56,275 nt of DNA. Source: Bacteroidales bacterium. GTDB taxonomy: Bacteria > Bacteroidota > Bacteroidia > Bacteroidales > F082. How positions within the stretch are numbered: position 1 is the first letter of the stretch; each line of letters starts with the position of its first letter. The translations under genes and the position numbers were made by a program. Below, one piece after another: positions 1 to 56,275 of the stretch. Under the pieces are notes generated by a model. That model was given only the letters and a program-made list of their open reading frames with translations, was not told the DNA's origin and did not search any database. The stretch covers positions 1-56,275 of the forward strand of contig JAFXMK010000025.1 in the NCBI GenBank assembly GCA_017530365.1. The letters run 5' to 3'.

Positions 1-191
1 GCATGTTGATCGAGATGGATGGCAAGGGCGTGGCCACTCCGATGCAGTTCTACCTTACCGACAGCACCGCCAACTTCATCCGGGGGGCTTTGTATTTCAA
101 CTTCGTCCCCAACAACGATTCCATGCAGCCGGTGATTGATTACATCCGGCAGGATATCGATCGGATGATCGAGACGTTTGAGTGGAAATAA
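1..191 (+). CDS. gldD: GldD-like gliding/T9SS lipoprotein, C-terminal end (partial)
   Basis: Only the last 62 or so codons lie in the window; the frame is open to the left edge and stops with TAA at 189-191. The segment QFYLTDS followed by the FxRGALYFN pattern, then PVIDYIRQDI and a closing ETFEWK, matches what I know of the GldD C-terminus. GldD is an inner-membrane or periplasmic lipoprotein needed for gliding and for type IX secretion in Bacteroidetes. That fits the several T9SS-type cargo proteins further along the window. The ATG at position 3 is only an internal methionine. A palindromic terminator follows directly. Confidence 0.72.
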   Translation, partial: MLIEMDGKGVATPMQFYLTDSTANFIRGALYFNFVPNNDSMQPVIDYIRQDIDRMIETFEWK

Positions 192-218
192 AAAAAGGCT
201 GCCAATTGGCAGCCTTTT
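191..218. terminator. Bidirectional intrinsic terminator
   Basis: A perfect 18-nt palindrome at 197-214 (arms ggctgcca/tggcagcc) is flanked by A-run and T-run. It can stop transcription of gldD rightwards and of the lipoprotein gene at 244-783 leftwards, since the two genes converge here. Confidence 0.85.
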
Positions 219-243
219 AAATCATTCAATAATCTAGAATCGA

Positions 244-783
244 TTATTTAGCTTCACCGCAGTGATGCTCTTCGCCTTCGTGGCTGTCACACTTGCCTTG
301 GCCCATACCCATGGCAGAGATACGCTCGAGGACGAGGTCCTTCTGCTCATCGTTGGTCATGCTGGCAATGTTGGCCCACTTTTCCATGACGGCGTCCATC
401 TTGGCTTTCATCTCGGCGCATTTGGCTTCGCATTCAGCCTTGACTTCCTCGGTCACTTCGGCAACCTTCTGTTCGCAAGCTTCTTTCACTTCACCGGCTT
501 TCTCGCAGCATTCCTTACCTTCAGCCTTCATTTCTTCCATCTTGGCGTCCATTTCGGCAAAGAGAGCGATGGCTTTGTTGTTCAGCTCAACTCTAGCGGC
601 TTCTTCCATGGTTTCCCACTTGGCATATTCAGCCTTCAGGCTGCAGAAGGGGCAGTGATGTTCTTCAGCGACAGCAACTTCCTGCTGAGGTTCTTCTTTG
701 GGCTGTTCCTGTTGTTTAGGAGCATTGTTGCAGGCCACCATGAAGAGGCAAGCAAGACCCATCATTAAGAATAATTTCTTCAT
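244..783 (-). CDS. Coiled-coil lipoprotein with Cys/His-rich ends
   Basis: A 179-aa predicted lipoprotein. The signal peptide (MKKLFLMMGLACLFMVAC) ends in a lipobox with Cys18. A Pro/Gln/Glu-rich linker follows, then HHCPFC near residue 42, then about 90 residues dominated by Glu, Lys and Ala with Cys pairs (ECCEK, EACEQK, ECEAKC) expected to form long helices or coiled coil. The tail is rich in Cys and His (KCDSHEGEEHHC). Metal binding, or redox sensing through the Cys/His clusters, is possible but is my inference; I do not recognise a named family. It is monocistronic, with its own -7 box at 835-842, and converges on gldD. Confidence 0.75.
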   Translation of the reverse strand: MKKLFLMMGLACLFMVACNNAPKQQEQPKEEPQQEVAVAEEHHCPFCSLKAEYAKWETMEEAARVELNNKAIALFAEMDAKMEEMKAEGKECCEKAGEVKEACEQKVAEVTEEVKAECEAKCAEMKAKMDAVMEKWANIASMTNDEQKDLVLERISAMGMGQGKCDSHEGEEHHCGEAK

Positions 784-834
784 TTTTAGTAATTTAAATG
801 TTGATTTGTAAGATTATTTGCATTTTTGAGCCGG

Positions 835-842
835 CAAAAATA
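835..842 (-). promoter_or_regulatory. -7 box TATTTTTG for the 244-783 lipoprotein gene
   Basis: Reverse-strand TATTTTTG fits the Bacteroidetes TAnnTTTG consensus and lies about 50 nt upstream of the start codon. Confidence 0.6.
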
Positions 843-913
843 CAAAATAATTAAATAACGTGACGAAAATAATCACTTTATTTATTTTTCTTGTAATAGT
901 GGTTTTAAATGTG

Positions 914-921
914 TAATTTTG
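914..921 (+). promoter_or_regulatory. -7 box TAATTTTG for nifJ
   Basis: TAATTTTG matches TAnnTTTG. A -33-like cTTG sits at 890-893 with a 20-nt spacer. The leader to the nifJ ATG at 982 is about 55 nt. Confidence 0.65.
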
Positions 922-981
922 CACCCACTTTTAGAAAACGAACAAAATCACATAATTCACAATCAAACAAAACACTAAAAA

Positions 982-3900
982 ATGGCAGAAAAGAAATTTT
1001 TGACATGCGATGGCAACCAGGCAGCTGCCCATGTTGCTTACATGTTCAGTGAAGTGGCCGCCATCTATCCGATCACCCCGTCATCCCCGATGGCTGAGTA
1101 TATCGATGAATGGGCCGCTAAAGGTCAGAAAAACATCTTTGGCGAGACCGTCAAAGTCGTTGAAATGCAATCCGAAGCTGGCGCCTCTGGTGCCGTGCAC
1201 GGTTCGTTGCAGGCTGGTGCCTTGACCACCACCTACACCGCATCACAAGGCTTGTTGCTGATGATCCCCAACATGTACAAGATCGCCGGTGAGTTGCTCC
1301 CGGGTGTCTTCCATGTCTCCGCCCGTTCCCTGGCTGCCCAGGCCCTGTCCATCTTCGGTGACCATGCCGACGTGATGGCTTGCCGTCAGACCGGCTTCGC
1401 CATGCTGGCTACCAGCTCCGTCCAAGAAATCATGGACCTGGCTCCTGTCGCCCACCTCGCCGCCATCGAAGGCCGCGTGCCGTTCGTGCACTTCTTCGAC
1501 GGCTTCCGCACCTCCCACGAGATCCAAAAGGTCGAGGCTGCCGATATGGAAAAGCTCCGCAAACTCGTCAACTACAAGGCTCTGAAGGAATACCGTGAAC
1601 GCGCTCTGAATCCTGAGCACCCCGTAACCCGCGGTACCGCCCAGAACCCTGACATCTACTTCCAGACCAGAGAGTTGCAGAACAAATACTATGATGCCCT
1701 TCCCGACATCGTGGCCAAGTACATGAAGCAGATGAGCCGCATCACGGGTCGTCAATATGCTCCGTTCGTGTATTACGGTGCTCCTGATGCCACTGACGTC
1801 ATCATCGCCATGGGCTCCGTCAACGACGTCATCAAGACCGTTATCGACAAGGAGAACAAGGCTGGCAAGAAACTCGGTCTCGTCACCGTGCACCTCTATC
1901 GTCCCTTCAGCGTGAAGTACCTCAGGGAAGCCATGCCGGAGAGCCTGATGAAGCACGTGAAGCGCATCTGCGTGCTCGACCGCACCAAGGAGCCCGGCGC
2001 CAACGGCGACCCGCTCTACCTCGATGTGGTGGAAGCCTTCAAGAACTGCCCCTACAAGCCTATGATCATCGGCGGCCGCTACGGTCTGTCCTCCAAAGAC
2101 ACCACTCCCGCCCAAATCGTGGCCGTTTACAAGAACCTCGCTTCCGACAAACCGATGAACCAGTTCACCGTGGGTATCAAGGACGACGTCACCCACCGTT
2201 CCCTCAAAGTCGGCAAAGAGATCTCCATCCTGCCGAAGGGCACCTTCGAAGCCAAGTTCTACGGCCTCGGTGCTGACGGTACCGTGGGTGCCAACAAGAA
2301 CTCCATCAAGATCATCGGCGACAACACCAACAAGTATAGCCAAGCCTACTTCGACTACGACTCCAAGAAATCCGGCGGCTACACCTGCTCGCACCTGCGT
2401 TTCGGTGACCAGCCCATCCTGGCTCCTTACCTCGTCGGCACGCCCGACTTCGTGGCTGTCCACGTCCCGAGCTACCTGCGCAAGTACGACTGCCTCCGCG
2501 GCCTGAAGAAGAACGGCACGTTCCTCTACAACTCACCTTGGAGTGTGGCTGAGACCAAGAAGCATCTTCCCGATTTCGTGAAGAAGTATCTCGCCTTGAA
2601 CAACATCAACATGTACATCATCGATGCCACCAAGATCGCTGATGAAATCGGTTTGGGCAACCGCACCAACACCATCTTACAGAGCGCCTTCTTTAAGATC
2701 TCTGGCGTCATTCCTTACGACCTCGCCGTCGAGCAAATGAAGAAGTTCATCGTGAAGAGTTACGGCAAGAAGGGTGAGGACATCGTCAACATGAACTACG
2801 CTGCCGTTGACCGCGGTGGTGAGATCCAAAAAGTTGACATCCCGGCTTCGTGGGCCAAGCTCGAATGCAGCACCGACTTCGTGTTCGAACACAACGACAA
2901 CGATCCCGAGTTCATCAACAAGGTGATGCGCCCGATGGTCGCCCAGTGCGGTAACGACCTCCCGGTGAGCGCTTTCAAGGACATCGTTGACGGCACCTTC
3001 CCGGCTGGCACCACCGCCTATGAGAAGCGTGGTGTCGCCACCCACGTTCCCGAGTGGAACTCCAAGAACTGCATCCAGTGCAACCAATGCTCGCTGGTGT
3101 GCCCCCACGCTGCCATTCGTCCTGTCGTCATGACCGACGCCGAGCTAAAGAAGGCCCCGAAGGGCATGGTCGCCATCGACATGAAGATGCCGAAGGAAAT
3201 GACTGGCATGCATTTCAGAATGCAAGTCTCCGTGTTGGACTGCACCGGTTGCGGCAACTGCGCCGACGTGTGCCCCGCCAAGGAAAAAGCTTTGGTGATG
3301 AAACCGTTGGAAACGCAACTCGACGAAGCCAAGAATTGGGAATACGGCCAGAAGAAGGTCACCTACAAGGACGAACTCATCGACAAATACGCCAACGTGA
3401 AGAACAGCCAGTTCGCACAACCGCTGTTCGAGTTCTCGGGTGCCTGCGCCGGCTGCGGTGAGACTCCTTACATCAAGACCATCACCCAGCTGTTTGGTCA
3501 AAGCATGATGGTGGCTAACGCTACCGGTTGCTCCTCCATCTACGGCGGCTCCGCTCCTGCAACACCTTACTGTAAGAACTATCGCAGCGGTCGTGGTGTG
3601 GCATGGGCCAACTCCCTGTTCGAGGACAACGCCGAGTACGGTCTTGGTATGGCCACGGGTGCCCGCAAGATCCGCGAAGGTCTCCGCAAGAAGGCTGAAG
3701 AGCTGATCAACACCACCGTGTTCGACTGGATGAAGGAAGCCACCCAGAAATGGTTGGATACCTACAACGACACCGTTGCCAACCGCAAGGCTACCGACGA
3801 ATTCGTTGCCGCCCTCGAGAAGGCCATCCTTTCCATCGACGGATGCATCGACTTCTTCGGCTCCAAGAAAGCCCAGGAGATCTACGGTAAGGAAGTAGCT

Positions 3901-4668
3901 GCTCAGAAACTCGAAGAGGCCAAGAAGGCCAAGAAGGCCGGTCGCGAGATCTGCATCTGCCACGGCTGCGAGCTCGAGAAAGAACTGTTGGACAACAAGG
4001 ACTTCCTCGCCAAGAAGAGCCAGTGGATCTTCGGTGGTGACGGTTGGGCTTACGACATCGGCTTCGGTGGTCTCGACCACGTGCTGGCCAGCGGCGAAGA
4101 CGTCAACGTCCTCGTCCTCGACACCGAGGTTTACTCCAACACGGGTGGTCAGTCTTCAAAGGCTACCCCGGCTGGTGCTGTCGCCAAGTTCGCTGCCTCT
4201 GGTAAGAAGGTCCGCAAGAAAGACCTCGGCATGATCGCCAAGAGCTACGGCTACGTCTATGTGGCTCAGGTTGCCATGGGTGCTTCACAGGCCCAGTACT
4301 TCAAGGCCATCAAGGAAGCTGAGGCTTATCCCGGCCCATCACTGGTGATCTGCTACGCTCCTTGCATCAACCACGGCATCAAGATCGGCATGGGTCACTC
4401 CCAGATGGAAGAGAAGCTCGCCGTCGATTGCGGTTACTGGCACCTCTGGCGCTTCAACCCCGCCGAGGAAGAGGAAGGCAAGAACGGCTTCCACTTGGAT
4501 TCCAAGGAACCCAACTGGGCCGACTTCCAGAAGTTCATCATGGGTGAAGTCCGTTACAACTCGCTGCTGAAGACCTTCCCCGAGGAAGCCAAGGAACTGT
4601 TCGCCAAGACCGAACAATTCGCAAAGCTCCGCTACGAAGGCTACAAGAAGCTGAGCGAAGGGAAGTAA
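982..4668 (+). CDS. nifJ: Pyruvate:ferredoxin (flavodoxin) oxidoreductase
   Basis: A 1228-aa single-chain enzyme that oxidatively decarboxylates pyruvate to acetyl-CoA, reducing ferredoxin or flavodoxin. Domain order is standard for the family. The N-terminal pyrimidine-binding domain holds YPITPSS near residue 30. A ferredoxin-like insert carries two CxxCxxC...CP motifs (NCIQCNQCSLVCP near 695 and DCTGCGNCADVCP near 752). The proximal cluster and TPP domain carry ACAGCGETP near 822, GGDGWAYDIG near 1018 and the NTGGQSSKATP loop. Length is normal. Codon use is strongly biased to C-ending codons, consistent with very high expression. It is monocistronic, with a promoter box at 914-921 and a strong terminator at 4688-4720. 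Its presence marks an anaerobic lifestyle. Confidence 0.97.
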   Translation: MAEKKFLTCDGNQAAAHVAYMFSEVAAIYPITPSSPMAEYIDEWAAKGQKNIFGETVKVVEMQSEAGASGAVHGSLQAGALTTTYTASQGLLLMIPNMYKIAGELLPGVFHVSARSLAAQALSIFGDHADVMACRQTGFAMLATSSVQEIMDLAPVAHLAAIEGRVPFVHFFDGFRTSHEIQKVEAADMEKLRKLVNYKALKEYRERALNPEHPVTRGTAQNPDIYFQTRELQNKYYDALPDIVAKYMKQMSRITGRQYAPFVYYGAPDATDVIIAMGSVNDVIKTVIDKENKAGKKLGLVTVHLYRPFSVKYLREAMPESLMKHVKRICVLDRTKEPGANGDPLYLDVVEAFKNCPYKPMIIGGRYGLSSKDTTPAQIVAVYKNLASDKPMNQFTVGIKDDVTHRSLKVGKEISILPKGTFEAKFYGLGADGTVGANKNSIKIIGDNTNKYSQAYFDYDSKKSGGYTCSHLRFGDQPILAPYLVGTPDFVAVHVPSYLRKYDCLRGLKKNGTFLYNSPWSVAETKKHLPDFVKKYLALNNINMYIIDATKIADEIGLGNRTNTILQSAFFKISGVIPYDLAVEQMKKFIVKSYGKKGEDIVNMNYAAVDRGGEIQKVDIPASWAKLECSTDFVFEHNDNDPEFINKVMRPMVAQCGNDLPVSAFKDIVDGTFPAGTTAYEKRGVATHVPEWNSKNCIQCNQCSLVCPHAAIRPVVMTDAELKKAPKGMVAIDMKMPKEMTGMHFRMQVSVLDCTGCGNCADVCPAKEKALVMKPLETQLDEAKNWEYGQKKVTYKDELIDKYANVKNSQFAQPLFEFSGACAGCGETPYIKTITQLFGQSMMVANATGCSSIYGGSAPATPYCKNYRSGRGVAWANSLFEDNAEYGLGMATGARKIREGLRKKAEELINTTVFDWMKEATQKWLDTYNDTVANRKATDEFVAALEKAILSIDGCIDFFGSKKAQEIYGKEVAAQKLEEAKKAKKAGREICICHGCELEKELLDNKDFLAKKSQWIFGGDGWAYDIGFGGLDHVLASGEDVNVLVLDTEVYSNTGGQSSKATPAGAVAKFAASGKKVRKKDLGMIAKSYGYVYVAQVAMGASQAQYFKAIKEAEAYPGPSLVICYAPCINHGIKIGMGHSQMEEKLAVDCGYWHLWRFNPAEEEEGKNGFHLDSKEPNWADFQKFIMGEVRYNSLLKTFPEEAKELFAKTEQFAKLRYEGYKKLSEGK

Positions 4669-4687
4669 TTCCAAATTCTCTAATTCA

Positions 4688-4720
4688 ATCTGGGCAGTTC
4701 GAAAGGACTGCCCAGATTTT
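4688..4720 (+). terminator. nifJ terminator
   Basis: A 13-bp stem (4688-4700 with 4705-4717) closed by a GAAA tetraloop and followed by a short T-run, 19 nt after the nifJ stop. Confidence 0.9.
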
Positions 4721-4738
4721 AATTCTAACAATCAATAT

Positions 4739-5731
4739 ATGTTTTGTAAGTATTGTGGAACTGAAATAGCTGATGACAGCATCTTCTGTACACGATGTGG
4801 AAAAAAAGTTTTAGAGAATACCCCCATTGTACACGATGAGAAAGTTGATGATAGCAACTCTATTCGAGTTCAGTTAATAGATGGCGAAAAGGATGCTTGG
4901 CAAGCAACTGATAATATGCAATGGGTAAAGCCTATTGGAGCAAGGATAATACAAACTGTTCTTTTAGTTATTGGCTTGTTTTTCTTGTGTTACGGAATTA
5001 TTTGGAGTTGTATTATTGAAAGAAAAGTTAGTGAATCTGGTCACTCGAGTAGTTATCCTTATTTCAGTGGGTTTGTGGCAAGTGCGGATGAGCCTTTGGG
5101 AATTGTTGATGTTTTTGTGGATTTAGAAAGAGATGACCCTAATTTTTCTATGTATAAATCAGAATGGGAGGCGTTATACAATGAGAAATATGGTCTTGTT
5201 GACAAAGAAAGAAGAGAAAAAGTAATTAAACGATTATATAAAGAATGGGGCATTGATGATGACAAGCCTTGGTATGAATTGCCTGTTGAGCTCCGCTTAC
5301 AATATCATCGTGAAATGGAAAGAGAAACACTACCAGTTGTTTCAGTTCCATATGATTATGTCAAATACTACTATAAAGCAGAAGAAATGGCGGTTTCAAA
5401 GTTTAGAATGCAGGTTTTATTTGTGTTTATTTTACCTGCATTGATACTTATTGTATTGTCAATAATATGGATTATTAGAATCACACCTAAATCCGACAAA
5501 AAAACAATTCTTCCTCGTGATTATGCTGATAAAATAGAAATATACACATGGGGCAGTTTCTCTTTTCATAAATACGTAAGGTTTATTAAGGATGATAAAT
5601 ATGGTATTATTGATGCTGTTGGTCGCATTGTCATAGTACCCGCTACGTTTGAATTGATTGAATGGCGTCAAAATAATAAATCATATGACGGTGTACTTGA
5701 CGGTGTAAGGAAGACATATTATTTAGACTGA
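4739..5731 (+). CDS. Zinc-ribbon membrane protein, unknown function
   Basis: A 330-aa protein of unknown function. It opens with a classic zinc ribbon: Cys at residues 3, 6, 17 and 20 in FCKYCG...FCTRCGKK. Two membrane segments follow, near residues 68-95 and 225-250, bracketing a charged extracytoplasmic stretch. The C-terminal stretch (KYGIIDAVGRIVIVPATFELIEW) resembles one WG/KWG-type repeat, so a soluble sensor-like tail is plausible. AT-rich codons set it apart from nifJ and mark the start of an accessory islet. There is no clear promoter box between the nifJ terminator and the ATG. The next gene starts about 60 nt downstream on the same strand. Confidence 0.7.
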   Translation: MFCKYCGTEIADDSIFCTRCGKKVLENTPIVHDEKVDDSNSIRVQLIDGEKDAWQATDNMQWVKPIGARIIQTVLLVIGLFFLCYGIIWSCIIERKVSESGHSSSYPYFSGFVASADEPLGIVDVFVDLERDDPNFSMYKSEWEALYNEKYGLVDKERREKVIKRLYKEWGIDDDKPWYELPVELRLQYHREMERETLPVVSVPYDYVKYYYKAEEMAVSKFRMQVLFVFILPALILIVLSIIWIIRITPKSDKKTILPRDYADKIEIYTWGSFSFHKYVRFIKDDKYGIIDAVGRIVIVPATFELIEWRQNNKSYDGVLDGVRKTYYLD

Positions 5732-5789
5732 GTGATAGTATTACTTGATGAAAGTGAGTGAATTGCATAGTATAAAAACATATTTATAG

Positions 5790-6632
5790 ATGAATAAAAT
5801 AGCAGACATAGGTCAACTTTCGTGGCATATTAATATCAATACATATAATTATAGAGGCAAACACATTGTCCTTTATGATGACCATCGTTGGATTTTAAAT
5901 GTAATCTTCGAGGCCATGAAACTCAATATTTTTAATGGAAAAACCCCAAATATTATCTTTTTTGACCATCACGATGATGCTTGTTACACTGATGTACGAT
6001 TATCAAAATATGGAATTGATAACATACTTGAAATGAAAAGTCGTGATTTCTGGTCGTTAGTTGAATTTGATTTGAGTGCATTAGATGATGATTGGGTGAC
6101 AGCTGGAATGGAATTAGGTATTATCAATAATGTTGTGTGCATTGGCAATGTAGAGAATAACAATATTCAAGACTGGGATAATAATTCATATCAAACAGCA
6201 ACAAATGTAGTACATAAAGGGTTCAGTATAAACCATCTAAAGTGGGAGTTTGGTAGCCGTGGAGTGATTGGAGATTCGATTGTTAAGTATCCATTTTATC
6301 AAACAGTTCGTGAGATTTTTGGATTTAGGTATGGACAGAGTTTACTTCGACCACAACATCCATATGTTTTAGATTTTGACTTAGATTGTTTTACAACAGA
6401 GTATAAAGATACAACATATGCTTGGCCAGAGTATTTTTTCCGTGAGGAATTCTGGCCAAAGGATGATTTTCAACATAGGCATTATATTCAACAACTAATT
6501 GCGAACGCATCAATTATCACTATTTGTAGAGAACCTGAATGTTGTGGTGGACTTGGAGAATCAAATAGAATACTTGGATACCTTGACAGGTATTTGTTTG
6601 ATGGCGTTCTAGGAACAGAACCCATACAATGA
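5790..6632 (+). CDS. UPF0489-like (arginase-fold-like) protein
   Basis: A 280-aa protein. The motifs VLYDDHRW near residue 30 and FFDHHDDAC near 54 recall the UPF0489 family (C5orf22-like proteins, with metal-binding Asp/His motifs reminiscent of arginase-type hydrolases). Further Asp-rich motifs are DFDLDCF near 196 and a Cys pair in REPECCGG near 250. The enzymatic role is unknown; a metal-dependent hydrolase is an inference from the family. Strongly AT-rich, like the gene before it, so the pair was probably acquired together. No signal peptide is visible, so it is likely cytoplasmic. Confidence 0.6.
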   Translation: MNKIADIGQLSWHININTYNYRGKHIVLYDDHRWILNVIFEAMKLNIFNGKTPNIIFFDHHDDACYTDVRLSKYGIDNILEMKSRDFWSLVEFDLSALDDDWVTAGMELGIINNVVCIGNVENNNIQDWDNNSYQTATNVVHKGFSINHLKWEFGSRGVIGDSIVKYPFYQTVREIFGFRYGQSLLRPQHPYVLDFDLDCFTTEYKDTTYAWPEYFFREEFWPKDDFQHRHYIQQLIANASIITICREPECCGGLGESNRILGYLDRYLFDGVLGTEPIQ

Positions 6633-6769
6633 ATTTTATGGATAACAAAGACATTTTTTGAATCGTTTCAAAATGTTGTTATTACACTAAACGAAGGGTA
6701 AATCCCTATGCTATTTATACATCAGTGTGTTCGAATCTGAATGCGCTATTTTTTCTTCTGCCACAATGT

Positions 6770-6821
6770 GACAGCCCTACAGCCCAGGGGTGAATTTGTC
6801 CCATAGGGCTGTAGGGCTGTC
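6770..6821. repeat. Large REP-like hairpin
   Basis: Perfect 16-bp inverted repeat (arms 6770-6785 and 6806-6821; left arm gacagccctacagccc) around a 20-nt loop that can itself pair gggg with tccc. The arms are GC-rich in an AT-rich gap, so this is unlike an ordinary terminator and looks like a palindromic dispersed element. Confidence 0.7.
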
Positions 6822-6883
6822 GTACCACGGCAGCCGCAATCATGAAAATTGAATAATTGTTTCCGCAAAATTGTATTTATACC

Positions 6884-6901
6884 CTTCCCTAAAAAGGGAA
6901 G
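6884..6901. repeat. Small perfect hairpin
   Basis: cttccct/agggaag stem with an AAAA loop. No T-run follows on the plus strand, so a terminator role for the upstream UPF0489-like gene is uncertain. Confidence 0.5.
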
Positions 6902-6973
6902 ATTACGGAGGCATATTATTAAACGGTGCGCTATTTTTTCATCATTATTATTGCGTATTTAAAAAATATTATG

Positions 6974-6981
6974 TATTTTTG
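6974..6981 (+). promoter_or_regulatory. -7 box TATTTTTG for the first DUF1016 gene
   Basis: TATTTTTG with an upstream TTG at 6951-6953 (20-nt spacer). The leader to the ATG at 7029 is about 43 nt. Confidence 0.6.
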
Positions 6982-7028
6982 CTATCATAAACACAACAAA
7001 TACGTTTTAATTAAAAGCAAAATAGTCG

Positions 7029-8072
7029 ATGACGGCAGAAATACAGCACGTTGAGGAATCCGATTACAATGAAATACTGCGACAGGCTGTCGCAGTTTTT
7101 GATAATGCACGAAATGTTATCGCTCGAGGGGTAAATACCACATCTAACATGGCGTATTGGAATATGGGCAAACTGCTTTATGAACGCAAGATAGAAGGTA
7201 AACATGGAGATGGAGTAATAGAACGTCTTTCGATTGATTTGAAACAACACTATCCCAAAATAGGATTTTCTCCCCGTAATCTATGGGACATGAAAAAGTT
7301 TTACTTGCGTTTTTGTAACAGGGATGAAAAACTGCGACAGGCTGTCGCAGTTTTGCCATGGGGACATATTCTTAGACTTATGAGCAAGTTTGATGAAGAC
7401 GACAGTGCCATTCTTTATTACGCCACCGAGGCCGTCACCAAAGGTTGGACCCGCGACCTGCTGCTTAACGCTATCAAGATGGAAATGCACCTCACCCATC
7501 AACCAAATACTATTGACAACAATTTTGCAGAGGCCTTGTCTGCCCCACAAGCAATGTATGCAAACGAAGTGTTTGGCAGTGGGTTTAACCTTGGTTTTCT
7601 CGGTGTGACAGAACCCATCGCAGAGCTGGAGTTGGAACGGCGTCTTGTGGAAAAGATTAAACTATTCCTGCTTGAACTTGGCAATGGGTTTACATTCATT
7701 GGAAACCAATATACAATCACATACAAAGGAAGAGAAGGTCGCGTTGATTTGTTATTTTTCCATCGTGTATTAAAGTGTCTTGTGGCTTTTGAGTTGAAAA
7801 TTGGAAAATTCAAACCGGAATATATCGGGAAAATGAACTACTATCTCTCAATGCTTGATCGATCAGAACGTCGCAAAGATGAGAACCCATCCATCGGCAT
7901 CATCCTCTGCGCCGAGAAAGACCATGTGGATGTTGAACTTGCTCTTGAAGGCGTGACAAAACCCATAGGCGTAGCCGACTATCAACTATTATTGCCGAAG
8001 AAGGAACTTGCCAAGGTTATACAAGACGAGATGAACCTATATATAAAAGACTCACGCACAAAAAAGGATTGA
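7029..8072 (+). CDS. DUF1016/YhcG-like PD-(D/E)XK nuclease domain protein
   Basis: A 347-aa protein. The N-terminal DUF1016-type helical region includes YWNMGKLLYERK, then SPRNLWDMKKFYLRF, then LPWGHILRLM. The C-terminal PD-(D/E)XK-like domain has Asp in GRVDLLFFH near residue 238 and the ELK of FELKIGKF near 257-259. The family is often found with restriction-modification or other defence genes, and DNA cleavage is presumed. Oddity: the heptapeptide LRQAVAV occurs twice (residues 17-23 and 102-108). Each copy is encoded by the same 21-bp DNA palindrome, the second lying exactly between the two N-terminal sub-regions. A second family member at 46782-47972 has palindromes at the matching place. 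It ends the AT-rich islet. Confidence 0.85.
   Translation: MTAEIQHVEESDYNEILRQAVAVFDNARNVIARGVNTTSNMAYWNMGKLLYERKIEGKHGDGVIERLSIDLKQHYPKIGFSPRNLWDMKKFYLRFCNRDEKLRQAVAVLPWGHILRLMSKFDEDDSAILYYATEAVTKGWTRDLLLNAIKMEMHLTHQPNTIDNNFAEALSAPQAMYANEVFGSGFNLGFLGVTEPIAELELERRLVEKIKLFLLELGNGFTFIGNQYTITYKGREGRVDLLFFHRVLKCLVAFELKIGKFKPEYIGKMNYYLSMLDRSERRKDENPSIGIILCAEKDHVDVELALEGVTKPIGVADYQLLLPKKELAKVIQDEMNLYIKDSRTKKD
7076..7096. repeat. In-frame 21-bp palindrome, copy 1 (in DUF1016 gene)
   Basis: Arms actgcgacag/ctgtcgcagt around one central base, encoding LRQAVAV. Identical in all 21 bases to the copy at 7331-7351. Confidence 0.85.
7331..7351. repeat. In-frame 21-bp palindrome, copy 2 (in DUF1016 gene)
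   Basis: Identical to copy 1 and flanked by A-run and T-run, so it looks like a terminator hairpin placed inside the coding frame. It lies at the junction before LPWGH. Confidence 0.85.
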
Positions 8073-8083
8073 AATATTTTTGC

Positions 8084-8091
8084 TATCTTTG
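8084..8091 (+). promoter_or_regulatory. -7 box TATCTTTG for the vWA lipoprotein gene
   Basis: TATCTTTG, 39 nt before the ATG at 8131. Confidence 0.6.
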
Positions 8092-8130
8092 CGTTTTGTA
8101 ATAACGAAACAAAACTAACAAACTCATACC

Positions 8131-9219
8131 ATGAAAAGAATTTTGGTTTTAATGACCGCTCTGCTGCTGACCTCCACCTTGCTGACCAGCTGCTTCAAAG
8201 ACAAACCCGACACTAGCAAGCAAGGCCTTTACATCGGCGTCATCGGCTTCAACGACGACATCCACTCCAAGAAGCTCACCTTGCTCAATAACAACTCCAA
8301 ACAGGAGATGAAAGACTTTATCAACGGCCTCACCATGGAGAACGGCACCATCCTGTATCATGCGGTCAACACCGCACTCGACAAGATCGAAGCCATCACC
8401 CCTCCTGAGGACCTTATCAATGTCTCCATCATCACCTTCACCGATGGCCTCGACCAAGGATCCTACAAGCTGAATCCAAACTACAACTCCGGCGAAGACT
8501 ACCTGATCGGTGTCAGCAACCGCATCAGAAACGGATTTGTAGGCATCGACAGAGTGCCGATCTCTGCCTATTCCATCGGAGTGAAAGGAGCCGACGTAAG
8601 CAATGAGGCACAGTTCAGACAGAATCTTGAGAAACTCTCGAGCGATCCGCGTCACAACGTGTTTTTGGTGGACAACATGGCTCAAGTGAGTCAGATCTTC
8701 TCTGACATCGCTCAGGATCTGTACCATCAAAGCGCTACTTGGGATGTCACACTGAAGACCCCGGCTCCTGACCCAGGCACCAAGATTCGCTTCACCTTCG
8801 ACAACGTCACCAATGCAGAAGACTCACAAAGGTATATCGAAGGTATCTTCGACAATGAAAACGGCAGAGACATCTTCACCGACATCGTCTATGTGGGACT
8901 TCGGGACTGCGGCTCTGTGATTTATCCTGCTACCGAAGGCATCTTCTCCGTATTTACCTTCAGTGACTTGCTGACAGAAGACGGCGTTCAGGTCTATACC
9001 ACCAACACCAAGCAATGGAAGTGGGATGAGGCCATCCACAGCTGGACCAACAACAGCGAGTTCACTCCATCGGGCAATACGGTGGTACAAGAAGAGTTCA
9101 AGAGCGCCTTGGTCATGTTGGTCCTCGACTGCTCCAGCTCGCTGGGCAACGACTTCAACAACGTGAAGAGCGCCGCCTGCCAGTTCATCGAGACACTGAA
9201 TGGGAATACACATCAGTAA
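8131..9219 (+). CDS. Lipoprotein with apparently circularly permuted vWA domain
   Basis: A 362-aa surface or periplasmic lipoprotein (signal peptide ending LLTSC, lipobox Cys near residue 21). The mature N-terminus enters a vWA-like fold at its second strand (IGVIGFNDD). It continues through a MIDAS-type Thr (NGTILYH, residue 73) and Asp (FTDGLD, residue 105) to the later strands (SAYSIGV). A beta-rich middle region follows. The missing first strand and MIDAS signature DxSxS (LVLDCSSSLG, residues 333-337) appear only at the very C-terminus with its helix (VKSAACQFIETL). All metal-site parts are present but in rotated order. It ends 7 bp inside the convergent dehydrogenase gene. A role in protein binding is inferred from the fold. 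Confidence 0.75.
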   Translation: MKRILVLMTALLLTSTLLTSCFKDKPDTSKQGLYIGVIGFNDDIHSKKLTLLNNNSKQEMKDFINGLTMENGTILYHAVNTALDKIEAITPPEDLINVSIITFTDGLDQGSYKLNPNYNSGEDYLIGVSNRIRNGFVGIDRVPISAYSIGVKGADVSNEAQFRQNLEKLSSDPRHNVFLVDNMAQVSQIFSDIAQDLYHQSATWDVTLKTPAPDPGTKIRFTFDNVTNAEDSQRYIEGIFDNENGRDIFTDIVYVGLRDCGSVIYPATEGIFSVFTFSDLLTEDGVQVYTTNTKQWKWDEAIHSWTNNSEFTPSGNTVVQEEFKSALVMLVLDCSSSLGNDFNNVKSAACQFIETLNGNTHQ

Positions 9220-10154
9220 GAAGAACATTCCGTCTTCTGACTTCTGTCTTCTATATTCTTAATCACAATTCCTAATCTGAGCACAAAGGCTTCCTCGGTG
9301 GCAAAGCCGATGTGAGGCAACATCACAAGATTAGGCGCATCAAACAAGGGGTTGTCCTGCTTCAAAGGCGGCTCGGTGCCATACACATCGGTGGCGGCAC
9401 CGGCGATCCAACCCGACTTCAACGCATCGGCGAACGCTTGTTCATTGACGATGGGTCCGCGTGCGGTATTAATAAGGATGGCGGAAGGCTTCATCAACTT
9501 CAGCTCCGAGGCAGTGATAAAGTCACGGGTCTCGTTGTTTAAGGCGATATGCAGGGTGACGATATCCGATTCCTTCAAAAGGGTTTCCTTATCCACGAAC
9601 GTTACACCTTCCACGGTCATTGGCGTGCGGTTCCAAGCCAACACCTTGCAGCCGAAGGCATTCAGCAGCTTGGCCACACGTTGACCGATGTTGCCCATGC
9701 CAATGATGCCTACGGTCTTTCCACCGATCTCACGGCCTGGCATGATGCCTTTGCGCTGGCATTCACGAGTGATGCGGTCGTTCTCCAGCACCTTACGATA
9801 CACGTCGATCATCATGGCGATGGCCAGTTCTGCGACGGCCTCCGTGGAATAGCCTGCGGCATTCTTCACGATGATGCCCCGACGTTGGCATTCCTCCATG
9901 TCGATATGATCCAATCCCGTGAAAGCAATGGACAGCATCTTCAACTTAGGACAGGCATCGAGGAAGTTCTTCCGCAGCGGGATGTTGCTTTCGATGACGA
10001 CTTCCGCGTCTTGCGCACGGCGAATCAGCTCGTCGAGATTTTCGTTACGATCGGGGTAGATGACTACTTCATAGCCTTGCTGCTTCAGTCCAGCACAGGC
10101 TTCTTCAATAATGCTGGTTTTCAAGCCCAGCGGTTCAAGGAATACGATTTTCAT
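9213..10154 (-). CDS. D-isomer specific 2-hydroxyacid dehydrogenase (NAD-dependent)
   Basis: A 313-aa cytoplasmic oxidoreductase that interconverts a 2-keto acid and a D-2-hydroxy acid using NAD(H); the substrate cannot be read from sequence. Motifs seen: the Rossmann GxGxxG as GIIGMGNIGQRVA near residue 150, the catalytic Arg in NTARGP near 230, the Glu in GTEPP near 259, and the catalytic His in PHIGFATEEA near 280. The extreme C-terminus (DRSQKTECSSY) is encoded by a 4 x 7-bp repeat array (9232-9259) and is probably a non-conserved tail. The gene converges on, and overlaps by 7 bp, the vWA lipoprotein gene. It has its own -7 box at 10173-10180. Confidence 0.9.
   Translation of the reverse strand: MKIVFLEPLGLKTSIIEEACAGLKQQGYEVVIYPDRNENLDELIRRAQDAEVVIESNIPLRKNFLDACPKLKMLSIAFTGLDHIDMEECQRRGIIVKNAAGYSTEAVAELAIAMMIDVYRKVLENDRITRECQRKGIMPGREIGGKTVGIIGMGNIGQRVAKLLNAFGCKVLAWNRTPMTVEGVTFVDKETLLKESDIVTLHIALNNETRDFITASELKLMKPSAILINTARGPIVNEQAFADALKSGWIAGAATDVYGTEPPLKQDNPLFDAPNLVMLPHIGFATEEAFVLRLGIVIKNIEDRSQKTECSSY
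9232..9259. repeat. 4 x 7-bp array (coding tail of the dehydrogenase)
   Basis: Units gtcttct, gacttct, gtcttct, atattct, contiguous, period exactly 7, total 28 bp. It forms the last codons of the minus-strand gene. Confidence 0.8.
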
Positions 10155-10172
10155 TGTCTAAGAATTTAATTG

Positions 10173-10180
10173 CAAAAGTA
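10173..10180 (-). promoter_or_regulatory. -7 box TACTTTTG for the 2-hydroxyacid dehydrogenase gene
   Basis: Reverse-strand TACTTTTG, 18 nt upstream of the ATG at 10154. It is part of a divergent promoter pair with 10203-10210. Confidence 0.6.
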
Positions 10181-10202
10181 ATGCTTTCTTAGTTAAAAAC
10201 GG

Positions 10203-10210
10203 TATATTTG
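10203..10210 (+). promoter_or_regulatory. -7 box TATATTTG for the 10247 pseudogene
   Basis: TATATTTG, 36 nt before the ATG at 10247, so the promoter of the broken gene still looks intact. Confidence 0.55.
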
Positions 10211-10246
10211 CCAAAAACTCGTCAACGACACTTCAAATCAATCATC

Positions 10247-10949
10247 ATGAAAAGACTGTTTATCGCATTGCCATTGTGCTTTATTGCTTTCATGAGCCTC
10301 GCACAAACACAGAGAGGTTATGTAAAAACACTAGGAAGGCCTGAAAAGGCCGGACAACCCTTGGAAGGGGTCGTCATCCTCTTTCAAGGTTACCACAATC
10401 ATGTGATTAGTGACGATAAGGGTGATTTCTCCCTATTGATGAACGATAAAAAAAAACGGTGATGCCTATAGTCTTCAACAAGTTCAAAAGAGCGGTTATG
10501 AATTAAACGAATCCGAGAACATTCCGTATTGGCCCATGACACTAAAAGCAAACTACTCTTTAGACAACTGGTCACTCGTGCATCCATGGGATTCCTCAGC
10601 CGCCCCAATCGCCTTTGAAGGAGACACCATGATGATCGACTACATTAGGGTATTTCACCTTAACACAGACTGCGGTAAAGATGTGGTTATAACGAACCCT
10701 TTGCAACTGGACACAATCCAAACCATGAAGCGCTCCTTGTCCTTTTCTCCACTCAATGGATCTATCATTATGCCAACAACCCTGAACAAGACGCTCCGGG
10801 CGGAAACCATCACGATGAATGGTGAGATGGAGATTCCCGCAGGGACACAATAGGCATTAATCGCCCATCCTTGTCCCTGCTGGGAAGAAGAATCGAGGTC
10901 CAACACTATAGCAAAAAAGAACCGTCAAACAAAATCACCCAAACCATGA
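10247..10949 (+). pseudogene. Broken secreted protein gene (A9-tract frameshift plus nonsense codon)
   Basis: It starts as a secreted protein (MKRLFIALPLCFIAFMSLAQ) with a carboxypeptidase-regulatory-like domain (PLEGVVILFQGYHNHVISDDKGDFSL). A run of nine A at 10448-10456 throws the frame into TGA at 10460-10462. The frame shifted by one continues as KKNGDAYSLQQVQKSGYELNES, the expected continuation. After a probable junction near 10515 the sequence changes to a region with IDYIRVF, recalling the tail of GH16-like lectin/glycosidase proteins. A TAG at 10851-10853 then interrupts it, with coding-like sequence (ALIAHPCPC) beyond, up to a TGA at 10947-10949 that overlaps the next ATG. One more A in the tract would restore the first frame. 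The fusion reading is my inference. Confidence 0.6.
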
Positions 10950-11731
10950 AAACAAGAATACTATTTCTCATTATCGCATTGTTCTATTCTTGCGTAACCC
11001 TTGCTCAAGAGAATGCCATCATCCACGTCGATTATCATGGAGAACAAGCAGAAATACGAATGTTTAACTTTGACCTAGACTCCATTGGAGGTGACATATC
11101 GTTTCAAACAAGAATCGGCGATCACATGGGATCCCCCGCTTTCGTTGTAACCACTGGAGGCGATCTTAATGATCATGGTTGGAGTTTTAGCCTCAGATCC
11201 AATTACGGAGATTTCATTCCTGACTTAACTGATTGGTTAAAGCATCAGTATCATGAATATGAAACACAAGGAGCTATTCACGAAGATTTTCATACGGCAC
11301 TGAGAAAAGAACTACCTGACGGCAGCTATTGCTATGGGTGGCTTTCATACCGCGTCGATGCAGGCGATTGGGTTCCAGACTTTGGTTATGACATAGGAAT
11401 CATCACCTTTTACGAATCTTATTTCTGCACAATTCCCAACTACCCCTTCCATGTGGGTCAAACAAGCCTGGATTGGAGCACTTCAGAAGACACGTCTGAT
11501 CTTTCAAACATTGGCATCTACCCCAATCCCACTACGGGTTCCTGCTCCCTTACCAGCGAAAACATAAGCCATGTTGAAGCATATAACAGTTTGGGGCAAT
11601 GTATCATTAATCTTGAGGCCAGCAAAGGCAAAACAACCATTGACCTTAGCAGTCAACCCGCTGGGATATACTTCGTCAATGTCACCGACAATAACGGGAA
11701 ACGCTGCGTGAAAAAGGTGGCGAAACAATAA
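10946..11731 (+). CDS. Secreted protein with T9SS type A sorting domain
   Basis: A 261-aa protein. I place the start at 10946 because it gives a clean signal peptide (MKTRILFLIIALFYSCVTLAQ); upstream in-frame codons belong to the preceding pseudogene tail. The mature domain (about residues 22-185) is not recognised; it has a DYHGEQAEI start and several aromatic-rich strands. The last 75 residues form a T9SS type A C-terminal domain: IGIYPNPTTGSCSL, VEAYNSLGQ, then LSSQPAGIYFVNV and a basic end (KKVAKQ). The protein is therefore expected to cross the outer membrane by type IX secretion, with the domain removed or anchored. The start overlaps the pseudogene stop as ATGA. Confidence 0.8.
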   Translation: MKTRILFLIIALFYSCVTLAQENAIIHVDYHGEQAEIRMFNFDLDSIGGDISFQTRIGDHMGSPAFVVTTGGDLNDHGWSFSLRSNYGDFIPDLTDWLKHQYHEYETQGAIHEDFHTALRKELPDGSYCYGWLSYRVDAGDWVPDFGYDIGIITFYESYFCTIPNYPFHVGQTSLDWSTSEDTSDLSNIGIYPNPTTGSCSLTSENISHVEAYNSLGQCIINLEASKGKTTIDLSSQPAGIYFVNVTDNNGKRCVKKVAKQ

Positions 11732-11734
11732 GAA

Positions 11735-12499
11735 CTATTCCGCAAACCAGGTCTTGAACTCCCCTACCCTTGCCTTGCTAACAATGATCTTCTCAGGAAC
11801 GGGAACACTAAGGTTGACCGCCAACTTGTTGCCGAACCAAACCGAAAGATCCTTCACGGCCTGACGCGAAATGATGAACTGCCGGTTGGCACGGAAAAAG
11901 AACTCCGGATCGAGTTGCGCCATGATGTCATCAAGCGTTTGGTTGAGATAGTAGGTGTGGTTGTCCATTGAAATGGCCTTCACCGTTTTGGTATCGATAT
12001 AAATGTAGGCGATGCTGCTGGTAGCCAAAGGAATGAGCTTATCCCGTTCTGGAATCAGGAAGCAGGTCTTGTATTTCTTTTTTGCACCACCCATTTGAGC
12101 CAGCAAGCTCTCCAATGAAGTCTTTTCCTGCTCTTTGGCCGCAGCGGTTAGATGTTGAAATTTATTCAATGCACGCTCCAAATCCACCTTATTGATGGGT
12201 TTCAGCAGGTAGTCGATGCTGTTGACCTCAAAGGCCTTGAGGGCGTACTCGTCGTAAGCGGTGGTGAAGATGATCGGACAGCTAATGCTCACTTTATCGA
12301 AGATGGCAAATGAGGAGCCATCGGCAAGATGGATGTCCATGAAAACCAAATCTGGCTGCGGCTGCTCCTCAAACCATTCGACAGTTTCCTCGATGGTTTG
12401 AAGAATGGTAACGATCTCAATCTCAGGGTCTATCTCCTGAATCAGCGACTGAAGCGCCTGTGCGGCAACACTTTCGTCTTCAATAATGATAGCTTTCAT
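11735..12499 (-). CDS. LytTR-family response regulator
   Basis: A 254-aa two-component regulator. I start at MKAIIIEDES (12499) because it gives a standard receiver, 4 nt after the kinase stop. The receiver domain (residues 1-120) has the acidic pair in IIEDES, the phospho-acceptor Asp in LVFMDIHL near 56, Thr/Ala in FTTAYDEYA and the switch Lys in YLLKPINK. The C-terminal LytTR DNA-binding domain (about 155-254) shows the usual FLIPERDKLIPL..IAYIYID and FFRANRQFIISRQAV motifs. It is co-transcribed with the sensor kinase at 12504-13580. Targets are unknown. Confidence 0.93.
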   Translation of the reverse strand: MKAIIIEDESVAAQALQSLIQEIDPEIEIVTILQTIEETVEWFEEQPQPDLVFMDIHLADGSSFAIFDKVSISCPIIFTTAYDEYALKAFEVNSIDYLLKPINKVDLERALNKFQHLTAAAKEQEKTSLESLLAQMGGAKKKYKTCFLIPERDKLIPLATSSIAYIYIDTKTVKAISMDNHTYYLNQTLDDIMAQLDPEFFFRANRQFIISRQAVKDLSVWFGNKLAVNLSVPVPEKIIVSKARVGEFKTWFAE

Positions 12500-12503
12500 G
12501 GCT

Positions 12504-13580
12504 TTATGCGTTGGGTTCGATAAGCGGCAGTACCACCTCGAAAGTGGTTCCGTCGTTGACAATTTCCACATTCCTATTCCACTTCAACTGATAGCGTTCC
12601 GAGAGGTTGGCCAGCCCGATGCCGTTGCCTGTCTCTTCCATGATCTTAGGCTGGATGGGGTTCGAAACTTTCAAGGAAGGCTCTTCCGTGGTCACGATGC
12701 TCACTAACAGCGGTTGTTTCCCGCTGATGACGTTATGTTTGATGGCATTCTCCACCAGACCTTGAAGTGACAATGGGAGAAGCAGGAAAGAGTGGTATTT
12801 CGAGTCGATTTGGAAGTCGAAACGCAGGTTGTCGCCATAACGGATCTGCATCAGGTTGCAATAAGCCTGCACGCCCTGCAACTCCTGTTCCAAGGTGACC
12901 ACTTCTTTGTTCTGCAGTGTTGCCCGAAGCACCTGAGATAATTCCTGCACATAGTGCTGAGCTTTCTCTGCATCGGTACCGATGATTGACTGTAATGTAT
13001 TCAGCGAGTTGAACATAAAATGAGGATCCATCTGGCTCTTCAAAGCTTCGTAGTGGGTGATGACGTTTTCCGCCCGCAAAGCCTCATTCTCCACTGCGAT
13101 GTTGTTCCTTTCATACAAGGTATGAAGCAATTTTGTCAACAGCAACACCACTACCATGAAGGAGAAGTCGCGCACCATGCCGTCGCGAATGATGCGGGCC
13201 ATCATGTCGGGATCGGGTTGGTGGGGCTTTGAAAACAGGACTGCCATGGTGAAACACAAGCTGATGGCTGCGGTGATCAGCATGGAGCCTAAGATTATGA
13301 AAAGCACCTTCCTCCAGCGTTTTTTAAAGTCAATCGTAAACATTTTCCTATTATAAAGGAAAAGCACAAACACCAGGATGAAATTCATCGCGGTAAACAA
13401 CAAGATTCTACCGAAATGAACGTGTCGCTGCATGTTTTGTTTAACTTCCGGGAAAAACAAAGTGTCGCCGAAGAAAGCGGAGATCGTGAAAATGACATGA
13501 AAGCCCACGCTGATACCCAGTGAGAGCAACAGAATCGTCCTCAGCGAAAGAAATGTCGGTTTCTTATTGTGTTTGATCAT
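12504..13580 (-). CDS. LytS/YehU-type sensor histidine kinase
   Basis: A 358-aa inner-membrane sensor kinase. Four hydrophobic segments occupy the first 150 or so residues, with a short linker helix after them. The His_kinase domain carries the phospho-acceptor motif SQMDPHFMFNSLNTLQSI near residue 195, an N-box (LQGLVENAIKHN) near 290 and a G-box (GNGIGLANL) near 325. The start at 13580 (MIKHNKK) is chosen because a -7 box ends only 4 nt upstream of it; the methionine further upstream would lie before the promoter. It is paired with the LytTR regulator 4 nt downstream. Confidence 0.92.
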   Translation of the reverse strand: MIKHNKKPTFLSLRTILLLSLGISVGFHVIFTISAFFGDTLFFPEVKQNMQRHVHFGRILLFTAMNFILVFVLFLYNRKMFTIDFKKRWRKVLFIILGSMLITAAISLCFTMAVLFSKPHQPDPDMMARIIRDGMVRDFSFMVVVLLLTKLLHTLYERNNIAVENEALRAENVITHYEALKSQMDPHFMFNSLNTLQSIIGTDAEKAQHYVQELSQVLRATLQNKEVVTLEQELQGVQAYCNLMQIRYGDNLRFDFQIDSKYHSFLLLPLSLQGLVENAIKHNVISGKQPLLVSIVTTEEPSLKVSNPIQPKIMEETGNGIGLANLSERYQLKWNRNVEIVNDGTTFEVVLPLIEPNA

Positions 13581-13584
13581 AATG

Positions 13585-13624
13585 CAAAGATACATCCTTC
13601 TTGCTTAATGAGGATGTATCTTTG
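13585..13624. promoter_or_regulatory. 14-bp inverted repeat carrying opposed -7 boxes, lytS promoter
   Basis: Perfect arms caaagatacatcct (13585-13598) and its complement (13611-13624) around 12 nt. Each arm contains TATCTTTG reading outwards, one on each strand. The minus-strand box directs the kinase gene with only CATT between box and ATG, implying a leaderless mRNA. The same repeat could act as an operator or as the tyrS terminator. Confidence 0.6.
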
Positions 13625-13658
13625 AAACGAAATGGTGAAAAAAGCCGTTGAAATGCAC

Positions 13659-14957
13659 TTACTCCACCACGACCAAATAATAATTCTTCTTTCCCTTTTG
13701 CACAAGAATGTATTTACCGTCGATGAGGTCGTCGGCATTCATCACCTTGTCCAAGGTAACCTTGTCCTTGTTGATGCTCACGCCATTGGCTTGGGTCATC
13801 TTGCGAGCTTCGCCCTTGGAGGGGAAGATCTGGGTGTTGACCGCCATGAAATCGACAATCGGGATGCCGGCTTCAAGATCGGCACGGTTGACATGCTCCT
13901 GCGGAACGCCTTCGAAAATATCGAGGAAGGTCTGCTCGTCGAGCTTCACCAATGCATCTTTGGTGGCTTTTCCGAAGAGGATGTTGGAGGCTTCGATGGC
14001 GGCGTCGAGGGCTTCCTGCGAGTGCACCATCACCGTGACTTCTTCGGCCAGGCGCTTTTGCAACACGCGACGACCAGGATCCTGCTTGTGCTCTTCGATC
14101 AGGGCGTCGATAGTCTCTTTCTCCAACGAGGTGAAGATCTTGATGTACTTCTCGGCATCCTCGTCGCTGACGTTGAGCCAGAATTGGTAGAACTTGTAAG
14201 GCGTGGTGCGTTTCGGGTCGAGCCAGATGTTGCCGCTCTCGGTCTTGCCGAACTTCTTGCCGTCGGCCTTGGTGATCAAGGGGCAAGTCAAGGCAAAAGC
14301 CTCGTTCTCGAAGCCCAACGTACGACGGATCAGCTCGGTACCTGTGGTGATATTGCCCCACTGGTCATTGCCACCCAATTGCAGCTTGCAGTGCTTGTGC
14401 TGGTAGAGCCAGAGGAAGTCATAGCCTTGGAGCAGCTGATAGGTGAACTCGGTGAAGCTCAGTCCGTCGCGGGCGGTGCCGTTGAGGCGCTGCTGCACGC
14501 TGTCCTTGGCCATCATGTAGTTGACGGTGATATGCTTACCCACTTCACGAGCGAAGTCGAGGAAAGTGAAGTCCTTCATCCAGTCGTAGTTGTTCACCAT
14601 CTCGGCAGCGTTCGGCTCTTTCGACTCGAAGTCCAAAAACTTGGCCACTTGCTTCTTGATGCATTCCTGGTTGTGACGCAAGGTCTCTTCGTTGAGCAGG
14701 TTTCGTTCTTGGCTCTTGCCTGATGGGTCGCCGATCATGCCAGTGGCACCACCCACCAAGATGATGGGCTTGTGGCCACAGCGTTGCAGATGGCGAAGCA
14801 TCATGATACCACAAAGGTGACCAATATGTAATGAATCGGCAGTTGGGTCGGTGCCGAGGTAAGCCGTTACCATTTCTTTCTGGAGGAGTTCTTCCGTTCC
14901 TGGCATCATCTGTGCCAGCATTCCGCGCCAGCGGAGTTCTTCAACAAAATTCTTCAT
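13659..14957 (-). CDS. tyrS: Tyrosyl-tRNA synthetase
   Basis: A 432-aa class I aminoacyl-tRNA synthetase that charges tRNA-Tyr. The catalytic domain has [18 protein letters not shown] (HIGH signature, near residue 43) and the KMSKS-equivalent KFGKTESGN near 234. The tyrosine-binding region includes [14 protein letters not shown] and [11 protein letters not shown]. The C-terminal S4-like domain ([37 protein letters not shown]) binds tRNA. Full length for the bacterial type. Own promoter box at 14981-14988. Confidence 0.97.
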
Positions 14958-14980
14958 CGAATGCTAGATTAATTTGGGCG

Positions 14981-14988
14981 CAAAAATA
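14981..14988 (-). promoter_or_regulatory. -7 box TATTTTTG for tyrS
   Basis: Reverse-strand TATTTTTG, 23 nt upstream of the start codon. Confidence 0.6.
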
Positions 14989-15052
14989 ATAAATTCTTTT
15001 TTTTCGTTCCAAGTGGCGGAAAAGATATTGGGATTGCCGACCTGAGTACGCG

Positions 15053-16084
15053 TTATTTATTCCAATATTTTAACCGGATTCGCATGTTTTCCACCACGTT
15101 GCCGCCAAAGAGCCAAGAGTCGGCGAAATGGAGGTTGCCTTTTGGGAACATCGCCTCATAGGCAGGGATGAAGACCATCTTGGGATCAAGGTCGGGGCAG
15201 ACGGTGGTATGCTCATACAGGAAGGTTCTGGTCGGGCAAGGAACGATCAACACGCTGTCGCGGGCATCGTTGTATTTGGCCATGCCTAGATGGTAGTCAG
15301 CAGGAACCGTGTCGGTTGCCATCGACCAAGTGGTGGGATTGATGCCGACCACATCGCCTTTCGACACCATGCCGATCGCCGACGTATCCGTCACCGAGTT
15401 GAAGATGACCAAGCCCGGCATCAAGCTGTCCGTGGCGGGCTTCAGGGCTTCGGGATAGGCGGCCAATTCCTCCGCTGTGACATGATAGCCGATGCAATAG
15501 GCGGCCACCATCTGTTTTCGCTGCGCGTCGGTCATGCCATGCTTCAGCAATTCGATGAGCATCTGCGAGCCTTGGCTGTGGCCCATCAGGAAGAAGGGAC
15601 GACCCTGGTTGAAATGGGCCATGTAATACTGGAAGGCGTCGTTGACATCGGCAGCGGCAAACTGGGCCAGCTTCGCCAGGGTGTCGGCCGGCTGCTGGTA
15701 CGCCTCGAAGATCATCTGACGGTAATAGGGCGCATAGAAATTGTACTCGCCATAAAGCATCTTGTTGAACCGCTGGTTGCCGTTGGCTTCCTCCCGCACT
15801 TCGGGCAAGGTGATGTCGGCAAACCAAGAGGCGTCGTTGTCGGCAAAAGCGATGGTGCTTACGGTGGGATAGACATAGAAGAGGTCGGCTGGCTTCCCAG
15901 GCCGCTCCCCTGGCTCCGCTCCAAAGGGAGCGGAGAAGGGACCACGCGCGTACCAGTAGAGGGTGTCGGAATAATCGATGGCCTCCCGTTTGTTTGTGCT
16001 TTTCGGCTGACAAGCGATAAGAGCGAGAAGAAGCAAAACCGAAAGAAGGATGCTCCCTCTTGTATAGGACCTTGGAGTTATCAT
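15053..16084 (-). CDS. DUF3089-type alpha/beta-hydrolase lipoprotein
   Basis: A 343-aa predicted lipoprotein (signal peptide ending LLLALIAC, so the start at 16084 is preferred over an in-frame ATG 72 nt upstream). Features of the DUF3089 hydrolase-like family are seen: ADLFYVYPTV near residue 68, NFYAPYYRQM near 117, DVNDAFQYYMAH near 150, and the nucleophile elbow FLMGHSQGSQM near 170 (Ser in GxSxG). Esterase or peptidase activity is plausible; the substrate is unknown. Oddity: the segment PFSAPFGAEPGERPGK, just before the first beta strand, is encoded by a GC-rich palindrome (15902-15935) that looks inserted. A -7 box lies at 16108-16115. Confidence 0.82.
   Translation of the reverse strand: MITPRSYTRGSILLSVLLLLALIACQPKSTNKREAIDYSDTLYWYARGPFSAPFGAEPGERPGKPADLFYVYPTVSTIAFADNDASWFADITLPEVREEANGNQRFNKMLYGEYNFYAPYYRQMIFEAYQQPADTLAKLAQFAAADVNDAFQYYMAHFNQGRPFFLMGHSQGSQMLIELLKHGMTDAQRKQMVAAYCIGYHVTAEELAAYPEALKPATDSLMPGLVIFNSVTDTSAIGMVSKGDVVGINPTTWSMATDTVPADYHLGMAKYNDARDSVLIVPCPTRTFLYEHTTVCPDLDPKMVFIPAYEAMFPKGNLHFADSWLFGGNVVENMRIRLKYWNK
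15902..15935. repeat. GC-rich palindrome inside the DUF3089 gene
   Basis: Arms ctccgctcc (15914-15922) and ggagcggag (15927-15935) with an aaag loop, preceded by ccgctcccctgg. It is in frame and encodes a Gly/Pro/Glu-rich linker. Confidence 0.55.
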
Positions 16085-16107
16085 GGTATTAAATGAGATT
16101 GCTGAAG

Positions 16108-16115
16108 CAAATATA
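16108..16115 (-). promoter_or_regulatory. -7 box TATATTTG for the DUF3089 gene
   Basis: Reverse-strand TATATTTG, 23 nt upstream of the ATG at 16084. It lies next to the terminator of the upstream gene. Confidence 0.55.
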
Positions 16116-16116
16116 C

Positions 16117-16147
16117 AAAAAAAGCCGGAATCACTTCCAGCCTTTTT
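16117..16147 (-). terminator. Terminator of the 16169-16672 gene
   Basis: On the minus strand a 10-bp stem (aaggctggaa with ttccggcttt, two G-U pairs) closes on a GTGA loop and ends in a T-run, about 20 nt after the stop codon. Confidence 0.75.
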
Positions 16148-16168
16148 GAGGTTCACAAAAAGAATCCG

Positions 16169-16672
16169 CTATTTCTTGAACTCCTTGTTCAGCAATCGAA
16201 GCATGATTCTTTCTTTTTCTGTCAGTGAAACATTGCGTCTTTTTGATTTATTCGTCAACGACCTCCAAAGATTTTGGCGTTCGACCGGGCTCATCTGGGC
16301 CAATTGTTGCTCGACTTGTGCTTCCAGCGCATTATCTTGTTTAGCCTTAACTCTGCCATTACCAAGGGCAGGGCGATAAACTCCAAATTCTTCATTCAAC
16401 AAATCAAGCATACATTGGTCCAATGTTGTGCGCAATTCTGGTGATACTTTACTCAGTTTCTCCCATTTTACCTTGCGTTCTTCTTTGGTCATGGTGGATA
16501 GAATCCCCCTGGCCTTTTCAAGGTTTGGATTTGAATGAGAAGATACTGCTTCTCTTGGATGAGATGATACTGTTTTTTTTGGTTTTTCTGCTTGAGCGAT
16601 AGCCGTTTGAATGGTGATTACATTAATAGCAAAGAAAGCCAAAACACCGAGTAAGATAGCTTTTTTCATCAT
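16169..16672 (-). CDS. Small periplasmic helical protein, unknown
   Basis: A 167-aa protein with a signal peptide (MMKKAILLGVLAFFAINVITIQTAIAQ). A short repeat (TVSSHPREAVSSHSN) follows, then an all-helical, charged body with EKARGILSTMTKEERKVKWEKLSK and a similar MSPVERQNLWRSLTNKSKRR. The two helices carry related patterns (M-T/S-x-E-E/V-R...W), suggesting an internal duplication, as in periplasmic stress-type proteins that count or brake on misfolded cargo; that comparison is only suggestive. Monocistronic, with a terminator at 16117-16147 and a -7 box at 16719-16726. Confidence 0.7.
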   Translation of the reverse strand: MMKKAILLGVLAFFAINVITIQTAIAQAEKPKKTVSSHPREAVSSHSNPNLEKARGILSTMTKEERKVKWEKLSKVSPELRTTLDQCMLDLLNEEFGVYRPALGNGRVKAKQDNALEAQVEQQLAQMSPVERQNLWRSLTNKSKRRNVSLTEKERIMLRLLNKEFKK

Positions 16673-16718
16673 GCTAAGTTTTTATGGTTAGTATTTGATT
16701 GGATTTTACAACAAGGTT

Positions 16719-16726
16719 CAAAATTA
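16719..16726 (-). promoter_or_regulatory. -7 box TAATTTTG for the 16169-16672 gene
   Basis: Reverse-strand TAATTTTG, 46 nt upstream of the start codon. Confidence 0.55.
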
Positions 16727-16837
16727 CAATAAATATACCAGATATGACGAAATGAAAAGAAAAAAATGAAACAGGGAAGGATAAAAAACGAGAATTGTTT
16801 TCGTACCTCGTAAATATTTCGCATCTTTGCACCAATT

Positions 16838-17431
16838 ATGCGCCGATGTATGAAACACCTCTATTTCCTCCTCATCGCTTCCCTGCTTTTGTTGGCTTCC
16901 TGCGGAGAAAAACCGACGACAAAGCAAGACAAGACTTCAAAAAACATCCCCCAACGTGAAGGTATCCAATGGGGAGAGATCCACTATGGAACGCTCAATG
17001 AATATGGTGAAACCGACGAGGCCACCCTCCTCTATACCACCGCTGACGGGACCGTCGATTCCGTGGCTTTCGTGCTTTCCTATCCCATGGAACCTGACTT
17101 TTTCCCAGAGAATGGAGGCGGAAGGATCGAAGAAGAGGACATCAATTTCGACGGGATCCCAGATCTGCAGATCTGCCTAGGTGTGTGGGACGGCTATGGA
17201 AACGTCTCCTACGAAGGGTTTGTATGGAACAAGGAACAAGGCGCTTTTGTCAACGTCCCCAACTACAGCAACATCTTCAATCCTTGGATGTCTGACCAAA
17301 GCATCACCAGCAACTACCGCGAATGGATGGATGGTGTGCAATACCGAACTTACGAGAAATACGAGTGGGTTGACGGAGAACTGGTGAAGACCGAGGAATG
17401 GTCGGACGAATTTGATCCGAATGAGGAGTGA
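16838..17431 (+). CDS. Lipoprotein with VCBS/FG-GAP-like motif
   Basis: A lipoprotein of up to 197 aa. The start is either 16838 or the ATG at 16850 (MKHLYFLL), which gives a more typical signal peptide ending LLASC. The mature part has a calcium-loop-like motif (EEDINFDGIPDLQICLG) as in FG-GAP/VCBS repeats. Aromatic-rich strands follow (GYGNVSYEGFVWNKEQGAFV), as in proteins that report on a measured quantity, then an acidic tail (EEWSDEFDPNEE). Function unknown. A near-consensus box (CATCTTTG) lies just upstream. Its stop codon falls inside a heptad repeat array that fills part of the gap to glyA. Confidence 0.75.
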   Translation: MRRCMKHLYFLLIASLLLLASCGEKPTTKQDKTSKNIPQREGIQWGEIHYGTLNEYGETDEATLLYTTADGTVDSVAFVLSYPMEPDFFPENGGGRIEEEDINFDGIPDLQICLGVWDGYGNVSYEGFVWNKEQGAFVNVPNYSNIFNPWMSDQSITSNYREWMDGVQYRTYEKYEWVDGELVKTEEWSDEFDPNEE

Positions 17432-17452
17432 GGAGTTAGGAGTGAGGAGTAA
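17425..17452. repeat. 4 x 7-bp array between lipoprotein gene and glyA
   Basis: Units ggagtga, ggagtta, ggagtga, ggagtaa, contiguous, 28 bp. The first unit contains the upstream stop codon. Confidence 0.85.
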
Positions 17453-17492
17453 TTTTAGAATCTATAAATTTTAAAACTTTAAATATCAAATA

Positions 17493-18791
17493 ATGAAAAG
17501 AGACGAGAAAATCTTTGATCTGATACGCCAAGAGAAAGAGCGTCAGATGCACGGAATCGAGCTCATCGCTTCGGAAAACTTTGTCAGCGAACAAGTGTTG
17601 GAAGCCATGGGTTCTGTCATGACCAACAAATACGCTGAGGGTTATCCTGGAAAGCGTTATTATGGCGGTTGCCAAATCGTTGACCAAAGCGAGCAGCTGG
17701 CCATTGACCGCGCTTGCGAGTTGTTCGATGCCAACTTCGCTAACGTCCAGCCTCACTCAGGCGCCCAAGCCAACATGGCTGTGATGCAGGCCATTCTGCA
17801 ACCTGGTGACACCTTCATGGGCCTCGACCTGTCACACGGTGGCCACCTCTCACACGGCAGCCCGGTGAACGCCTCCGGTATGCTTTACAAGCCCGTGGCC
17901 TACCACGTCAGCAAGGAGACCGGTCGTGTCGATTACGACGAGATGGAGAAGATTGCCCTCGAATGCAAGCCGAAACTCATCGTGGCTGGCGCTTCTGCTT
18001 ACAGCCGCGACTGGGATTATGCCCGCATGCGTGACATCGCCGACCAAGTCGGTGCCATCCTGATGGCCGACATCAGCCACCCCGCTGGTCTGATTGCCAA
18101 AGGCATCCTCAACGATCCTTTGGACTACTGCCACATCGTGACCACCACCACCCACAAGACCCTCCGTGGTCCTCGCGGTGGCATGATCCTCATGGGCGAA
18201 GACTTCCCGGATCCTCAAGGTCGTACCACCCCGAAGGGTGAGGTGAAGATGATGAGCGCATTGCTCAACAGCGCCGTGTTCCCAGGCATCCAAGGCGGAC
18301 CGCTCGAGCACGTCATCGCTGCCAAGGCAGTGGCCTTCGGCGAGGCCCTCTCCGACGAGTACTTCGAGTACATCCTCCAGGTGAAGAAGAACGCCGCCGT
18401 CATGGCCCAAGCCTTCATCGACAAGGGCTACCAAGTCATCAGCGGTGGTACCGACAACCACTCCATGCTGATCGACCTCCGCGGCAAGTTCCCGGAGATC
18501 ACCGGTAAGATGGTGGAGAACACCCTCGTGCTGGCCGACATCACCGTCAACAAGAACATGGTGCCGTTCGACAGCCGTTCACCGTTCCTCACTTCTGGTC
18601 TGCGTGTCGGCACTCCCGCCATCACCACCCGCGGTCTGAAGGAAGACAAGATGCCTATCATCGTCGAGATGATCGATGACGTCATCAGCGCCATCGACCC
18701 GGTCGCCAAGACCGCTCCCGATGCCAAGATCAACGCCGTCAAGGCTGAGGTCAACAAGATGATGAAGGACTATCCGCTCTTCGCTTGGTAG
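17493..18791 (+). CDS. glyA: Serine hydroxymethyltransferase
   Basis: A 432-aa PLP enzyme that interconverts serine and glycine while charging tetrahydrofolate with a one-carbon unit. Motifs seen: [10 protein letters not shown] near residue 23, [16 protein letters not shown] near 47, QPHSGAQAN near 87, and the PLP-lysine motif [14 protein letters not shown] with Lys near residue 222. The C-terminus ([19 protein letters not shown]) binds folate/PLP. Full length. C-ending codon bias like nifJ suggests high expression. It probably supplies glycine and C1 units near upp (pyrimidine salvage), but the two are separated by a REP-like element. Confidence 0.98.
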
Positions 18792-18800
18792 AAACAAGAA

Positions 18801-18923
18801 CCTCACCCCCAGCCCCTCTCCTCGAGGAGAGGGGAGAAGATTGGACAAAAATCTTTTTGGGATGAGGGAAAAAAACGACCCAAACCCTCCCCTCTCCTTT
18901 TGGGAGAGGGGCCGGGGGTGAGG
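18801..18923. repeat. REP-like composite palindrome between glyA and upp
   Basis: Outer 21-bp arms (18801-18821, starting cctcacccccagcccctc, and 18903-18923) match with one G-U-type difference. Inside are two complete small hairpins, a perfect 22-bp palindrome at 18813-18834 and a 9-bp stem at 18889-18897/18903-18911. The CCTCACCCCC-AGCCCCTCTCC wording is typical of a dispersed palindromic unit seen across many bacterial phyla. It may also end glyA transcription. Confidence 0.75.
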
Positions 18924-18933
18924 GCTTTAGACT

Positions 18934-19596
18934 ATGAAAATCATCAACTTCGCCGAAAGCAACAGCATCATCAATCAATATGTGGCCGAGCTGAGAGATG
19001 TCCGCATCCAAAACGACCGCAACACCTTCCGTCACAACCTTCAACGTATTGGCCAGTTGATGGCCTACGAGGTCAGCAAGACCCTCTCCTATTCTGAGAA
19101 GGAGATCCAGACGCCTTTATCCATGGCCAAAGTCAACACCCACGACGATGCGATTGTGCTGGCCACCGTGTTCCGCGCCGGACTACCCTTCCACCAAGGT
19201 TTCCTAGATGTTTTCGACCACGCAGGCAACGCCTTTGTCTCGGCCTATCGCTATTACATGGATGAAAAGCATGAGGAGGTGGGCATCAAGGTGGAATACC
19301 TCGCTGCACCGGACCTAACTGATAAAACTTTGATCATCGCCGACCCGATGCTGGCTACAGGAGGTAGTCTGCAACTGGCTTACGAGGCACTATGCACCAA
19401 AGGCATCCCAAAGCAACTTCACCTCTGCTGCGTGATTGCCGCACAAGCAGGCGTCGATAACATCTTGAAGCTATTCAAGCCCTTGGACAACGTCACCTTA
19501 TGGTGCGCCGCCATCGACCCGGTGTTGAACGAGCACAAATATATCGTTCCAGGCTTGGGTGACGCCGGAGATCTCGCCTACGGCGATAAAATCTGA
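18934..19596 (+). CDS. upp: Uracil phosphoribosyltransferase
   Basis: A 220-aa enzyme that makes UMP from uracil and PRPP in pyrimidine salvage. The PRPP-binding signature IIADPMLATGGSL is at about residues 133-145. The uracil-binding C-terminus (PGLGDAGDLAYGDKI) is intact, matching the PGxGDAGDR pattern of the family with Leu in place of Arg. The N-terminal region is somewhat divergent from proteobacterial Upp (SIINQYVAELRDVRIQ...FRHNLQRIGQLMAYE) but retains the order of motifs. It ends directly against the convergent elbB stop, with no space between. Confidence 0.9.
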   Translation: MKIINFAESNSIINQYVAELRDVRIQNDRNTFRHNLQRIGQLMAYEVSKTLSYSEKEIQTPLSMAKVNTHDDAIVLATVFRAGLPFHQGFLDVFDHAGNAFVSAYRYYMDEKHEEVGIKVEYLAAPDLTDKTLIIADPMLATGGSLQLAYEALCTKGIPKQLHLCCVIAAQAGVDNILKLFKPLDNVTLWCAAIDPVLNEHKYIVPGLGDAGDLAYGDKI

Positions 19597-20259
19597 TTAT
19601 TTCCCATCAAGGAAATCCACCACCGCATCCACCATGTTGTAAGCGCCATCATAGACGTCTTTCAACGTGGCATCCAGCATGAAGGCTGGCGTGGTGAATA
19701 CTAGTTCCTCATTATCAGCACACACATCGCCATGCTCGGTCTGCACATGTTCGGCACCCCATGCCCTGACATGATCGGCGACATCCGAACCTTCAGCACC
19801 CAACGTGACACACACGCCAGGAATCAGACGAGCCAACATCACGGGAGCGATACACATGGCTCCGATAGGCTTCTTGGCCTCATGCATCTCCAAAATAACT
19901 CGGGTAACGTCGGGTTGCACCTCCATGGCGACACCTTTGAAAGCATAGTCACAGAGGTTCTTGGCTGCACCAAAGCCACCAGGGAAGAATAAAGCGTCAT
20001 AATCCTCCGCTTTGAACTGATCAATAGGCAGGATGTTGCCACGGGCGATACGGGCAGCCTCCGTCATGATGTTACGCTTGGCACTAGCCACCTTGTTGCC
20101 AGTGACATGGTCGATCACCTCCGCCTGCGGACGATCGGGGGCAAAACATTGGTATTCACAATGATGTTGAGAGATGGCGAGCAACAAACTGACGGCCTCA
20201 TTGATCTCGGCACCGTCTTTATGGCCGCAACCGGCCAGAATAACAGCAAATTTCTTCAT
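19597..20259 (-). CDS. elbB: ElbB-type glyoxalase / isoprenoid biosynthesis protein
   Basis: A 220-aa member of the DJ-1/PfpI-class amidotransferase-like superfamily. Motifs seen: FAVILAGCGHKDGAEINEAV at the N-terminus, ALFFPGGFGAAKNLCDYA near residue 88, and the nucleophile-elbow Cys in PIGAMCIAPVMLA near 136. ElbB proteins have been described as glyoxalases and as improving isoprenoid synthesis; the physiological role here is not visible. Single gene, facing upp tail to tail and preceded 12 nt upstream by the end of sdaA, so it could be read with sdaA as an operon. Confidence 0.9.
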   Translation of the reverse strand: MKKFAVILAGCGHKDGAEINEAVSLLLAISQHHCEYQCFAPDRPQAEVIDHVTGNKVASAKRNIMTEAARIARGNILPIDQFKAEDYDALFFPGGFGAAKNLCDYAFKGVAMEVQPDVTRVILEMHEAKKPIGAMCIAPVMLARLIPGVCVTLGAEGSDVADHVRAWGAEHVQTEHGDVCADNEELVFTTPAFMLDATLKDVYDGAYNMVDAVVDFLDGK

Positions 20260-20271
20260 ATTCTTTTAGTT

Positions 20272-21474
20272 TTATTTCATTTGTTCATAATCACGTGCAA
20301 GACCGCCTTGAGAGGTCTCCTTGTATAAGGAAGGAAGATCCTTGCCAGTTTCCTTCATGGTCTCCACCACCTTATCGAACGACACGCGGTGGTGTCCGTC
20401 GGTAAAGGTGGAATAGATGTTGGCGTCGAGAGCGCGGGCAGCAGCGTAGGCGTTGCGTTCGATGCAAGGGATCTGAACCAGACCGCAAACTGGGTCGCAG
20501 GTCATGCCGAGATGGTGCTCCAGCGCCATCTCAGCGGCATATTCGATCTGTGCGGGACTGCCGCCGAAAAGCTGGTTGGCAGCAGCGGCAGCCATGGCAC
20601 AAGCCACACCCACCTCGCCTTGACAACCTACCTCGGCGCCCGAGATGCTAGCGTTGGTACGCACGATATCGCCCACCAGTCCCGCAGTGGCCAAAGCCCT
20701 GATAATGCGGGTATCGCTGAAGTCATAGCTCTTGGAGAGATGATATAGCACGGCAGGCATCACACCGCAGGAGCCACATGTCGGGGCTGTGACAATCTTG
20801 CCGCCAGAGGCGTTTTCTTCCGAGACGGCAAGAGCATACGAATACACCAGCCCTCGGCTTTGCAAGGTATGCGAAAAGCCTTTTGCCTTCACGTGATACA
20901 TGGCCGCTTTTCGAGCCAGATGAAGCGGCCCAGGCAGCACACCTTCTTGTTGAAGACCACGTTCCACGGCGGTTTTCATCACCTGCCAAACTTCCATCAG
21001 GTAGTCCTCCACCTCTTTCTGGGGCTCGTATTCATAGACGTATTCCCAATAGGTCCGGCCATTCCGTTCACACCAGTCAAGTATGTCGGTCATCTTATTC
21101 ATCGGATAAACGTCAGCAGAGACGTAACGTTTACCCTCTTCGGCCAAGTCACCGCCGCCAATGCTGAACACCGTCCACTCGTCGGTAATTTTTCCATCCT
21201 TGTCAATGGACCTGAACAGCATGCCATTGGGATGAAAAGGGAGCGTGATCTCAGGGCACCACAGAATACGCGTAGGACGTTTGAGGGTGTTGAGGATGGC
21301 CACATCCGTCATGTGGCCTTTGCCTGTGGCAGCCAGACTCCCGTAGAGGGTCACGTCAAAGGAATTCGCTTCCGGGTGGCGTTCGTTGAATAACTGAGCG
21401 GCTTTTTGAGGTCCCATGGTATGGCTACTGGAAGGGCCGATACCAATCTTATAAATATCTTTGATGGTCTTCAT
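20272..21474 (-). CDS. sdaA: L-serine dehydratase (L-serine ammonia-lyase), Fe-S type
   Basis: A 400-aa enzyme that deaminates L-serine to pyruvate and ammonia with a [4Fe-4S] cluster. It is the single-polypeptide form: the beta-type domain comes first (IYKIGIGPSSSHTMGPQKAAQLF), then the alpha domain. The cluster cysteines are in APTCGSCGVMPAV near residue 240 and CDPVCGLVQIPCIERN near 345. I start at MKTIKDIYK (21474), 8 nt after the -7 box at 21483-21490; an in-frame ATG 21 nt upstream would precede the box. Together with glyA and nifJ it could route serine into pyruvate and acetyl-CoA; that link is metabolic inference. Confidence 0.96.
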   Translation of the reverse strand: MKTIKDIYKIGIGPSSSHTMGPQKAAQLFNERHPEANSFDVTLYGSLAATGKGHMTDVAILNTLKRPTRILWCPEITLPFHPNGMLFRSIDKDGKITDEWTVFSIGGGDLAEEGKRYVSADVYPMNKMTDILDWCERNGRTYWEYVYEYEPQKEVEDYLMEVWQVMKTAVERGLQQEGVLPGPLHLARKAAMYHVKAKGFSHTLQSRGLVYSYALAVSEENASGGKIVTAPTCGSCGVMPAVLYHLSKSYDFSDTRIIRALATAGLVGDIVRTNASISGAEVGCQGEVGVACAMAAAAANQLFGGSPAQIEYAAEMALEHHLGMTCDPVCGLVQIPCIERNAYAAARALDANIYSTFTDGHHRVSFDKVVETMKETGKDLPSLYKETSQGGLARDYEQMK

Positions 21475-21482
21475 AGTGCCTA

Positions 21483-21490
21483 CAAAGATA
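21483..21490 (-). promoter_or_regulatory. -7 box TATCTTTG for sdaA
   Basis: Reverse-strand TATCTTTG, 8 nt upstream of the chosen ATG, giving a very short leader. Confidence 0.6.
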
Positions 21491-21563
21491 GGCACAAACC
21501 GTCAGTTTTTTATGGGTAAAAGAATTTTTTTTGATTTTTTTATTGTATGTCCGAAAAAAGTTC

Positions 21564-21571
21564 TATTTTTG
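21564..21571 (+). promoter_or_regulatory. -7 box TATTTTTG for tRNA-Ala
   Basis: TATTTTTG, 17 nt before the tRNA 5' end, with an upstream ATTG at 21542-21545. Confidence 0.6.
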
Positions 21572-21588
21572 CAGCGCAAAACAAGCAA

Positions 21589-21662
<74 letters not shown>

Positions 21663-21663
21663 C

Positions 21664-21699
21664 AAAATCACCGCTGTAGATTCTCAGCGGTGATTTTTT
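21664..21699 (+). terminator. tRNA-Ala terminator
   Basis: 13-bp stem (aaaatcaccgctg 21664-21676 with 21685-21697) and T-run. It abuts the convergent GH95 stop. Confidence 0.9.
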
Positions 21700-23908
21700 A
21701 TTGGTGCCGGCTTCGCACGGCATAGCGTCTCACCTTCCCGTCTTTCCAGTAGCAATCCACCACTTGTCCGCCTCGGGTGCAAAGGCCTTTGAAATAGCCC
21801 TCTCTCCAGAAATGAGGCAAGGCGGGTAGCAACACCAGGGTGTCGCCATGACTTTGCAAAAACATTTCGGCGATGCCGGCGGTCCCACCCAAATTTCCAT
21901 CGATCTGGAAGGGAGGATGGGCGCAAAACAGGTTGGGATAGGTGCCGGCACGATGGGTGCCATCCAATTGAATGGCAGGCTCCAGCAGCTGTCGCAGGAG
22001 GTGATACGCATGGTCGCCATCGCCCAAGCGCGCCCAAAAACAGAGTTTCCAAGCCCGAGACCATCCCGTGCCTTCATCACCCCGACGGAGCAAGGTCTGC
22101 CGGCAGGCCTCCAGCAACGCAGGATCGTTGGAGCAGGCCAGCGTCGAACCGGGGTAAAGCCCGAACAGGTGCGACACATGACGGTGATGGGGATCCACCT
22201 CACGATAGTCTTTCAGCCATTCCATCAAGGTTCCCGATTGGCTGACTTGCATCGGCGGGAACTTCGACTGCGCCCTTCGAAGGCTGTCGCAGAACGCCTC
22301 GTCACGACCCAGGATCGTCGCCGACCGACAGACGGCATCGTACAGCTCGCCGACAAGCTGCACATCCATGGTGCTACCCATGCACACGCTGACCGGCGTG
22401 CTGTCGTTGAGGTAGAAGGCGTTCTCCGGCGAGGTGGTGGGCGCCGTCACGATCCATCCGTGCTCGGGCTCTTCGATCATCGCATCAAGGAAAAAACGCG
22501 CCGCTTCACGCATCAAAGGATAGGCCGCTCTCAAGAAAGCCGTATCTTGGGTATATTCATAATGCCACCAAGCATGCAAGGCCAGCCACGCCCCTCCTGT
22601 GTTGGTGGCGCCCCAAGAGGGATGTTCGCCAGGAGCGGTGAAGTGCCATGGGTTGCACACAACATGGGCCACCCATCCCCTGGCACCGTAAAACGACTGG
22701 GCGGTCTGCCGTCCTGACGCCATCAAGTCCTCCGCAAAACGAATCAGCGGAAGGTGCAGTTCCGACAGGTTGCAGACCTCGCAGGGCCAGTGGTTCATCT
22801 CCACGTTGATGTTCAGATGGTAGTCGCCGTTCCAAGGCGTCTGTATCGTGTTCGCCCACAGTCCCTGTAGGTTGGGGGGCAACAGATCCTCCCGGGTGGA
22901 GCTGATCAGCAGGTAACGTCCGAAGTGGAAATAGCAGACGGGTAGCCAGGGATCGTCGTTGACAAGGAAATCCCGCCAGTGTTCCTCCACGGTGAGCGCT
23001 TGGTTTGAGGGCGCGCCGACTTGCAGTTCCACCCGGTTGAAGAGCGCTCCGAAAGAGGCCAGATGATCCTCGCGCAGCCGTTCATAGCCCTTCGCCATGG
23101 CCGCCTCCAGGTGCTCGTTGACATACCGCTCAGGATCTTCGCAGAAGAAGTCGGTGGCCGCACAGAAATAAACGACCGCTTCCGTATCGCTGACGCTGAC
23201 GGTCCGGGCCTTGGCATAGTACCGCATCCCTTCCACCCCCTCGACATGACTGTCGAGCTGACCGCACATCACCACCCCGTCATCGTCTTTATAGACCTCG
23301 GCCTTCTCTTGCCTGGAAAGCGCCAGCTGGAAGGTTGCAGGACCTGTCAGCCGCATCACCGCCACATCATCGTGACGGGAGAGGAAAGCCTCGCGATGAT
23401 AATGGGCACCTCCCCTGTCGAAACACACCAAGGCAGTAGCCTGATCGAGGCAAAGTGCCCGTTGGTAGTGGGTGATCGTGTCTTCATCGGGATATTGGAA
23501 TGACAACGTCATCGTACCCAGGGTCTGGTAACAGCCAAAAGGCACATCAGACCCCTGCCCATGACCAGAGCCTTCGCCACCACAGACGAAGGTCTCGTAC
23601 ATCAGCTGCTGGGCTAAGTCGTTGCTTCCTTCCTTCAGCAGACGTTGGATCTCGGGCAACGACTGCAACGCCTTGGGGTTGCGGTCGTCGGAGGGCGCTC
23701 CCGACCACAGCGTGATATCATTCAAAACGATTGTTTCTACATCGACACCCCCATCGGGCATCATACCGAGATGGCCGTTGCCCAGCGGGAGACATTCCTC
23801 CCAGATCTCGGCAGGCCGATCATAGCGGAGGACCCAAGGCTCAGGGATGGCCTTGCGACAGGCACTGAGCGACATGGCGATGACGAGGAAGAGCAGCAGC
23901 CTTTTCAT
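21698..23908 (-). CDS. GH95 family alpha-L-fucosidase (or alpha-galactosidase) lipoprotein
   Basis: A 736-aa lipoprotein glycoside hydrolase that removes terminal alpha-linked L-fucose (some GH95 enzymes act on L-galactose). The start at 23908 gives a signal peptide ending MSLSAC and a 4-bp ATGA overlap with the upstream gene. The N-terminal beta domain carries [15 protein letters not shown] and [10 protein letters not shown]. The (alpha/alpha)6 catalytic barrel has the Asn pair in [13 protein letters not shown], the acid residue in TAPTTSPEN and the Asp in [12 protein letters not shown], all matching the known GH95 active site. It probably trims host mucin or plant polysaccharide in the periplasm or at the surface. 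The partner gene upstream is a putative metallopeptidase. Confidence 0.93.
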
Positions 23909-24510
23909 GCCGTAGTCCCTTGTTCGTTCAACGGTTGTTTCTTTCGTAGCTTCTCCGGAAGGGCTGTCGGATAGCCCAGTTCGCTCCAACGGATGCCATA
24001 CCGTTTGCCGAAATAGTACTTGGCATGACGGTTCGCACGAAGCTCCGTCCAGTAACTGCTATGGTCGCCTTTTCCCATGGCGCTGATGAGGCTCGACAGA
24101 CCGATTACTGGGAGATACAGCGGACCGAAGCGCTGGCTGTCGGCGGTATGCCCGAACTCATGCATGCAGAGCTGGTTGCTTAACACCAGTCCCTCTTCGC
24201 CGTCACGGAGCCAGTGACCATCCCAGAGATCCACGAAGGAGCCTAGCGATACCCCCATGCAGCCTGTTCCCTTGACCTTCGTCGCAAAGGTGATACCACC
24301 AAAAGAATCGACACGGTCCACCTGCCCTACCAATGCCCGTCCCAACGTGAAGAGCCACCCCGTCACGGTCTGCGGCAGCTCCCAAGTAAAACGCGAGACC
24401 AGTTGCCACACCCGTCCCCAGAACGACCGTTTGGGATCAGTTCGGAAGAGGCCTAGGCAAATCTTGGCAGCATTGTGGAGATAAAAAATGTATCTTTGCG
24501 ACATAACCAT
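23905..24510 (-). CDS. Putative HExxH-type metallopeptidase-like protein
   Basis: A 201-aa protein of no named family known to me. It has a zinc-peptidase-like motif ([18 protein letters not shown] near residue 115) followed by a downstream [18 protein letters not shown], where a Glu could be the third ligand as in gluzincins. Between them lies a hydrophobic stretch ([14 protein letters not shown]). The N-terminal half holds [13 protein letters not shown] and a GGITFATKV strand. No signal peptide is visible; membrane association is possible. It overlaps the GH95 gene by ATGA, so the two are translationally coupled. The precise start (24510 or 24504) is uncertain. Confidence 0.65.
24491..24498 (+). 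promoter_or_regulatory. -7 box TATCTTTG for the Imm32-like gene
   Basis: TATCTTTG, 33 nt before the ATG at 24532. It lies within the first codons of the divergent minus-strand gene. Confidence 0.55.
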
Positions 24511-24531
24511 TACTTAACCGCACGAAAAACT

Positions 24532-24747
24532 ATGACATTCAATTGGATCGACGGCTTCACGATCAACGTAGCCATTGACGGCAACACCGTCGTCATCTCA
24601 GCCAACAAGGAGGGACTCCTTTCCTTGGCCAATCACTTGAAGACCCTGGCAGAGGAGCCTGACAAGGGGGCTCATCTTCATCTAGATGAATTCAACTCGC
24701 TGGAAGACGGCTCCGCAGAACTCATCGTAGATCGAATCCCTTCTTAA
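24532..24747 (+). CDS. Imm32-like small immunity protein
   Basis: A 71-aa cytoplasmic protein: VAIDGNTVVISANKEGLLSLANHLKTLAEEP, then a GAHLHLDEFNSLEDGSAELIVDRI ending. The N-x-E-G-L-x-x-L-A helix and the H-x-H-L-D-x-x-x-x-L-x-x-G-S-x-E-L pattern fit the Imm32 family of polymorphic-toxin immunity proteins as I remember it. No toxin gene is adjacent, so it may be an orphan antitoxin or a housekeeping relative. The start is chosen by the best family fit; a longer in-frame extension would begin upstream of the promoter box. It faces the lipoprotein gene at 24753-25331 with a 5-nt gap. Confidence 0.65.
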   Translation: MTFNWIDGFTINVAIDGNTVVISANKEGLLSLANHLKTLAEEPDKGAHLHLDEFNSLEDGSAELIVDRIPS

Positions 24748-24752
24748 GTGTG

Positions 24753-25331
24753 TTACACGTACTGATAGATAGAGATCAGGCAGAACCCATTCTCGCACAC
24801 AGGCTTATTGATCTCAAAGACGAGGTTGTCGTCGTCCACACCCTTTAACAGAAGGTAATCTTCCCCAAGTTGGTTGGTCATTTTTTCGACCGCAAACGGC
24901 GTCTCACCTTTGATCACTTCCTGTTGTGACAGTTTCTCAAAGAAAGCTTCAGCATCTGCAGGATCGTCAAAATACAGGTTCTGATTAAAGGAAGTGGCCG
25001 ACACCAACTCGTAATAATAGGCATGGTCAGAGGTCACCTTCATTTCATAACCTGTTTCAGAAAGTTCTCCTTTCTCTATGCCCTTCCCAAACACCGTCAC
25101 ATAAAAACCGGCATCGCCTTCCGAACCTTCCATGCCTTCCACGTCATCTTCCAACTCACCTTCGTAAAGGAGGGTCATGCCACATTTGGCAGCTGTGGCC
25201 TCGTCGTTCTGGTTGATCAAATCCACGAAGGCTTCCATGGTGAACAGATCGAAACCTTGGTCCTTATTGGGCTGATTGCAACCGACGGCAAACAGCAGGC
25301 ATAATCCGATGAATAATAGATTCTTTTTCAT
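24753..25331 (-). CDS. Lipoprotein, unknown
   Basis: A 192-aa lipoprotein (signal peptide ending LLFAVGC, lipobox Cys18). The mature part has FTMEAFVDLINQNDEATAAKCGM, an acidic loop (EDDVEGMEGSEGDAG) and repeated aromatic strands, ending with a Cys-containing strand (ENGFCLISIYQYV). No family recognised. It lies 17 nt after the yqeY-like stop on the same strand, so it is probably co-transcribed with that gene. Confidence 0.7.
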   Translation of the reverse strand: MKKNLLFIGLCLLFAVGCNQPNKDQGFDLFTMEAFVDLINQNDEATAAKCGMTLLYEGELEDDVEGMEGSEGDAGFYVTVFGKGIEKGELSETGYEMKVTSDHAYYYELVSATSFNQNLYFDDPADAEAFFEKLSQQEVIKGETPFAVEKMTNQLGEDYLLLKGVDDDNLVFEINKPVCENGFCLISIYQYV

Positions 25332-25348
25332 TTTACATTGTAATTTGA

Positions 25349-25795
25349 TTAACTCAACATTTCCTTCACCAATTGCGACACTTTGGCGTTGTCAGCCTTG
25401 CCGGCGACTTGTTTGGTGGTCATGCCCATCACCCGACCCATGTCCTTGATGGAGGTAGCACCAACTTGGGCGATGACGTCTTTGATGATGGTACGAAGCT
25501 CATCCTCACTCAAAGGTTGAGGCAGATAGGCTTCGATAACGGAGGCTTGGAACTTCTCTTCGTCGGCGAGTTCTTGACGACCGTTTTGCTCATAGATGGC
25601 CGCCGACTCCTTGCGCTGCTTCACCAGTTTCTGCAGCAGGCTCAGCTCGGTGGCTTCGGTGAGTTCGGTGTTGCCTCCTTTGGTTTTTTCCAAGAGGATC
25701 TGTGCTTTGATCGCCCTGAGGGCTTCGAGTTTCTTTTGGTCGCGGGCCAGCATGGCGGCCTTGATGTCGGCCATAATTGCAGTTTCTAATGACAT
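25349..25795 (-). CDS. GatB/YqeY domain-containing protein
   Basis: A 148-aa protein of the YqeY family, which shares the tRNA-binding tail domain of GatB. Features: MARDQKKLEALRAIKAQILLEK, a KQRKESAAIYEQNGRQELADEE helix, YLPQPLSEDEL, and the C-terminal GRVMGMTTKQVAGKADNAKVSQLVKEML (K-G-x-x-D-G/N-x-x-V pattern). Role unclear, possibly tRNA-dependent amidation or translation. The leader is unusual: a 4 x 8-bp repeat array (25797-25828) occupies the ribosome-binding region, and a palindrome (25844-25859) lies upstream of it. The -7 box is at 25872-25879. Confidence 0.93.
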   Translation of the reverse strand: MSLETAIMADIKAAMLARDQKKLEALRAIKAQILLEKTKGGNTELTEATELSLLQKLVKQRKESAAIYEQNGRQELADEEKFQASVIEAYLPQPLSEDELRTIIKDVIAQVGATSIKDMGRVMGMTTKQVAGKADNAKVSQLVKEMLS

Positions 25796-25796
25796 A

Positions 25797-25828
25797 GTTG
25801 TTCAGTTATTCAGTTGATCAGTTAATCA
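25797..25828. repeat. 4 x 8-bp array in the yqeY-like leader
   Basis: Units gttgttca, gttattca, gttgatca, gttaatca. It sits directly before the minus-strand start codon at 25795. Confidence 0.8.
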
Positions 25829-25843
25829 GTTTATTTGGCAGCC

Positions 25844-25859
25844 GCATCCCTAGGGATGC
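25844..25859. repeat. Perfect 16-bp palindrome in yqeY-like leader
   Basis: gcatccctagggatgc, transcribed as part of the 5' leader if the box at 25872-25879 is used. Possible small hairpin or protein-binding site. Confidence 0.6.
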
Positions 25860-25871
25860 TCTATCAGTAGG

Positions 25872-25879
25872 CAAAGATA
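25872..25879 (-). promoter_or_regulatory. -7 box TATCTTTG for the yqeY-like gene
   Basis: Reverse-strand TATCTTTG, about 77 nt from the start codon. Confidence 0.55.
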
Positions 25880-25891
25880 ATAATTAATTTA

Positions 25892-25924
25892 GATTGCTTC
25901 GGTCGTTCCTTCCTCGCAATGACG
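25892..25924. repeat. Dispersed GATTGCTTCG...CTCGCAATGACG element, copy 1
   Basis: The wording gattgcttcg...tcctcgcaatgacg recurs at 36753-36783 with small differences. I recognise it as the common repeat that, on the other strand, begins GTCATTGCGAGGA and translates as LRHCEEGTT-type peptides in many genomes. Confidence 0.8.
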
Positions 25925-25934
25925 TAAAAAAACG

Positions 25935-25942
25935 TACTTTTG
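25935..25942 (+). promoter_or_regulatory. -7 box TACTTTTG, leaderless MATE gene
   Basis: TACTTTTG followed by exactly 4 nt and then the ATG at 25947, so the transcript probably begins at or very near the start codon. Confidence 0.6.
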
Positions 25943-25946
25943 CGCC

Positions 25947-27275
25947 ATGATTAAAACGAGCATCACCAACCGTGAGATCTGGCGCATCGCCACCCCCATC
26001 ATGCTGGGGAACTTGGCGCAGACCATCATCACCTTTACCGACACAGCCTTCCTCGGGCATCTCGGCACCATCGAGCTGAGCGCCTCCATGATGGCTGGAC
26101 TCTTCTATTTTGTGTTCACCACGCTGGCCATGGGCTTCGCCGTGGGCATCCAGATCTTCATCGCACGACGTTTCGGCGAAGGCAACATGAAACAGATCGG
26201 CGTAATCTTCCAACACGGCGCCCTTTTCGTCCTGCTACTCGGCCTCCTGCTGTTCAGCATCTTGTTTTTCTTCAGCCATGGCCTGATGCGCAACATCATC
26301 GAGTCGGACAACATCTACGTTGCCTCCATGGAGTATCTGAGATTCAGAAGGTTTGGCATTGTCTTCGTGGTCTTCAACTTCCTGTTCCGCTCTTTCTATG
26401 TGGGCATCAGCAACACCAAGGTCATCACCTACTCCACCCTCCTTATGGCGGTGGTCAACATCTTCTTCGACTGGTGCCTGATCTTCGGCCACTGCGGCCT
26501 TCCTGAGATGGGCATCGGAGGTGCAGCCTTGGCCTCCCTTCTCGCTGAAATTGCCGCCTTCTGTTTCTTCTGGATCTATACTTTCATCACCATCCCGCAT
26601 GAAGAATTCGGCATGTTCCATTGGCACAAGCTCCAGCCGAAGCTGATGGGCAACATCCTGAAAGTGGCCTTCCCTTGCATGATGCAAAAACTCTTCTCCT
26701 TTGGCGCTTGGTTCGCCTTCTTCATCCTCATCGAGAAGATGGGCGAGACCGCCATCGGCATCTCCTCCGTGGTAAGAAGCACCTATATGATCCTCATCAT
26801 CCCGGGCTTCGCCTTTGCGGCTACGGCCAACACCTTGACCAGCCGCATCATCGGCGAAGGCAAAAGCGACGAGGTGATGGCCATGCTATGGAAAGTCGTC
26901 AAAAACGGCGCCATCTGCTCCCTCGTATTGGCTGTCATCACCTCTATCATTCCTCAACTCATTTTACAGATCTACACCGACGACCTCAGCCTTGCCGCTG
27001 CCGCCGTACCATCAGTCTATGTCATCAGCATCGCCACCATCCTCGGCGCCATCGGCATGGTCTATTTCGAGGCTGTCTCCGGCACAGGCAACACCTCAGC
27101 GGCCATGGCTTTGGAATTCGGGGTGCTCATCGCCTACATGTTCTACATCTTCCTGATGACCAAGACCTCTTCTATCGCCGGCGTATGGACGGCGGAATGG
27201 TTCTATAACATCGTCATGGGACTCATCGCCTTCTTCTATATCTGGAAGGCCGACTGGCGAAAAAAAGTGATTTGA
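25947..27275 (+). CDS. MATE family efflux transporter
   Basis: A 442-aa inner-membrane protein with about twelve hydrophobic helices in two related halves. Typical MATE features are ITNREIWRIATPIMLGNLAQTIITFTDTAFLGHLG at the N-terminus and a second-half counterpart around FPCMMQKLFSFGAWFAFFILIEKMG. It exports cationic drugs or metabolites by Na+ or H+ antiport; the substrate is unknown. The first of two tandem MATE genes; the second starts 15 nt downstream. It is more like the DinF/NorM branch than its neighbour, so this is not a simple recent duplication. Confidence 0.93.
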   Translation: MIKTSITNREIWRIATPIMLGNLAQTIITFTDTAFLGHLGTIELSASMMAGLFYFVFTTLAMGFAVGIQIFIARRFGEGNMKQIGVIFQHGALFVLLLGLLLFSILFFFSHGLMRNIIESDNIYVASMEYLRFRRFGIVFVVFNFLFRSFYVGISNTKVITYSTLLMAVVNIFFDWCLIFGHCGLPEMGIGGAALASLLAEIAAFCFFWIYTFITIPHEEFGMFHWHKLQPKLMGNILKVAFPCMMQKLFSFGAWFAFFILIEKMGETAIGISSVVRSTYMILIIPGFAFAATANTLTSRIIGEGKSDEVMAMLWKVVKNGAICSLVLAVITSIIPQLILQIYTDDLSLAAAAVPSVYVISIATILGAIGMVYFEAVSGTGNTSAAMALEFGVLIAYMFYIFLMTKTSSIAGVWTAEWFYNIVMGLIAFFYIWKADWRKKVI

Positions 27276-27290
27276 TTCAAGACTTCAACG

Positions 27291-28718
27291 ATGAATCCGA
27301 GCAACGACCAACGGAAACTCGATGAGCGTTATCTGATGATGACGCAGGCCCCCGTCAAGAGGCTGATCCTCAAGATGTCGGTGCCCACCATCATCAGCAT
27401 GCTGGTGACGAGTATCTACAACATGGTGGATTCGTTTTTCGTCGGTCATCTCAGCACCGAGGCGGTAGCTGGCGTGGGCGTCGCCTTCGCTTACATGGCC
27501 TTCATCAACGCCTGCGGTTTTTTCTTCGGACACGGTTCGGGCAACTACATCTCCAGGGCGCTGGGCGCCCGCCACAGCGAGAACGCAGGCAAGATGGCTG
27601 CCACAGGTTTCGTGAGTCCCTTGATCTTTGGTGCCATTGCGGGCATACTTAGCTTGGTCTTCATCACTCCTCTGTCACGAGCTTTGGGCGCCACAGAGCA
27701 AATCCTTCCGTCAGCCAATGCCTACCTGCGTTACATCCTCCTCGCCACGCCATTCATGATGTCGTCGCTGACGTTGAACAATCAGTTAAGGCTTCAAGGC
27801 AACGCTCGTTTCGGCATGATCGGCATCGCTTCGGGTGCCATCCTCAACATCGTCCTCGATCCGATTTTCATCTTCGTGCTGGACATGGGTGTCAGCGGTG
27901 CTTCCTTGGCCACCGCCGTCAGCCAATGTTTCGGCTGGTGTGTCCTGCTATGGGGCACCTCCCGCGAAGGCAATGTCCACATCCGACTTCGCAACTTCAC
28001 ACCCACAAAGGAATACTACATCCAGATCTTCAGAGGAGGTCTGCCTTCATTAGCCCGCCAGGCCCTCGCCGTGGTAGCCACCATCTGCCTGAACCGCATG
28101 GCAGTGCACTATGCCACTCCAGGCAACGAAGCCTCTGTCGTGGCAGCGTTCTCCATCGTAACACGTATCATGATGATGACCTATTCCCTTATCATCGGCT
28201 TGGGTCAAGGCTTCCAGCCAGTATGCGGCTACAACTACGGGGCAAAACTCTATGGCAGGGTAAAAGAGAGCTATTTGTTCTGTCTATCCCTGTCCACGGC
28301 CGTATTGATCGTCTTGGGCACCATGGGGTATCTCTTTGCTCCCGAGGTCATTGCTCTCTTCCGCAGCGAAGATCCCGAGTTGATCCGCGTGGGAAGCCAC
28401 GTCATGAGATGGCAATGCATCGCTTTCCCGTTATCGGGACTATGCACCACGACCAACATGCTGCTGCAGAACATCAACTACACTTGGCAAGCCACCTTCC
28501 TATCCATGTGCCGCCAAGGCATCTGCTTCCTTCCTGCGGTCTTCATCGCGCCCTGGCTTTGGGGACTCACCGGTCTCGAAGCCGCCCAAGCCATCGCCGA
28601 CGTGATGACCTTTATCATCGCGCTGCCGTTTGCCATCAAAATTATTAAGGAGCTTTCCTCAAAAGATAAGGATCACCAAAATAATTCCTCTGCGATGCCG
28701 TCGGCGAACAGCATCTGA
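27291..28718 (+). CDS. MATE family efflux transporter (second copy, MepA-like)
   Basis: A 475-aa inner-membrane transporter. Signature regions: VKRLILKMSVPTIISMLVTSIYNMVDSFFVGHL, a GHGSGNYISRALGA loop, LDPIFIFVLDMGVSGAS, and the GLGQGFQPVCGYNYGAKLYGRV loop of the second half, as in MepA-type multidrug exporters. It forms an operon with the MATE gene 15 nt upstream. Its last 46 bp overlap the end of the convergent hemW gene, an unusually long tail-to-tail overlap; the overlapping part encodes a polar, probably unconserved C-terminal tail (HQNNSSAMPSANSI). Confidence 0.93.
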   Translation: MNPSNDQRKLDERYLMMTQAPVKRLILKMSVPTIISMLVTSIYNMVDSFFVGHLSTEAVAGVGVAFAYMAFINACGFFFGHGSGNYISRALGARHSENAGKMAATGFVSPLIFGAIAGILSLVFITPLSRALGATEQILPSANAYLRYILLATPFMMSSLTLNNQLRLQGNARFGMIGIASGAILNIVLDPIFIFVLDMGVSGASLATAVSQCFGWCVLLWGTSREGNVHIRLRNFTPTKEYYIQIFRGGLPSLARQALAVVATICLNRMAVHYATPGNEASVVAAFSIVTRIMMMTYSLIIGLGQGFQPVCGYNYGAKLYGRVKESYLFCLSLSTAVLIVLGTMGYLFAPEVIALFRSEDPELIRVGSHVMRWQCIAFPLSGLCTTTNMLLQNINYTWQATFLSMCRQGICFLPAVFIAPWLWGLTGLEAAQAIADVMTFIIALPFAIKIIKELSSKDKDHQNNSSAMPSANSI

Positions 28719-29806
28719 TCATCATTGAGATATAGGATTTCTTTGTTTTGCGAGAGCCTTCCCCGGGCAATCAAAGGCTGGGCTTTTTGTTCGCAGTGGG
28801 AGGAAAAGCGTTCGCCCATCTCGCATTTGATATAATTTAGATCGACACCCCACATCGTACGGAGTCGGAGCATGACGTATTCGTCATATTGCTGTTCCAT
28901 CGTAAGAACCTCTCTCTCAAACAATTGTACGTTTTCCGTTCTCCGTTTTCCGTTCTCCACGTATTGCTCCAAAGAGGAAACGTTCCACTGCCTCGACTTG
29001 CCATCGTACGAATGTGCCGAAGGCCCAAAACCTGCGTATGGGATGCCAATCCAATAGCTGGTGTTGTGCCGTGAATGCATGCGCGGCTGACTAAAATTGG
29101 AGATCTCATAATGCACATAGCCGTGTTCAGCAGCACGACGGCATAAGATCTCATAGTCACGGATCGAATCCTCTTCGCTTATGGGCATAGCCTTCCCCAA
29201 TTCAATTTGCTTCGTTAAAACAGCATTGGGTTCCAAGGTCAAGGCATAGGCGGAAAGATGCGGAATATCCAATTCAAAAAACAAATCTAGATTTCGGTTC
29301 CACTGATCGGCATCAGAGGTGGGCAAGCCGTAGATCAAATCAATGCTGATATTCTCGAAACCCACTTCTTTAGCCAAATCAAGGCTCTGACGAGCATGAT
29401 TTGAATCGTGTTTGCGGCTCAGATATCGAAGGTCGTTGTCGAAAAAACTCTGGATACCGATGCTGAGACGGTTCACACCCAAAGACCTCAATCCAGAAAG
29501 ATATTCCAAGGAGAGCGTATCGGGGTTGGCTTCGAACGTGATCTCGGCATCAGGATCAATTTCAAAGCAATCATGAAGTGTCTTGAGGATATTCTCAATT
29601 TCTTCTAAATGTAATAAGGAAGGCGTTCCGCCGCCGAAATAAACCGTCTCGACCTTTTCCCCGTGAAGGTAGTCTTTACGAAAGGCAATCTCATGTTTCA
29701 AGGCCTCCAGAAAGTCCGCTTTGCGCTTTGTTGAGGGGATGGAATAAAACCCACAATAGGCGCACTTGGAGGCGCAAAAGGGAATATGGATATAGAGACT
29801 GGACAT
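28673..29806 (-). CDS. hemW: HemW-type radical SAM haem chaperone
   Basis: A 377-aa radical SAM protein of the HemN/HemW branch. The [4Fe-4S]/SAM motif is IPFCASKCAYCGFYS (CxxxCxxC near residues 11-18, followed by a further Cys-free GFYS), then GGGTPSLL and the GVNRLSIGIQSF segment. The C-terminal domain has the YEISNFSQPRMHSRHNTSYWIGIPYAGFGPSAHS pattern. HemW is thought to insert haem into respiratory proteins; the coproporphyrinogen oxidase role is less likely because of the short N-terminus. A 4 x 7-bp repeat array (28931-28958) lies inside the coding sequence, encoding ENGKRRTEN. A shared terminator lies at 29811-29840. Confidence 0.93.
   Translation of the reverse strand: MSSLYIHIPFCASKCAYCGFYSIPSTKRKADFLEALKHEIAFRKDYLHGEKVETVYFGGGTPSLLHLEEIENILKTLHDCFEIDPDAEITFEANPDTLSLEYLSGLRSLGVNRLSIGIQSFFDNDLRYLSRKHDSNHARQSLDLAKEVGFENISIDLIYGLPTSDADQWNRNLDLFFELDIPHLSAYALTLEPNAVLTKQIELGKAMPISEEDSIRDYEILCRRAAEHGYVHYEISNFSQPRMHSRHNTSYWIGIPYAGFGPSAHSYDGKSRQWNVSSLEQYVENGKRRTENVQLFEREVLTMEQQYDEYVMLRLRTMWGVDLNYIKCEMGERFSSHCEQKAQPLIARGRLSQNKEILYLNDDQMLFADGIAEELFW
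28931..28958. repeat. 4 x 7-bp array inside hemW
   Basis: Units gttttcc, gttctcc, gttttcc, gttctcc (minus strand GGAGAAC/GGAAAAC), contiguous, 28 bp, within an open reading frame. Confidence 0.85.
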
Positions 29807-29810
29807 AACA

Positions 29811-29840
29811 AAAAAAGCCCCGCAGTTGCGGGGCTTTTTT
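29811..29840. terminator. Aquaporin gene terminator
   Basis: Stem gccccgc/gcggggc with an agtt loop flanked by A-run and T-run. It lies downstream of the minus-strand aquaporin gene and just before the hemW start. Confidence 0.88.
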
Positions 29841-29852
29841 TAAAACACATAA

Positions 29853-30569
29853 TTACTTCTCTTCTTTCTTGCAGCAACCGCCGAGGCACTTGTAGCAAAG
29901 GCCAGCGATGCAGGCACCTACGAGAGGAGCCACGATGAACAGCCAGAGCTGAGGCATGGCCAGCGGGTTCTCGGAGAAGATGGCAACGCCAAGTGAACGA
30001 GCGGGGTTCACAGAGGTATTGGTCAACGGGATGCTGATGAGGTGGATGAGCACCAGGGTGAGACCGATGGCGAGACCACCGAACTTACCGTTGGCGTGAC
30101 GGCTGTCGGTGACACCGAGGATGACCATCAAGAAGACGAAGGTCAACAGAGCCTCAACGAGGAAAGCGCCCCACATGGAGGTCTGGAGATAACCACCAGC
30201 AACGTCAGCAGCGCTGAAGAAGTCGCCATAACCGTTGGCAGCGAAGGTACCGAGTGTCATTCCAGCTGACTTGGCAATCACCATCAGCAAGAGACCTGCG
30301 ATGATACCACCGATGATCTGAGCGACCCAGTAGCAAAGCATCTCTTTCAAGGTCATACGACCGTTCACCCAAACACCAAAGCTCACGGCAGGATTCAGGT
30401 GAGCGCCAGAGATGTGACCGATGCCGTATGCCATGGCAATGACGGTCAAACCGAAGGCGATGGCAACGCCAAGGAATCCGACATGTCCGAAGATTGCAGT
30501 ACCGCAACCACCGAAAACAAGAACGAAGGTGCCGAACAATTCGGCGAAGAATTTGTTACCAATTTTCAT
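29853..30569 (-). CDS. MIP family aquaporin (AqpZ-like)
   Basis: A 238-aa inner-membrane channel with six helices and both pore motifs: SGAHLNPAVSFG near residue 65 and NTSVNPARSLG near 187. The selectivity-filter arrangement and length are closest to AqpZ water channels. The C-terminal tail is odd for the family: after the last helix it reads CIAGLCYKCLGGCCKKEEK, with five Cys in 15 residues, which could bind metal or respond to redox state. Monocistronic, with its own terminator. Confidence 0.93.
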   Translation of the reverse strand: MKIGNKFFAELFGTFVLVFGGCGTAIFGHVGFLGVAIAFGLTVIAMAYGIGHISGAHLNPAVSFGVWVNGRMTLKEMLCYWVAQIIGGIIAGLLLMVIAKSAGMTLGTFAANGYGDFFSAADVAGGYLQTSMWGAFLVEALLTFVFLMVILGVTDSRHANGKFGGLAIGLTLVLIHLISIPLTNTSVNPARSLGVAIFSENPLAMPQLWLFIVAPLVGACIAGLCYKCLGGCCKKEEK

Positions 30570-30704
30570 AGCATTAGAAATTTAGTTAGTTGTTAATTGA
30601 CAAATCAATGTGCAAACGTACAAAATAAAATGAAATTATACTCATTCAAGTTAATTTTTTTCCGTTTCGATTAAAAGAAATAAGGCAGATAAAAGCATTA
30701 GTTT

Positions 30705-30712
30705 TAATTTTG
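30705..30712 (+). promoter_or_regulatory. -7 box TAATTTTG, leaderless tolC-like gene
   Basis: TAATTTTG followed by exactly 4 nt (tggt) and then the ATG at 30717. Confidence 0.6.
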
Positions 30713-30716
30713 TGGT

Positions 30717-32012
30717 ATGAAAAAAATGTTATTATTCACATTGTCCTTGTTGCTATCCTGTTCCATGATAGCCCAGGAAAGCCACTCTTACCGATTCACT
30801 CTCGAGGACTGCATCCGCTATGCATTTGCCAACAGCTACGAACGTAAATCCATGGAGCTTACCGGCAAGTCGCTTGAAGCAACCTACGAACAATCCAAGA
30901 TGCAACGGCTACCAAACTTGAGCGCCTCGGCAGGACAAAACATCTCTAACAATGCCAACGGATGGTCCACCTCGGGCAATATCGGACTAGGCTCCTCTGT
31001 CACCATTTATCAAGGAGGACAACTCAATAACACGATTGAACAAAACCGCCTCAACCTGGAACGGAACACCGTGCAGATGGAGCGTTACGACAACCAAACC
31101 ACCACGCAGATTCTACAGAGTTTCCTCACTATCCTAGGCAATCAAGAACTTTTGAATTACCAACTCGAAGTGCTGAAGACCAGCAGTGAGCAACTACGTC
31201 AGGGGCGCATCAAATACCAGGTTGGAACCATTCTAGAAAGCGATCTTTTGTTGCTCGAGGCGCAGTATTACAGCGATTCGAACAATGTGGTGGATTCTCG
31301 CATCAACATCGACAACAACCTGCTTGACCTGAAGGTGCTACTTTCCATGAACCCCACCGACAACCTGGAGATTGTAACCCCCGATACCGAGAACCTTGAT
31401 GGACTGAGAGATAATCTCCCATCGGAGGAAGAAGCCATCCAGCTGGCCATGGAGACCATGCCCGACCTCAGGATCAGCGACTACAACATCAAAATCGCAG
31501 AAAAAAGCGTTGACATGGCCAAAGGCAATTATCTCCCGTCAATTTCCGCCAACGCTAATGTGGGCATGGGTGTCCTTTCGTTTGATGGAAACGGTGTAAA
31601 GCAATGGTACAGCACCCCATCGGAATCCGCAGGCATCTCGGTCAACATCCCGATCTTCAGCCGAGGCGCCACCAAAGCCAATGTCAAGAAAAGCCAGATC
31701 TCCCTGGAACAGGCCCAACTCGACTACGAGCAGACCCAGCTCAGCGTCCGACAAGCCGTCTCCCAAGCCTATCGCAATGTCATCTCCGCGTACAATGCCT
31801 ACAAGGTGTCGGAAGTGCGGGAAAACGCCTATAGCAAGAGCTTCGATGCGTACAACATACAATATCAATTTGGCAAGATCACTACGGTTGAGCTTCTGCA
31901 GCAACAGAACAACTACCTCAATGTGTTAAACACCTATATTCAGAATAAATACAGCCTTCTCATGAAACGAAAGATCCTAGATGTTTACATGGGGAAGAGG
32001 GTGAGTCTTTAG
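30717..32012 (+). CDS. TolC family outer membrane efflux protein
   Basis: A 431-aa outer membrane channel protein. Signal peptide MKKMLLFTLSLLLSCSMIAQ; then two OEP repeats with long helices (LEDCIRYAFANSYERKS..., and IAEKSVDMAKGNYLPSISANANVG). The conserved patterns QGGQLNNTIEQNRLNLE and LEQAQLDYEQTQLSVRQAVSQAYRNV are present. It is the first gene of a tripartite efflux operon with the adaptor, ATPase and permease that follow. It is preceded by a -7 box only 4 nt from its ATG and followed by a heptad array filling the gap to the adaptor gene. Confidence 0.93.
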   Translation: MKKMLLFTLSLLLSCSMIAQESHSYRFTLEDCIRYAFANSYERKSMELTGKSLEATYEQSKMQRLPNLSASAGQNISNNANGWSTSGNIGLGSSVTIYQGGQLNNTIEQNRLNLERNTVQMERYDNQTTTQILQSFLTILGNQELLNYQLEVLKTSSEQLRQGRIKYQVGTILESDLLLLEAQYYSDSNNVVDSRINIDNNLLDLKVLLSMNPTDNLEIVTPDTENLDGLRDNLPSEEEAIQLAMETMPDLRISDYNIKIAEKSVDMAKGNYLPSISANANVGMGVLSFDGNGVKQWYSTPSESAGISVNIPIFSRGATKANVKKSQISLEQAQLDYEQTQLSVRQAVSQAYRNVISAYNAYKVSEVRENAYSKSFDAYNIQYQFGKITTVELLQQQNNYLNVLNTYIQNKYSLLMKRKILDVYMGKRVSL

Positions 32013-32038
32013 ATAAAAGATAAAAGATAAAAGATATA
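32011..32038. repeat. 4 x 7-bp array between tolC-like and macA-like genes
   Basis: Units agataaa, agataaa, agataaa, agatata. It starts on the tolC-like stop codon and makes up nearly the whole intergenic gap. Confidence 0.88.
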
Positions 32039-32041
32039 AAA

Positions 32042-33280
32042 ATGGCAAAGAATAAAAAAACCAAATGGCTTATTGCTTTAGGGGTGATTGTCGCCATCAT
32101 CATTGGTACCATCATTGTGAGATCCACCAAATCCGCCAAGAAAGAGCTGGTGATCCGCACCCATGTCGTTGGTGAATACACGGTGGAGAACACCGTCACG
32201 GCAACAGGAACCATAGAGCCAGTAGAGACCGTGGAAGTCGGCACCCAGGTGTCCGGTAAAGTGGAAAAGATATATGTCGATTTCAACGACGTTGTGAAAA
32301 AAGGCGAGTTGCTGGCTGAATTGGACAAGCTGACGCTCAACCAGAATGTCAGCAGGGCTAAGGCAAGTCTGACTTCTGCCGAGAGCCAACTTAACTATGC
32401 AAAACTTACCTACGACCGCACTAAACAACTCTATGAGTCCAACGCGGCCACACTCGCCTCTTACCAAGAAGCCCAAAACAGCTACACTCAGGCACAGATG
32501 AGCAAGAGAAATGCACAGGCTGCCTACGACCAAGCCTTGGTTGATCTGAGTTACGCCGAGATCTACTCGCCCATCGATGGTGTCGTCCTCGACCGCGCCG
32601 TAGAGGTGGGACAGACCGTTGCCGCCTCCTTCAGCACACCCACCCTCTTTACCTTAGCCAACGACTTGACCAAGATGCAGGTGGAAGCTGCCGTTGACGA
32701 AGCCGACATCGGACAGGTAAAGATCGGGCAAAGGGTGAACTTCACCGTCGATGCATACACCTACGAGACCTTCGAAGGATCGGTAAACCAGATCCGCATG
32801 AAATCCACTACCACCAGCAACGTGGTGAAATATACCGTCATCATCAGCGCTCCAAACCCCGACCTGAAGCTTTTCCCAGGCATGACCGCCAACGTGACCA
32901 TCATCACCCAGGAAGAGACCGGCCTCGCCGTGCCTGCCGAAGCGTTCAACTTCACCCCCGACGAACAGGTGCTGAAAGCCATCCGCAAAGCCGACAAGCC
33001 CGAAGGCCAAAAACCACAAGGCGGGCGACCCCAGATAGATGAAAATGGTGAGCGACCCGCTGACATGGAGATGGTGTGGGTCAAAAACGGCAGCGATATC
33101 ATGCCACGTCCAGTGAAGACCGGAATGAGCGACGTCGCCTACAAGATCGTGGAGCAAGGCCTGCAGGCTGGCGACTCCGTGGTGCTCTCGGCACAGTATG
33201 TGGTCAAGGAAAAACAGTCGAAGAAGGGAGAGAACCCCTTCATGCCTGGTCCTCCCGGTAGAAACAGAAACAAGAAATGA
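32042..33280 (+). CDS. MacA-like periplasmic adaptor (HlyD/RND type)
   Basis: A 412-aa adaptor anchored by one N-terminal helix (WLIALGVIVAIIIGTIIV). Order of domains: lipoyl half-motif (GTIEPVETVEVGTQVSGKVEKIYVDFNDVVKKGELLAELD), coiled-coil hairpin (about residues 105-165), second lipoyl half (EIYSPIDGVVLDRAVEVGQTV), then beta-barrel and membrane-proximal domains. It links the MacB-type ATPase/permease to the TolC-like channel. It overlaps the ATPase gene by ATGA at 33277-33280. Confidence 0.93.
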   Translation: MAKNKKTKWLIALGVIVAIIIGTIIVRSTKSAKKELVIRTHVVGEYTVENTVTATGTIEPVETVEVGTQVSGKVEKIYVDFNDVVKKGELLAELDKLTLNQNVSRAKASLTSAESQLNYAKLTYDRTKQLYESNAATLASYQEAQNSYTQAQMSKRNAQAAYDQALVDLSYAEIYSPIDGVVLDRAVEVGQTVAASFSTPTLFTLANDLTKMQVEAAVDEADIGQVKIGQRVNFTVDAYTYETFEGSVNQIRMKSTTTSNVVKYTVIISAPNPDLKLFPGMTANVTIITQEETGLAVPAEAFNFTPDEQVLKAIRKADKPEGQKPQGGRPQIDENGERPADMEMVWVKNGSDIMPRPVKTGMSDVAYKIVEQGLQAGDSVVLSAQYVVKEKQSKKGENPFMPGPPGRNRNKK

Positions 33281-34029
33281 GCGAACATCCATCCATCATC
33301 AAGGTAGAAGGCCTCAAGCGCACCTTCATCGTCGGCAGTGAGGAAGTGCATGCCCTGAAAGGCGTGTCGTTCGAGATCTGCCAAGGCGAGTTCGTGAGCA
33401 TCATGGGATCTTCCGGCAGTGGCAAATCCACCCTGCTCAACATCTTGGGGTGCCTCGACCAGCCCACTTCAGGCGAGTACTATATCGATGGCATCTCCGT
33501 GAGAGAACGCTCCAAAAACGAGTTGTCAGAGATCCGCAACCGAAAGATCGGTTTCGTGTTCCAGTCGTACAACCTGCTGCCCCGCACCTCCGCCTTGGAG
33601 AACGTGGAGCTACCGCTGGTCTATAACCCTGACGTCTCGCATCGTGAGCGTCGTGAGAAGGCGCAACACGCTTTGGAACTGGTGGGACTGAAAGACCGCA
33701 TGGAGCACATGCCCAACCAGCTCTCTGGCGGACAGCAACAACGCGTTGCCATCGCCCGAGCCTTGGTTAACGACCCCGTCATCGTACTCGCCGACGAAGC
33801 CACCGGCAATCTCGACACCCGCACCTCCTACGAGATCATGAGCCTATTCCAGAACCTCCATGAGCAAGGCAAGACCATCGCCTTCGTCACCCACGAATCC
33901 GATATCGCCGTGTTCACCAGCCGCACCATCTTCCTCCGCGATGGACACATCCTCCGCGACGAGCCCGTGAACACCAAATCAGCCGCTGAAGCACTTGCCG
34001 CCCTCCCCATCGATAACGATTATAAATGA
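33277..34029 (+). CDS. MacB/LolD-type ABC transporter ATP-binding protein
   Basis: A 250-aa cytoplasmic ATPase. Walker [13 protein letters not shown] near residue 44, Q-loop [12 protein letters not shown] signature [16 protein letters not shown] near 148, Walker [14 protein letters not shown] near 170, and H-loop THE near 205. This belongs to the MacB/LolD/FtsE class, which powers extracytoplasmic work by mechanotransmission rather than moving substrate across the inner membrane. It is separate from its permease here, unlike enterobacterial MacB, which is one chain. Confidence 0.95.
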
Positions 34030-34034
34030 TTTTA

Positions 34035-34062
34035 ACTTCTTACTTCTGTCTTCTGACTTCAA
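34035..34062. repeat. 4 x 7-bp array between ABC ATPase and permease genes
   Basis: Units acttctt, acttctg, tcttctg, acttcaa, contiguous, 28 bp. It occupies almost the whole intercistronic gap of 38 bp. Confidence 0.85.
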
Positions 34063-34067
34063 AATAA

Positions 34068-35288
34068 ATGGACATCTTAAATCTCATAAGAATATCGGCC
34101 AAAGCCCTGTTACGCAACAAGACGCGTACTGCCCTTTCCATGCTGGGCATCGTCATCGGTATCGCTGCTGTGATCGCGGTGGTGAACCTGGGTGAAGGCC
34201 TGAAACAGAGCACTGCCAACCAGCTCTCCGATATGGGCACCAACCTCATCATGGTGATGCGTGCCAACCAACGTCGCGGCGGCGTCAGCATGGGCTCCTC
34301 CAACGTCCAGTCACTAAAGGTAAGCGATTGTGAACAGATCGCCAAAAACGCCAAAAACATCACCATGGTCAGCCCGGTGGTCAACAGCGCCGGCCAGATC
34401 GTCAACGGCTCGAAAAACTGGTCGGGAACGGTGTATGGAGGCTCGCCTGATTATCTTGAAATCAGGAAATACGAGGTCGCCACAGGGGTCAACTTCACCG
34501 ATGACGATGTCAAGAAATACGCCAAGGTGGGCTTGATTGGCCAAACCATTGTGGAAGAGCTCTTCGAAGATGGCGAAGACCCCATCGGCAAGACCATCCG
34601 CATCGGCAGCATGCCTTTCATGGTCATCGGCACCTTAAAGGAAAAAGGTGAAAACGGCATGGGCATGGACCAGGACGACATCGTCATCATGCCCTATTCG
34701 ACAGTACAAAAACGCATGTTGGGAGCCAACTACATCCAACAGATCGTTTGTTCCGCCGCTTCTGAAGACGTGGCCGAAGCCGCGGTGGAAGAGGTTGAAA
34801 ACATCCTCCGTGCCGCACATAAGATCCCCGAAGGCGGCAACGACGACTTCGAAGTGCGCACCCAACAAGAAATGCTGGAGATGATGAACTCCATGACAGG
34901 CATGATCACTACCGTGCTTATCGCCATCGCCTTGATTTCCCTACTGGTCGGCTGCATCGGCATCATGAACATCATGTACGTCACCGTCACCGAGCGCACC
35001 AAAGAAATCGGTCTCCGCATGTCGATCGGCGCCAAAAACGCCGCCATCCTGATGCAGTTCCTCACCGAGAGTATCATCTTGAGCCTCATCGGTGGTGTGT
35101 TAGGGTTGTTGTTGGGAATCGGCCTCTCCTACGTGGTGACCATGATCATGAACATCCCATTCGTCATCAACGTGTTGTGGATGTTTATCGCTTTCATCTC
35201 CTGCGCCATCTTGGGACTCATCGCAGGATTCTTCCCCGCCTTGAAGGCATCAAGGACCGATCCGATCAACGCGTTGCGTTACGAGTGA
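34068..35288 (+). CDS. MacB-type ABC transporter permease
   Basis: A 406-aa inner-membrane protein. The N-terminal helix after a short amphipathic segment (LRNKTRTALSMLGIVIGIAAVIAVV) is followed by a large MacB periplasmic core domain (about residues 45-265). A FtsX-type three-helix bundle then follows (MNIMYVTVTERTKEIGLRMSIGAKNAAILMQFLTESIILSLIGG). With the ATPase, adaptor and TolC-like genes it completes a tripartite exporter, whose substrate (antibiotic, lipopeptide or toxin) cannot be read from the sequence. It ends 10 bp inside the convergent CDF gene. Confidence 0.94.
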   Translation: MDILNLIRISAKALLRNKTRTALSMLGIVIGIAAVIAVVNLGEGLKQSTANQLSDMGTNLIMVMRANQRRGGVSMGSSNVQSLKVSDCEQIAKNAKNITMVSPVVNSAGQIVNGSKNWSGTVYGGSPDYLEIRKYEVATGVNFTDDDVKKYAKVGLIGQTIVEELFEDGEDPIGKTIRIGSMPFMVIGTLKEKGENGMGMDQDDIVIMPYSTVQKRMLGANYIQQIVCSAASEDVAEAAVEEVENILRAAHKIPEGGNDDFEVRTQQEMLEMMNSMTGMITTVLIAIALISLLVGCIGIMNIMYVTVTERTKEIGLRMSIGAKNAAILMQFLTESIILSLIGGVLGLLLGIGLSYVVTMIMNIPFVINVLWMFIAFISCAILGLIAGFFPALKASRTDPINALRYE

Positions 35289-36211
35289 TCACAATGATCG
35301 CCGTGTTCTGAGCACTGCTTTTCGCAGCAGTCGTCACCAGTTTCAATCTCTATCGTGGCATGTGTGATTCCATGTTCATGTAGGGCTTCTTTCAAGGCTT
35401 TACGGACATCTGCTGCTTTGTGTTCATCATCGATGACAACATGAGCTGTCAGTGCATTCTCCGTGGTGCTCATCGCCCATATATGCAGATGATGGACGTC
35501 GTTGACATGATCCACTCCGCGCATGGTCAGCACCACCTCGCTCACTTCGATCCCTTCCGGAACGCCGTCCAACGCCAGTCGCATGCTGTCGCGCAACAGC
35601 TCCCAGGTGCTGATAAGAATCACGATGGCAATTACCAAACTGATGATTGGATCAATGATAAACCAATCCGTGTGCTTGATGATGATACCGCTGATCACCA
35701 CGCCAATACTGACGAGCGTATCGGCAGCCATGTGCAGGAACGCGCCACGGATATTGATGTCGCCTTTCTGCCCACGCATCAGCAGCAAGGTTGTCAGGCC
35801 ATTGATGACGATGCCCACACCCGCGGTCCACGAGATGACGGAACCGTCGATCGCGGACGGCTCGCGCAGTTTATGGACGCTTTCCGCTATGATGACTCCA
35901 ACCGCCACCAGCAGTAAGATCGCATTGGCGAGTGAGATGAGTATCGTGCTTTTCTTGTAACCGTAGGTATAATGCTCATTACTATGCACTTGCACTAAGT
36001 GCAAACCGACCACAACCAAAATCAGCGAAAACACATCGCTTAGGTTGTGCCCGGCATCGCTCAACAGCGAAAGGCTGTCTTGCCAAAAACCAACACCGGC
36101 TTCTATGCCTACGAAAAGAAGATTAAGCAGGATGGCCGTCCACAAGATGGTTCTCATCTTCTTGTTGTCGGCAGCTATCTCATGATGATGGTGATGATGT
36201 TCGTGACTCAT
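35279..36211 (-). CDS. Cation diffusion facilitator (CzcD/ZitB-like)
   Basis: A 310-aa inner-membrane metal exporter, probably for Zn(II). N-terminus MSHEHHHHHHE is His-rich; six helices follow with the transport-site motifs LLSDAGHNLSDVFSL near residue 50 and HMAADTLVSIGVVI near 157. The cytoplasmic ferredoxin-like domain (VVLTMRGVDHVNDVHHLHIWAM) binds metal, and the tail has an extra Cys/His cluster (DDCCEKQCSEHGDHCDHS). It is the last gene of a four-gene minus-strand run with imelysin, di-haem oxidoreductase and ccsA-type genes, 12 nt downstream of the last of these. Confidence 0.95.
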   Translation of the reverse strand: MSHEHHHHHHEIAADNKKMRTILWTAILLNLLFVGIEAGVGFWQDSLSLLSDAGHNLSDVFSLILVVVGLHLVQVHSNEHYTYGYKKSTILISLANAILLLVAVGVIIAESVHKLREPSAIDGSVISWTAGVGIVINGLTTLLLMRGQKGDINIRGAFLHMAADTLVSIGVVISGIIIKHTDWFIIDPIISLVIAIVILISTWELLRDSMRLALDGVPEGIEVSEVVLTMRGVDHVNDVHHLHIWAMSTTENALTAHVVIDDEHKAADVRKALKEALHEHGITHATIEIETGDDCCEKQCSEHGDHCDHS

Positions 36212-36223
36212 GTCGTTTCAGTT

Positions 36224-37429
36224 TTAATAGGCATGAACGCCACCCAAAAGCAGGTTCACACCGAAATAAGTGATCAATACGCTCAAAAAGGCAAGGATGC
36301 CGTAAACGTGGTAAAACACTGGTTTCTGGAAGGATTGCCAAAGCTTTTCGTGTAGTGGTGCGGCATAGATCAACAGCGTTATCAAGGCCCAGACCTCTTT
36401 TGGATCCCACGACCAATAGTTGCCCCATGAGACGTTGGCCCACACCGCGCCGATGAAGATGCCTATGGCCAGCAGGGCTACCGCCGGATACAACATCGCC
36501 ATGCTAAGGGCTTTAAGCCTCTCCAAACGGTCCTTGTCTTTCGGTTTTATGATGGCGATGATGCCGACCACCATGATAGCAAACAGCAGAGCATACGAGG
36601 TCACGATGGTGGAGATGTGCAGGCTGAAGAAAGGAGAGCGCAGCACCGGCAACAGCTGATGCGTGAGCATCCTGATGTGAAGCAAGATTGCCAAAACGAC
36701 AAGCACCGAAAGCCACGACCATGTGACTGCATGTAAGGATTTGCGACTGATGGATTGCTTCGTCGTTCCTCCTCGCAATGACGGAACCGCCAATAACACT
36801 ACAAGAGACAAGAAGAGAAGAGCGTAGCCCATATAAGTGATGGCGATGCCCCAAGGATCGCGGGCGACATCGAGAATGGAGTTGCCTTTCTCGTCGAAGT
36901 CGCTCTGGTAAAATCGATAGTGTTTGTGCCTCAGGATGTGGTTCATGGAGATGACAACATCCTCGTGTTGTTCGCCATCAGTGACTTGAAGATAACTGAC
37001 AAAATCCTTGGGTTTGTTGGTACCTTCATACATCTCGGTCTCGAAACGGTCCAACGTCAAGGTGAAAGGCAGTTCGACAGGGTGGTTTTCTGTCGCATTG
37101 CCCTCATAGAAGGTGTGTGTCGCCTTTCCAGGTTCAAGCAACATCCTGCCATGTTGACCTGTGAGCATGGTAAGCAGTGCACCCAGCAAGATGAGAAGTA
37201 TGGAGAGATGAAGTGCGCATATCACGGGACGTTTCCATGTTTTCCCTTTGAACAGCATAAACACCATACCCAAAGCGACCAAAGCCCAAAGGGCGACAAA
37301 CCACCAGGCGCTATAGACATGGCTCAAGGCATATTCCGAACCGCGCAATCTTTCGACGACCGTACCGGTGGCCAAAACGGCCACCAGCACAATCATCAAC
37401 ACTGAAACCATATTACGTATCTTCTTCAT
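36224..37429 (-). CDS. Compact ResB-CcsA type cytochrome c biogenesis protein
   Basis: A 401-aa inner-membrane protein. The start is the ATG at 37429; a GTG lies one codon upstream. The N-terminal half has helices and a periplasmic domain like ResB (GTVVERLRGSEYALSHVY, PFTLTLDRFETEMY, RHKHYRFYQSDFDEKGNSILDVARDPWG). The C-terminal half is CcsA with the haem-binding WWD-type motif ANVSWGNYWSWDPKEVWALIT near residue 334. It transfers haem to CxxCH motifs outside the membrane, and the neighbouring di-haem protein is a natural client. Much shorter than usual fused ResB-CcsA proteins. The segment SLRGGTTKQSISRK between halves is encoded by a dispersed repeat (36753-36783). Confidence 0.88.
   Translation of the reverse strand: MKKIRNMVSVLMIVLVAVLATGTVVERLRGSEYALSHVYSAWWFVALWALVALGMVFMLFKGKTWKRPVICALHLSILLILLGALLTMLTGQHGRMLLEPGKATHTFYEGNATENHPVELPFTLTLDRFETEMYEGTNKPKDFVSYLQVTDGEQHEDVVISMNHILRHKHYRFYQSDFDEKGNSILDVARDPWGIAITYMGYALLFLSLVVLLAVPSLRGGTTKQSISRKSLHAVTWSWLSVLVVLAILLHIRMLTHQLLPVLRSPFFSLHISTIVTSYALLFAIMVVGIIAIIKPKDKDRLERLKALSMAMLYPAVALLAIGIFIGAVWANVSWGNYWSWDPKEVWALITLLIYAAPLHEKLWQSFQKPVFYHVYGILAFLSVLITYFGVNLLLGGVHAY
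36753..36783. repeat. Dispersed GATTGCTTCG...CTCGCAATGACG element, copy 2, inside ccsA-type gene
   Basis: 31 bp matching copy 1 (25892-25924), but here in frame within a gene, in the loop between the ResB-like and CcsA-like halves. Confidence 0.8.
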
Positions 37430-37450
37430 CACTGCAAAGTTATACTTTTC

Positions 37451-39064
37451 TTAAATCGCCTCAATAAATTTCACGACGGCGTCACGGTCTTTCTTAGGTA
37501 GCTCGCGGAATTTCTCCACGGTACGGCGGGCATCGCTTTGTGCGTTGCCGTGCCACATGATGGCCTCGATGACGGTACGGGCGCGGCAGTCGTGCAGACG
37601 GTCGCTGGCACCAGTGCAAATGGCAGAGAGTCCCCTACCCCACAGCGGTGTAGTACGACACCAACCTGTACGGATGTCATTCTCCATGTGAAGCTTGTGT
37701 TGGATATAGTCGCTGTAAGGCCAAATCTTCTGATTGGGATAGCGAGGCAGGCGGGCATCACCATCGCTGAAGAATCCAGCGGGATCGGTGAAATAGTCAT
37801 CACCAGTCTGCCATGAAGGACGATGGCAATAGGCGCATCCGATCTCACGGAAGAGCGCGCGGCCACGTTGTACGTCTTCGTCGGCGAGGTTACGGGCAGC
37901 AGGAACAGCCAGTCCGCGGTGCCAGACCATGAAATCGGAGTATTCCTCAGCGCTCATCTCAGGCGTCTTGAGGCTGTCCGGGATGTTGGCCATCATCAGA
38001 TAGTTGTAGATGTCGGTCTCCACATCGCCAGTGATGTTGTACTGCGGGAAATAGTTGTAGAATTGTGCCTGGACATCGGGATCTTGCGATGCCTTGGTGG
38101 CGTAGGCAGCGGTCATGTAATGACCCATCTTGGTGGGATGCGTCACATTGGTAATGTTCCAGATGGCATTGGCGCCTGGAGCGTCCTGCAAAGGACCACG
38201 CGTCAAAGCGTAAGTGAACTTCTTGGGATGGGTGGTGTTGCCATAAAGACCCGTAGGAGCCCAGTCGCTGCCATCCCACATCGCGGGATTCAAGCCATTC
38301 GGCATGTAGTTGTCGTCATATTCCTTTTGATACTGTGCCTTTAATGAGTCATCGGGGATGGCATCGATGAGGCCGGTGCCATAGATACCGATGGTGGACT
38401 CGAGACGGCACACGAAGTCACCATAGCTAATGGGGTTGCCACCCACTTCAAGCGGCACATAGAAAGCATCCTCGGGGATATAGACTTCGGGGTAGATCAG
38501 GCTGTAAGACTCGCCATCGGGGAACTGGTTACCCCATTCGTCCACATAGCTGAGCCAGCTGATCTGGATCTTATCCTCATCGAGAGGAGCCTTGAAAGGC
38601 GCGACAGCCTTGGTCTGTGGCATTCCAGTGTAAGAGCTGAGATAGGTGTCGTTGCGATCGGTGAAGACCAGCAGGTAGCCGTTGCCCCATTCATCGGCGC
38701 GATAGCGGTTCATGCGTTTGCCGTGGCCGTAGCCGGGATGGCAGGCGATGCAAGAGCTACGGATGTAGAGCGGTCCCAGGCCATCGAAAGGTTCGTTGTT
38801 TTGGGTATAGGTGCGTTCAAAGAAATACTCGCCGTATTTAAAACGGTCAGTCAGACCGGCGTTCACAACGGCTGGTGTAGGGTCTTCGTATGCCGACTGT
38901 GAACTGTTGAAGGTGGTTCCAAGTTCACCGCCAGCGTATGTCTCTTCCAATACTTGGGGGTCGGTGGGGATGGGCTCCTTGGGGCCGCAAGAAGCCAATA
39001 AACCGACAAGGAGTGATGCTGATAAGAATAGGTTAAAGTGTTTCATTTTGAAGTATTTTATCAT
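37451..39064 (-). CDS. Di-haem oxidoreductase (DUF1111 / putative peroxidase) lipoprotein
   Basis: A 537-aa lipoprotein c-type cytochrome. The signal peptide ends VGLLASC; either 39064, which overlaps the imelysin stop as ATGA, or the ATG at 39046 could start it. Two haem sites are seen: SSCIACHPGYG near residue 108 and IGCAYCHRPSW near 412. The closing region (RTGWCRTTPLWGRG, HDCRARTVIEAIMWHGN) is typical of the DUF1111 di-haem oxidoreductase family, related to MauG/peroxidases. Such genes commonly sit with imelysin genes. Role: periplasmic electron transfer or oxidation of a metal or protein substrate. Confidence 0.9.
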   Translation of the reverse strand: MIKYFKMKHFNLFLSASLLVGLLASCGPKEPIPTDPQVLEETYAGGELGTTFNSSQSAYEDPTPAVVNAGLTDRFKYGEYFFERTYTQNNEPFDGLGPLYIRSSCIACHPGYGHGKRMNRYRADEWGNGYLLVFTDRNDTYLSSYTGMPQTKAVAPFKAPLDEDKIQISWLSYVDEWGNQFPDGESYSLIYPEVYIPEDAFYVPLEVGGNPISYGDFVCRLESTIGIYGTGLIDAIPDDSLKAQYQKEYDDNYMPNGLNPAMWDGSDWAPTGLYGNTTHPKKFTYALTRGPLQDAPGANAIWNITNVTHPTKMGHYMTAAYATKASQDPDVQAQFYNYFPQYNITGDVETDIYNYLMMANIPDSLKTPEMSAEEYSDFMVWHRGLAVPAARNLADEDVQRGRALFREIGCAYCHRPSWQTGDDYFTDPAGFFSDGDARLPRYPNQKIWPYSDYIQHKLHMENDIRTGWCRTTPLWGRGLSAICTGASDRLHDCRARTVIEAIMWHGNAQSDARRTVEKFRELPKKDRDAVVKFIEAI

Positions 39065-40224
39065 TTATCCATTTTTGATAATTCCTCTTTCACCTCGGTC
39101 ATCACGTCTGAAAGATCTTGGCAGGCTTCCATGGCAGCACCAGCAGTGGCGTCTGCATAATACTCCACGAAAGGAGCCTTCATGGCGTTGATCTTCTCCA
39201 AGGCGTTGTTGATGGCATTGACCGTCTTGGTATCCAGCTCAGCATTGCCATCGGCAATGTAGGCATGCAACGAACGGTCCTCATCGCGGTTGCTTTCCAT
39301 GCCGCCCATATAGGCATTCTGCACACTGATAATGTTGTCATAGAAGTCAATGATGGACTTTTGGCTATAAGGTGATTCCACATAATGAGGATCCTCGCCT
39401 GTATGCGGCTTGCCAATCTTGGAGGTGCCCACCTCGTCGGCGATGTCGATGCAGCCGTCGGCGATGGCTTGGAGGGCGTTGGTAAAGGTGGCGTAGGTGC
39501 TGCCAGCTTGTCCAGCGAGGAGCATGTTGGCACCGTAGGAGTTGTTGCCACCATTGACGGTGGTGTTAAGCTCCAGTTCTTCCATCAGGGCGGCATGTTC
39601 GGCCGGAGCGTCTTCGTTCCAGCTCACCTCCAGTTGGAAGCAACGGTTGCGGAGGTCGCGCGACACGGCGACTACGTAGGTCATCATGTCGTCGTTCACC
39701 TCATTCACATCACGGGGTTGTCCCTCGCGGAACAGGATGTACTCGATTCCGTGGAAGCCCAGCAGGGCGTTGCCGAGCTGTTCACCGGCCACAGTGCCAT
39801 CCTCGTCGCCAGCCAGCATCTCGATCATGGGACGACTAGCCATCAGGTTGTTGAAAGCGTCTTCATCCAAAGGCCATGAGTCGATGTGTGGGTCGATGCC
39901 GAAGTCGGAGGCGGCGCCGAACAGGAAGGCCTCGCTCATCTCCCACCATTTGCGGGCTTCGAGGAAGCTCGCGGTGGCTTGGTTGAGGTTGGTTTGGGTC
40001 TTGTTGGCTTTCAAGGCTTCAAGGTTTTCCACCAATGTTTGTGTCTCCTCAGCAAGTTTGCCGTAGGTAGGATACACCGTCTGGTTGAGGTATTGCTTCA
40101 CAATCGCCTCTTTGGTTTCTTTGTTCTTTTCTTCTACAATGTCGTCTTTGCCGCAGGAGTTGAAGCTCAGGGCAAACAGGGCTGATACTGCGATCAGTGC
40201 CAGGGTTTTCGTTGTTTTGTTCAT
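39061..40224 (-). CDS. Imelysin family lipoprotein (metal binding)
   Basis: A 387-aa lipoprotein (signal ending LFALSFNSC) of the imelysin/IrpA group, helical proteins with the GxHxxE metal motif. Here the motif reads LLGFHGIEYILFREG near residue 155. Other family-like parts are WEMSEAFLFGAASDFGIDPHIDSWPLD and SYGANMLLAGQAG. Imelysins are linked to iron uptake or sensing. It starts the run imelysin, di-haem oxidoreductase, ccsA, CDF, with ATGA coupling to the second gene. A box GCAAAATTCCG 51 nt upstream is shared with the porin gene at 49143-50441. Confidence 0.9.
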   Translation of the reverse strand: MNKTTKTLALIAVSALFALSFNSCGKDDIVEEKNKETKEAIVKQYLNQTVYPTYGKLAEETQTLVENLEALKANKTQTNLNQATASFLEARKWWEMSEAFLFGAASDFGIDPHIDSWPLDEDAFNNLMASRPMIEMLAGDEDGTVAGEQLGNALLGFHGIEYILFREGQPRDVNEVNDDMMTYVVAVSRDLRNRCFQLEVSWNEDAPAEHAALMEELELNTTVNGGNNSYGANMLLAGQAGSTYATFTNALQAIADGCIDIADEVGTSKIGKPHTGEDPHYVESPYSQKSIIDFYDNIISVQNAYMGGMESNRDEDRSLHAYIADGNAELDTKTVNAINNALEKINAMKAPFVEYYADATAGAAMEACQDLSDVMTEVKEELSKMDK

Positions 40225-40443
40225 GGGTTTATCTGTTTAGTCGTTAGAATTTACGTCATCTGAATATTCACGATGCAAAATTCCGATATTATTTCCTTCA
40301 AAAAAATCATCAATAATGACGATTCCTGAGGGTGCGACTAACCAATAATGGGGATTGAGATTGGGGGCGCCCAAACTTGCCAAATTGGCACTTCAAACAG
40401 ATCGGCGAGCCCCTCCAGAAGTGACGTTTGCCGAGGATTGGTT
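40225..40443. other. 219-bp gap upstream of imelysin
   Basis: Holds the probable imelysin promoter region (reverse-strand CGGAATTTTGC at 40275-40285) and a short palindromic stretch around tgccaaattggca near 40378. No convincing gene seen. It marks the left boundary of the accessory island, which is AT-rich to the right. Confidence 0.5.
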
Positions 40444-40983
40444 TTAAAGTTCCATGACGCTAACAGTGACCGTCTTTTCACCTTCGCAAATCGTCATAGA
40501 ATAATCATAGTTGCCTTTTTCTCCTTTGGGAACAGCCTCGTCTTTCACCAGCCCCGAGCCCCAATTCCTCTGGAAATGATAACATCCATCATAATAATCA
40601 AAGCCCTTATCCCGCAATGTTTGAAAAAAAGCGCTGTCAGGAGTTCCCTTGAATTCCAAAATGAAAGTGTCATAATGATCGCGCAGCCCTCTCCCAAGGT
40701 TCCGCTCAATTACCTTATACTTAGGCATCTTTACTTCCGTTATGTTTTCTATCACTCGGGATCTAACAAAATGATTCTCTCGCCAATAGTCTAGATAATA
40801 GGAATAGCTCAGTATTCCAATGGCAAGAAGCATAACTAACACCAACGGTGATAGTACAAACAACACAATGCGCAACCATTTCGGCAAAAGCTTCCAGCGT
40901 CCGTCAAGGATGAGTAGCAACGGCGAAATGGTGATCCAGGATAGGAATAGTGCTATGGATTTGAGGAATATGTGTTTTTCCAT
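40444..40983 (-). CDS. Small membrane protein, unknown
   Basis: A 179-aa protein; the ATG at 40983 is preferred because earlier in-frame codons overlap the end of the upstream gene. Two helices at residues 6-25 and 38-60 are followed by a soluble domain with VIERNLGRGLRDHYDTFILEFKGTPDSAFFQTLRDKGFDYYDGCYHFQRNWG and a GEKTVTVSVMEL end. No family recognised. It is last in the minus-strand series that starts with the 451-aa gene, 19 nt after the 210-aa membrane protein gene, with which it is probably co-expressed. Confidence 0.6.
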   Translation of the reverse strand: MEKHIFLKSIALFLSWITISPLLLILDGRWKLLPKWLRIVLFVLSPLVLVMLLAIGILSYSYYLDYWRENHFVRSRVIENITEVKMPKYKVIERNLGRGLRDHYDTFILEFKGTPDSAFFQTLRDKGFDYYDGCYHFQRNWGSGLVKDEAVPKGEKGNYDYSMTICEGEKTVTVSVMEL

Positions 40984-41002
40984 CTTGTGAATCTGATGGT
41001 TA

Positions 41003-41635
41003 TCAATCGTTTTGTCTGAATCCAATGCTTGATTGGTTTTCTGCCGTATTTGGGTAATCGCGCTCCAGATATGGTATTAGTTTGCCATAATCCCCAATAG
41101 CCTCACCGATGGCTTGATATGCATGATTAAACTCATTCATGAAATCCTTTGAGTTGCCGATGGACGTCTGGTAGCAACAGCAAAGATGATCTTCCAGAGC
41201 AACAAATATAGTGTCCGTATTATTGATGTTGATCGCGTTGGCTGCCTGGCTCCAACCGTCCATGTTAACCTTGCCGAAATCATCGTCCCTGAATTTGTAC
41301 AAAACACAGAGGTGTTTGATCCTTATGTTATAGCTATCAGCCAATTGAACTTGAAAACGGCTGTCGTTCTTGGTTACATAAAGCGTTCCTTCGTTCTTTT
41401 CGTAATGATAACCTTCTTTGCCCAAGCGTTTGCATATATCGGCTTCAATAGCTTGCGTGCTTTTCCAAAGGGTAAGGCTCAAAATGTAAGCTATTATGAT
41501 TCCGAGAGCAAGACAACCGCAAAGAATAAGCCAAACAAATGAACGGTCTTGCAAAGAGTATAACACGCCCATGATCAAGACACCAATCGCTGCTGAAACC
41601 AAATTGCTTCGCGAAAATGTTTTCTTGTCTTCCAT
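41003..41635 (-). CDS. Two-helix membrane protein, unknown
   Basis: A 210-aa protein with two adjacent helices at about residues 13-30 and 33-55 (VSAAIGVLIMGVLYSL and LILCGCLALGIIIAYIL). A soluble alpha/beta domain of about 150 residues follows (CKRLGKEGYHYEKNEGTLYVTK, then FGKVNMDGWSQAANAIN and LEDHLCCCYQTSIGNS). The soluble part loosely resembles YbjN/TY3-type folds, but I cannot assign a family. Two-helix proteins appear as effectors in some retron and other defence systems, but nothing here proves such a role. Confidence 0.6.
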   Translation of the reverse strand: MEDKKTFSRSNLVSAAIGVLIMGVLYSLQDRSFVWLILCGCLALGIIIAYILSLTLWKSTQAIEADICKRLGKEGYHYEKNEGTLYVTKNDSRFQVQLADSYNIRIKHLCVLYKFRDDDFGKVNMDGWSQAANAININNTDTIFVALEDHLCCCYQTSIGNSKDFMNEFNHAYQAIGEAIGDYGKLIPYLERDYPNTAENQSSIGFRQND

Positions 41636-41654
41636 ATTTCTGTTTTTGCACTGA

Positions 41655-41765
41655 TTAGTTTTCTTCCATTTTGATTTTCCGTGCCCTTAATGCAAACAAC
41701 TTGAATGTCACGCTGGTCTTGTCAGTTTCGTAGAGCATCTTCTTGAAATCATTGTCAGAAATCAC
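41655..41765 (-). CDS. Possible 36-aa ORF with GTG start
   Basis: Two nt after the stop of the 451-aa gene a GTG opens a short frame (VISDNDFKKMLYETDKTSV..., ending KMEEN). Codon wording looks coding-like, so it could be a small protein or a frame-shifted remnant of a longer gene. No ribosome-binding or family evidence. Confidence 0.25.
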   Translation of the reverse strand: MISDNDFKKMLYETDKTSVTFKLFALRARKIKMEEN

Positions 41766-41767
41766 TT

Positions 41768-43123
41768 TTAAAATGGTTCGAAATAATCCCACTCGTTATC
41801 TTCATCATCATCAAGAAACCCCTTGGCTTCCACCTTGATTTCTATTGGGAAAGTTTCTCTGGCAAGATCGATTAAGCGTTCCCAGCTTCGACTTCGGTAT
41901 TCTCTGAAACGGTAGCCAAGTTGTTGCAAGGCAATCTTTTGGTCGGACTCCTCCGATAAAAATGATGGTATGTTTTGTTGAAGATATTTGTTCCAAGCAA
42001 TGAATTTTACCACAGTATTTGTGTTTCCTGTTTGTATTAGTAATTGAATACGTCCTTTCAAATCCGACAGGAAATACAATGTCGGTTTGTAGTTGAGCAA
42101 CAACTTTAAGTATTTATCAGGGTTGTTATAAAAATCAGCACAGTCAAATGCGGTACGACTATAGCGATAATAGTTGTCCACTGCATATATCCATGGTTTA
42201 TAATTGCGATTCAAAAGGCGTTTGACACGCCCGAACAAGAGGCTTTCAGCTTCGTCGTCATTAAGACGCATGTGTGTGTTTGCCAATACTTGGTAGTACT
42301 GTATTTGAGACAATCTGCTTTTGTCGATGTTAAAGCCCTCCTCTTTGGCAAGGCGCATACAAAGAAATTGGTAATCGGCCTTACCCAACTCTTCTTGATG
42401 CATCAAAACATAATCCAGAGGAAATCTGTGCATAATGACCCTAGCACATTCAGGTTCACCATAAGACAGCCATGCTTTCTCGACATCGGGCATAATGGCA
42501 TCATCCCACCAATTATTCAGTAATATGTCTAACCAGTCCCTCTTATGTAATGATTTTGCAGATAAGACAGCCTTTATAATTTGGATTTGACATGGCAGAG
42601 ATTGCCCCCAGAAACGCATTTCGAGAAAGACAGAAGCATCACTTCTTTCCTGGTTGTTGCTCGACTGAAGTTTGTCCATCAGTTGTTTTATTGGATATTG
42701 CTCCTCTTCTGGTGTTACAATGATGGTTTTTTCATCTGGTTTCACTGGAATAATCCTGCCAAATGATATAGTGGTAGTCCTTTCAATGTGGTTTTTTTCA
42801 ACAAACTCAGGCTCACTTTTTAGCAGCTTGTTCAAAACACTAATGGCACGTGTCGGGTTTTCCTCATACAAGCTATAGAACTGGGCATTCAAACTATCTG
42901 TGCCAAATTCTTGATGCACTAATGCATCGGGGAGGTATCTTAGGATGCAGAGTTCATCCATAATGATGAAATCCTGTTCGTTAAGTTCAATCTCATCAAG
43001 CCTTTTATTTAGTGCTTTAGCTATTTCCAATTCTTTTATTCTTGGATCATCATCATTTATGAGTGAAAGCTCATCTCTAAGCGTTTTGGCAATGTCATTA
43101 AATTGTATAGTGTCGTTTGGCAT
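41768..43123 (-). CDS. Hypothetical 451-aa protein
   Basis: A cytoplasmic-looking protein without signal peptide or clear motif. It is mostly alpha-helical: a charged N-terminal region (FNDIAKTLRDELSLINDDDPRIKELEIAKALNKRLDEIEL), repeated helix-turn elements through the middle (LQSSNNQERSDASVFLEMRFWGQ, LLNNWWDDAIMPDVEKAW) and a long array of aromatic-rich helices (YYRYSRTAFDCADFYNNPDKYLKLLLNYKPTLYFL). It ends in an acidic tail (LDDDEDNEWDYFEPF). The overall look recalls HEAT/TPR-type scaffolds. AT-rich; 39 nt downstream of a gene fragment. A defence-related role is possible only by position. Confidence 0.65.
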   Translation of the reverse strand: MPNDTIQFNDIAKTLRDELSLINDDDPRIKELEIAKALNKRLDEIELNEQDFIIMDELCILRYLPDALVHQEFGTDSLNAQFYSLYEENPTRAISVLNKLLKSEPEFVEKNHIERTTTISFGRIIPVKPDEKTIIVTPEEEQYPIKQLMDKLQSSNNQERSDASVFLEMRFWGQSLPCQIQIIKAVLSAKSLHKRDWLDILLNNWWDDAIMPDVEKAWLSYGEPECARVIMHRFPLDYVLMHQEELGKADYQFLCMRLAKEEGFNIDKSRLSQIQYYQVLANTHMRLNDDEAESLLFGRVKRLLNRNYKPWIYAVDNYYRYSRTAFDCADFYNNPDKYLKLLLNYKPTLYFLSDLKGRIQLLIQTGNTNTVVKFIAWNKYLQQNIPSFLSEESDQKIALQQLGYRFREYRSRSWERLIDLARETFPIEIKVEAKGFLDDDEDNEWDYFEPF

Positions 43124-43161
43124 TTCTTTATTTGTTTTTGAAAGTGTTTTACGTTTGATGG

Positions 43162-43278
43162 CTAATGCATATCTAATACCCTAAAACTATAATCTCCATC
43201 AAATCCATCTGGCATATCACCATACATACCATTGGTCATAGTGACCCTAATAACTTCTTTCCAACCCGATGGTTGCCA
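43162..43278 (-). pseudogene. Truncated C-terminal gene fragment
   Basis: A 38-codon open stretch on the minus strand, WQPSGWKEVIRVTMTNGMYG then DMPDGFDGDYSFRVLDMH and TAG, preceded by TAA and with no start codon before its fourteenth residue. The wording looks like the end of a once longer gene lost when neighbouring genes arrived. Low certainty. Confidence 0.3.
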
Positions 43279-43289
43279 TTATATGTGTA

Positions 43290-44228
43290 TTACATCACAT
43301 CGCGCATCTGGCGAGCTCGCAGGAGGGAAATCTGCTCATCGATTATATTTGTATTATAAATTATATTTGTATTATAACACATTGCGCAGGGTTCAAAGCC
43401 CAATACATCTAGTAATTTTCTGTCAAACTTCAATTCTGGATTATAAGTCTTTAAATACAAATCTTTCAAATCTTTAATTATATCCATCTTTCTAGGATGA
43501 ACATATCTCAAAACTTTTTTAATATCCTCTTCAGAGTACTGTGTGGGATTGTACATTATTGGTTTATTTGGGTTATTCCCAATATAAGATAAATAAGCGA
43601 AGCGAATAAAAATATCAGTGCGTTTTTTATCTTCCTTTGCCCATGAAAACAAATCATCCAATTGGTGATATATGTTGTCGTTTATTATTTCAACACTAGC
43701 ATTATCAAACTCTGCAAATCCAGAGTTGCTCTTAGTTTCAACCTCAAAACTATGGATATCCGTTCCAAAAGCTATATTAAGTTTGAAAACAAAAGCATCC
43801 GGCTTTGTTAATCTAAGAGACTCATTTTCCTTCCACCATTTACGGAACTCCTTTATTTTTTCTATACCTTGGTCAAAAATCTCATCAGGAATTTTTATTC
43901 TTTCAAATTCAGCATGCAACCTTTCACAGTCGCAATTGTTATGATAAGACGGAGACCTCTCTGGTTGTACATATCTATAACTATCATGTGGTTTTTCTAT
44001 TCTGTGATACTTATAGATTGCTTTTTCAGTGTTTTTACAGAAAGACTTGTAAACAAGTAAATCATTCACTTCCCAACGAGCAAATAACGCTGTCGGATTG
44101 CTTTGATCGATGGTTTTTCCGTTAGGTGCAGTCCAAATGATAGGATCATCAAACTTATAATCCTTGTCTTTTGGAACCTCAAATCCTTTTGTTATTCTAT
44201 GGAAGTTATAATTGGTGATGTATGCCAT
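43290..44228 (-). CDS. Hypothetical 312-aa protein, retron operon
   Basis: A protein of unknown function, 16 nt after the HEPN-motif gene and on the same strand. Seen: an N-terminal aromatic-rich part (YITNYNFHRITKGFEVPKDK), a Cys pair NNCDCERLHAEFERI near residue 99, and a mid domain with helix EKIKEFRKWWKENESLR. A C-terminal helical region follows (YSEEDIKKVLRYVHPRKMDIIKDLKDLYLK), with a second Cys pair FEPCAMC near residue 285, so a metal site is possible. The tail holds a tandem YNTNII peptide from an 18-bp DNA repeat (43342-43377). AT-rich. It could be the retron effector, its partner, or unrelated. Confidence 0.6.
   Translation of the reverse strand: MAYITNYNFHRITKGFEVPKDKDYKFDDPIIWTAPNGKTIDQSNPTALFARWEVNDLLVYKSFCKNTEKAIYKYHRIEKPHDSYRYVQPERSPSYHNNCDCERLHAEFERIKIPDEIFDQGIEKIKEFRKWWKENESLRLTKPDAFVFKLNIAFGTDIHSFEVETKSNSGFAEFDNASVEIINDNIYHQLDDLFSWAKEDKKRTDIFIRFAYLSYIGNNPNKPIMYNPTQYSEEDIKKVLRYVHPRKMDIIKDLKDLYLKTYNPELKFDRKLLDVLGFEPCAMCYNTNIIYNTNIIDEQISLLRARQMRDVM
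43342..43377. repeat. 2 x 18-bp tandem repeat at the C-terminal end of the 312-aa gene
   Basis: Unit attatatttgtattataa, perfectly repeated and in frame, giving YNTNII twice. Slippage here would change the tail length by 6 residues. Confidence 0.85.
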
Positions 44229-44244
44229 GTGTTATTTGGTTTTA

Positions 44245-44970
44245 TTATCTGAAAACAGCATTTTTTACTGTGTTCACGAGTGTGTTTAGAACCTTTTCTA
44301 CTTCTTCATATGGAGTTTTCGACACCCATATTTTCAGTTTTTCGCTTTTATCATCCTTATCACCAGATAGTAAACTTCTATGGCTTTGCACATTTCTTGC
44401 TTGATATATTTCCTGAAATAATGAATAGGTTACACCATAAGCCAAATTTGTTTCGACTCTAATAAGGTTTAACTTGTTGCTATAAGTAACAATGTCGCCT
44501 TTTACTTTACAATAAAACTTGGGGTCTTTAGCATCAATAGCCATTTCATAATAACCATTGCACTTGTTTCTAAGCTCTTCCTCTGTTAGATACTTGGTAT
44601 AGCAATAGTAGTTTACAATACCTTCTGCCTGCAGATTTGCATAACGGCAAAATTCAAGAAAATCAGGTTCGTGTTTTCTCACGCCACATCGGTATCGTAA
44701 CATCTCTCTCCAATCGGCTTCAAGCTTTAAACGAAGCACTTCATCCTTAACAAAAGAATAATCAATTTGTATAGCCATTTCGTCTATGATATAATCTATG
44801 GCCAAATATCTTTCAATGTTGGAAATCATATCATTATTGCCACAAATAGGATTTGCACAGCCCCATCTGGTCTGCAACTCTCTATGCAGCCACCCGTTTC
44901 CTGGCTGCTTAGAAAGTTGAGCAATTTTATCTATTGTTTTTATTATGGCTTCCCGATTATCCATAGTCAT
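44245..44970 (-). CDS. HEPN-motif-containing protein coupled to retron RT
   Basis: A 241-aa cytoplasmic protein, all-helical in appearance. Its start (ATG at 44970, or the third residue Met) overlaps the RT stop as ATGA, so translation is coupled. Near the C-terminus a helix reads LFQEIYQARNVQSHRSLLSG: Arg192-Asn-Val-Gln-Ser-His197 is an RX4H motif as in HEPN ribonucleases, where it forms the active site in a dimer. The rest (GWLHRELQTRWGCANPICGNN, EADWREMLRYRCGVRKHEP, FCRYANLQAEGIVNYYCYTKYL) is not recognised. The HEPN assignment rests on that motif and the helical context, so it is provisional. It is a plausible toxin effector of the retron. Confidence 0.6.
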   Translation of the reverse strand: MTMDNREAIIKTIDKIAQLSKQPGNGWLHRELQTRWGCANPICGNNDMISNIERYLAIDYIIDEMAIQIDYSFVKDEVLRLKLEADWREMLRYRCGVRKHEPDFLEFCRYANLQAEGIVNYYCYTKYLTEEELRNKCNGYYEMAIDAKDPKFYCKVKGDIVTYSNKLNLIRVETNLAYGVTYSLFQEIYQARNVQSHRSLLSGDKDDKSEKLKIWVSKTPYEEVEKVLNTLVNTVKNAVFR

Positions 44971-46442
44971 TCTGAAGTATTTGTCTCGATGAGAGCGGCA
45001 AGGTCATTCAAAACGGATAGGACATTGCCATCATCCATCGATGGGGTTAATAGCGTTTGGGATTTTTGTGAACCAGCCCCAAACGTGTCAATACAAAGTT
45101 TCTCAAATCTATTGGCATAGGACTTATACATAGAGTCGGTTTCACCCTTTACCATTTTGAGATACATGAGTTTTCCTGAGATAATGTTTTCTATATGATG
45201 TTCGCCCTTAAATCTAAGGTTGCGAGTATTGGTCTCGGCATAGTGTTTGGCAAAAATGGCTTGCGCTTCGTCATATCCTTTGACCTCCCAATTATGAATC
45301 AAGGGGCGCAATTGTTTGATATACTTGCGAGAAACATTTGTTTTGGAGTTTACGCTTATTCCTGTCACCTCTTGCCTCATTCCCCGATGACAGAGTCGCG
45401 TCTTATCCTGATTGATTTTGAGACCTTCTTCGTTCTCGATAATGTTGCGCAAAGAAGTGCAAAACTTGCCATCCTCGGCAAAGACATTCTTCATGCCACT
45501 GAAAGTAATATCATCAGCATAACGAGTATATTTCAAACCGTATGCTTTAGCAAGACGAGTAAGTTTGAAATCCAACTTCTCACAAATAATATTGGTAATG
45601 GTTGGCGAAGTTGGCGCTCCTTGAGGAAGCACCTTATTATCTCCTTTTTGATAGCAGCATAAGTCGCTAATCAAACTCGCCACCTTTTCATCCAGACAGA
45701 ATGGCTTTACCAACAACCGATTGAATACACGACCTGAAGTAATAGAAGGAAAGAAATCCTTTAGATCAATGTTGTAAACATAGTTTTGGCCAAGATGTAC
45801 TTGGGCGTTTGTGACAACTGACTTGCCTTTCACGAAGCCCATCGCAGCGGCATTGGGATTATATACCTCTTGCAGAACGAAATTCAACGCTTGCTGGATG
45901 TTCTTTAGTTCACTGCAAGGTGCATCAATGGTGCGAAATTCTCCCTTTTTCTTTTTGGGTATTTTAAAGGTAACATAACGGCCTTTGCGAGCCATTAACT
46001 TCAAACGACCAATCGTGGTTTTTACAGTTTCCATTCCATGCAATGCCTGCAATGCCATATTCAGGACAACACATAAATCGTCTATTCCATTCATTGAATG
46101 CCACCCCTCAACAATCTTTGCCAATTGTTGTTTGAGCTCTTCACCAGTCAGAGGACTACCTCCATATTTTGACAGTTCATCAATTTTGGAAAGGGCATTG
46201 GCTTGGGTCGAAATGACTTCCTCATCTGGCACTTTTGCGGATTCAATATTTTCCAATTCCGTAATGGCAGCAGCCACTCTAGCCAAATCATCCTCAATAG
46301 GTTCAATGGCAAAGAGAATATCCTCGGCTTTTTCAATTCCAGAAGAAACCTGTTCAGAAACCTCAGTTTTCTTTGAAGCATTGGTTTGTCCAAGCAACTT
46401 CTTGAAGTCCTGCTTTGTTGTTATGTTCTTTTTCTTTGCCAT
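44967..46442 (-). CDS. Retron reverse transcriptase (491 aa, N-terminally extended)
   Basis: A retron-type reverse transcriptase. The core has MGFVKGKSVVTNAQVHLGQN with the retron region-X NAxxH motif at residues 212-216, the catalytic NIDLKDFFPSI near 224, PQGAPTSP at 273-280, the YADD box at 308-311, and the retron-specific VTG (EVTGISVNSK) at 359-361. A long N-terminal extension (about 150 residues, DUF-like helices with LTGEELKQQLAKIVEG) and a C-terminal RNA-binding region flank it. It reverse-transcribes its own msr-msd RNA (candidate at 46484-46683) into a DNA-RNA hybrid. Overlap with the next gene suggests an effector. AT-rich, so acquired. Confidence 0.93.
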   Translation of the reverse strand: MAKKKNITTKQDFKKLLGQTNASKKTEVSEQVSSGIEKAEDILFAIEPIEDDLARVAAAITELENIESAKVPDEEVISTQANALSKIDELSKYGGSPLTGEELKQQLAKIVEGWHSMNGIDDLCVVLNMALQALHGMETVKTTIGRLKLMARKGRYVTFKIPKKKKGEFRTIDAPCSELKNIQQALNFVLQEVYNPNAAAMGFVKGKSVVTNAQVHLGQNYVYNIDLKDFFPSITSGRVFNRLLVKPFCLDEKVASLISDLCCYQKGDNKVLPQGAPTSPTITNIICEKLDFKLTRLAKAYGLKYTRYADDITFSGMKNVFAEDGKFCTSLRNIIENEEGLKINQDKTRLCHRGMRQEVTGISVNSKTNVSRKYIKQLRPLIHNWEVKGYDEAQAIFAKHYAETNTRNLRFKGEHHIENIISGKLMYLKMVKGETDSMYKSYANRFEKLCIDTFGAGSQKSQTLLTPSMDDGNVLSVLNDLAALIETNTSE

Positions 46443-46483
46443 ACCAATAGTTTCAACTTACTCACTTTTCCACGATTGTCACC

Positions 46484-46683
46484 ACTTGCACCATTCATTA
46501 CTTCAGAAACAGTAATAATCTCAATAATATACAATATCATAATACATAATATCACGAATCATAATACCATCAAGGACTAACATTGCGAATCATGCGCCTA
46601 GCACATGAACCTGCCGATGCAGCAGGCGCTGCTGTATGGCTAACCACACAGCGGGTCTAATTCAGGGTGCTTATGGTGCCAAT
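46484..46683 (-). ncRNA. Candidate retron msr-msd RNA
   Basis: The gap upstream of the RT can fold into a typical retron scaffold. The a1 arm (46673-46683, ATTGGCACCAT on the minus strand) pairs with the a2 arm (46484-46494, ATGGTGCAAGT), 10 of 11 positions including one G-U. Directly after a1 comes AAGC, offering a branching G at 46670. The msr part holds a 9-bp hairpin with TTAG loop (46631-46652), followed by a second stem (gcgcct 46624-46629 with aggcgc 46594-46599). The AT-rich part after 46573 could be the msd. The a2 arm lies 41 nt before the RT start codon. Folding was done by eye; the boundaries need testing. Confidence 0.55.
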
Positions 46684-46756
46684 CGTTTCAAAGAACTTTA
46701 GGCGTTAGCATTTATTTTTCGAGAGCGCTTTGCCTGTTCTCTCTCGTTTTCGTTTG

Positions 46757-46764
46757 CAAAACTA
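46757..46764 (-). promoter_or_regulatory. -7 box TAGTTTTG for the retron operon
   Basis: Reverse-strand TAGTTTTG just after the DUF1016 stop codon (46782), about 74 nt upstream of the a1 arm, giving the retron its own promoter. Confidence 0.5.
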
Positions 46765-46781
46765 CAACCCTGCCGCGCAAC

Positions 46782-47972
46782 CTATTTTCGCGAATTTTCT
46801 TTTTTCAGTTCCAGCTCCCTCACCGTGCGCTCCACTACCTGTTCAAGCTGGTAGGTGGACACGCCCAGCGGCTTGTTGATGTCGCGCAACGACCATTCCA
46901 CAACGGTCTTGTCGGTCGATTTGCAGATGATCAGTCCCACGGTGGGATTGTCGCCCTCGCCACGCAGCAACTCGTCAACGGCGGTAACATAGAAATTCAG
47001 CTTGCCGGCAAACTCGGGGATAAACTTTACTACCTTCAATTCGATGACAACATAGCGGTGTTGCGGCACGTGATAAAACAACAAATCGGGGAAAAAGATC
47101 TGTCCACCAGGCATCTGCAATTCCATTTGACGACCGACGTACGAAAAGCCTTTACCCAACTCTAATAAAAACTGAGTGACATTGGATACAAGGGCATCTT
47201 CCAAATCGTGCTCATCATACCGCTCTTTCATTGAGAGGAATTCGAAATGATAGGGATCCTTCAGCATCTCTTTTGCCAATTGGCTCTGGGGCAATGGTAG
47301 TACATGGCTAAAGTTGGTTACGGCCGCACCTTGACTGCCGAAGAGATCGGCGGCTATTTGATTCTCAAGTTGGCTGCGGCTCCAGCCTTCTTCAGTCACC
47401 TTGTTGATATAGAAAATGGCCTCGTCGAGGGTTTGGCATTTGGAAATAATGAGGACGTGATGAAACCACGGTATCCTGCCAAAGATTTCTGGCATTTCTA
47501 ATTGGTCAGCAGCTTGCTGACATTTTTCGCGATCTTCAATTTGACCAACAGTCTGTTGGCTTTTTTCAACTGCCTCTAATTGGTCAGCAACCTGCTGACC
47601 TTTTTCGTCACCAGCTTGGTGACCAATTTGGTCAACGGGTCGTTGACCTTTTATAACCCGTTCATAATAAAACAGATACCATCGTTTCATATATTTTACA
47701 TTGGTATCCGAAAAGCCCGTTTCATCGGGAAACGCTTGGCGCATGTCGAGGGCAAACTGCTTCACCACACCTGCGCCCCAACGTTCTTCTGCACGAAGTG
47801 CCACCAAATCGCGCCCCACGCTCCAATAAAACTCAAGCATGGCAGTGTTCACACGAACCGCCGCCTTGACTTGGCTTTGGCGGAATCGTTGCTTGATGTC
47901 AGCCATCCATTGCACATAGCCTTCATCGGCAGTCATCATGTCACGGGATACGAATGTCGGTTTGTCGCTCAT
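46782..47972 (-). CDS. DUF1016/YhcG-like PD-(D/E)XK nuclease domain protein (second copy)
   Basis: A 396-aa protein of the same family as 7029-8072 but only distantly similar. The N-terminal helices include EFYWSVGRDLVALRAEERWGAGVV, SDTNVKYMKRWYLFYY, then a variable repeat, then IPWFHHVLIISKCQ. The C-terminal nuclease-type domain has FFPDLLFYHV near residue 297 and the ELK of VIELKVVKF near 311. Between YLFYYERVIKGQ (residues 99-110) and PEIFGRIPWF (161-170) lies a stretch of QQVADQL-like repeats encoded by five DNA palindromes. It sits between a WYL regulator (43 nt upstream) and the retron, and has its own -7 box at 47996-48003. Confidence 0.88.
   Translation of the reverse strand: MSDKPTFVSRDMMTADEGYVQWMADIKQRFRQSQVKAAVRVNTAMLEFYWSVGRDLVALRAEERWGAGVVKQFALDMRQAFPDETGFSDTNVKYMKRWYLFYYERVIKGQRPVDQIGHQAGDEKGQQVADQLEAVEKSQQTVGQIEDREKCQQAADQLEMPEIFGRIPWFHHVLIISKCQTLDEAIFYINKVTEEGWSRSQLENQIAADLFGSQGAAVTNFSHVLPLPQSQLAKEMLKDPYHFEFLSMKERYDEHDLEDALVSNVTQFLLELGKGFSYVGRQMELQMPGGQIFFPDLLFYHVPQHRYVVIELKVVKFIPEFAGKLNFYVTAVDELLRGEGDNPTVGLIICKSTDKTVVEWSLRDINKPLGVSTYQLEQVVERTVRELELKKENSRK
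47505..47648. repeat. Five palindromes inside the DUF1016 gene
   Basis: Palindromes at 47505-47521 (gtcagca/tgctgac), 47545-47559 (ccaacag/ctgttgg), 47582-47600 (ggtcagca/tgctgacc), 47607-47623 (gtcacca/tggtgac) and 47630-47648 (ggtcaacg/cgttgacc). Several are followed by T-runs on the plus strand, so each resembles a terminator hairpin. All are read in frame. Confidence 0.85.
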
Positions 47973-47995
47973 CTTTCTTTAGAGTTAGTGAAACG

Positions 47996-48003
47996 CAAAA
48001 ATA
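47996..48003 (-). promoter_or_regulatory. -7 box TATTTTTG for the second DUF1016 gene
   Basis: Reverse-strand TATTTTTG, 23 nt upstream of the ATG at 47972, inside the 43-nt gap after the WYL gene. Confidence 0.55.
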
Positions 48004-48015
48004 CAAATAAATCCA

Positions 48016-49077
48016 TCACAATGCCTCATAAGCGTGAAAATGCGCCACAACGCGGTCGCGTACCTTCTGCTGGATGTCGGCGGGCGAAAGCACCAAGAGG
48101 TCTTTGCCAAACGAACATAACTCTCGTATCAATTCGTAATTCTCAATACACTCGATAGAGAAAAAGTAACCGCCATCAAGCATGGGAAATTGTTGGCGCA
48201 ATGCCATCTCCTTTTCTCCTTTGTAATGCCGCTGTGATTCGTGCAAAGGCTTGGTCGCCACATATTCCTTGGAATAATCGCTAACCCAAAACAAGATGGT
48301 CTGTACGGGACGGTCGTCATACAAGGTAACGCCGACGATGTCCTCGAAACGCTCGTTGAGGTCGCCTTCGTAAGGCACAAATCCTTTGGCTGGCAATGGC
48401 ATCACCTCATCTATACGGTTGAGCGCAAACGACAGGAGTTTTCCATCGTTGTCGGCGGCAACGATAAGATACCATCGGCGATTGTATTCTTTAAGCAGGT
48501 AGGGATGAACTATCAAATGACGATCCTCTTCAGGCGTATCAAAGCGATGGTAATGCAATTCCACGACCTGTTTCTGCGCGACACAAGTGAAAAGTTCTCC
48601 AAGCAAGTTGGAATTCTCTAATGGATTCTTTGTGAACGACACTATCTGCCGTTCGGTTTTCACTTTGAGACTTTCCCTCAGCCTTTCCAAGCCCTCAAGG
48701 TTGGGCAGACCGTCAAATTGCCCGAGAAGCGTGAAAGTCTCTCCAAGTAGATGCTTCTCGTCATCGGTAAGTTTCTGCGTAAATATGGAAAACGACGGGT
48801 CAGCATACCGGTGACAGCTTTTCTTGATGGTTTTGAGGGTCCGCTGGCTGACATCATCAACCTGGTAATGCTCTATCTCCGCCAGAAACGGTCCTTCGTT
48901 TTCAATATAATTAAGGTCAAGCTCAATGGTTCGACGACTGACAGGCTCTTGGCCCATTTCGACCAGCTCCTCATTGACAAGTCTTACCAAATCCTCAGTG
49001 GAATAATGGTGATAGCGGTTGGCTAACAACTTGTCGAGGATGTAATAGCGCGTTACGGCGTTTTTGTTTGCAGGCAT
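48016..49077 (-). CDS. WYL-domain transcriptional regulator
   Basis: A 353-aa regulator. The start at 49077 (MPANKNAVTRYYILDKLL) is chosen since a -7 box at 49100-49107 lies just upstream of it. N-terminal winged helix-turn-helix (STEDLVRLVNEELVEMGQEPVSRRTIELDLNYIE), then the WYL domain (QKQVVELHYHRFDTPEEDRHLIVHPYLLKEYNRRWYLIVAADNDGKLLSFALNRIDEV) and a C-terminal extension (GKDLLVLSPADIQQKVRDRVVAHFHAY). WYL proteins often repress defence operons and sense nucleic acid or nucleotide ligands. Here it is the first gene on the minus strand of the block containing DUF1016 and the retron, so it may control them. Confidence 0.93.
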   Translation of the reverse strand: MPANKNAVTRYYILDKLLANRYHHYSTEDLVRLVNEELVEMGQEPVSRRTIELDLNYIENEGPFLAEIEHYQVDDVSQRTLKTIKKSCHRYADPSFSIFTQKLTDDEKHLLGETFTLLGQFDGLPNLEGLERLRESLKVKTERQIVSFTKNPLENSNLLGELFTCVAQKQVVELHYHRFDTPEEDRHLIVHPYLLKEYNRRWYLIVAADNDGKLLSFALNRIDEVMPLPAKGFVPYEGDLNERFEDIVGVTLYDDRPVQTILFWVSDYSKEYVATKPLHESQRHYKGEKEMALRQQFPMLDGGYFFSIECIENYELIRELCSFGKDLLVLSPADIQQKVRDRVVAHFHAYEAL

Positions 49078-49099
49078 AAGAACTGTTTTTATTATGCCG

Positions 49100-49107
49100 C
49101 AAAGATA
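49100..49107 (-). promoter_or_regulatory. -7 box TATCTTTG for the WYL regulator gene
   Basis: Reverse-strand TATCTTTG, 22 nt upstream of the ATG at 49077. Its position rules out the in-frame methionine further upstream. Confidence 0.6.
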
Positions 49108-49142
49108 CAAATAATCCGCGAAATCTATTTTCGCTATTTTAT

Positions 49143-50441
49143 CTATTTGTTAAAAAACCCGCTATAAGCCACGCCAATACTGAAACTCGGCTCATCATTA
49201 TATTGTTCCTTGAGGAAACGTTTGGCGTATTCGGCCTTGACAACGATCTGGTCGGTGGGATAGTAGTTCAGGCCAAAGGTCATCACGTGACGGTCGGTCC
49301 ACTGGTAATCGGTGAGGGTCAAGGCGGAGGGGATGTAGCTGTCGTAGTAGTCGTAACGGCCAAAGACGTAGAGCTTCTGATCGTTGATGCTTCTCATGGG
49401 ACGGAAGAGGTCGTAAGCGGCTTCACCGCCGTAGGCGATGGCCTTCTCTCCCACCTGTGAGCGCGGATAAGGCGAGAAGCTCTGGTGGTTCTGGTTCTTG
49501 TTCCACGAAGAGATGAGGTTGGCCTCGCTAAGGAAACCATAGTCGAAGTTACCGCGCAACACCAAGCCGTCAGCCTTGTAGTCGAACTCGGCCGTGCCGA
49601 TGACCACGGTGCCCTTCACGTCTTTATAAGGGCTGGTCTCAGTGAATTCGTTGGTGACGATATCGTTGTTGAAGCAGTTGCCGATGTATCCGCTCACGCC
49701 GAGATGCAAGTTCTTGACGGAATAGTTGTCGATGCGCAACACTCCCGCCAAATGGTTGGCCACACGGAACTCGTAGGCGGAAGCAGAGCCGTTCTTCACC
49801 CAGTTGGCGTTGTTGAACATGTTGGAGTTCAAGGCAGGAATGACCATGGCCTCGTAACGCCAGCTGCCGAGCTTGCCCCAGAGGCTGATACCTGTCTCAT
49901 GCCAGGTGCAAGGCAAGATGTTGAACTCGCCTTCGGGACGGTAGCAGGTGAAGAACTCTGTGGGCATGTGGGCTTTGTTGGTCTGTCCGACAGTCACTAC
50001 GAGGTGTCCCATACGGATGTTGAAGCCTTTGCCAAATGACTTCTGGATCCAGAACTGTTCCAAGGCGACCTCGCCGCCACGCTCGATCTCATGCTCGAAC
50101 TCGCCAGTCTCTTCGGCCTCGATCTCCACGGCGACTTCGCTGCCGCCATGCTCAAACTCAATCTCGCTACCCATGCTCCAGCCTTTGCCAAAGTCATAAC
50201 CCAGGTTGATGACCACATGAGGCAAGTCAAGACGGCCATGACTCTTGGCATCCTTGTACGACTCCGCATGGGAGTAACGGTACATGTTGTCGCTATAGAA
50301 GTTGCGGGTATAGACCGCTTCGCCATAACCGCCGATGGTCAGGCGATTCTTTTTCGAGATCGTGTCCTGGGCGTGCAAGGGGTTCAGCACCATGACGATG
50401 CCAATCAAAAGGGCACTAGCTATCAGTTTCGTTCTCATCAT
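49143..50441 (-). CDS. Outer membrane porin-like beta-barrel protein
   Basis: A 432-aa protein with signal peptide (MMRTKLIASALLIGIVMVLNPLHAQ) and many alternating-polarity strands. Examples are TIGGYGEAVYTRNFYSDN, LDLPHVVINLGYDFGKGWSMGSEIEFEHGG, GMRY-type turns and a final strand SFSIGVAYSGFF with C-terminal Phe-Phe-Asn-Lys. It resembles the phosphate-selective porin-type barrels of Bacteroidetes. A Glu-rich loop (EAEETGEFEHEIERGGE) may bind cations. Upstream it shares GCAAAATTCCG with the imelysin gene, hinting at co-regulation with the metal module across the island. Confidence 0.8.
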   Translation of the reverse strand: MMRTKLIASALLIGIVMVLNPLHAQDTISKKNRLTIGGYGEAVYTRNFYSDNMYRYSHAESYKDAKSHGRLDLPHVVINLGYDFGKGWSMGSEIEFEHGGSEVAVEIEAEETGEFEHEIERGGEVALEQFWIQKSFGKGFNIRMGHLVVTVGQTNKAHMPTEFFTCYRPEGEFNILPCTWHETGISLWGKLGSWRYEAMVIPALNSNMFNNANWVKNGSASAYEFRVANHLAGVLRIDNYSVKNLHLGVSGYIGNCFNNDIVTNEFTETSPYKDVKGTVVIGTAEFDYKADGLVLRGNFDYGFLSEANLISSWNKNQNHQSFSPYPRSQVGEKAIAYGGEAAYDLFRPMRSINDQKLYVFGRYDYYDSYIPSALTLTDYQWTDRHVMTFGLNYYPTDQIVVKAEYAKRFLKEQYNDEPSFSIGVAYSGFFNK

Positions 50442-50616
50442 TGCATTTTTAAACCATGCCGCAAAATTCCGTTTTCTTTACTTATAGAATTATCACTATT
50501 CATGATGGTTTTTGGCACGACAAATAACTATAAATGATGATAAAAATCAGGTGCTATTCACTGTACCTTTGTGTTCAAAAGGAAAACTATGCGAACAATA
50601 AAAACGGGTATTTTAT

Positions 50617-50624
50617 TATCTTTG
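50617..50624 (+). promoter_or_regulatory. -7 box TATCTTTG for the hemerythrin gene
   Basis: TATCTTTG, 27 nt before the ATG at 50652. An in-frame ATG at 50571 lies upstream of this box and is therefore rejected as the start. Confidence 0.6.
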
Positions 50625-50651
50625 CCTCATCAAACGACAAAGGGACTTATC

Positions 50652-51353
50652 ATGGCAAAAAAGAAAGATCTTTTGTTTAAAGAGGCAAAACTTGCTGAAC
50701 TGATAGCGGGCGACAGAAGGCTCTTGCAGTTGCTGCCACGTTTGGGCATTGGACTGGGCTTTGGCGACCGTAGCGTGGAAGAGGTTTGCCGCATGAACAA
50801 CGTCAGTGCCGATCTCTTTCTCATCCTTTGCGAGATCTACACCAACAATGACTACAAGCCCGATTCCAATGAGTTGAAACGTATCGACATGAGCGGACTG
50901 CTGCCTTACCTGAAAGCTTCGCACCAATATTACCTTGAAGAACGCTTCCCCCACCTGGAGGAACATTTGCAACGCATTATCAAGGCATGCGGTCCTAAGT
51001 ATGGGCCAATGCTCTCCAATTTTTACGATGAATACAAGCGAGAGGTGATGCGGCATATCAAGTATTATGAGGAAGAGGTGGTGTTCCCCTATATTGAAGC
51101 CTTACTTAAAGGACAGCGCAACGAATCGTACCGAATTGACGAGTTTGAACACAACCACACCAACATCCAAGACGTGCTCGATGACATGATGAACATCCTG
51201 CTGAAATACTTGCCAGGCGACATCCTGCCTAAAGAGCGTGTAGAGATTTCGTTGGACATCATGGAACTTAGCGACGACCTCCATCGTCACTCGGTCATCG
51301 AGGACCACCTCCTCATCCCTTACGTTGAATCGCTCGAAAACGCACTGCCATGA
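50652..51353 (+). CDS. Hemerythrin-domain protein with ScdA/DUF542-like N-terminus
   Basis: A 233-aa cytoplasmic protein. Its first 65 residues (LAELIAGDRRLLQLLPRLGIGLGFGDRSVEEVC) resemble the N-terminal DUF542 of the Ric/ScdA family that repairs iron centres after nitrosative or oxidative damage, although the usual Cys pair is reduced. The remaining helical bundle has the iron ligands in KASHQYYLEERFPHLEEHL, KYYEEEVVFPYIEALL, EFEHNHTNI and LHRHSVIEDHLLIPYVE. It probably senses or repairs under O2/NO stress. It overlaps the LuxR-type gene by ATGA (51350-51353). Confidence 0.88.
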   Translation: MAKKKDLLFKEAKLAELIAGDRRLLQLLPRLGIGLGFGDRSVEEVCRMNNVSADLFLILCEIYTNNDYKPDSNELKRIDMSGLLPYLKASHQYYLEERFPHLEEHLQRIIKACGPKYGPMLSNFYDEYKREVMRHIKYYEEEVVFPYIEALLKGQRNESYRIDEFEHNHTNIQDVLDDMMNILLKYLPGDILPKERVEISLDIMELSDDLHRHSVIEDHLLIPYVESLENALP

Positions 51354-51937
51354 GAAACCGCGTCATTATCTGCGAAGCCTCCGAGATCATCACCAATGGG
51401 TTGGCCGAAATCATCGACAGCATGGCACAATACGACGTTGTCGCTCGTCTCGACACCCCCGAACACCTCAGCGAGAAAATCACCAGCTCCGATGCCAACC
51501 TCGTGATCATCGACCCATTGCTCCTTGGCTTCCACAACAAGGATTTTCTCCTGCAGCTCGGCAAGGAACATCCCAACCTCATTGTAATCGCCTTGGTGAC
51601 CTCGTGTCTCGATCATGCTATGTTGAATCCCTACAATGGATTCATCGAAATCAACGACACGCGTTCCAGGATTATCAGCAAGATGAATGAGTTCGCTCAA
51701 TGCGACACCACGAAGAAAGCCGATGACGTGGAGCTCTCAAAGCGTGAGATCGACGTGTTGGTGGCGGTGGCCAAAGGCATGATGAACAAGGAAATTGCCG
51801 ACATGATGAACATCTCCATCCACACCGTCATCTCACACCGCAAGAACATCACCCGAAAAACCGGCATCAAGTCGGTATCCGGTCTCACCGTTTACGCCTT
51901 GCTGAATAACCTGATTGACGAAAAAGAGTTGCTTTAA
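51350..51937 (+). CDS. LuxR-type response regulator
   Basis: A 195-aa transcription regulator. The N-terminal receiver-like domain is weak (VIICEASEIITNGLAEIID; a candidate phospho-Asp in VIIDPLLLG near residue 47), while the C-terminal LuxR helix-turn-helix is clear: LSKREIDVLVAVAKGMMNKEIADMMNISIHTVISHRKNITRKTGI. It is coupled to the hemerythrin-type gene through ATGA, a pairing common in Bacteroidetes. It may respond to the redox state of that neighbour. It converges on the T9SS pseudogene, overlapping its last bases. Confidence 0.9.
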   Translation: MRNRVIICEASEIITNGLAEIIDSMAQYDVVARLDTPEHLSEKITSSDANLVIIDPLLLGFHNKDFLLQLGKEHPNLIVIALVTSCLDHAMLNPYNGFIEINDTRSRIISKMNEFAQCDTTKKADDVELSKREIDVLVAVAKGMMNKEIADMMNISIHTVISHRKNITRKTGIKSVSGLTVYALLNNLIDEKELL

Positions 51938-52342
51938 TAAACCAAGATTTTCTTTACCTCATTGCCAGCTTTCACAAAGTAGTCACAATACCTTCGGCTT
52001 CGATGACAAGGACCTCAGAAGTGGGATTAGGGTAAACGTTGATAGTGCTGGCTTCGGTTTCTCCGACACCTACATGCCCGCAATCGTCATAGAGTTGGAT
52101 CCCCTGCCATTCCTCAGCCGCTTCGAAGGCTTCTATGCAATCGCAGGGCACCACGATCTGTACATGGTCATTGATGTCGGCAAAAGCATCATCCCAAAGG
52201 AAGAAAGGCTCAGTGTCGTGAATGTAGATATAATCGAGTCTTGGGCAATAACTCCATTGACATAGTAATCATAGGCGAATGCATTTTGGCAAACCATCAT
52301 GAGTGCCAAAGTCAAAACTGAAAAAATAAAAGTTCGTTTCAT
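51934..52342 (-). pseudogene. Decayed small secreted T9SS-type protein
   Basis: It starts with a good signal peptide (MKRTFIFSVLTLALMMVCQNAFA at 52342) and reads YDYYVNGVIAQDSI. A frame change near 52232-52240 (around tatatc) continues as IYIHDTEPFFLWDDAFADIN and VPCDCIEAFEAAEEW..., into a T9SS-like VYPNPTSEVLVIEAEG. A second frame change near 51985-51990 gives DYFVKAGNEVKKILVY and a stop that overlaps the LuxR gene end. Two lesions in one short gene make sequencing error less likely than decay. Confidence 0.6.
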
Positions 52343-52368
52343 TAAAGAAGGCACTTCCACTTGTAAAA

Positions 52369-52431
52369 ATGACCATGACCCCTTCCATCAAGTGCTGAAA
52401 CATCAGCATTTCAGGAAGCGGTCATGGTCAT
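52369..52431 (-). terminator. Long nested hairpin terminator of the 52484-53797 gene
   Basis: 18-bp arms (52369-52386 and 52414-52431, one mismatch) enclose a second perfect hairpin (tgctga/tcagca around AACA, 52393-52408). On the minus strand a T-run follows. It is much longer than the other terminators in the window. Confidence 0.8.
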
Positions 52432-52483
52432 GGTTTTAATGGCAAAGGGAAAGTCTCTTCAACACTATCCCTGAGCCTGACAC

Positions 52484-53797
52484 TTATTTCACCATCATCT
52501 TAGTTGTGATTTCCTCACTCTCGTTTTTGGCATTCAGGAAATACATTCCCTTCGGGCATTGGCCGAGGTCGATGGCAGAATGGCCTTCCTGATGGTTCTC
52601 GTAAACCTTGCGGCCCGTGATGTCATAGACCTCCACGTCCCACTGGCCTTCGCCAAGATTGAGGTTGAACTGGCCATTGGAGGGGTTGGGGAAGACTTGA
52701 GCATTGGTTATTCCTTGCTCTCCAACAGATTGGGTGAGGTCTATTGCTGTAACCAACGAAACCGTTTCAAGGGTATTCTCAAAATGCAAAACAGGGTATT
52801 CATATTCCGTCATTTCCTTGCCGACCGCGTTGTCTATCACCTCAAGTTGGATGCTGCCTCCCATTGGAATGTCGATGTTCACTTCTTCATCAAGATCAAA
52901 AAGTTGTCCGTTGTAATCAAAAGAATAGAGACCGCTATATGCTTCGTCGATTCCGATTTTTTTCAACGTGACAACATCGGTTTCCGTGTTGTTGAATACG
53001 GTCAGTGATGCTGAATGCGACACATAAAGCGTATCCACGTCGAAAGTGAGGGTCTCGGCATAAACGGGAGTCACATCAACATCCATCATCACGGCTTGAT
53101 AAACTTCCTTGTTGCCAGTGTAATCCTGCACCCAGGCCACCAGTTGGCAGTCTTCCAAAGGATAGGGAATCTCGAAAGTCTCACTGAAGTCCATGGAGGA
53201 ACCGACGAAAGGCGTGCCTTGCTCGGTCGGAATCATGTCGCGCACATTCCAGTTCACATATTCACCTCCTCCCCATGAATATGGGATGTGGCTCTGTGTG
53301 AGAACGATGAACACACGCACATCGGAGCCGGTGCAGTCGCCCACTTGCTCCACATGACAGTTCACCTTATAAAGAACGCCGCCGACCGACTCCAAGTCCA
53401 TAGCAATGGTAAACGGACTCGTCTTGGCTATTTCCTGCTCATAGTACGGTTGATAATACATATAATTCATTCCAGGGGAACCGCCAGGAAGGCTAATAGA
53501 ACCGTCCATGAACAGCGCGGGATAGCCCATGGCATCGTAATAAGCGACACGTGCGGCCACCTCATCATTAGTCAATTCAGGCACGGAATAGGAAGGAGCC
53601 TGATAGCATACTGGTGCGATAAGAAGGCCATCGGCCAACATCTCTTCGATGGCTTCGTCGGCGGCTGGGCAGTTGCCACAGTGCACTCCCGTCATCAGTT
53701 CGAAAAGTACGCACTCACGCGCCACATTCTTAGATTGAGCGAACATCGCAGGCATGGCAAGCATGGCAGCGATGAGTAAAAACAGTGGTTTCTTCAT
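52484..53797 (-). CDS. Omp28-like thioredoxin-fold protein with T9SS sorting domain
   Basis: A 437-aa exported protein (signal MKKPLFLLIAAMLAMPAMFAQ). It opens with an Omp28/thioredoxin-like domain: CVLFELMTGVHCGNCPAADEAIEEM holds a CxxC pair (CGNC near residue 40), then YDAMGYPALFMDG, the cis-Pro-like region. A beta-sandwich part follows. The last 80 residues are a T9SS type A domain (VFPNPSNGQFNLNLGEGQWDV...GMYFLNAKNESEEITTKMMVK). It shares that domain and the CxxC scheme with the next gene upstream, so the two are paralogues. A role in disulphide handling or peptide binding at the cell surface is possible. Confidence 0.88.
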   Translation of the reverse strand: MKKPLFLLIAAMLAMPAMFAQSKNVARECVLFELMTGVHCGNCPAADEAIEEMLADGLLIAPVCYQAPSYSVPELTNDEVAARVAYYDAMGYPALFMDGSISLPGGSPGMNYMYYQPYYEQEIAKTSPFTIAMDLESVGGVLYKVNCHVEQVGDCTGSDVRVFIVLTQSHIPYSWGGGEYVNWNVRDMIPTEQGTPFVGSSMDFSETFEIPYPLEDCQLVAWVQDYTGNKEVYQAVMMDVDVTPVYAETLTFDVDTLYVSHSASLTVFNNTETDVVTLKKIGIDEAYSGLYSFDYNGQLFDLDEEVNIDIPMGGSIQLEVIDNAVGKEMTEYEYPVLHFENTLETVSLVTAIDLTQSVGEQGITNAQVFPNPSNGQFNLNLGEGQWDVEVYDITGRKVYENHQEGHSAIDLGQCPKGMYFLNAKNESEEITTKMMVK

Positions 53798-53849
53798 TTT
53801 TGTAAAGTTTTAGTTTTTAGCTATTTATTTATCCGATTGAACATTTTTA

Positions 53850-55877
53850 TCATTGAATTGTCAGCTTGGTTGTAACCTCATGGCCGTCGCTCGCAGCCTT
53901 CAGGAAATACAATCCCTTGGGGCATTGGCCGAGATCCAGAACGTTTTGGCCTTCGTGACGGCCTTCATAAACCTTGCGACCCATGAGATCGTAGACTTCC
54001 ACATTCCACTGGCCCTCGCCAAGGTTAACATTAAACTGCCCGCTGGAAGGATTAGGATACACCTTACACTCTTGATTTTCAGCCTCGTCGACCGATTGCG
54101 TCTCTTGGAACGTCACGATTTGTTTCACCGAGGTCTTGTCTTCGCCATAAATCGCTTGAACTTCAATGACATATAGCTTTTCAGGCAAGTATTCATACTC
54201 GTATTCGGTTTCATTGACATTCTCAGCAACCAAAACGTTGTTCACATACACATTGTAGCCCGTCGGCGTGCCTTGCGAAGGGGCATCCCACGAAACAAGG
54301 AGGCAATGGCAATACACACCTTCCTCCTCTTCGGCCTTCAGATTCTGCACCGAATAAGGATGCTCGTCGGTGTATTCGTATGCGAAACGGCTGTTGTAAA
54401 TCTCCTTGGTAGAATGGTTCTGAACCCAGACGGCCACTTCCAAATCGTTCATTTCCTCGACATGGGTCGATGCCATATCGTATTCAAACTCAAAGTGTTG
54501 TTCCTCGCCCACAGTGAAATTCACTTGTGTACCTTGGGCATCGGGGAGCATCTTCATCATAACGTGGAAGAACTCCGTCTCGCCGTTGCTGCCCGTATTG
54601 TTGACCGTCCTTTTTTCGTTCACCGAAACGAAGACACGGGCGTTTTGGTCGACAAAAGGCATGATGTCGGCCACCACCTTGATGATGCTGCCTTGCATCG
54701 AGAACGAGCTACGGATATCGAACAACGCCACTTGCTCCAACATAGGTTCGAAATTGGTGGACAGCACTGGATTTGCGCCTTGGTCAACGCCATCGAGGAA
54801 GGCTTGTGGAACGCCCACCACATTATAATAATAAAAACGGGTGTCGCTTTCAGCGGTATTGTATCGGTCGCCAAAAGTGGGATATTTCACGAAGGCGAAC
54901 TGCCCGTCATAGTCCTCGCAAAGCTGGTGCAAAGCCTCGTTGTTTGCCACACACGGGCCGCACGTCGACGACGAGAAACTCTCGATCATTACATTCCTTT
55001 CGCCAATGGCGTGAACCACCGTGAGAGTCAATTCGAGCTCATTGTTTTCGTCGTTGTCGTCGCCTTCCGCACCATTGACTTCCAGTATTTTGAAAACGCA
55101 GTCATGCTGGCCTAAACCTAGGTCGACGGGGGTGCTGAAAGTCAAAACGTCGGTGGTCATATAGGGAATGTTGACCGAGAAAGTCTCTGCCACAGGCTCC
55201 TGACCGTCAACCTGATAGCTCATCTCGACCGAAGTGATGGCATCGGTGCCGTAGTTGAGCACCTTAACGCCAAGATTCGTCTCGCCGTAGGGAAGCGTAG
55301 CCGGAAATGCCAACCTTGTGAGGCCCAAATCATTGTTCGTATTGCTGATGATTTCGATGTCGTCGAAAAACCATTGGATGAACTGGTGGCTGTCGGTATC
55401 GACGAACACACAGAACTGCACGTTAGGCTGCCCCATGTCGGGCGATTCGATCGACTCAAGCACATGGTAAACCGACGACGAATTGTAGGTGTGGCGCCAG
55501 CATTCGTTCCAGGTGACGCCGCCGTCGGACGAAGTGGCGATGCCCATATCGTTGGAACCATAGAAATGCTCGTAGGAGTGGTTGAACGTAAACGTCACGT
55601 CGCTCACTCCCGTCAAGTCGAAAGCAGGTGTGATCAAACGCGCCATGCCGGTGAAATAAGGCGAAAACTGCAGTTCCATCTCGTTGGGCGTACCGCCTGC
55701 ATTGTTTGTTTGGGAAACGACCCAGTTGTTGGCCCCCTCACCCTGAACCGACCAACCATTGGGAAGCGAGTTACCATCGAAAGACTCGTGTAACAGAACA
55801 GCGCGATTTTGGGCTAATCCAGTAGTAACAAGCAAGATAGCCATCGCAATAGTCAAAAACGCATTTTTCGTTTTCAT
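53850..55877 (-). CDS. Large T9SS-exported protein with choice-of-anchor-J, Trx-like and Fn3 domains
   Basis: A 675-aa exported protein (signal MKTKNAFLTIAMAILLVTTGLAQ; start at 55877, since upstream in-frame codons include poor signal-peptide wording). Domain order: a MAM/choice-of-anchor-J-like module (LLHESFDGNSLPNGWSVQGEG...WFFDDIEI, residues 26-180), then CARDB-like strands. An Omp28/thioredoxin-like part with CGPC (IESFSSSTCGPCVANNEAL near residue 310) follows, then an Fn3 module (LLVSWDAPSQGTPTGYNVYVNN) and a T9SS type A sorting domain (VYPNPSSGQFNVNLGEGQWNV). Closely related to the neighbouring 437-aa protein. Cell-surface adhesion or thiol chemistry is inferred. Confidence 0.87.
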   Translation of the reverse strand: MKTKNAFLTIAMAILLVTTGLAQNRAVLLHESFDGNSLPNGWSVQGEGANNWVVSQTNNAGGTPNEMELQFSPYFTGMARLITPAFDLTGVSDVTFTFNHSYEHFYGSNDMGIATSSDGGVTWNECWRHTYNSSSVYHVLESIESPDMGQPNVQFCVFVDTDSHQFIQWFFDDIEIISNTNNDLGLTRLAFPATLPYGETNLGVKVLNYGTDAITSVEMSYQVDGQEPVAETFSVNIPYMTTDVLTFSTPVDLGLGQHDCVFKILEVNGAEGDDNDENNELELTLTVVHAIGERNVMIESFSSSTCGPCVANNEALHQLCEDYDGQFAFVKYPTFGDRYNTAESDTRFYYYNVVGVPQAFLDGVDQGANPVLSTNFEPMLEQVALFDIRSSFSMQGSIIKVVADIMPFVDQNARVFVSVNEKRTVNNTGSNGETEFFHVMMKMLPDAQGTQVNFTVGEEQHFEFEYDMASTHVEEMNDLEVAVWVQNHSTKEIYNSRFAYEYTDEHPYSVQNLKAEEEEGVYCHCLLVSWDAPSQGTPTGYNVYVNNVLVAENVNETEYEYEYLPEKLYVIEVQAIYGEDKTSVKQIVTFQETQSVDEAENQECKVYPNPSSGQFNVNLGEGQWNVEVYDLMGRKVYEGRHEGQNVLDLGQCPKGLYFLKAASDGHEVTTKLTIQ

Positions 55878-55964
55878 AGTTGTTATAATATATTTATTAT
55901 TAGGTGTATCACATCGACAAAAAATAACATTTTGCAAAAAAAGGGAAAAAATGATGAAAACCGT

Positions 55965-55972
55965 TATTTTTG
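55965..55972 (+). promoter_or_regulatory. -7 box TATTTTTG for the ECF sigma factor gene
   Basis: TATTTTTG, 35 nt before the ATG at 56008. Confidence 0.55.
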
Positions 55973-56007
55973 TATGAATTTCAGCACCGAAAAATAAAAA
56001 GAGATTT

Positions 56008-56275
56008 ATGCCGGAGAAGGGAACATCAATTCCGAAGCCGATTCAGCGAGAAGAAGCCGAAAAGGCCTTTGATGCCTTGTTGCTTCGCAACAAGGCCTTG
56101 CTTTGGCATATCTGTTCCGAATTTAACCTTGGAAAAGCATGGAATACAGAGGATTGCATGCAAGAGGTGATTTATGTACTTTGGCGTGACTTTGGCCAAT
56201 TTGAGGGAAGAAGTTCGGAACGCACTTGGGTGTATAGGGTGGCCACCAATGCCATGCTGATGCTTAAGCGCAAAC
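56008..56275 (+). CDS. ECF-type RNA polymerase sigma-70 factor (partial, runs off the window)
   Basis: The first 89 codons, open to the right edge. From MPEKGTSIPKPIQREEAEKAF it enters a sigma-70 region 2: LLLRNKALLWHICSEFNLGK, then WNTEDCMQEVIYVLWRDFGQFEGRSSERTWVYRVATNAM, the core-binding and -10-recognition helices. Small ECF-type factors of this kind in Bacteroidetes are usually paired with an anti-sigma factor just downstream, here outside the window. It is divergent from the 53850-55877 gene. Confidence 0.85.
   Translation, partial: MPEKGTSIPKPIQREEAEKAFDALLLRNKALLWHICSEFNLGKAWNTEDCMQEVIYVLWRDFGQFEGRSSERTWVYRVATNAMLMLKRK

Follow-up and report, generated by a model that had tools for sequence, protein, structure and literature searches.

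A probable Bacteroidales retron of a type absent from the libraries searched, with a predicted HEPN ribonuclease effector

The window, i.e. the whole 56,275-nt stretch of DNA analysed here (contig JAFXMK010000025.1 of assembly GCA_017530365.1), originates from a gut-type Bacteroidales genome, and carries a cassette in which all genes are read on the minus strand. The following features were recognised, listed in the direction of reading:

48016-49110 (-): WYL-domain regulator, PF13280 match
46782-47972 (-): DUF1016/YhcG nuclease-like gene between the WYL gene and the ncRNA, a neighbour and at most a possible member of the cassette
46757-46764 (-): TAGTTTTG, read from the sequence, candidate -7 element
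46472-46686 (-): msr-msd ncRNA of the retron, spanning 215 nt including both arms, which enclose several hairpins
46658-46686 (-): a1 arm, 29 nt; within its core, the window's copy has a single mismatched position
46472-46500 (-): a2 arm, 29 nt, pairing with a1
44967-46442 (-): retron reverse transcriptase (RT) of 491 aa, N-terminally extended by ca. 100 aa and bearing the motifs NAQVH (212-216), YADD (308) and VTG (359-361)
44245-44970 (-): HEPN-like effector, 241 aa, with the motif R192-N-V-Q-S-H197
44876-44970 (-): N-terminal tag of the effector, ca. 30 codons, retained beside its RT in exchanges of the effector body
43290-44228 (-): 312-aa gene, apparently accessory, with YHx3-4C and LGFxPCxxC, within the exchanged segment

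A previous sequence-only reading had described the locus as a retron with an N-terminally extended RT and two uncharacterised partner genes. Its account of the layout was accurate: the 241-aa gene and the RT gene overlap by 4 nt in the ATGA manner, the 312-aa gene begins 16 nt past the 241-aa gene, and the WYL regulator and the DUF1016 nuclease-like gene adjoin the cassette. The cassette is also AT-rich, as had been observed, with GC fractions of 0.33–0.44 in the 1-kb blocks at 43–47 kb, when most others range from 0.43 to 0.60 and the blocks at 5–7 kb are equally AT-rich. This second AT-rich stretch (positions 5001-7000, GC 0.33–0.35) has an inverted GC skew. The octamer TAGTTTTG matches TAnnTTTG, the Bacteroidetes -7 element, and is possibly the promoter of the ncRNA-RT-HEPN unit.

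The 241-aa protein was not matched by any PADLOC profile, nor at curated level by a Pfam or NCBIfam model. Relatives were sought with an alignment of 12 HEPN-linked RTs, and the best 80 of 572 confirmed genome matches were examined. The effector partner profile matched 44 of these 80 loci, a figure that describes the best 80 of 572 RT matches and hence no prevalence, with five of the 80 being contigs of family loci (L070, L071, L072, L076 and L127). For 42 of the 44 genes the start lay within -38 to +62 nt of the RT stop, the exceptions being L115 (1,968 nt from the RT) and L133 (an over-long start call), and the gene was split in two at L100 and L140. Of the 13 top-ranking RT matches at family level (E ≤ 2.3e-81), 12 came with the effector, the remaining one (G113) having a 635-aa RT and no effector. 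Searches started from the effector identified it in 11 of 173 genomes of the family, 3 of 395 from the phylum and 7 of 393 from the order, the genome of the window being counted in each sample, which makes 19 different genomes overall. In 18 of these the RT adjoined or was fused to the effector, and in one of them (G908, locus L238) the RT and the HEPN body form a single natural protein of 570 aa. The exception (G716, locus L239) was a HEPN match without RT at E 8e-4, with internal stops, which neither profile matched on re-scan. Broad occurrence without an RT partner, which the sequence-only reading had named as speaking against its proposal, was not seen for the 241-aa family in these samples. 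The partner profile also matched 2 of 80 RT loci on viral contigs (L150 and L153), and on this account prophage-like elements may carry the cassette; with the 241-aa sequence as sole query no relative turned up among viral contigs, and plasmid and phage searches for effector relatives gave none at 1e-5.

Residues R192 and H197 were invariant in all 45 effector relatives, separated by four residues in type A and by three in type B effectors. The predicted structure of the 241-aa protein resembles HEPN domains on model comparison with the HepT and Csm6 toxins (PDB 7bxo, 2hsb and 6tug), with which the protein has the R..H motif and, on this model, a putative helical fold in common, whereas these toxins have no retron linkage. 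HepT and Csm6 are controlled by an MNT nucleotidyltransferase or by cyclic oligoadenylate. The Foldseek matches of the model were weak and did not alone settle the fold. When the effector alignment was run as a profile against PDB, designed helical repeats matched the tag region and were taken as generic helices. Linkage to related RTs, the invariant R..H pair and the HEPN-like model support the earlier suggestion that the 241-aa gene is an effector; the protein may be named a HEPN-like effector, and it is predicted to be an RNA-cutting toxin.

The 241-aa protein could instead be a structural or DNA-binding adaptor, with the real toxin encoded just behind it, by the 312-aa gene in the window and by helicase, PLD-like or other genes at other loci. 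The weak Foldseek result would suit such a role, as would the inclusion of the 312-aa gene in the segment exchanged in the window and the further gene found close behind the effector at many loci. However, the genes behind the effector vary widely and are absent or far away at several loci, when the R..H protein with its two invariant residues is the constant one, and the natural fusion at L238 contains only RT and HEPN; the adaptor role is therefore considered unlikely. The 312-aa gene itself had been put forward as a possible second effector, which was not upheld, as its relatives occur without any RT and are absent from most HEPN-retron loci. The family was present in 5 of 173 family genomes, and two copies in G112 and one in G063 lacked an RT or HEPN gene in the 6.8–10 kb examined. 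Among the best 80 of 572 RT loci it was found only at L072 and, in part, at L074. Judged by this distribution, the 312-aa gene appears to be accessory and not an effector. The family conserves YHx3-4C and LGFxPCxxC, which make up a putative zinc site. At L013:6964-9128, diverged members of this family stand in tandem and keep the YH..C and LGFxPCxxC residues.

In the RT, the NAxxH and VTG motifs that had first indicated a retron were both confirmed, together with YADD. The N-terminal extension is real, but it proved to be a feature of the window's close clade (5 of 12 aligned RTs) and not a defining one. Of the PADLOC profiles, all matching the RT core only, RT-Protease_XI scored 362 bits, RT-TIR_XII 335, RT-Toprim_I-C 307, RT_XIII 265 and RT_IX 175. 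Among the NCBIfam retron models Retron_TIR reached 288, Ec67 269 and St85 215 bits, and no NCBIfam RT model exceeded its curated cut-off for the 491-aa protein. The nearest solved chains in PDB were those of Ec67 (1.7e-45) and Ec86 (6.7e-40), with the type IX RT of Kva2 at 1.4e-20. Comparison with retron profiles, which had been proposed as a check, thus placed the retron models far ahead, and on profile and chain scores the RT does not fall outside the retron clades.

The foldable leader RNA upstream of the RT was likewise borne out: a stretch of 232 nt (46466-46697) folds at -86.8 kcal/mol, z -6.4 relative to 200 shuffles at -59.35 with an sd of 4.28, and the a1/a2 stem of the window was matched by none of 100 shuffles. 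For the 46 HEPN loci whose available DNA extended far enough upstream of the RT, the top-scoring long-range stem in that region was compared with 100 shuffles: in 27 loci at most 5 shuffles reached it, including 15 where none did, and in the remaining 19 it was not significant; none of 43 control stretches behind the effector attained the ≤5/100 level. Within the RT clade of the window (7 loci, 12-position core arm anchored on shared ends), eight positions were constant, three had changed on both sides with pairing kept, and one was broken, in the window's own arm. In a second group of four loci, one arm position had changed on both sides and others break. Just inside a1, the hexamer ATTAGA was invariant among the aligned loci and is a candidate priming site for branched msDNA. 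A tmRNA match from Rfam (46595-46745, 13.8 bits against a cut-off of 47) overlaps the retron RNA and was taken as chance.

These results bear on whether the RT could be a non-retron defence RT of the DRT/UG or Abi type, forming no msDNA, with the upstream RNA serving another role. Weak NCBIfam matches to Drt3a and Drt2 (48 and 36 bits) and the lack of an NCBIfam RT model above cut-off are in line with such an origin, but the far higher scores of the retron models, the NAxxH and VTG motifs, and the a1/a2 arms with both-sided changes make it very improbable. Retron identity is well supported by the motifs, by the solved nearest relatives, which are retron RTs, and by the a1/a2 RNA.

That the retron matches no known type, as had been supposed, is supported within PADLOC-DB 2023, NCBIfam, Pfam and the open-access literature searched. 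The nearest RT cores belong to types XI (RT-protease), XII (RT-TIR) and I-C (RT-Toprim, Ec67) according to PADLOC and NCBIfam profiles, and in the case of Ec67 also by PDB chain. These types carry the effector as a fusion with the RT, whereas here the HEPN-like gene is separate and fused only at L238; a fused protease, TIR or Toprim domain is not present, as the RT stops at 491 aa and its matches are limited to the RT core. Type XIII retrons, whose partners are ARM and WHSWIM, have an RT profile that is long at its N-terminal end (PADLOC RT_XIII, matched over residues 151-447), but the match covers the core only, and both partner genes in the window were without PADLOC match at E 0.01.

In the type IX retron-Kva2, according to the accessible part of its description, a HEPN RNase is caged in a particle of RT, msDNA and a winged-helix (WH) protein, and a trigger frees the HEPN protein, leading to tRNA cleavage and growth arrest; the separate WH protein is required, and the active-site residues H64 and R122 do not form a contiguous motif (PMC13405049). 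HEPN as a retron effector is therefore not new. Retron RT, ncRNA and a HEPN-like protein, here predicted from motif and model, are common to both systems, and on our reading the caging of the toxin and its release by a trigger would be so too; differences are seen in the contiguous R-x3/4-H motif and the N-terminal tag, and in the RT, which belongs to another clade by profile and chain scores, not by a reference tree. No constant second partner was seen behind the RT among the best 80 of 572 genome loci. Although a divergent type IX retron would likewise have a HEPN-like protein beside its retron RT, the low RT_IX and Kva2 scores beside those of RT-Protease_XI and Ec67, the invariant adjacent R..H motif missing from the Kva2 HEPN as far as its description was accessible (PMC13405049), and the lack of a constant second partner render this very improbable.

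Exchange of effectors has a precedent in retrons where HipA/DUF3037 took the place of the usual effector behind a conserved RT, although RT clade and effectors are different there, and a retained docking tag is not described in the accessible part of that report (PMC12548924). This RT clade, whose effectors have the HEPN residues in one contiguous motif, the link to a WYL gene, and the exchange of effectors with a kept tag appear to be new within the open-access literature, as far as our searches reach.

On a tree of 83 RTs (29 with HEPN type A, 18 with HEPN type B, 27 with HisKin and 9 with other partners; a quick tree with SH-aLRT support only), the effector labels interleave, with at least 13 HEPN/HisKin changes and 12 A/B changes. 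In the HisKin sister retrons (27 of the 83 rows, e.g. L141:6023-7863, L092:4989-9729 and L118), a HisKin-conflict domain (PF22561) comes after the RT, either separately or in fusion with it, and the module also includes a receiver-like protein of ca. 210 aa and a protein of ca. 600 aa with iREC (PF22563); the partners had no PADLOC match. The WYL regulator was upstream in 35 of 44 HEPN loci, 14 of 27 HisKin loci and 3 of 9 others. In the window's genome (88% complete) the WYL gene is the sole PF13280 match, and it may control the cassette.

Only 0.04 changes per column separate the RT of the window from two RTs that have a type B effector. Aligned as DNA, the window is 88.9% identical to L070 (type B) from the WYL gene to effector codon 28-29, where the alignment ends, to resume from 43224 on at 96.5%, and therefore the effector body and the 312-aa gene were exchanged as one segment. 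Breaks were located at codon 32 in L071 and L017, at codon 35 between G125 (A) and G115 (B), at about codon 29 between G125 and G106 (B), and at codon 26 of the called frame between L130 (B) and L140 (A), all these BLAST ends marking loss of detectable similarity and not exact crossovers. Between L123 (B) and L137 (A) the whole effector gene differs, with 92% identity on both flanks, and between L123 and L118 the effector is swapped for the HisKin trio, with flanks 87% and 83% identical. In L132 and L134 similarity fades within the RT, and no breakpoint is assignable. Nearly identical RTs are thus found with the effector body replaced by a very different HEPN body or by the three-gene histidine-kinase-like module, when the WYL gene, RNA and RT are kept.

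In the window's own clade the exchange break coincides with the end of the N-terminal tag of ca. 30 residues, and the tag follows the RT, not the toxin body. Over 522 A-B pairs, similarity of the first 34 residues dropped with RT distance (Spearman -0.32, none of 500 permutations as low), whereas that of the body did not (+0.04). Mean tag similarity was 0.44 at RT distances below 0.6 (34 pairs) and 0.14 above 1.5 (382 pairs), with mean body similarity of 0.00 in both classes. Separate HEPN proteins had tag scores of at least 13.7 in 42 of 46 cases, L137, L145, L130 and L140 scoring as low as the fusion L238 (3.5). Separate HisKin partners carry their own tag, which scored 30 bits or more in 11 of 15 (leave-one-out), when 11 of 12 RT-HisKin fusions scored below 2, the exception being L080 with 19.9; HEPN and HisKin tags did not match each other. 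The simplest reading is that the tags dock effectors onto the RT particle and would be dispensable after fusion. Whether the WYL gene, ncRNA and RT constitute a chassis with plug-in effector modules (HEPN A, HEPN B, or the trio of HisKin-conflict, receiver-like and iREC proteins), recombining sometimes at the docking-tag seam so that the tag stays with the RT, is in our estimate an evenly balanced question.

With the anatomy of genes and RNA, the linkage, the conserved motif, the exchanges with their breakpoints and the RT-following tag observed, we consider it likely that the locus is a complete retron of a type absent from the libraries searched, made up of WYL regulator, msr-msd RNA, RT and HEPN ribonuclease effector, and working as follows. 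The RT would make msDNA by copying the msd region of the ncRNA, and the particle of RT, RNA and DNA would keep the HEPN protein inactive via its N-terminal helical tag. A phage trigger disturbing the msDNA or the RT would free or rearrange the HEPN dimer, which would then cleave tRNA or other RNA and stop growth (abortive infection). The cassette is a probable anti-phage alarm, of which evolution would keep the WYL gene, ncRNA and RT and swap the effector behind them.

If so, Bacteroidota would have a retron type with a HEPN effector that is distinct from type IX. On the chassis reading the sensor would be effector-agnostic, and the tag an adaptor coupling any payload to the msDNA particle. 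Near-identical RTs with different effectors are natural experiments on the retention and release of a toxin by the retron particle, and, if the tag is the coupling part, recognition between retron and effector becomes directly testable through ca. 30 residues.

Among the genes behind the effector, a pair of a RecD-like helicase (ca. 700–740 aa) and a TPR-like protein (ca. 500 aa), both named by eye, recurs behind either HEPN type (L089, L121, L123, L127, L133, L137, L147 and others). A PLD-like gene, also named by eye, lies directly behind type B HEPN at L083, L084, L109 and L112.
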